From a virus: a stretch of 21,943 bases of DNA. Both the position numbers and the translations under genes were made by a program. Of the stretch, positions 1-21,943 are shown in pieces. The notes beneath the pieces are model-generated. The model was not told the DNA's origin, did no database searches, and worked only from the letters and a program-made list of their open reading frames with translations. Location: the IMG/VR virus record IMGVR_UViG_3300017991_000417, positions 1 through 21,943 of that record, one strand, 5' to 3'. Within the stretch, counting starts at the first letter, position 1. Every line of letters begins with the position of its first letter.

Positions 1-158
1 AACGGCTTGTGCATTGCCCATCCCATTGTAATTTCACTAATCGTATCTCCCTTCAAGTCGTTCCACGCAACATAAACATCCCATCCGATCAATCCAATAG
101 TGGCAAGAATAATCAAACATGCTGTCACAGTTTTTAATTCCTTAAATCCTTTCCACAT
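1..158 (-). CDS. Truncated phage membrane protein, holin-like (N-terminal part)
   Basis: The gene runs off the left edge of the window, so only about 52 N-terminal residues are visible. The ATG at 158-156 follows a clear SD (GAGGTG) and lies just after the stop of the upstream gene. The protein has a short basic N-terminus and then one hydrophobic helix at about residues 10-30. After this comes the motif GDTISEIT...W, which I recall from small phage membrane proteins of the holin or holin-like type, where a second hydrophobic segment usually follows. That second segment would lie outside the window. The holin role is inference; membrane insertion is well supported. Confidence 0.6.
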   Translation of the reverse strand, partial: MWKGFKELKTVTACLIILATIGLIGWDVYVAWNDLKGDTISEITMGWAMHKP

Positions 159-166
159 AATTCACC

Positions 167-799
167 TCACGAATCCGGCTGGAAATAAGAACAAATCGCA
201 TGGATTGTCCTGGTCGATATTTCTGACCCCTGCTTGGTCACTGTGACTCTCAGCATTACCGCCGTCGGCATCAGCAGACTTTCCGCACTTTCAAATCCAA
301 TCGGCACATTCGGAATCATCCCAACGTCATTCAAAATTTCCGCATGAACAACAGTCGTAGGAGAAGAAACAAGCACCATGCTCGCATTGATTCTGTCCCC
401 CTCCTTAATATCCGAAGAAAACACCTTTCCACCACGAAGCCAGACGTTACTCGAAAAAGCAATATCAAACGTGAATTCATTGTCAGTGTCGTTCGTCGCA
501 TGAAACCCTTTCCAGTGTTCCGTTGTGGCCAACGGCTGAGCAGAAGAAGCGACCCTGATTGGCTTATCAACACCTGGTCTGATTTCAAGCGGCTTATTCC
601 ACGATGACTTGTAATTGTTTTCAAAGTCTGTTACATCACTTCCACCGTCTTTCAATAAAACATAGGACCACAAAAGAATCCCCGATTCAGGTGCAACCAA
701 ATGATATTTTGTGGAACTTTCAGAATACTGAGGTATCATAACTTTTGACGCTACCAGCGATTTAAATTCGGCCCAGGTCGCTACATTCATGATTTGCAT
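167..799 (-). CDS. Probable virion protein, beta-rich, unknown role
   Basis: This 210-aa protein starts at an ATG that shares one base with the TAA of the preceding gene (TAATG), so translation is probably coupled. It is soluble, with no signal peptide or membrane segment. Its centre contains a DVTDFENN stretch followed by SWNKPLEI, and its C-terminal half alternates polar and hydrophobic residues as in beta-sandwiches, closing with a strand near TRTIHAICSYF. I do not recognise a named family. Its place at the end of a series of small beta-rich proteins downstream of the head genes suggests a fibre, decoration or receptor-binding accessory protein. This role is inferred from context only. Confidence 0.7.
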   Translation of the reverse strand: MQIMNVATWAEFKSLVASKVMIPQYSESSTKYHLVAPESGILLWSYVLLKDGGSDVTDFENNYKSSWNKPLEIRPGVDKPIRVASSAQPLATTEHWKGFHATNDTDNEFTFDIAFSSNVWLRGGKVFSSDIKEGDRINASMVLVSSPTTVVHAEILNDVGMIPNVPIGFESAESLLMPTAVMLRVTVTKQGSEISTRTIHAICSYFQPDS

Positions 800-1383
800 T
801 ATTCTTCACCCCACAACAAGGTTATTGAAACATCCCTGTTCGTTCCATCGGCCTGTCCTGTTATCAACAGGTCGTACCCTGGATCAATAATTAACCCATT
901 GTCTATTGGAATAACGAGAGCGTTTGAGCTTAACGCTCCACCGCTTGTTGACCCTGAGTACCTTTTCTTTCCTCTTGACGAAATAGTCGGCTCGTAATAG
1001 GCATTAACAACACTCGATGGAAGCGATGCTCCTTCCCTACATGGGTACACTGTCAAAGAACTTCCATTGCTCGTAATTGACGGTGCCGTGTAAATCCTGA
1101 AATTCGCCAAGGAATTTACTGAGTCGTAGTTGTTGAAAATAACCTTAATAATTTTCAACTGCTTTCCACTTGAGTCTGGATTACGGACAAGTATCAAATC
1201 TTTTTCACTTGAATCAAGATCGTTTGTTTCCCAACACAACTGAAAAAGCTGATCCTTCTCAGCATGAAACGCTATCGGCGGCAAATTCAACAACCGACCA
1301 AGCAGGACTTCCGCAGTTACCTGCGTTATCTTATCAACAATCCTTACTTCAAGATCACCAACTCTATTTAGATCGCTTCCCAT
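799..1383 (-). CDS. Probable virion decoration/fibre protein with RNPxSSGK motif
   Basis: A 194-aa protein starting MGSDLNRVGD, with SD AAGGAAT about 6 bases before the ATG. Residues 67-74 read RNPDSSGK, followed by KIIKV. This NPxgSGK pattern at the head of a beta-rich domain is common in small phage structural proteins whose function is not defined. The C-terminus ends in a strand, VSITLLWGEE. There is no signal peptide or membrane helix. Its N-terminus resembles those of the three preceding proteins (MG then N/T/S then D). It overlaps the next gene by one base. I infer a virion surface or fibre role. Confidence 0.7.
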   Translation of the reverse strand: MGSDLNRVGDLEVRIVDKITQVTAEVLLGRLLNLPPIAFHAEKDQLFQLCWETNDLDSSEKDLILVRNPDSSGKQLKIIKVIFNNYDSVNSLANFRIYTAPSITSNGSSLTVYPCREGASLPSSVVNAYYEPTISSRGKKRYSGSTSGGALSSNALVIPIDNGLIIDPGYDLLITGQADGTNRDVSITLLWGEE

Positions 1384-1392
1384 ATTTATTCC

Positions 1393-1767
1393 TTATTGGT
1401 TTGGTGTTTGCGGCTCGCTCTGAGCCGGAGCAGGTGGTACGGGCAGTGTCGCTTTCTCTGCTGCCTTCTGCGCCTTTTGAGCTGCCAAGTGTGGAGCAAA
1501 CACGTTACGCAAATCTTCCCCTATATGGAGAATCTCAACTAAATTTGAATTGATTGTTTGGAGCATAGTCCACATGACTTCCCATTCGTTTCCACGAACA
1601 TACTGAACTTCACGCCTGGTTGTTCCGTCGGGCATACGGACATGTTTTGCATCCGTTCTTTGGTTCGCTTCTCTTGTCGGTTTATTCTCAACCACTGGCT
1701 GATTCACAGTATCCAATTTCCTTCCTTGATTTAACGCATCACCATCTCTTTTATTATCTGTTCCCAT
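1393..1767 (-). CDS. Small hydrophilic protein, unknown, probably virion-associated
   Basis: This 124-aa protein has the SD AGGAGG ahead of its ATG and begins MGTDNKRDGD, the third of four consecutive proteins with this type of N-terminus. The first 55 residues are charged and probably disordered. A predicted amphipathic helix follows at about residues 60-95 (EWEVMWTMLQ onward), and the tail is rich in Ala, Pro and Gln. It has no recognisable catalytic motif. A helical segment between disordered ends would suit an oligomeric linker or adaptor in the virion, but that is only a suggestion. An inverted repeat lies in the 70-base gap upstream. Confidence 0.65.
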   Translation of the reverse strand: MGTDNKRDGDALNQGRKLDTVNQPVVENKPTREANQRTDAKHVRMPDGTTRREVQYVRGNEWEVMWTMLQTINSNLVEILHIGEDLRNVFAPHLAAQKAQKAAEKATLPVPPAPAQSEPQTPNQ

Positions 1768-1790
1768 TTCGGGCCTCCTTGTTTTAGTCG

Positions 1791-1829
1791 GCTGGTGTGA
1801 GGCTCACATTAAGCAAACCCCACACCAGC
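1791..1829 (-). repeat. 12-bp inverted repeat between two virion genes
   Basis: The arms at 1791-1802 (gctggtgtgagg) and 1818-1829 (ccccacaccagc) pair over 12 positions, including one G-U pair in RNA, around a 15-base loop. The repeat sits 13 bases after the stop of the tandem-repeat protein and before the SD of the next gene. No run of U follows on either strand, so it is not a typical intrinsic terminator. A partial terminator, an RNA-processing site or a protein-binding site are all possible. Confidence 0.55.
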
Positions 1830-1837
1830 TCAAACCA

Positions 1838-3181
1838 TTAAAATTCGACGTAAACAATCGTCGAGTAAATACCTTGTGTCTGGTTGTCGTCGTTTCGACG
1901 AGCCAGCCGGATAGTCTCAGTCCCACCAGCTTCCGCCAATTCGAGAGGCGGATCAATCGGCTGATACCATGTCGGCGACGCACCTGACGTGAACGCCACA
2001 TATTTTTGTACCAACGACGCAATGGGACCAAGAGAGAGCGTTCCCTTTGTCGCACCGGACGCCGTGATAACAAACCCAACAACACGAGCTGTTTTACTAG
2101 TGGTCACAGTAACATCGTGGTTATCAGTCGCATCCTTATTCACGTCCTGATCCCGATGACTATGGAACTCAATACCACTCGTGGTTCCACGAACAACTTG
2201 AACATACACGGGATTCAGTTCACTGTGAGCAACTCCACCAACTTGCGTGATGTTTATGGCAGCAGCACCGGCAGAGCTGATATCAAGTCGATTTGCGTCG
2301 CTTGCTCCAACAACCCTTATCAATAGTTTCCGGTCAAGCGTCATCCGAGGGGCACCGATGTCACCCTCATCGACAGAATCGGGTGCCGTCTCATCGGCAA
2401 TCGCACCCATCGGAAACACTTTATCCGTCGCAACAGTAAACGCTCCGTCATCGGCCTTAACATTTTTATCGTTGGTAAGGGCAGCCCCATCACTTCCGAT
2501 GTCAAGACGGTTTGCATCGTCCGCACCAACAACTCGGATCAGCAATTTGCGATCCAACGTCATCCTGGGCGTACCAATGTCTCCTTCATCAACAGAATCC
2601 GGCGCAGTTTCGTCAGCCAAAGCTCCCATCGGAATCACTTTGTCAGTTGCAACTCCAAAAGCCGCATCATCCACTTTGCCTTCCGCAGCATTGGCCGTTA
2701 TGTTTCCACTACTATCAATTTCAAGCCTGTTGGCATCGGTCGATCCAACAACTCGAATTAACAGTTTACGGTCAAGGGTCATTCTCGGAATCCCGATATC
2801 ACCCTCATCCACACTGTCAGGAGCCGTCTCATCAGCCATCGCACCAATAGCACCGACTTTATCAGTGCCAGGTACATACGCTGAATCGTCTGTATACGAG
2901 AACGGTATTGAAACAGAAGTGACGGTAATCAACTTCCCATTCTCATCTGTTAGCAACGGCGTTGCATCACCATCCGCATACGTTGTCGGCGTTGCTTCGT
3001 ATTTGCCGGATACCCTCAAACTTGTTGGGGTAGCACCATACGCACTGTCTACAACGGCGATGGATAATTCTTGTGAACCATCACCGAGTCCAATAAAAAG
3101 ACGATTGGCATTTGTGAAACCACGGTCGTTGGTTCCATCCCATATCCTTATCCGCTGTCCAGCTCTGAAATCAGTTCCCAT
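1838..3181 (-). CDS. Virion fibre/decoration protein with three 73-aa tandem repeats
   Basis: This 447-aa protein has a strong SD (GAGGAGG) and begins MGTDFRAGQR. Residues 1-97 form a beta-rich head. Three adjoining repeats of exactly 73 residues start at D98, D171 and D244. Each contains ADETAPDSVDEGDIG, one variable residue, then PRMTLDRKLLIRVVG. Residues 317-447 form a C-terminal beta domain ending in the strand STIVYVEF. Repeats of this D-x-A-F...GD.G..R.T.DR type occur in many tailed-phage structural proteins, often annotated as tail fibre or head fibre. There is no enzymatic motif. I infer an elongated surface protein, with the repeats as a shaft or as serial binding modules. Confidence 0.75.
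   Translation of the reverse strand: MGTDFRAGQRIRIWDGTNDRGFTNANRLFIGLGDGSQELSIAVVDSAYGATPTSLRVSGKYEATPTTYADGDATPLLTDENGKLITVTSVSIPFSYTDDSAYVPGTDKVGAIGAMADETAPDSVDEGDIGIPRMTLDRKLLIRVVGSTDANRLEIDSSGNITANAAEGKVDDAAFGVATDKVIPMGALADETAPDSVDEGDIGTPRMTLDRKLLIRVVGADDANRLDIGSDGAALTNDKNVKADDGAFTVATDKVFPMGAIADETAPDSVDEGDIGAPRMTLDRKLLIRVVGASDANRLDISSAGAAAINITQVGGVAHSELNPVYVQVVRGTTSGIEFHSHRDQDVNKDATDNHDVTVTTSKTARVVGFVITASGATKGTLSLGPIASLVQKYVAFTSGASPTWYQPIDPPLELAEAGGTETIRLARRNDDNQTQGIYSTIVYVEF
2234..2890 (-). repeat. Three tandem 219-bp coding repeats
   Basis: The repeat units are 2672-2890, 2453-2671 and 2234-2452, each encoding 73 residues. The central 31 residues are identical among copies except for one position (I, T or A), while the DNA has diverged at synonymous sites. 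In the 14-codon block for ADETAPDSVDEGDI, units 1 and 2 differ at 12 codons, units 2 and 3 at 10, and units 1 and 3 at 7. The unit ends are less conserved. Confidence 0.85.
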
Positions 3182-3183
3182 AG

Positions 3184-3471
3184 CTAAACCTCCTCATTTG
3201 AATTGATGATTTCTGCGTCAACAATTTTGCTGGGAGGCGTTTCGCCAAGTTGCCCATACAGATCATCTATCTCTCTATGCAGCACATCTATTTTTAATTC
3301 AATACTTTTCATTTCTACGGTCTTCATTCTCTCAATCGTAACCAACAACCCTTTGACTTGCGAGATTTTTTCAGACAAATTGATTTTCAACCGTTTCCTT
3401 TTTAACTCAGGAATACGATCTATAATATCTCCACCCTGTGAACCATCGTTCCGTATTAAATCATTCCCCAT
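3184..3471 (-). CDS. Small coiled-coil protein
   Basis: This 95-aa protein begins MGNDLIRNDG after an SD-like AAGGAA, and is the first of four consecutive genes with an MG(N/T/S)D start. Residues 20-78 are mostly charged and leucine-spaced (SEKISQVKGL, LHREIDDLYG), as in a coiled coil. The C-terminus is short and acidic. No catalytic motif is present. It ends two bases before the start of the tandem-repeat protein, so the two are probably made together. It could be an oligomerisation partner or chaperone for the fibre proteins around it, but there is no direct evidence for this. Confidence 0.65.
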   Translation of the reverse strand: MGNDLIRNDGSQGGDIIDRIPELKRKRLKINLSEKISQVKGLLVTIERMKTVEMKSIELKIDVLHREIDDLYGQLGETPPSKIVDAEIINSNEEV

Positions 3472-3476
3472 ATTCC

Positions 3477-3902
3477 TTACCTTCTGTGACCAAAAATTGT
3501 GGCCGAGAAATCACAGTTGGAACCGAAGAAATGTTCCACCTTGATCTCGACCGTTTCGTTCGGAGCCAAGATCGACCCTGGCCCCATCGGGATCACTTGA
3601 GTCCCACTCATTTGATCCGTCCTAAATCTCGACTTCCTGACTGTTTCAATGTGCATCTCCCAACAAGCATCTATGTTTCCTTCAACAACAAGAACATCCA
3701 TGTAAAGATTCGTTGATCCGTTCGTGTAGCTCAATACTGTAACTTGCCCACCAGACGCTACTGTCAAATTCTCCGCATGGAGACGCTCACTCGTAACCGG
3801 TGGAAACGTAACTCCACCGCCACCCAACGAAAGTTCCGACAACTTTCTGTCGAGTACCTCACGAATCAGATCATCAAGACATCTATTTTGACTCGGTGGC
3901 AT
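3477..3902 (-). CDS. Beta-rich virion protein, unknown
   Basis: A 141-aa protein whose ATG shares one base with the TAA of the upstream gene. The N-terminal 25 residues form a helix (LDDLIREVLDRKL), followed by a glycine linker (LGGGG) and then a beta domain of about 105 residues that includes NLYMDVLVVEGNIDA and ends EVKVEHFF-type and DFSATIFG strands. This helix, Gly linker, beta-sandwich layout resembles virion-bound decoration proteins that dock by the N-terminus and expose a beta domain. I do not recognise a named family, and the function is inferred from layout and position. Confidence 0.65.
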   Translation of the reverse strand: MPPSQNRCLDDLIREVLDRKLSELSLGGGGVTFPPVTSERLHAENLTVASGGQVTVLSYTNGSTNLYMDVLVVEGNIDACWEMHIETVRKSRFRTDQMSGTQVIPMGPGSILAPNETVEIKVEHFFGSNCDFSATIFGHRR

Positions 3903-4336
3903 TAGAGTTTAAGCTCCTCGATCACGAACGTACCGCCCACATTGTCATCCTGGACTCCACCGCACATTCTCTCACAGTAGATTTGAATGACCTCGCCTTC
4001 TTCAAAATCCTTTCCAAAGAGTTTCAACGTCTTTGAATCGTTACCGGCGACCATCAGGACAGCCCGTGTCGTGAACGAGCCTTCATTCGGTTTCTTTGTA
4101 TCAATCCGAAAAGACGAGGACTTGATACCGCCGGCATGAAGGAAACGCCCCAACCAATGCTTCGTATTCGGTACTGTTGTTTCAAGGATCACTCCACTCG
4201 TGGGAACTCCCAAGAATGGAAAAAATTTGTTTAAGCCGACGCCCCCATTCCTGAGAAAATACTGGCGAACTAAATCCTCACCAGATAAATCCCCATGAAC
4301 AAGCGACTCAAGAAATTTGATGTGATCCACGGTCAC
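3902..4336 (-). CDS. Beta-rich virion protein, unknown
   Basis: A 144-aa protein with a GTG start preceded by AAGGTGAT. The first 50 residues look helical and mention no membrane segment; the rest alternates as beta strands, with an FTTRAVLMVAG strand in the middle and two nearby cysteines in CERMCGG. The product ends with FVIEELKL. It overlaps the next gene by one base. No family is recognised. Its neighbours on both sides are also small beta-rich proteins following the tail-completion gene, which suggests a structural or adsorption role. Confidence 0.6.
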   Translation of the reverse strand: MTVDHIKFLESLVHGDLSGEDLVRQYFLRNGGVGLNKFFPFLGVPTSGVILETTVPNTKHWLGRFLHAGGIKSSSFRIDTKKPNEGSFTTRAVLMVAGNDSKTLKLFGKDFEEGEVIQIYCERMCGGVQDDNVGGTFVIEELKL

Positions 4337-4347
4337 CGGACATCACC

Positions 4348-4644
4348 TTACTCGTTGTCCTTGAACCATGCACTCACATGCACAATCTCTCCACCAGCAG
4401 CACTACGAAGGAAAATACGACCCTCACTTCGTTGCTCGAACTGCTGAATCTGGTTGGCCGCTAATTCACCATCGACGTTCTTTCCGTCAAAACTGTACTC
4501 AATGACGTTCGCCGATTTATTTTCAAGACGGATTCCCGTGCTGATAAATCCGAAAACATACTCCTTCGGAAAAGGCGTGGCCGTCGCCGGCACCGTTATT
4601 TTCTGGAAGAAGCTATGCCTTAAACTGTTGATAATCTCGCTCAT
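4348..4644 (-). CDS. Small beta-sandwich-like virion protein
   Basis: This 98-aa protein has SD GAGGTG before its ATG. It reads as a compact all-beta domain: ITVPATATPF, then IRLENKSANVIEYSFDG, a variable loop, RIFLRSAAGG and a last strand VHVSAWF. The NKS...IEYSFDG...LRS..GG pattern resembles small phage virion proteins I have seen without assigned function. It lies between the gp10/gpG-like tail-completion gene and other beta-rich genes. A head or tail decoration protein is a reasonable guess; a tail tube protein seems unlikely at this length. Confidence 0.6.
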   Translation of the reverse strand: MSEIINSLRHSFFQKITVPATATPFPKEYVFGFISTGIRLENKSANVIEYSFDGKNVDGELAANQIQQFEQRSEGRIFLRSAAGGEIVHVSAWFKDNE

Positions 4645-4650
4645 AATTGT

Positions 4651-5157
4651 TCACCTCGTTAATCTTATGACTGCCATCTGAGCAGCCCGATTGTAATTGT
4701 TGACAATATCGCCGAGCGATTCCTCGAATCCTGGATTGATGAAAGGACGCTTAACGACTTTGGCTCCCTTTCCTTCTCTCGTTGCCTCTCCGAACTCATG
4801 GACCCTGGCATACTCAACGATTTTCACCGCAGGGCGGTTTTTCTTTTTACGATTTGACTTCCCTTTCGGAATACCAATGAAGTGCAGCGTCGGGTTAATC
4901 TCAATGACAGTAACAGACCGCATCATTTCACCCGTGTCAATCAAAATCTTATCCTTGGGGGCTTTACGAGCAAGCGTGGAGGGAGCCAGAGGTTTCCACT
5001 CTTTCCTCTGGTTTCGGAGGCCCAAAACGATATTACGCCGAACCAATTGTGCGCTCTTACGAGACGCAGAACTGAACTCGGCGTCGAGTACCTCTTTCAT
5101 TATGACTGGATTGGTAAAGTTCCTGATCTTTTGCCAATCACCAAACAAACCGGCCAT
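4651..5157 (-). CDS. Phage virion morphogenesis / tail-completion protein (HK97 gp10 or gpG-like)
   Basis: This 168-aa protein follows the SD AGGAGA. It shows the ordered motifs of the HK97-gp10/virion-morphogenesis group: a basic helical N-terminus, W54-K-P-L (EWKPLAPSTL), LIDTG at 72-76 followed by MMRSVTV, HEFG at 120-123, and RPFI at 137-140 followed by an NPGFEE helix. Members complete the neck or the head-proximal tail end, so position after adaptor and stopper genes fits. The basic insert KSNRKKKNR at about residues 100-108 is longer than usual. Family assignment is by motif order and not by a search. Confidence 0.75.
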   Translation of the reverse strand: MAGLFGDWQKIRNFTNPVIMKEVLDAEFSSASRKSAQLVRRNIVLGLRNQRKEWKPLAPSTLARKAPKDKILIDTGEMMRSVTVIEINPTLHFIGIPKGKSNRKKKNRPAVKIVEYARVHEFGEATREGKGAKVVKRPFINPGFEESLGDIVNNYNRAAQMAVIRLTR

Positions 5158-5237
5158 ATTCTCTCCTGTTTGGTTTTTTGGGTATCAAGGTATGGGGGGA
5201 AGTGGTTTCGACGTTCCTGGCTTAAATATACAGCCCT

Positions 5238-5690
5238 CTATCCTGTGATAGACGCTTCCCGATCCTTGTTTTCCTCAAAAAACACCATTACTAAGAGTGC
5301 TTTTCCACCCAAATGTCCCGTTGGCCTTACTTCAACGACCTGCAAATCCACTGGGAAATCGGCGATCTTGACGATACGATCCCCCCTCTGTATGGGGGAG
5401 TCCAGACCATCAAACACATCTCGCCGAAAGGTCAGGTGACCATCTGAATTGTCACCTTCCCCTGTCAATTGCCGATCCCGTTGGTTGCGGAACCGGTAAA
5501 CGATTTGGGCCTGAGTTTGGACAGGAACATTCTGGCCACTATTCGATCCATACGTCTTTGCACCCTGCGGCTCACGGAAATCATCATCGACGACAACAAG
5601 TGGTATAACGGACGAATCCAATCTCCCACTTTCTCGCCTGATGAGTATTTCCACTTGAACTGGGTTGTATCGAAGTGGCAAGTCCATCAT
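5238..5690 (-). CDS. Probable head-tail stopper / head-closure protein
   Basis: About 150 residues, mainly beta, with VQVEILIRRE near the start, LTFRRDVFDG in the middle and ILPRGD-like wording replaced by SPIQRGDRIVKI, then LQVVEVRPTGHLGG. A short beta-barrel protein with a GDRIV strand directly downstream of the adaptor gene matches head-closure proteins of the SPP1-gp16 type. The start is uncertain: the ATG at 5690 shares a base with the upstream TGA (TGATG), but ATGs at 5699 and 5687 are in the same frame and none has a strong SD. An 80-base gap with no visible gene follows. Confidence 0.55.
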   Translation of the reverse strand: MMDLPLRYNPVQVEILIRRESGRLDSSVIPLVVVDDDFREPQGAKTYGSNSGQNVPVQTQAQIVYRFRNQRDRQLTGEGDNSDGHLTFRRDVFDGLDSPIQRGDRIVKIADFPVDLQVVEVRPTGHLGGKALLVMVFFEENKDREASITG

Positions 5691-6631
5691 CAGCACCATT
5701 CGACAGGCATCGGCGCAGAGTATTCCTCCAATACGCCGTCCAACAACTCCAAGCCTGTCACGTCGCTTGCTACTTTCTTTGCCTCCTCACCGAATTTCTC
5801 GTACCGGTAATTGTCAGTCGTCTCCGACTTTATCTGGCCGGCCAAGACCGATGCGGACACAGTTGAACTACTTGATAACTGGGCACGATTTTGAATAACA
5901 AGGGTCGTTACCGCCCTCGCTATTGCTTCTGGCACAGGCCCCCAGGTTTTCGCCGTTGCTCCTGACGAGACCGTGACTGGAAGTCCTGCTTGCGCCTCGA
6001 ATCCAAGTTTGTTGAGCGAGTAATCCACTGAGGTCAAAATGACCCTGGCGGCATTACCGTTGCTATCAACAAACAGGACGACATCTCCAACCCTGAAATT
6101 CTGGGCACTCGCCACATCGACTGTTACCGATGCCGACGTAATGTCCGTTGACGTTGTGGTTTGAATCTTCTCAGACTGTGGCTCAACCCAACCGAAAACT
6201 CCCGTAATCTGGATATTCTTGATTCCTTTCGGGAACCCAGTAATTGATCCCCAACTATAAGGAGAATCGGTAAGCTCGATCCAACGGTCGGCGATAACAA
6301 ACTCATCGGCGGTCAGAACTTCGGGGGAAAGCGAACTGAGATCACCCCGTGACAGCAGGAGAATCCCGTTCGGCTCTACATCAAGGATTTTGATTCTACT
6401 TTTGAGATAGACGATCCTCGATCTGTCACCATCTCGAAGGACCCTCATTTCTTCTGGGACGAACCATTGACCCGTCAAACGGTCGATCACGGCTGACATA
6501 AGACGAATGAGGGTTCTGGCCCGATCATCCGACAAGTCGGATACGGTCACTCCCTCATTCCTTATTGATTGAATCGTGCAGTATTCACGGCTCAATCGTC
6601 TCAGCAGCACCTCGTCACGTTCATAGGTCAC
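5690..6631 (-). CDS. Head-tail adaptor (connector) protein with inserted beta domain
   Basis: A 313-aa protein with a GTG start after AGGTGGTG. Residues 1-60 and 230-300 are helical, with the pattern seen in gp15/gp6-like adaptors that bind the portal, including TVSDLSDDRARTLI, DRLTGQWF and the C-terminal NYRYEKFGEEAKKV. Residues 75-150 are beta-rich (WIELTDSPYSWG, ITGVFGW). Residues 156-230 form an extra beta domain containing RVGDVVLFVDSNGNAARVI. Usual adaptors are about 100-200 residues, so this one is long because of the insert. Place after capsid genes and before stopper and gp10-like genes supports the call. Confidence 0.7.
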   Translation of the reverse strand: MTYERDEVLLRRLSREYCTIQSIRNEGVTVSDLSDDRARTLIRLMSAVIDRLTGQWFVPEEMRVLRDGDRSRIVYLKSRIKILDVEPNGILLLSRGDLSSLSPEVLTADEFVIADRWIELTDSPYSWGSITGFPKGIKNIQITGVFGWVEPQSEKIQTTTSTDITSASVTVDVASAQNFRVGDVVLFVDSNGNAARVILTSVDYSLNKLGFEAQAGLPVTVSSGATAKTWGPVPEAIARAVTTLVIQNRAQLSSSSTVSASVLAGQIKSETTDNYRYEKFGEEAKKVASDVTGLELLDGVLEEYSAPMPVEWC

Positions 6632-6641
6632 GGTTCACCAC

Positions 6642-7013
6642 CTACCTCGCTTTTTTCTTCGTTGTCCTCGGCTTCCTTGCTGGCTCCTCATCCTCATCTT
6701 GCAGAGGGGAGGGGGACCGACTTTCAGTTTTTTCGGACCTGGCTGCCACGAGTTCACGTTCCTCTTTGGTCACGACATCGCTGACTGTCATCTTACTCAT
6801 CGGGGTTTTCCCCGTGGGTACCCTGTTTCTGAGTGGCCGCCCCTGCTCATCGCAGGTTTCGAGCATCGAATCACCAATGAACTTTTTAACATCCATCGGG
6901 TTATCGACTTTCGTCGGCACCCCCTCCCTTGCAAAGATGTATCTTTGGCCAGACGGCCCTTCCTTTTGGACAGAGACCGCATTAACCGATTTAAAGAACT
7001 TCCCGTATGACAT
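6642..7013 (-). CDS. Small structural protein with disordered basic tail
   Basis: This 123-aa protein starts after TAGGAGG. The N-terminal half is compact and contains KFFKSVNAVSV, RYIFAREGVPTKV and DVKKFIGD. From about residue 85 it is a low-complexity charged tail ending PRTTKKKAR. The YIF.REGVPTKV segment is of a type common in small genes between capsid and adaptor genes. A basic tail could contact DNA or the acidic capsid interior. I have no firm family assignment. A 6-bp hairpin with a 3-base loop precedes its ribosome binding site. Confidence 0.65.
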   Translation of the reverse strand: MSYGKFFKSVNAVSVQKEGPSGQRYIFAREGVPTKVDNPMDVKKFIGDSMLETCDEQGRPLRNRVPTGKTPMSKMTVSDVVTKEERELVAARSEKTESRSPSPLQDEDEEPARKPRTTKKKAR

Positions 7014-7026
7014 AAAACCTCCTATT

Positions 7027-7041
7027 TACCCGTTTCGGGTA
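7027..7041 (-). repeat. Short perfect hairpin before a ribosome binding site
   Basis: tacccg / ttt / cgggta forms a 6-bp perfect stem with a 3-base loop between the stop at 7057 and the SD of the gene starting at 7013. No U run follows, so it does not look like a terminator. It may shape translation start or RNA processing. Confidence 0.5.
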
Positions 7042-7056
7042 TGCCAACAACTTAAC

Positions 7057-7239
7057 TTACTCCTCAAACACAAAAGTGTTCAAGTCTGTAAGTGGGACAC
7101 CGAGACCTGCATTGATCCGTGTCTGATTCTCAATGAGATTCTCAAGGATTTTCCTCAAGCCCTCACCAGGAATTTCAGGCGGAACCCCTGCTCCGGCCTC
7201 AGCGAAGTTTTTACGAATGACGATTTCTTCACCTGCCAT
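7057..7239 (-). CDS. Small unknown protein downstream of the capsid gene
   Basis: A 60-aa protein with a strong SD (AGGAGG). It has an acidic start (MAGEEIVIRK), a Gly/Pro-rich centre (GAGVPPEIPG) and a helical second half (LRKILENLIENQTRI). No cysteine pair, signal peptide or membrane segment. Its position directly after the major capsid gene allows a role as a small decoration or capsid-stabilising protein, but it is shorter than typical decoration proteins and no family is recognised. Confidence 0.6.
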   Translation of the reverse strand: MAGEEIVIRKNFAEAGAGVPPEIPGEGLRKILENLIENQTRINAGLGVPLTDLNTFVFEE

Positions 7240-7255
7240 AACTACCTCCTATTTA

Positions 7256-7287
7256 GATTTAGTCCATCACCTAAGTCTCTCTAAATC
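7256..7287 (-). repeat. 7-bp inverted repeat after the major capsid gene
   Basis: The arms gatttag (7256-7262) and ctaaatc (7281-7287) are perfect complements around an 18-base spacer, between the capsid stop and the next SD. No U run follows. A weak structure; it is listed because comparable hairpins occur in the other gaps around the capsid gene. Confidence 0.4.
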
Positions 7288-7294
7288 CTACGGA

Positions 7295-8596
7295 TTAGAG
7301 GACACGGGTGCGGAGGTTAATGGCTTTCACCAATGCGTTCTTGTTTTCGATCTGGGCATCCGTCCGGTTGAACACAACGGTCTCAACACGGTCAAAGTCC
7401 TTCTCGAATTCAGAGTGAACACGGGTTGCGTTTAAGATGGCCCAAATGAAGTTCTTAGGGTTGGCCAACCAAATGAACGTCCCTTCTGGGATGTTCTGGG
7501 TCGTACCAGCGTCGGAACCATTTGTCACCGCAGCCGTGAGACCGAGTGTGGTGTAAGCGTCATTGGCAACTGCCACAATTTCAACTTCCGCAGCGACCCC
7601 AGTGGTGGGAGACTTAAAGAGAATACGGCCCTCTCCATCGTCATAAGCCACACCAGCAAGGGACGGATCAGCAGCATTGATCTGTCCGGCAATTTCAAAC
7701 GCTTCGTACACACCAGGGGACAGAATGACAGCCACCGCACCAGCGTTGTTCACGTCGATGGTGATGGCATCATTTGTTCCGGCAACGATTTCAAACGGAC
7801 CTTGACGGGTTCCGAGAACAATTGCAGCGGTCGCAGCGTTCACTCCAACCAGCTTGTCGTCGGGAATCAAGGGGACTTCAACAACTGGATACCCAAACGG
7901 CATAGGCGGACGGCCCGAAAGGGACGCATCACCAGTAGCGGTTTGGCGGTCAGAGTTTAAGTCCATCCAGTCAACCATGGTTCCACGGCTGACAAAGAAT
8001 TTCAAGTTGGGGTCGTTACGGAATTGTTTTGGCATTTGCCGAAGCATGGCCGAAAACACCCGTTTGGACAGGTATCCACCTTGAACGTCAACGATGTGGG
8101 CGTCATCAGACAGTTTGTCCCATCCGTCGTTGGCTGAATACAGGTCACCTTTCGGCGTACCCGTGGAAGCAGCTTCATCACCATTGATGGCTAAATCTTC
8201 GAGGTCAGTCGAGATTTGGGCCATCATCGCTTCCATGACTTGATCTTCCATATTGTCACGGGCGATGTTTTCCTCAAGGGATTCTGTGGTGATGTGCCAA
8301 TCAGACCGAACCTTTTTGGTGTCGATCTGAACCTTATTGAATTTGGTGGGCTTCTCTTGGGTCGGCCCCGTGTTTTCAGGGGCTTTCTTCGTGACAGGCT
8401 CACCAATGTGCAACTTGTCGATATCCATGCGTGGATTGTCGAGACGCTCGTTGCGGACCAACGGGATCATTTTCGAGAACCGTCGGACTAAAACGAGGAA
8501 TTCGTCTTGCTGTTCAGGATTGAGTTTACCTCCATTCAGGAAAGCACTTGTCTCAATCGCACTCACAGCTTTTTCAATTAACTGATCGTTCTTCAT
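7295..8596 (-). CDS. Major capsid protein, HK97 fold, with inserted beta domain
   Basis: A 433-aa protein with SD TTAGGAGG. Residues 86-150 (KVQIDTKKVRSDWHITTESLEENI, read here as an N-arm/E-loop-like strand plus helix) and 195-250 (LKFFVSRGTM, GYPVVEVPLIP) follow the HK97-fold pattern, and residues 371-433 give the closing strands (FIWLANPKNF, RVETVVFNRTDAQI). Residues 253-370 interrupt the fold with an extra beta domain described separately. The first 60 residues could be a delta-like segment removed by the upstream protease, but no cleavage site can be assigned. It follows protease and scaffold as expected. Confidence 0.85.
   Translation of the reverse strand: MKNDQLIEKAVSAIETSAFLNGGKLNPEQQDEFLVLVRRFSKMIPLVRNERLDNPRMDIDKLHIGEPVTKKAPENTGPTQEKPTKFNKVQIDTKKVRSDWHITTESLEENIARDNMEDQVMEAMMAQISTDLEDLAINGDEAASTGTPKGDLYSANDGWDKLSDDAHIVDVQGGYLSKRVFSAMLRQMPKQFRNDPNLKFFVSRGTMVDWMDLNSDRQTATGDASLSGRPPMPFGYPVVEVPLIPDDKLVGVNAATAAIVLGTRQGPFEIVAGTNDAITIDVNNAGAVAVILSPGVYEAFEIAGQINAADPSLAGVAYDDGEGRILFKSPTTGVAAEVEIVAVANDAYTTLGLTAAVTNGSDAGTTQNIPEGTFIWLANPKNFIWAILNATRVHSEFEKDFDRVETVVFNRTDAQIENKNALVKAINLRTRVL
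7487..7840 (-). other. Inserted domain in the capsid protein, flagellin hook-IN-like pattern
   Basis: Residues 253-370 of the capsid protein. Residues 266-354 read G-P-F-E-I-x-A-G-T-N-D-x-I-T-I-D-V, then AVILSPGVYEAFEIAGQINA, RILFKSPTTG and TTLGLT. This order (strand, strand, helix with QINA, strand with SPTTG, LGLT) resembles the hook-IN/FliD-type repeat found in flagellar and many phage surface proteins. It would lie on the outer surface of the shell as an insertion domain. Assignment is by pattern only. Confidence 0.5.
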
Positions 8597-8623
8597 TTTT
8601 TTCCTCCTAATGAATCTACTTAG

Positions 8624-8641
8624 CGGAAGTGATTGCTTCCG
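8624..8641 (-). repeat. Hairpin between protease/scaffold gene and capsid gene
   Basis: cggaag (8624-8629) and cttccg (8636-8641) form a perfect 6-bp stem with a 6-base loop directly before the stop codon region of the upstream gene and ahead of the capsid SD. No U run follows. It may serve RNA processing or protect the highly expressed capsid message. Confidence 0.5.
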
Positions 8642-9289
8642 TTATCGGGAACTCAAACTATCCCGAATGTTTTTCCCAAACAGTGCGCCTTTGAAAACCG
8701 ACTTCTTTTCAGTCGGCGTTTCATCGCCCTCTTGTCCTGGGATATGCGTACCCTCACCACCGGCTTTCTCCAATGCTTCGATTCGAGTTTTCAGCTCATT
8801 GAACTTCTTGCTGACAACTTCGTCTAACGCCTTCGAGATTTTCTTAGTGGTTTCTTCGAGCTTACCATCGAAGGACTTGGACACTTTGTCAAGTTCCTCA
8901 CGGACGCTGACAGAAGTTTTTTCCACTTCCTTTTTCAGGTTCTCAATTTCTTCCACTGACTTGGCCGGCTCTTTGGGTTGCTCATCACCTTCGGGTTTTT
9001 CTTCCTTCGGTGTTTCGCTCCCTTCGGGTTTCCCCTCACTTCCCTCTTTCGGCTGTTCGCCGGTAGGCTCGCTCGGTTTCGTCTCTGGCGTTGAAGCAGG
9101 AGGCTCGGCGGCATCGGGCTTTTCGGCTGGTTCCTCTGCTGGCTTTTCTTCTTTGCCAATAACAGAGGTAATAGCCTCAAGCGTTGCTTTCACCTTGGCT
9201 TTTTCCTCGTCGGACATTTTGTCCCATTGCGCTTTGGTCAAGCCGGTTTGAGCATCGCTCAACTGCTCGATGACTTCTTCCGTTTTCAT
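8642..9289 (-). CDS. Nested scaffold protein from an internal start (candidate 2)
   Basis: A second SD, TAGGAGG at 9303-9297, lies 7 bases before ATG at 9289-9287, codon 426 of the same frame, giving a 215-aa product that starts MKTEEVIEQL and covers the low-complexity stretch and coiled coil. Both internal starts could be used, or only one. The SD overlaps codons for Leu-Gly-Gly-Met. Confidence 0.4.
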   Translation of the reverse strand: MKTEEVIEQLSDAQTGLTKAQWDKMSDEEKAKVKATLEAITSVIGKEEKPAEEPAEKPDAAEPPASTPETKPSEPTGEQPKEGSEGKPEGSETPKEEKPEGDEQPKEPAKSVEEIENLKKEVEKTSVSVREELDKVSKSFDGKLEETTKKISKALDEVVSKKFNELKTRIEALEKAGGEGTHIPGQEGDETPTEKKSVFKGALFGKNIRDSLSSR

Positions 9290-9415
9290 GCCCATTCCTC
9301 CTAACTGCATCAGGACTCCCCACAGCTTTTTACCAAACGACTGACTGCCTGAGAGAACGATGCGCTCTTGTATTGACTGCTTTCCTTCTTCTTTTTCCTT
9401 CACTTTTTCATCCAT
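8642..9415 (-). CDS. Nested scaffold protein from an internal start (candidate 1)
   Basis: Inside the protease gene, AAAGGAGG at 9430-9423 sits 7 bases before ATG at 9415-9413, codon 384, in frame. This is as good an SD as any in the window and it occurs at the domain boundary between protease-linked part and charged scaffold part. Initiation here would give a separate 257-aa scaffold sharing the protease C-terminus, the arrangement known from lambda C/Nu3. The domain border supports function. The SD encodes Lys-Gly-Gly, so chance is not excluded. Confidence 0.55.
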   Translation of the reverse strand: MDEKVKEKEEGKQSIQERIVLSGSQSFGKKLWGVLMQLGGMGMKTEEVIEQLSDAQTGLTKAQWDKMSDEEKAKVKATLEAITSVIGKEEKPAEEPAEKPDAAEPPASTPETKPSEPTGEQPKEGSEGKPEGSETPKEEKPEGDEQPKEPAKSVEEIENLKKEVEKTSVSVREELDKVSKSFDGKLEETTKKISKALDEVVSKKFNELKTRIEALEKAGGEGTHIPGQEGDETPTEKKSVFKGALFGKNIRDSLSSR

Positions 9416-10564
9416 CTGAAATCCTCCTTTGAATTCGACTCGGAGTTCCTTACACAACTCCACGGTGAACCACGACATGTCGATGCCCTGTTTCTCGTGA
9501 AACGCCTTGAATTCACCGTAAGTATATTCTTTGAGTTCCGGCTGCTCCCTCTCGAACTCGTTGTAGTGGACTCCCAAATGACGATGGATTTTTGGTCTAT
9601 CTGCATCTGGTACGTTCAATGCCCCTTGGTTCAACCGAACCTGGGCTGCAACGACTCCACGGAAAAATGTCTTGATCCGTCCCTCGTGGAATTTACGGTG
9701 AGGCAATTTATAAGCCGCCTTCTTTCGGGGCGGATTATTGTCTGGGTCTGACGCCGGATCGAGCCACGCATGAATGGACTTGTACCGATTCCAGTCAGCG
9801 TCGGTCTCCCCTACTCCCAGAACTCTATTACCCTCAGCAGCCGTGAACGACCATGCCGTATCAATAGGAGCAAGCGATCCGGTTTTAGCCGGAGGGATCA
9901 AACCCTTATCCATACCGGCGAACAATTCGCCTGTGCAGATATGGATTTCTGGGACCCCTTCCTTCTCCTGCTCCTTAACATAATCGTAACCCTCGATTGC
10001 CAAACTCTTTGAAATGGCTTGCGTGAATCCGGTTCGCTCGTTCGCTGCATGGCCAACCCTGGTCAACGCCACATGATCCAAAAGCAGATCGTCCAGAACT
10101 CGGACTCGTTCACCCGAATCAGGATCGTTCTCAAAATACGTTGCGTTTTGATTTTCGGGATTGATAAAACCGCCAACACTCAATTGCTTATTGGGGGTTC
10201 CGGCCTGGATATCCTCGAACAAAACATTGGATTCTGGGAACCGTTCGTCCAATTGGAAGTCAACTTCCAACCCTGGGGCACGGGCAACTCCCTCACCGAA
10301 GAATTTGTCCAGGTCTGCCTGACTGACCATCTTGGCTTTGACCGCTTTACCGATCTCGAACGTGTCCCGATGGGTCGGCAACAGTAGAACGTTGTTACGC
10401 TCATTGATCTGTTTGACCATCCGCTGAATAGCGACGTTGGACATACGTTCGCCATGAGCATCAATCCCCGTCTCCGAGGCAATACCCATGACGTGCATTT
10501 TGCCATCACCCTCATCCTTCCACGCTTTGATGGCAGACAAGGGAAATTCAAATTTCTTTTTCAT
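8642..10564 (-). CDS. Prohead protease fused to linker domain and scaffold
   Basis: A 640-aa protein whose ATG overlaps the upstream stop (ATGA) with SD GGAGG. Residues 1-185 are an HK97/XkdF-type prohead protease: MGIASETGIDAHGERM, THRD with candidate catalytic His65, KQLSVGGF with candidate Ser129, and LLDHVALTRVG near 162-171. Residues 236-340 form a second domain (W-SFTAAEGNR, YKLPH, GVVAAQVRLN, HLGVHY) that I recall as attached to phage proteases. Residues 384-640 are charged, with a Pro/Glu low-complexity stretch and a coiled coil (EEIENLKKEVEKTSVSV), as in scaffolds. It cleaves scaffold and capsid delta parts during head maturation. Two internal starts are described separately. Confidence 0.8.
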   Translation of the reverse strand: MKKKFEFPLSAIKAWKDEGDGKMHVMGIASETGIDAHGERMSNVAIQRMVKQINERNNVLLLPTHRDTFEIGKAVKAKMVSQADLDKFFGEGVARAPGLEVDFQLDERFPESNVLFEDIQAGTPNKQLSVGGFINPENQNATYFENDPDSGERVRVLDDLLLDHVALTRVGHAANERTGFTQAISKSLAIEGYDYVKEQEKEGVPEIHICTGELFAGMDKGLIPPAKTGSLAPIDTAWSFTAAEGNRVLGVGETDADWNRYKSIHAWLDPASDPDNNPPRKKAAYKLPHRKFHEGRIKTFFRGVVAAQVRLNQGALNVPDADRPKIHRHLGVHYNEFEREQPELKEYTYGEFKAFHEKQGIDMSWFTVELCKELRVEFKGGFQMDEKVKEKEEGKQSIQERIVLSGSQSFGKKLWGVLMQLGGMGMKTEEVIEQLSDAQTGLTKAQWDKMSDEEKAKVKATLEAITSVIGKEEKPAEEPAEKPDAAEPPASTPETKPSEPTGEQPKEGSEGKPEGSETPKEEKPEGDEQPKEPAKSVEEIENLKKEVEKTSVSVREELDKVSKSFDGKLEETTKKISKALDEVVSKKFNELKTRIEALEKAGGEGTHIPGQEGDETPTEKKSVFKGALFGKNIRDSLSSR

Positions 10565-11706
10565 TTCATTACCTCCGCAAGCATCTCTTTTTCTACATCG
10601 AGTTCGTAAGCTCTTTCGAGTTTTACGCTCTCCTTGGTTGCCACCGTTGTTGTCCTACAATTTGCATGATAGGGGGGCAGCCACAAATCAAGTCTTTCCA
10701 ACTTCACCCTATCTGGCACTCTTGGCCGGTCATTTGGACTGAACCGTCCTGACCCACGCCTCGTTAACGTCGAATGGGGAAGGAAACTACGTTCCCCTCC
10801 CTTACTCGTGAACAGCGCACTGAGACCCCTCAATGCTCGGCCTGTGTCGATCCCGACCCATGGCCTCATGTCCTGCTGTTCCTCATATTCGTCATCCGTC
10901 GTCGGCTTACCCATTCCAACCAAATTTTCCATGTGCTTAAAAGCTGGCTCCGTCCTGAACACTTGACCGTCAAGGTATTGGCATATCGGCGTTGTCACCC
11001 CATCCATTACCGCTACGATCTCGTACCTCGTTACCTCTGCCTTTCGATAAGTGTTCAACTGGGCCATGCTCCTTGACGAATTTACGGACTGGTTCGCCAC
11101 AACATCCCAATAAGCTGGCGACCGATTCAACAATCTCGCACTCATCCTTTCTTCAAGTCGATCCGACAAGTCAACGGCTCCGAACCCTTCTTCCAGAGTC
11201 TCGTTCATTATGTAATCCAACTCTGGCTCCCATATCCGGCTGTAACTCGAATCGAGATACGAATGGGTGGTATTGTTAAGGGCGGTTATCAGCTCTTGAT
11301 CTACTGCGGTCAAGGATGAAATCCGCCCTACCTGCCGGCTCGTCAATTGCTCAGCTACCGTGTACATGTTTGAGATGGCGTCCAGAACATCATCCTGGAC
11401 TTCAACCGCCAGCTCGGTTCCGAGTATCCGACGTAACGTATTGTGAAAGACCCTTATCGCTTCTCTATTGAAGCGTGGCCCAGACGAAGTAAGGTCAACT
11501 CCCTTATCTACCAACTTCTCAATCGCTGGACCCAAATTTGTTCCGACTCTTGCGCTGAACGCTCGAACCAGAGGCTTTACTATGTTTTGCTCGAACGGGA
11601 CTGGATCATCAACCCTTTTTTCCACAAGACCACATTTGCACATGGTGTCATGGAGCATCTTCGACGCAACTGGAAAAATATCCAACTCATTTATTTTGAT
11701 GTCCAT
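10561..11706 (-). CDS. Head morphogenesis protein (Mu gpF / SPP1 gp7-like minor capsid)
   Basis: A 381-aa protein following the portal gene and overlapping its 3' end by 20 bases, the normal order for this family. The N-terminal two thirds are mostly helical. The central part contains AEVTRYEIVAVMDGVTTPICQYLDGQVF, given here in pieces as RYEIVAVMDGVTTPICQ and LDGQVF, matching the D...T...C..LDG motif of the family. Residues 344-356 read PPYHANCRTTTVA, the usual PPxHxNCRS/T ending. These proteins bind portal or DNA inside the procapsid. The insert around GGERSFLPHSTL is unusual. The SD is weak, suggesting coupling to portal translation. Confidence 0.85.
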   Translation of the reverse strand: MDIKINELDIFPVASKMLHDTMCKCGLVEKRVDDPVPFEQNIVKPLVRAFSARVGTNLGPAIEKLVDKGVDLTSSGPRFNREAIRVFHNTLRRILGTELAVEVQDDVLDAISNMYTVAEQLTSRQVGRISSLTAVDQELITALNNTTHSYLDSSYSRIWEPELDYIMNETLEEGFGAVDLSDRLEERMSARLLNRSPAYWDVVANQSVNSSRSMAQLNTYRKAEVTRYEIVAVMDGVTTPICQYLDGQVFRTEPAFKHMENLVGMGKPTTDDEYEEQQDMRPWVGIDTGRALRGLSALFTSKGGERSFLPHSTLTRRGSGRFSPNDRPRVPDRVKLERLDLWLPPYHANCRTTTVATKESVKLERAYELDVEKEMLAEVMK

Positions 11707-13318
11707 TTGTTCCCGTCAAATTTAATTTGAGCAGCCCTTTTGCATCACCCTTTTCAACAAGGGCATTGACCGCATCGTTTAATTTCATCAGGTCATCGAC
11801 AATCCGTTTGCCCATGTTATTAGCTGAATCGTTTTGCGCCTGGTTATTGGCATCGGCAATCATACCCTGCTGCATTTCGAGAAGGGCAATCTGCAACGGT
11901 TTATCGGCCCACTCGGTCTCGAACGGCTCAAACCCTTCAAAACCTAAGTTAGTCAGCAGTTTCCTTACATCATTCGGAGTAATACCGCCAGACTTTGTGA
12001 GTTTTTCAAACGTACCGACATCACCTTCCTCGGTGGTCGTTCGTGGACGCTTAAATTGAAGCCTTGCATTGGTGATTCCCATTCCGGCAACGAGCGTATG
12101 GTTCAGCGTGTACTCTTTATCGAGCGCATCTGGATTGAACTCTTGCTCGACCGTGATGGCCCGACCTACAACGGCTCCGGCCTTGTTAATCCCCTCGGTG
12201 TTAAAGAACGACTTGTCGAGTCCGAACGCTTCACGGACTTCCTCATCATTCATCTCACGGTATTTCTGGAAGCTGGCATCGTCCGTTTCACCCACGGTCA
12301 TCTTGTCAATTTTGATCTGGACATCCTCACTTTTTGCTACTCCCATTTGCTTACGCTGAGGTTGAAGGATCATAACTCGATGGGCGTTCTTGACTCCCTT
12401 CCCCTGCTGCTCAAAAAATTTCTTCAACTGATCCAACGACTCCGGCGTCAGGCGACCACCTGTCACGGTTATCGCAACTCTCGGCACACAATCGTTCTCA
12501 AAGAAAACAGCGTTCCTCTCGGCAGCCAATCGTGATCCGGCAATAGCAGGGGCCGTCGCCACATGACGTGGGACTCCATAATAGGATGAACGTGGGGAAT
12601 AGATCATGAACTGGATCAGTTCACTGGCTCGGAACTTGACTGGAAGGAATTGACCTGGCTTCTCTGGCTGAAATACTTTACCTGTCCGGTTATCTATGAT
12701 TCTCCTATCACCGAACTTCTTGAAATAACGCTTCTTACCGCCTCGAATTTGGATGAACCCATCCCCTGATTTAAGAATTCGGATGGTATGGGACGAAACA
12801 TGGTAAAGACCACCAACTTCGCCGGCTGCGTTCCTGGCTACTTCAAGGTATCCGTTCCCTGTGGCTTCCTCATCAATTTTCACCAGCTCCATGACTTTGG
12901 TGAACGGCATATCAGCGTTCGGTTTATCAAGCAACTTTTCGAGTTTTGCCTTGTCAGCATCATACGCCTGCTGCAACTCGTCACGCTTTTGACGTTCTTC
13001 TTCGGACAAATCTTCGTCTTTGGCATTAAGGATAGTTTCAACATCGGCCCAGGGAATGATGTCCCATCCGAGTCCGACGGTATTGCGAGCGTAGGTTCTT
13101 ACAGCTCGACCGAGGCGTGTGTTTATTTCGAGGGCAGCAGCCCAAAAACGTAAATCAACGGGTGGCTTAACAATATCCTCACCCATTGATGCAAATTGTT
13201 TTTCGTCATCCGTCAGTTGACGGGACTCGATGTTTCCACCACCGAGGACGATAGCTTTAACTGTCGCTTCCGCTTTCGTGTACTCGTCGTCGAAACTTGG
13301 CTTCTTCGCTCTTGGCAT
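11687..13318 (-). CDS. Portal protein
   Basis: A 543-aa protein with SD AAGGTGG. It forms the dodecameric channel at one capsid vertex through which DNA enters and leaves. The pattern of PBSX/HK97-group portals is visible: wing part with RLGRAVRTYARNTVGLGW (residues 69-85), GNGYLEV at 154-160, a SSHTIRI strand, YYGVPRHVATAPAI near residue 250, then AERNAVFFENDCVPRVAI, and a stem/clip-like helix region rich in LPxxxxQ-type residues. The C-terminal 90 residues form a charged helix. Length is normal. A 54-codon ORF overlaps its 5' end by 62 bases. Confidence 0.88.
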   Translation of the reverse strand: MPRAKKPSFDDEYTKAEATVKAIVLGGGNIESRQLTDDEKQFASMGEDIVKPPVDLRFWAAALEINTRLGRAVRTYARNTVGLGWDIIPWADVETILNAKDEDLSEEERQKRDELQQAYDADKAKLEKLLDKPNADMPFTKVMELVKIDEEATGNGYLEVARNAAGEVGGLYHVSSHTIRILKSGDGFIQIRGGKKRYFKKFGDRRIIDNRTGKVFQPEKPGQFLPVKFRASELIQFMIYSPRSSYYGVPRHVATAPAIAGSRLAAERNAVFFENDCVPRVAITVTGGRLTPESLDQLKKFFEQQGKGVKNAHRVMILQPQRKQMGVAKSEDVQIKIDKMTVGETDDASFQKYREMNDEEVREAFGLDKSFFNTEGINKAGAVVGRAITVEQEFNPDALDKEYTLNHTLVAGMGITNARLQFKRPRTTTEEGDVGTFEKLTKSGGITPNDVRKLLTNLGFEGFEPFETEWADKPLQIALLEMQQGMIADANNQAQNDSANNMGKRIVDDLMKLNDAVNALVEKGDAKGLLKLNLTGTNGHQNK

Positions 13319-13421
13319 TTTCCACCTTTACTTTTATCAGTTCGTCATTATACCGTGCGTCATCCTCAAAAGCGCACGGACATACAAAGACTCCGGTTAA
13401 GGAATCGTCAGGATTCGTCAT
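13257..13421 (-). CDS. Small Cys-pair protein bridging to the portal gene
   Basis: A 54-aa reading frame that fills the gap before the portal gene. It begins MTNPDDSLTG at an ATG inside the end of the previous gene (14-base overlap), has CPC at about residues 14-16, and then a charged helix (ELIKVKVENAKSEEAKF) ending inside the portal coding region. The SD is poor (GCGAG). Its charged, balanced composition looks like real protein, and gaps elsewhere in the window are short. Function unknown. It could be a spurious frame. Confidence 0.4.
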   Translation of the reverse strand: MTNPDDSLTGVFVCPCAFEDDARYNDELIKVKVENAKSEEAKFRRRVHESGSDS

Positions 13422-13770
13422 CTCGCAGGACCAACTTGTGCATTACCTTATAGATGGTCTGCTCCTCGAAACGGCCTACGGCCTTTCCAAGTGTTGACTG
13501 CGATATCTTATCCCTTACTACTCTGTCTCGTGCAACTTGCACAGCTTCGGACGGTAGAAACGTGGCAAACATAATAGCCTTCGCTCCTTCATCCGATTCG
13601 AGATCACCAACGCACAGCGCATACTTGTCGATATCGACTGGCGCAGGCGGCCCCATTTTTTCTGGTGGGTTGTCGCCGATGTGAACGGCCTTGCCAAGAA
13701 CAACCACAAAAAATCCGGTGCTGTCTAAAACATCTACTGCTTTTGAAATTTTATCGTCCAACGTGTTCAA
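13408..13770 (-). CDS. Unknown protein upstream of portal
   Basis: About 120 residues. I chose the TTG at 13770 because GGGGAGGAG lies just before it; earlier in-frame TTG codons lack this. Sequence features: an N-terminal helix (DDKISKAVDVL), a strand FFVVVLGKAV, a Pro-rich loop PPEKMGPPAPV, and a C-terminal helix RFEEQTIYKVMHKLVL. There is no known motif. The gene overlaps the HxH protein's end by 20 bases, so it is part of the same transcript as the head genes. Confidence 0.6.
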   Translation of the reverse strand: MNTLDDKISKAVDVLDSTGFFVVVLGKAVHIGDNPPEKMGPPAPVDIDKYALCVGDLESDEGAKAIMFATFLPSEAVQVARDRVVRDKISQSTLGKAVGRFEEQTIYKVMHKLVLRDDES

Positions 13771-14545
13771 GGAACTCCTCCCCAACCGACTTCTTAACTT
13801 CTTTGGTCTTTAACGTGATAACCTTCAATTTCCCCTTCAACGATTTCGCCTCCTCAAGCGACAACTGAACAATATGGGTGTGGTCTCCACCCTCAATCGG
13901 AGTCTCAAGCGTGAACGACGGACCTTCACTTAAAACGGCTTCGAGAACATGAACATGCTGATCCCCACTGGAAGTTTTTGCGGTCGCAAACCATACCATA
14001 TCTCTTTCTGGATCAACGACTGCATGGACCTCGTGGTTATGACCTTCGGCTTCTTCACTTGTGAGCAAAACATTTGTGACAGGCTCTAATTCCTCTTGCT
14101 TATTCACCTTCATATCCGGCTCCTTTGATTTCTTCATCATCTCTTTGACCGTGTTGACCAATTCCCGTTTTGACCGATAGCCAAGACGTTTCGCACGGAA
14201 GTCATCCACATGTTCATCAAGGGAGTCCAGGATAACGCTCGCATTTGCTTGGGGGTTGGCGGCGTTGGGAGATTGTAGGGGTGACTTGAAAAGAACGAAC
14301 TCGTGTTTATGGTCAATTCCTCTGCTTGCACCACTCGTGAACATCTTTTCACCACCCCTTAAATCAACAAGATGGGAGTGACGTTCCGACTGATCCGTCA
14401 AATGGGTCATCCCCATCATTCGACCAGTCACAGGATCATACCCGATACGAAAGGTATGAATATGGGCTACGCCGTTCGTACCCTTTGCAGGCAGCGTGAA
14501 CCCTTCAACTACGTTCTCACAATCAACGTCCGCTTTCATGTGCAT
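13751..14545 (-). CDS. Protein with six HxH motifs in two matching triplets
   Basis: A 264-aa protein. HxH motifs sit at residues 28/30, 56/58 and 79/81, and again at 169/171, 197/199 and 222/224. Spacing in the first triplet is 28 and 23, in the second 28 and 25, so the protein looks like two copies of a three-motif beta domain joined by a helical linker (residues about 100-160, containing DEHVDDFRAKRLGYRSKREL). G-x-x-H-x-H domains of this kind occur in phage genes near the portal, and HxH motifs bind iron in some phage spike tips. Metal binding here is inference. The C-terminus is basic. The two ATGs at 14545 and 14539 are alternatives. Confidence 0.7.
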   Translation of the reverse strand: MHMKADVDCENVVEGFTLPAKGTNGVAHIHTFRIGYDPVTGRMMGMTHLTDQSERHSHLVDLRGGEKMFTSGASRGIDHKHEFVLFKSPLQSPNAANPQANASVILDSLDEHVDDFRAKRLGYRSKRELVNTVKEMMKKSKEPDMKVNKQEELEPVTNVLLTSEEAEGHNHEVHAVVDPERDMVWFATAKTSSGDQHVHVLEAVLSEGPSFTLETPIEGGDHTHIVQLSLEEAKSLKGKLKVITLKTKEVKKSVGEEFLEHVGR

Positions 14546-14852
14546 CGTTCATTCTCCCACGCTCAAATTTTTCACACCAGTTGTTACTGTTGGTCATGAT
14601 CCTGTCGGCGGCACACTGACCAACATAACTTTTGCTGCTCTCACTCCAATTGTGCCGTTCAAAAAACTTGCAAGTTAAGCACACTTCTGGTTCAGGTTCG
14701 ATCTCTCTCAATTCGACCCACCGCTTGAAAATCAAATTTGGACCCAACTCCATGGCCAACTCCCATCCCTCTTGGCCGATTGCGTTGAACTTTTCCTGTG
14801 GGTCAACCAGGAACCAATCCTTCCCTTTTACGAGATACTCATACACCTCCAT
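14523..14852 (-). CDS. DUF4177-like protein with C-terminal Cys4 motif
   Basis: About 109 residues from the ATG at 14852, which has GAGGATGAGG ahead of it and overlaps the previous gene by 14 bases. The first 45 residues (EYLVKG, LNAIGQEGWEL-like FNAIGQEGWELAMELG, NLIFKRW) match the DUF4177 pattern: two strands around a helix with GxEGWEL. Residues 58-93 hold C58-x2-C61, C80 and C93 (CLTCKFFE, GQC, WCEKFE), a likely zinc or iron site. Role unknown; such fused small domains are common in phage accessory genes. Confidence 0.65.
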   Translation of the reverse strand: MEVYEYLVKGKDWFLVDPQEKFNAIGQEGWELAMELGPNLIFKRWVELREIEPEPEVCLTCKFFERHNWSESSKSYVGQCAADRIMTNSNNWCEKFERGRMNDAHESGR

Positions 14853-15336
14853 CCTCATCCTCGTCACCGATTCCACAGACCATTTCCTCAATCGTTTTCA
14901 ATCCAGTTGGCGTCGTGTTTCCCTTTGGTACGCATATTCCGGCTTGAACTCCTTTTGTCATCGAGATCGTTCTGAACGTTCCACTCTTACATTTGCCTGG
15001 GGGGAACTGGCGGAACCGCCATGTGTTCTCCGTAGTGTCCACTTTCTTGTCAACGAACCCATGATCCTTTACCCACTTACGAGCGTCGGCCAACGTGTCG
15101 AATACACGTTTAAGTAGGATGAGCGTTTGGACCTTGGTTTGTTTCAGGAATTCTTCTTTGAGGATATCGGTGGCGAGTTGGTTATGGCAGGAACGACAAA
15201 AATGTGAGCCTTTCCGAAATTGATGCGTGACGATGATACCTTCTGCATAGCAGCAATCATCGGGTTGTTTCTCATAGACTATTGAAAGCCTTGCTCTATT
15301 CCACTTCAAGAGGAGGTCAAGAGTGGCCTGCTCCAT
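14839..15336 (-). CDS. Phage protein with Cys-rich N-terminus and RFRQ domain
   Basis: First gene after the promoter at 15431-15459. The ATG at 15336 follows GGAGG. It has 165 residues. Residues 28-50 contain C28-C29 and C47-x2-C50 (CCYAEG, HFCRSCHNQL), probably a metal site. Residues 82-135 contain LADARKWVKDHGF, TENTWRFRQ and GTFRTISMTKGVQAGI. This A-x-x-W-x-x-x-H-G-F...T-E-N...RFRQ pattern is familiar from phage proteins located by portal and protease genes, with no settled function. The tail is short and acidic. In-frame upstream methionines lack an SD. Confidence 0.65.
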   Translation of the reverse strand: MEQATLDLLLKWNRARLSIVYEKQPDDCCYAEGIIVTHQFRKGSHFCRSCHNQLATDILKEEFLKQTKVQTLILLKRVFDTLADARKWVKDHGFVDKKVDTTENTWRFRQFPPGKCKSGTFRTISMTKGVQAGICVPKGNTTPTGLKTIEEMVCGIGDEDEDGGV

Positions 15337-15352
15337 ACAACCTCCAAAACGA

Positions 15353-15388
15353 AAAGCTGTCATGCCCAAGCAGATGCACAGCAGCCTT
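15353..15388 (-). promoter_or_regulatory. Leader hairpin before the head operon
   Basis: On the transcript, AAGGCTGCTGTGC (15388-15376) pairs with GCATGACAGCTTT (15365-15353): 12 of 13 positions pair if G-U is allowed, with a 10-base loop. It ends about 7 bases before the SD of the first gene and is followed by TTTTCGTTTT. It could be an attenuator, a processing site or an mRNA-protecting 5' structure. Confidence 0.5.
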
Positions 15389-15430
15389 CAAGATTTCGAT
15401 TCAACAGGACCTTCGGTCACGCTCACGGAA

Positions 15431-15459
15431 AATCTACCACCCTTAATTCCGTTTGTCAA
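15431..15459 (-). promoter_or_regulatory. Sigma70-type promoter of the head module
   Basis: On the minus strand TTGACA (15459-15454) is a perfect -35 box. TAGATT (15436-15431) lies after a 17-base spacer and matches four of six bases of TATAAT. Transcription would begin near 15424, giving a leader of about 88 bases to the ATG at 15336. It sits in the largest intergenic gap of the window, directly before the pre-portal and head genes. Confidence 0.75.
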
Positions 15460-15468
15460 CGAATGATT

Positions 15469-15702
15469 TTATTTTTCCGCTGGTTTTGAAAAGTACATGC
15501 ACTTGTCCTCATCCAGTCGAGGGCAGTTAAAGATCAACCCTGTTTTCGTCATCTCGGCCAAAAGCCTTTTCTTGACATGCGACGTAATAGCCACCCACAA
15601 CGCCCTTTCGTATTCGTTCTTAGGGTCGGCCCCGTCCGACAACTCCAAAAGGATTCGGTCAATCAACTCACCAAGCTGTCTCGAACCGGACAATTCAGGC
15701 AT
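15469..15702 (-). CDS. Small unknown protein, end of the accessory operon
   Basis: A 77-aa protein. The ATG at 15702 shares a base with the upstream TGA (TGATG), which I prefer to an in-frame GTG at 15714. It begins MPELSGSRQLGELIDRILLE, is mainly helical in its first 55 residues, and has two cysteines near the end (NCPRLDEDKC), perhaps part of a metal site. No family is recognised. The promoter of the head module follows within 10 bases of its stop, and there is no clear terminator between them. Confidence 0.6.
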   Translation of the reverse strand: MPELSGSRQLGELIDRILLELSDGADPKNEYERALWVAITSHVKKRLLAEMTKTGLIFNCPRLDEDKCMYFSKPAEK

Positions 15703-15785
15703 CAGTATTTCCACATTTCAGTCACGATCCATCTCAAAAGGAAATACAGCCCGATCAAGATTAAACCGCCAACTATCCACCACAT
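15702..15785 (-). CDS. 27-aa single-span membrane microprotein
   Basis: An ATG at 15785-15783 shares a base with the stop of the nuclease gene (TAATG), and its TGA at 15704-15702 shares a base with the ATG of the next gene (TGATG). The peptide is MWWIVGGLILIGLYFLLRW followed by IVTEMWKY: one hydrophobic helix of about 20 residues, Trp at both membrane interfaces, and a short charged tail. It fits exactly between its two neighbours, and GGCGGA precedes it as a modest SD. A role in lysis, membrane anchoring or modulation of a partner is possible; none can be shown. Confidence 0.6.
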   Translation of the reverse strand: MWWIVGGLILIGLYFLLRWIVTEMWKY

Positions 15786-16111
15786 TAGTAATCCGCCAAC
15801 CTTGCCAGCCCGACACCGAGCAGCGTTTGATTTAGTGAAACGTCATCATAGAACACCTCAGCCAGATAGCGACCGTATTTTCCCGTCTTATCCTTATGGG
15901 TTTTCACAATGACTTCACGATCCAAAACTTTTTCTTCAACAAATCTCTTGGCTTTCATTCCGGCTTCGTACTCCTCACCTCTTAACTCCGGCGTGTCGAT
16001 TCCGAAAAGCCTCAACCGAATATCAAAATAAATCTTGAAGCCGAGATCGACTCGGACATCAATTGTATCTCCGTCCACAACATGCGTTACTTTCGCACGG
16101 TATTCGTACAT
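15785..16111 (-). CDS. Staphylococcal-nuclease-fold (TNase-like) nuclease
   Basis: A 108-aa protein from the ATG at 16111, behind GTAGGAGGG; earlier in-frame methionines lack an SD. It is a minimal SNase OB-fold. The active-site motifs are all present: VVDGDTIDV (residues 11-19), RLFGIDTPE (34-42, with Arg34, Asp39 and Glu42 corresponding to R35, D40 and E43 of the Staphylococcus enzyme), and KYGRYLAEV with Arg81 corresponding to R87. It should cleave phosphodiester bonds with Ca2+. There is no signal peptide, so it acts in the cytoplasm. A role in host DNA breakdown or DNA processing is possible. Confidence 0.88.
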   Translation of the reverse strand: MYEYRAKVTHVVDGDTIDVRVDLGFKIYFDIRLRLFGIDTPELRGEEYEAGMKAKRFVEEKVLDREVIVKTHKDKTGKYGRYLAEVFYDDVSLNQTLLGVGLARLADY

Positions 16112-16119
16112 TAACCCTC

Positions 16120-17121
16120 CTACCGGTTGAGCGCATGGATCAGGCATCCCTTAGCCACAGACTGCAATGGTTCTTCCGCCAACCGAATCTGTTTGACCTC
16201 AATAGGAAGTCGAACAGATTTAAAAACATCCTCGAATACGTCTCGAAATCCACCGGCTAATGCAGTACCGCCGGCCAGAACAATCGAGATCGGGGACTCA
16301 AACTCCGGCACTTGCTTCTCACTGACCAGTTTGTTGGCAATCGTTTTCAACGTCCCCTCAATCAGTTCCCTGGTATAAATCGCAAGGGCCTGCTCCTCTC
16401 TGGTTTTCGGTTCAATCAGGTTCACTCCTCGCTCTTTAATCCGTGTCATCCTGGTTTGCTCATTACCTGTCACCATCGCTGCTTCATGGTCGATCCAGTC
16501 ACCCCCCCTGGCTGTCGAAAACGTTACCGCAGGAATGGACCGGTAGGACACGCAAACGTTAAACATCCCCCCACCGCATGATATTCCTATCCCCGTGAAA
16601 TCATCCTCGATCAACTCGGACATGATTACCGCATGGCCTTCCATGATCGGTTTCGGGTCGTAACCGAGACTCAACAGAACTCCCTCGAAAATCTTTTTGT
16701 GGTAGGCCACGTTCATTGGTGAGTCAATCGGATTGGCTGGTACTGAATAAACGACTGGTTCGTTTGACGACCTGGGGTTTCCAAGCAACTTCTTAATCAT
16801 CAACTTGATGATCGGCAAAGCGTCAATATCATCCGGCGAAATCATCCCGTTCCGCATCGGACGCCTGGTCGATTTCTTCAAAACATTTGCCAACTCGAAC
16901 GCCGAATCTCCCATCACGAACATTCGACCCTCGTACTTGGCATACTGGACTTTGAGGCTTGTCAACGCCTTCTGCTGCCACTCATCATTGTCCACTTCGA
17001 TAAACGCATTACGTTGCATCTGAATCTGGGTTTTGTTTCCAACTGTCCTTGCACATAGCAAATTGGCTGTTCCGATATCGAGGCCAGCTCCACCCTTTGA
17101 CTCTTTCTTTTCTTCGCTCAT
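16120..17121 (-). CDS. Actin-like ATPase (MreB/ParM class) encoded by the phage
   Basis: A 333-aa protein overlapping the previous gene by ATGA. It shows the actin/HSP70 fold motifs in order: phosphate-1 LDIGTANLL (residues 14-22), a conserved E-x-H-A-V region at about 161-165, phosphate-2 GIGISCGGGMFNV (177-189), RGGDWIDHEAA (205-215), adenosine motif VLAGGTALAGGF (281-292), and connect-2 SVAKGC (321-326). The length matches MreB and ParM. Such proteins bind ATP and form filaments that position DNA or organise the cell. No MreC/D genes are nearby, so a phage segregation or positioning role is more likely than wall synthesis. It has no N-terminal membrane helix. Confidence 0.8.
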   Translation of the reverse strand: MSEEKKESKGGAGLDIGTANLLCARTVGNKTQIQMQRNAFIEVDNDEWQQKALTSLKVQYAKYEGRMFVMGDSAFELANVLKKSTRRPMRNGMISPDDIDALPIIKLMIKKLLGNPRSSNEPVVYSVPANPIDSPMNVAYHKKIFEGVLLSLGYDPKPIMEGHAVIMSELIEDDFTGIGISCGGGMFNVCVSYRSIPAVTFSTARGGDWIDHEAAMVTGNEQTRMTRIKERGVNLIEPKTREEQALAIYTRELIEGTLKTIANKLVSEKQVPEFESPISIVLAGGTALAGGFRDVFEDVFKSVRLPIEVKQIRLAEEPLQSVAKGCLIHALNR

Positions 17122-17363
17122 GATTTCCTCCCGAATTTCTTAATGTGCATCTCGGCCTCACCTTCTTTTAACGGTCTCCAATCGAAAAACCCGTTCATAT
17201 TCTCCCGACCTTCACCACACGGCCCTTTGAAGTGAGGCCACATAAAATCTGTCCACCGGTCTCCGAACAATTGGGACTCCGCACCACAAACTTTGCACAC
17301 CACAATGTCCTTTGGGTGTCTCGGTATCGGTGCGGATAAATCAATTCGTTTCCTGGCTGCCAT
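17118..17363 (-). CDS. Small Cys-rich protein next to the actin-like gene
   Basis: An 81-aa protein, ATG at 17363, ending in ATGA overlap with the actin-like gene, so the two are probably co-translated. It has a basic start, CKVC at residues 23-26, H44 and C49 (WPHFKGPCGEG), and ends FGRKS. The C-x2-C...H...C set suggests one zinc ion. Tight coupling suggests a working partner of the actin-like protein, for example a small DNA- or protein-binding adaptor, but no ParR-type ribbon-helix-helix is visible. No family is recognised. Confidence 0.6.
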   Translation of the reverse strand: MAARKRIDLSAPIPRHPKDIVVCKVCGAESQLFGDRWTDFMWPHFKGPCGEGRENMNGFFDWRPLKEGEAEMHIKKFGRKS

Positions 17364-17378
17364 TCGATTAACTCAACT

Positions 17379-18101
17379 TTACTTCCCCTTGTAAATCAAA
17401 TCGTCAACTATCTCGACCTCTTTGTCCCAGGCACCGAGAATGTACAGCCATCGACCAAACGGAGAATTGGCCAACAGGATCGGGTCTTTCCGATCTTCCT
17501 TACCACCGTCATCAACAATCAATTGAAGGTCTGGCTCATCATCACGGCAATCCTCATAAAGATCGACAAACGCTTCCAACTCATCCAACGCCTCTGTCGG
17601 GACCGTCTTATAAAACGAGCTGAAACTCACACACTTCACCTTGTATTTCTCACACAACTTATCGACCATGGCCTTGGTCGTCATGGCCCACCGAAACTTG
17701 TGACCGATTTTGAGGTATTGCTTCCTGGCCTTCAAATAAGTCAACGCCTCGATCTCATCACTTGGCCTGATTCCCCTCTTTTCCAAAACCTTGATCCGAC
17801 GCTTCACAATCTTGATCTGCTCGTCCAATCCGTTCAACATAATAGATGGCTTGGCAACTACTATGTCATTAACAAGCTCGACGGGTTTCTTCTCCTCTCG
17901 CTCCTTAACGTTCTCAACGTTACCCCCACTCCATCCTTGGGTCGGCGCAAAATTCGTTGTTACTGAGTTCGTTCCCTCATATCCCCAGTTTGATACATGG
18001 ATCACCTGCTGATTTTGTTGCGCCGTTTCGATACCCGAAACAAAAGCCCGACGGTTTTTCTTCCGCAGGCTCCTTATTACTTTCCTGAGTTTTCTGAACA
18101 T
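17379..18101 (-). CDS. Conserved phage protein, unknown, basic N-terminus
   Basis: A 240-aa protein. The ATG at 18101 is preferred because GAGGTGA lies 6 bases before it. Residues 1-20 are strongly basic (MFRKLRKVIRSLRKKNRR). Residues 25-75 are low complexity. Residues 95-135 form a helical coil (DEQIKIVKRRIKVLEKRG). The C-terminal domain contains FRWAMTTKAMVDKL, and ends RKDPILLANSPFGRWLYILG followed by AWDKEVEIVDDL. I recall the DPILLA.SPFG...LGAWDKEV block from other phage proteins without assigned function. Neighbour of the Cys-rich and actin-like genes. DNA binding by the basic end is possible. Confidence 0.6.
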   Translation of the reverse strand: MFRKLRKVIRSLRKKNRRAFVSGIETAQQNQQVIHVSNWGYEGTNSVTTNFAPTQGWSGGNVENVKEREEKKPVELVNDIVVAKPSIMLNGLDEQIKIVKRRIKVLEKRGIRPSDEIEALTYLKARKQYLKIGHKFRWAMTTKAMVDKLCEKYKVKCVSFSSFYKTVPTEALDELEAFVDLYEDCRDDEPDLQLIVDDGGKEDRKDPILLANSPFGRWLYILGAWDKEVEIVDDLIYKGK

Positions 18102-18111
18102 TCCGTTCACC

Positions 18112-18173
18112 TCATGTATATTTTTCTCGGTCTTTTAGACATATCGACAAAACATGTTTACGAAATCGACATA
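18112..18173 (-). promoter_or_regulatory. Short gap with repeated GATATGTC and a palindrome
   Basis: This 62-base gap before the gene at 18101 contains GATATGTC twice in direct order and an aaacatgttt palindrome between them. No promoter boxes at acceptable spacing were found. It could be an operator or partition-type site; the number of repeats is small, so the call is tentative. Confidence 0.3.
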
Positions 18174-18419
18174 TCACCTGAATTCGTCCCCGAAACTCTT
18201 GGGGTTCCCACCGTAGAGTCTCTCCCGTTCGATCCGTTTTATGTCATCCTCAAACTCAAGAAACTCATCTGAAACAATGATGGACCCGATCTCGGTATGT
18301 CCCTCATCCTCTTTGCCGAGCGTCCGTTTCAAATCACGGACTAGGCCCATGCTGATCTTTCCGTACAAAACGACGGCTTTTGCAAACAATTCGGTCAAAC
18401 TTGGTGGTATATCTCTCAT
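18174..18419 (-). CDS. Small acidic helical protein, unknown
   Basis: An 81-aa protein starting at the ATG that overlaps the previous stop (ATGA). It has a helical first half (SLTELFAKAVVLYGKISMGL), a short acidic loop (GKEDEGHTEIG) and a second helix rich in charged residues (EFEDDIKRIERERLYGG). No cysteines and no membrane segment. No family is recognised. It is tightly packed in the accessory operon, so co-expression with its neighbours is likely. Confidence 0.55.
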   Translation of the reverse strand: MRDIPPSLTELFAKAVVLYGKISMGLVRDLKRTLGKEDEGHTEIGSIIVSDEFLEFEDDIKRIERERLYGGNPKSFGDEFR

Positions 18420-18604
18420 TCTGTTCCTTCCCGTCCGGCGGTTACTCCGTTCGACAAATGCTGGTCAACAATTTGTTCAAGATTCTTAACAAACCCTGAT
18501 TTCGTTTGCCGATCCATTGACTTCAACTCACGCCGGAACGACTTTCGTCCCATCAAAACTTCAAGCATTTCCTCAACAATCACTTCCGCTGTCGATGAAC
18601 TCAT
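18416..18604 (-). CDS. Small helical protein, unknown
   Basis: A 62-aa protein with ATGA overlaps at both ends. It begins MSSSTAEVIVEEMLEVLMGR and continues with basic helices (KSFRRELKSMDRQTK, FVKNLEQIVDQHL). It is probably all alpha. No motif is recognised. Confidence 0.5.
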   Translation of the reverse strand: MSSSTAEVIVEEMLEVLMGRKSFRRELKSMDRQTKSGFVKNLEQIVDQHLSNGVTAGREGTE

Positions 18605-18849
18605 ACGTTCTCCGTCATTCCTAAGAATTTAAGGTGACACTTTTTGCACTCAACCTGAATGATATTCACCCAGAACGCAAAGGTATCACCACCCTGCAAA
18701 TCGACTTGCTGCTGCTGGATCATTTTCCAGTCATGCTTACAATCGACTTGACTCTCAGTTAAGGCTAGGACTCGACCCTGGACGTTCATCCGAACATCCC
18801 TCTTTCTGCGGTCGGCCATGCGTCGCTCTAAACGCCTTTTCTCCTGCAT
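18601..18849 (-). CDS. Basic protein with Cys/His metal-site pattern
   Basis: About 82 residues from the ATG at 18849, with GGGAG upstream; an in-frame TTG at 18855 is an alternative. The first 20 residues are very basic (MQEKRRLERRMADRRKRDVR). The rest has C37-x-H39, then C68-x2-C71-H72 (DCKHDW, ECKKCHLKF), arranged like a small zinc ribbon with a strand-rich middle. The 5' third overlaps the end of the upstream membrane-protein gene by about 95 bases in another frame. RNA or DNA binding is plausible from the basic tail and zinc pattern. Confidence 0.55.
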   Translation of the reverse strand: MQEKRRLERRMADRRKRDVRMNVQGRVLALTESQVDCKHDWKMIQQQQVDLQGGDTFAFWVNIIQVECKKCHLKFLGMTENV

Positions 18850-19192
18850 TTTCAAATAACTCCCTGTGTTTATTTATCGTTTCGATAATCTGCATCCTTT
18901 TCACAAGCGCATAGTTCAAAACTTTGATGATCCTTTCCTGTTTTCTATGCTCCTCATCAACACCAAGCCAGGTCATCAATTTGTCTCCCCCATAAAACGA
19001 GACCAGGACGGAGATCAGCAAGAACACCGAAACATCCATCTCAGCCGACTCAAAAATCATCCCAGTTACACGCCCGACTGCAAGATTGAAGGTAACCAGA
19101 AAAGCAAAAACCGTCAGGACATACCAAATGATCCTGACGTTCACCCACTTCTCAATCCTATTCACTTTGTCGAGCATATAATCTGGGGTCAC
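18755..19192 (-). CDS. Membrane protein with two helices, holin-like
   Basis: A 145-aa protein with a GTG start in a GTGA overlap. TM1 lies at about residues 21-39 and TM2 at 54-69, followed by a long charged cytoplasmic segment (EEHRKQERIIKVLNYALVKR). Residues about 115-145 overlap the next gene and look poorly conserved. Two membrane helices and a charged tail fit a class II holin or an accessory membrane protein. No endolysin gene was found nearby, so this is tentative. Confidence 0.55.
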   Translation of the reverse strand: MTPDYMLDKVNRIEKWVNVRIIWYVLTVFAFLVTFNLAVGRVTGMIFESAEMDVSVFLLISVLVSFYGGDKLMTWLGVDEEHRKQERIIKVLNYALVKRMQIIETINKHRELFENAGEKAFRATHGRPQKEGCSDERPGSSPSLN

Positions 19193-19374
19193 AATTTTGT
19201 TTCCGCCAAGTATTTGATGACTCCGAGAACCTTCAACAACCAGATCACAAGGGACCCCGTGATGACAATATTCAGAATGTTTTTGATCTTCACATTCATT
19301 GGGACCAAAGAGTTAATCATCCATTGGACGATAAACACGATTGCCACTACAATCAGGACATTCAACAGACTCAT
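19189..19374 (-). CDS. Thivi_2564-like small membrane protein
   Basis: A 61-aa protein with two membrane helices, about residues 4-22 and 33-52, joined by a short loop (VPMNVKIKNI). It resembles the Thivi_2564 family: MSLLNVLIVV at the start, an N.ylPM-like VPM turn, KNILN and IWLLKVLGV. Family members are small bacterial membrane proteins and appear also in phages. The ATG shares a base with the upstream TAA. A holin role is possible because of its size and the membrane-protein gene that follows. Confidence 0.65.
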   Translation of the reverse strand: MSLLNVLIVVAIVFIVQWMINSLVPMNVKIKNILNIVITGSLVIWLLKVLGVIKYLAETKL

Positions 19375-19838
19375 TACCCACCTCTCAGTTTTTTGAGTCG
19401 CTCCAACGCTCCACCAACTCCGTCTCCCTCTACCTTCTTGGTTCCTACTTGTTCGAGGTTCGACTCAATTTCGATTTTAGACATCAAACTCGATAGGTTT
19501 CCACGGAACGACTCCATCGTTTTTATCTCCGTATCCGGCAGCCGTCCGGCAGCTACAAGACCCTTTACCATTTCCATCATGGAGTCCATCTTATCAGACA
19601 GCAATTGCGAAGCGTCCTTACCGATATCGGTGGTGACCAGCGTCGTCACCTTGTCAATTTCCTGTCTGGTCAATTCCTGTTTACGTTCGGACAGGACTTT
19701 ATCAATCGCTTCCTGAACAAATTTGGTGATCGCTCCCTTCGTTACAACTCGGACTTTCTTGATTCCTTGTCTCTGCAATTCCTGGACAGACGTTTCCTTC
19801 GACGCCTGCTCAACTATTTTTTCTGCGTCGTTTTCCAA
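19374..19838 (-). CDS. Coiled-coil protein, unknown
   Basis: A 154-aa protein. I chose the TTG at 19838, which has AAAGGTGAT ahead. It is nearly all charged helix (SVQELQRQGIKKVRVV, LSERKQELTRQEI, MMEMVKGLVAAGRL), ending in a Gly-rich tail (GDGVGGALERLKKL). No catalytic motif or membrane segment. It overlaps both neighbours. No family is recognised; an oligomerising structural or regulatory role is possible. Confidence 0.55.
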   Translation of the reverse strand: MENDAEKIVEQASKETSVQELQRQGIKKVRVVTKGAITKFVQEAIDKVLSERKQELTRQEIDKVTTLVTTDIGKDASQLLSDKMDSMMEMVKGLVAAGRLPDTEIKTMESFRGNLSSLMSKIEIESNLEQVGTKKVEGDGVGGALERLKKLRGG

Positions 19839-20034
19839 TGTCTATCACCTTTATTTTCATACGGACTTTCTGGCCATCGAACGGAGAGAGTTTTTTTAAA
19901 TCGAGAGGTGCGCCTTTATCATCGAGGATTCCGAGGTAGAACGACTGCTGGGGGGCGAACAATCGCAACGTTCCTTCGAGCGTTGCGTATGCGGTTAGGT
20001 ATGGGTTCTTTTTATTGTGATTTAATTTTGTCAT
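19810..20034 (-). CDS. Small unknown protein
   Basis: A 74-aa protein, ATG at 20034 after GGTGAT, overlapping the previous gene by 23 bases. It has a basic Asn/Lys start, an alternating strand region (LEGTLRLFAPQQSFYLGI, LDDKGAPLDL) and a C-terminal KVRMKIKVIDIG strand, so it looks like a small beta barrel. No family is recognised. Confidence 0.55.
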   Translation of the reverse strand: MTKLNHNKKNPYLTAYATLEGTLRLFAPQQSFYLGILDDKGAPLDLKKLSPFDGQKVRMKIKVIDIGKRRRKNS

Positions 20035-20491
20035 CCACTATCACCAACGGTTCGGCCTGCCCCGTTTCGGGTTCAATTTCCTCAACTGTCGGATAAGACT
20101 TTCCTATTTTATGGAGTACCGTTCCTACGCCGGCACCCAAGAACAAAATTGCAAGGAACCCAAGACCGACTGTCATGGCTATTGCGTTCATGGCTCGTTC
20201 TGGTTCTTTCTCTAAGGGAGAATCAGCGACCCTGGGTTCCTCGACCACTACCTGCCTAATGGCAGGAGCAGAATTGATTTCTTTTTGCGACAACTTCTTT
20301 ACCGGAGCTTCCTCTTGGATCATCGTTACTTCCGGCTTGACCTGAATGTCCGATACCGCTGCCTGTCTATAAGGTGGTGTCGGCAACGTACCGCACCCCA
20401 TGACGAGGAAAAGTAGTGGAGCAGCCCACAGGCTCCTCCTCATCGTCCTTTTCGACTCGACAATTCTTACAGACTGATTGCCCACCTTCAT
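20012..20491 (-). CDS. Candidate u-spanin: lipoprotein with C-terminal membrane helix
   Basis: A 159-aa protein with a strong SD (AGAAAGGAG) before the ATG at 20491. After a basic start, residues 20-33 form a signal peptide with lipobox V-M-G-C33. A 67-residue soluble segment follows, then a membrane helix at about 101-126 (AMNAIAMTVG, FLAILFLGAG) and a 33-residue polar tail. Lipid anchor at the N-terminus plus a C-terminal inner-membrane helix is the topology of a unimolecular spanin such as T1 gp11, which joins outer and inner membrane at lysis. T1 gp11 is about 130 residues. Here the tail after the helix is longer, so another envelope role remains possible. Met at -2 of the lipobox is unusual. 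Confidence 0.6.
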   Translation of the reverse strand: MKVGNQSVRIVESKRTMRRSLWAAPLLFLVMGCGTLPTPPYRQAAVSDIQVKPEVTMIQEEAPVKKLSQKEINSAPAIRQVVVEEPRVADSPLEKEPERAMNAIAMTVGLGFLAILFLGAGVGTVLHKIGKSYPTVEEIEPETGQAEPLVIVDDKIKSQ

Positions 20492-20594
20492 CGGTGAACT
20501 CCTTTCTACATATCCGGCACTTTCGTTTCGGATTACGGTCTCGAACCTTCCGGCCCTGGTATCTCTGGCTGTTGCGGTTCTTCGTCTTTTCCAT
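20367..20594 (-). CDS. Small zinc-ribbon-like protein overlapping the lipoprotein gene
   Basis: A 75-aa ORF starting behind GGTGG. Residues 1-25 are very basic (MEKTKNRNSQRYQGRKVRDR). C26-x2-C29 and C42-x2-C45 (CRIC, CKNC) form a compact zinc-ribbon pattern. From about residue 35 on it overlaps the lipoprotein gene in another frame for 125 bases, and the last 25 residues look like a by-product of that frame. It also overlaps the end of the upstream gene. Nucleic-acid binding is a reasonable guess. Confidence 0.5.
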   Translation of the reverse strand: MEKTKNRNSQRYQGRKVRDRNPKRKCRICRKEFTDEGGQSVCKNCRVEKDDEEEPVGCSTTFPRHGVRYVADTTL

Positions 20595-21075
20595 TTGGAC
20601 TCACCACCTGTAATGGGACTTGATTCGGTTTCGGCTCAGGAATAACAACTTTCACTCCTGGCCTTACTTCTTGCGCTTCTTGGCTTTGGCCACTTTCTTT
20701 TTCTTGGCTCTCTTTCCCATTTCCAGATACCTCCTTTTGTTTGGCCTGTTCTTCGGCCTTCTTTTTGGCTTCCTCGGCCCGACGTTTAGCGGCGTCCTCG
20801 GTTTCCTTCCATATCTTCACAAACTCATCGTCCAACTCTTTCTTAGTGAACGGCTTTATGTATTCTACGCCAAGGCGTTTTGACGTGTTTCGGTGTAGCA
20901 CGTTTGCAATGGCCTCGATCATGACATGGGTGGACAACGCCATCCGCTTGAGATTCTCGATACTGTCAACAACCCTGGCCATCTCTTGCGCCATTCCAAC
21001 GGCTAAACGCTCCCGTTGTTGGCGTTCCCTTTGGACTGCTTTGTTGATCTCTGCTATGACTGCTCCATCCCTCAT
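20533..21075 (-). CDS. Coiled-coil protein with Pro-rich tail
   Basis: A 180-aa protein. The ATG at 21075 has AGGAGG before it, whereas an in-frame ATG further upstream lies inside the previous gene. Residues 1-60 are a helical coil with MAQEMARVVDSIENLKRM. Residues 85-125 are a charged helix with KRRAEEAKKKAEEQAK. The tail from about residue 126 is Gln/Pro/Glu-rich and disordered (PEPKPNQVPLQVV). No family is recognised. A structural or scaffolding role is possible. Confidence 0.6.
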   Translation of the reverse strand: MRDGAVIAEINKAVQRERQQRERLAVGMAQEMARVVDSIENLKRMALSTHVMIEAIANVLHRNTSKRLGVEYIKPFTKKELDDEFVKIWKETEDAAKRRAEEAKKKAEEQAKQKEVSGNGKESQEKESGQSQEAQEVRPGVKVVIPEPKPNQVPLQVVSPNGKDEEPQQPEIPGPEGSRP

Positions 21076-21085
21076 GCCTTGCCTC

Positions 21086-21694
21086 CTAATAACGAACTCG
21101 TTTTTCTTTGTGAAGATTACCGTCTTTGTCACGCCAATACTTACCAAAAAGTTTCCTGACCCCGTTGGCCAATGGATTTTTCTTTCGCCGAATCCGGCAG
21201 ACCTTGTTAATTGTCTCGATCAAGTAACCGTCAATGGCAAGGTGCGGATTAATTAACTCATGACGTTCCCACATATAATCTATGATCTCACACCACTGAT
21301 TAATAATTGAATCACGGGCCTTATAGTACCGACTTATCTGAATGTCGATCTGACGCTCAATCGTTTCCTTGAGGTACCAATAGATTTTTGACTTCCTCAT
21401 TGGAGCTGTCATGCCCATCTCTTTTTTCTCGTACTCATCAATTTCCATCCCTTCATGCTCACGCTTAAAGACCTGCCTGATCTTATACGCTGTCAGGAAG
21501 TCAATGGGATTGTCTTTATGGTAGTACGCACATAACCACTGATACATTTTCTTATGACGCCTTACGAACGCTGGATCGAGCAACCACAGATAATCGAAAA
21601 TGTTGTCTATGATATCCAGCCCCATGTAATCTTCTTCTTTCGTTAATCGTTTCGTTTGCTCTAACCATTCCATCAATGAATTGCGTTGGCTCAC
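21086..21694 (-). CDS. Unknown aromatic-rich protein
   Basis: A 202-aa protein with a GTG start (TAGTG overlap with the lipoprotein stop) and SD GAGGGAG. It is rich in Trp, Tyr and charged residues (WLLDPAFVRRHKKMYQWL, IINQWCEIIDYMWERHEL), predicted mostly helical. The end is basic (RIRRKKNPLANGVRKLFGKY). No motif of a known enzyme is visible. Its helical, basic, aromatic build would suit a DNA- or RNA-binding protein. No family is recognised. Confidence 0.6.
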   Translation of the reverse strand: MSQRNSLMEWLEQTKRLTKEEDYMGLDIIDNIFDYLWLLDPAFVRRHKKMYQWLCAYYHKDNPIDFLTAYKIRQVFKREHEGMEIDEYEKKEMGMTAPMRKSKIYWYLKETIERQIDIQISRYYKARDSIINQWCEIIDYMWERHELINPHLAIDGYLIETINKVCRIRRKKNPLANGVRKLFGKYWRDKDGNLHKEKRVRY

Positions 21695-21825
21695 TATTCA
21701 TCTCCCTCGATCTCCTGGCCGTATCCTTTAACATGGTTAGAACACCCAACGGCAAAAGAAGCAAATAAAAAACCCGTGCAAACCACACAGACCCTCTGCA
21801 CAGTTCGGACAGGACTCAAGATCAT
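21694..21825 (-). CDS. Entericidin-like small lipoprotein
   Basis: About 43 residues from the ATG at 21825. A signal region (VCVVCTGFLFASFAVGC) with lipobox A-V-G-C28 leads to a 16-residue mature part, C-S-N-H-V-K-G-Y-G-Q-E-I-E-G-D-E. This resembles the entericidin motif C-x-N-T-x-[KR]-G-x-G-x-D-I of the EcnA/EcnB lipoproteins. There is no SD at this ATG, so the start could be further downstream or upstream. It lies in another frame over the end of the zinc-ribbon-like ORF, and its stop overlaps the next start. It could act in lysis or envelope stress. Confidence is moderate because the match rests on a short motif. Confidence 0.45.
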   Translation of the reverse strand: MILSPVRTVQRVCVVCTGFLFASFAVGCSNHVKGYGQEIEGDE

Positions 21826-21934
21826 CGTCGCAATGGTGGAATTCACCCCTATCAACGTGAACATCGGACGATGGATTCTTGTGGTTTCCATTTTTATTCG
21901 GCTTCCTCTTGTCGATCACGATAGTTTCTTTCAT
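21737..21934 (-). CDS. Small Cys/His-rich zinc-ribbon-like ORF
   Basis: A 65-aa ORF at the right edge; the upstream region lies outside the window, so the start is provisional. The first 30 residues are Asn/Lys-rich and hydrophilic. It then has C42-x2-C45 (CPNC), C50, H53 and C58-x2-C61, which could be a zinc ribbon. Its last 29 codons overlap the entericidin-like lipoprotein in another frame. One of the two frames could be a by-product of the other. Confidence 0.45.
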   Translation of the reverse strand: MKETIVIDKRKPNKNGNHKNPSSDVHVDRGEFHHCDDDLESCPNCAEGLCGLHGFFICFFCRWVF

Positions 21935-21943
21935 ATTGTTTAC

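Follow-up and report, generated by a model that had tools for sequence, protein, structure and literature searches.

We found that a tailed phage encodes a volactin, a member of the actin-like family of haloarchaeal HVO_2015, together with a homologue of the gene that adjoins volactin in planctomycetes. The DNA analysed (the window; 21,943 nucleotides of the IMG/VR virus record IMGVR_UViG_3300017991_000417) carries on its minus strand an uninterrupted 333-codon ORF at positions 16120-17121. The Pfam Volactin profile (PF25216) matched this ORF with an E-value of 3e-91 and 306.7 bits (cut-off 35) over 319 of the 333 residues (residues 12-330; profile positions 3-321 of 321), a match that excludes chance. 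Family, fold, ancestry and the host-partner homologue with its conserved tail were computed here, and we consider it fairly likely that volactin and adaptor constitute a cytoskeletal module of two genes that came from a host of planctomycete type, with the filament tethered by the adaptor tail.

The sequence-only reading had called the protein a phage-encoded actin-like ATPase, which our results uphold as to the fold, and had proposed MreB, ParM and AlpC as its comparison set. The protein is a volactin and not MreB, ParM or AlpC. Pfam MreB_Mbl scored barely above its cut-off (29.2 versus 27 bits, E 5e-7), against 306.7 bits for Volactin, and the protein fell short of the NCBIfam cut-offs for MreB (26.5 versus 293 bits and 24.1 versus 365.75) and MamK (19.6 versus 400 bits). 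No HSP70 family was among its Pfam matches, its 333 amino acids correspond to a single actin-like domain, and no mreC or mreD was found among the scanned ORFs of the incomplete 21.9-kb fragment.

AlphaFold run on a 68-sequence alignment returned a full actin fold (pLDDT 92.2, pTM 0.90); a run on the single sequence reached a pLDDT of 35, and the alignment-based model was used instead. The nearest solved fold was that of MamK (Z 28.8, rmsd 2.9 over 292 residues), followed by BeeR (27.3) and MreB (about 27), with matches spanning nearly the whole chain. Four of the five actin motifs that had been claimed from the sequence are present, namely phosphate-1 (G13-LDIGTANL), connect-1 (the invariant E161), connect-2 (318-PLQSVAKG) and adenosine (284-GGTALAGGF). 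The fifth, phosphate-2 (178-GISCGGGMFN), departs from the pattern in that S181 and N188 replace acidic residues of MamK and MreB (Asp and Asp in MamK). In all aligned volactins, haloarchaeal ones included, S181 never varies and N188 hardly does, and we therefore regard the missing acidic residues as a family trait rather than decay. Nor do we read the motif as a dead site, because HVO_2015 forms dynamic filaments (PMC10869688). With both acidic residues absent, nucleotide turnover may differ. Of the 47 columns with a conservation of 95% or more among 67 other sequences, the window volactin retains 46, which suggests that it is functional. Lack of an actin fold, clustering with HSP70-like enzymes and a degenerate ATP site, the outcomes named beforehand as speaking against the assignment, were not found.

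To our knowledge phage actins are thought to be rare, and the sequence-only reading had likewise called actin-like genes uncommon in phages. An alignment scan told otherwise: it retrieved volactin relatives in at least 415 viral contigs, many of them longer than 200 kb, and in at least 381 genome contigs (lower bounds, from pattern scans), while a single-protein scan of viral contigs returned none. Two huge phages, of 485 kb and 595 kb, encode volactin as well, as do four plasmid records from haloarchaea, and one jumbo virus record (IMGVR_UViG_3300025141_000016) has two volactin loci (L038 and L046). The nearest cellular relatives of the window volactin belong to Planctomycetota, with identities of up to 57%, and to Omnitrophota, and 81 of 196 sampled planctomycete genomes (about 40%) exceed the Pfam Volactin cut-off. 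In the literature searched (preprints and most subscription journals lay outside its scope) volactin was known only from haloarchaea, the volactin papers examined did not tie it to phages or Planctomycetota, and the huge- and jumbo-phage papers examined mention tubulin and no actin. Our findings thus point to volactin and partner pairs as a widespread actin system that is apparently undescribed in this literature.

In the tree the window volactin joins the sequences of Planctomycetota and Omnitrophota with 99/95 support, separate from the main viral clade (100/100). Forcing it into that clade was rejected (AU p 0.0185), as was a grouping with all viral rows (p 0.034), the groups for both tests having been picked after inspection of a first tree. 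Given this placement, the window volactin was probably taken from a planctomycete- or Omnitrophota-type host, and the simplest reading is that viruses acquired volactin at least twice. The terminal branch of the window volactin is long (1.12), so that none of the sampled genomes was the source of a recent capture. We infer the host solely from volactin and its adaptor; the capsid gene gives no indication of Planctomycetota and is uninformative in this respect, with matches in 12 of 392 planctomycete genomes, the best at 31% identity over about half of the protein.

The contig is that of a tailed phage, as it carries a portal protein (11687-13318; PF04860 E 2e-27, phrog_12 E 3e-42), a Mu-F-like head protein and a major capsid protein (7295-8596; about 35% identity to Streptomyces phage major capsid proteins), all of which come after volactin on the same minus strand. 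A second, independent contig of this virus (IMGVR_UViG_3300018080_000725) has genes 99-100% identical to those of the window as far as about 15.7 kb and ends before volactin, so that the link between volactin and phage rests on one assembly. Gene overlaps on both sides of volactin argue against a chimera. At the 5' end, the tight coupling to a gene for an 81-aa Cys-containing protein (17118-17363, minus), proposed from the sequence, is confirmed by an ATGA overlap at 17118-17121; at the 3' end, the start of an ORF for a staphylococcal-nuclease-like phage endonuclease (15785-16147, minus; PF00565 E 2.7e-12, phrog_452 E 6e-36) overlaps volactin at 16120-16147. The 81-aa protein matched no Pfam family above cut-off, and the same gene run includes a 243-aa protein (17379-18110, minus). 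These two genes and the nuclease gene had been named from the sequence as sharing an operon with volactin, the 243-aa protein being described as basic and of 240 aa, but the important neighbour proved to be a 154-aa gene further upstream.

This partner, or adaptor, gene (19374-19838) lies upstream of volactin on the same strand, at a distance of 2.25 kb; in hosts the two are adjacent. Its family was found by clustering the neighbour genes of volactin loci. An HMM of the cellular partners found the family at 66 of 80 cellular loci, for the most part directly upstream of volactin, and matched the window gene with an E-value of 6.4e-19. In a random even draw of planctomycete genomes, a partner was found within 2.5 kb upstream in at least 49 of the 81 that bear volactin. 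The window partner keeps the N-terminal part and the tail of host adaptors, without their long coiled middle. A PDB sequence search with the partner profile returned generic coiled coils only, and a DNA-binding domain of the ribbon-helix-helix type found in ParR, considered because of the strand-helix pattern of the N-terminus, had no profile support. In Omnitrophota a relative of the partner is placed after the second of two tandem volactins, an arrangement seen at all eight loci (L111, L114, L118, L128, L130, L136, L137 and L139); those second copies that are in the tree form a clade of their own. One planctomycete clade is partner-less, and there the volactin frame is about 340-540 codons longer at the N-terminus, the extension being mostly acidic and of low complexity (loci L129, L135, L140, L142, L145 and L148, and further L151, L152, L156, L158, L161 and L162). 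A fused partner was considered for this clade and rejected, as the extension has no match to the partner profile.

Of 80 viral loci, 77 have a gene of a different family upstream of volactin, in most cases immediately next to it. The cellular and jumbo-phage partner families align only over their last 32 columns (hhalign E 2.4e-5), which hold a C-terminal motif common to jumbo-phage and planctomycete partners and proposed here as a volactin-binding tail. In the window partner the motif reads IESNLEQVGTKKVEGDGVGGALERLKKLRGG (19374-19469, minus strand) and includes a predicted amphipathic helix, GVGGALERLKKLR. The protein was matched by the C-terminal HMMs of both cellular (6e-10) and jumbo-phage (1e-3) partners, and none of 5000 shuffles reached the score of its tail. 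A search of 5,367 cellular ORFs, 66 of them partners, with the jumbo-phage tail HMM placed volactin partners at all of the top 30 ranks; in the reverse search of 9,966 viral ORFs with the cellular tail HMM, partners made up 10 of the best 10 and 17 of the best 20 matches. The tail motif is thus shared by partner families that otherwise show no alignment.

The haloarchaeal gene directly upstream of volactin encodes a DUF7139 membrane protein (L004 4917-5825 and L005 4971-5894). The plasmid records with a tblastn match to DUF7139 are precisely the four that carry volactin, and a profile search found DUF7139 in H. volcanii too. Its tail has motif-like stretches, e.g. GVDQQVAGLKGLKGG, whose scores with the jumbo-phage tail HMM were reached by 0 of 5000 shuffles, with full-search E-values of only 0.03-0.12 and just two distinct loci in the comparison. 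The motif therefore appears, weakly, to recur in haloarchaeal DUF7139.

By analogy to HVO_2015, whose dynamic filaments are attached to the membrane at their tips (PMC10869688), the phage volactin would bind nucleotide and polymerise into a dynamic filament. The C-terminal amphipathic helix of the adaptor may then bind volactin, the likeliest site being the groove between subdomains IA and IIA. In crenactin, the C-terminal helix of arcadin-2 binds a hydrophobic groove, and ParR binds ParM at the same place (PMC5173319). Because a short C-terminal helix is conserved on otherwise different volactin neighbours, the same groove-binding logic is suggested here. The N-terminal domain of the adaptor, a homologue of the N-terminal domain in host adaptors, would tie the filament to a cellular site or cargo, and filament and adaptor together might place replicating phage DNA or assembling particles, or displace host volactin. 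In haloarchaea, the membrane domain of DUF7139 could in the same way bring the tips of HVO_2015 filaments into contact with the membrane.

The host-like character of the pair could also be read as host interference, in which the phage volactin or the short adaptor co-assembles with or caps host filaments, thereby putting the host cytoskeleton out of action or redirecting it. The nearest relatives are host-type cellular proteins with up to 57% identity, and an adaptor with both ends and without the long middle is what a dominant-negative form might look like. We nevertheless think this unlikely, since a simple poison would not need the adaptor that is retained alongside the filament protein, and nothing indicates volactin in the host of the window phage.

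In the jumbo phages, the genomic setting raises the idea that volactin serves virion morphogenesis, assisting in the construction or mounting of heads or tails, or being itself a virion component. In the main jumbo-phage clade volactin is found within a conserved block whose order is a 455-aa protein, a gp10-like protein, the partner (usually directly upstream of volactin at the 77 of 80 viral loci), volactin, a 372-aa-type protein, a zinc-ribbon protein and a long tail-sheath-like protein; volactin stands just before the long protein, which matches tail sheath in several records. The block corresponds to L002 12433-22965 and to parts of most of L006-L085, and its members in L002 had no PHROG matches. 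PF17482 was found in the long protein in four of 20 jumbo records, two of them above cut-off. Terminase_6N was missing in 19 of the 20, and phrog_2 gave terminase-like matches in 14, strong in about seven, on which basis we take the jumbo records as phages, less surely for those without such a match. In the window, 2.8 kb separate volactin from the portal gene downstream of it. Against a role in morphogenesis, the window volactin falls within the cellular clade rather than the jumbo clade and has a host-type partner, and in a distant relative whose capsid is 43% identical the 6 kb upstream of portal contain no volactin; for the window phage we regard this role as doubtful. Segregation of an extrachromosomal phage genome in the manner of ParM or AlpC is highly improbable, and the plasmid-like maintenance suggested from the sequence alone is unsupported: an actin-like fold with a companion gene is found in CGP3 AlpAC as well (PMC4446434), but no centromere-like repeat array was found in 15000-21943 of the incomplete fragment, no plasmid maintenance gene was recognised, and the PHROG 'partition protein' match had an E-value of only 0.007.

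The preferred reading, a host-derived filament with a tethering adaptor, has counterparts among known systems. With haloarchaeal volactin the window protein shares full-length homology (39-41% identity to haloarchaeal members), the actin fold and the unusual phosphate-2 motif; it differs in being encoded by a tailed phage, in its planctomycete-type lineage and in having a soluble partner rather than a DUF7139 membrane protein. Prophage CGP3 also pairs a phage actin-like protein, AlpC, with a co-encoded adaptor, AlpA, which binds DNA repeats upstream of the operon (PMC4446434), whereas AlpC belongs to a different actin family and no such array was seen in the window. Crenactin and arcadin-2 resemble the pair in combining an actin with a gene close by whose product ends in a conserved helix preceded by a variable linker, although crenactin too is from another actin family and arcadin-2 depolymerises it (PMC5173319). 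PhuZ of jumbo phages is likewise a phage cytoskeleton that could place cargo, with a tubulin rather than an actin fold, and our results suggest that jumbo phages may hold an actin counterpart of PhuZ.

More tentatively, volactin could be a single widespread actin system of archaea, Planctomycetota and Omnitrophota, and hundreds of jumbo phages, in which a filament is paired with a neighbouring tether whose conserved volactin-binding C-terminal helix is carried on differing cargo domains (a membrane domain in haloarchaea, one associated with tails in jumbo phages, a host-type adaptor in the window phage). Phages would have acquired it more than once and would use it as an intracellular cytoskeleton. 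The shared tail motif offers a handle on how volactin filaments are anchored at the membrane by their tips.

Elsewhere in the window, there was little behind the proposal that volactin lies next to a head-gene promoter, with 15 promoter-like sites found and 9.5 expected by chance. No Rfam RNA or tRNA was detected in the window. At 1838-3181, a 447-aa protein carries three near-repeats of DETAPDSVDEGDIGxPRMTLDRKLLIRVVG and is a possible fibre or decoration protein.
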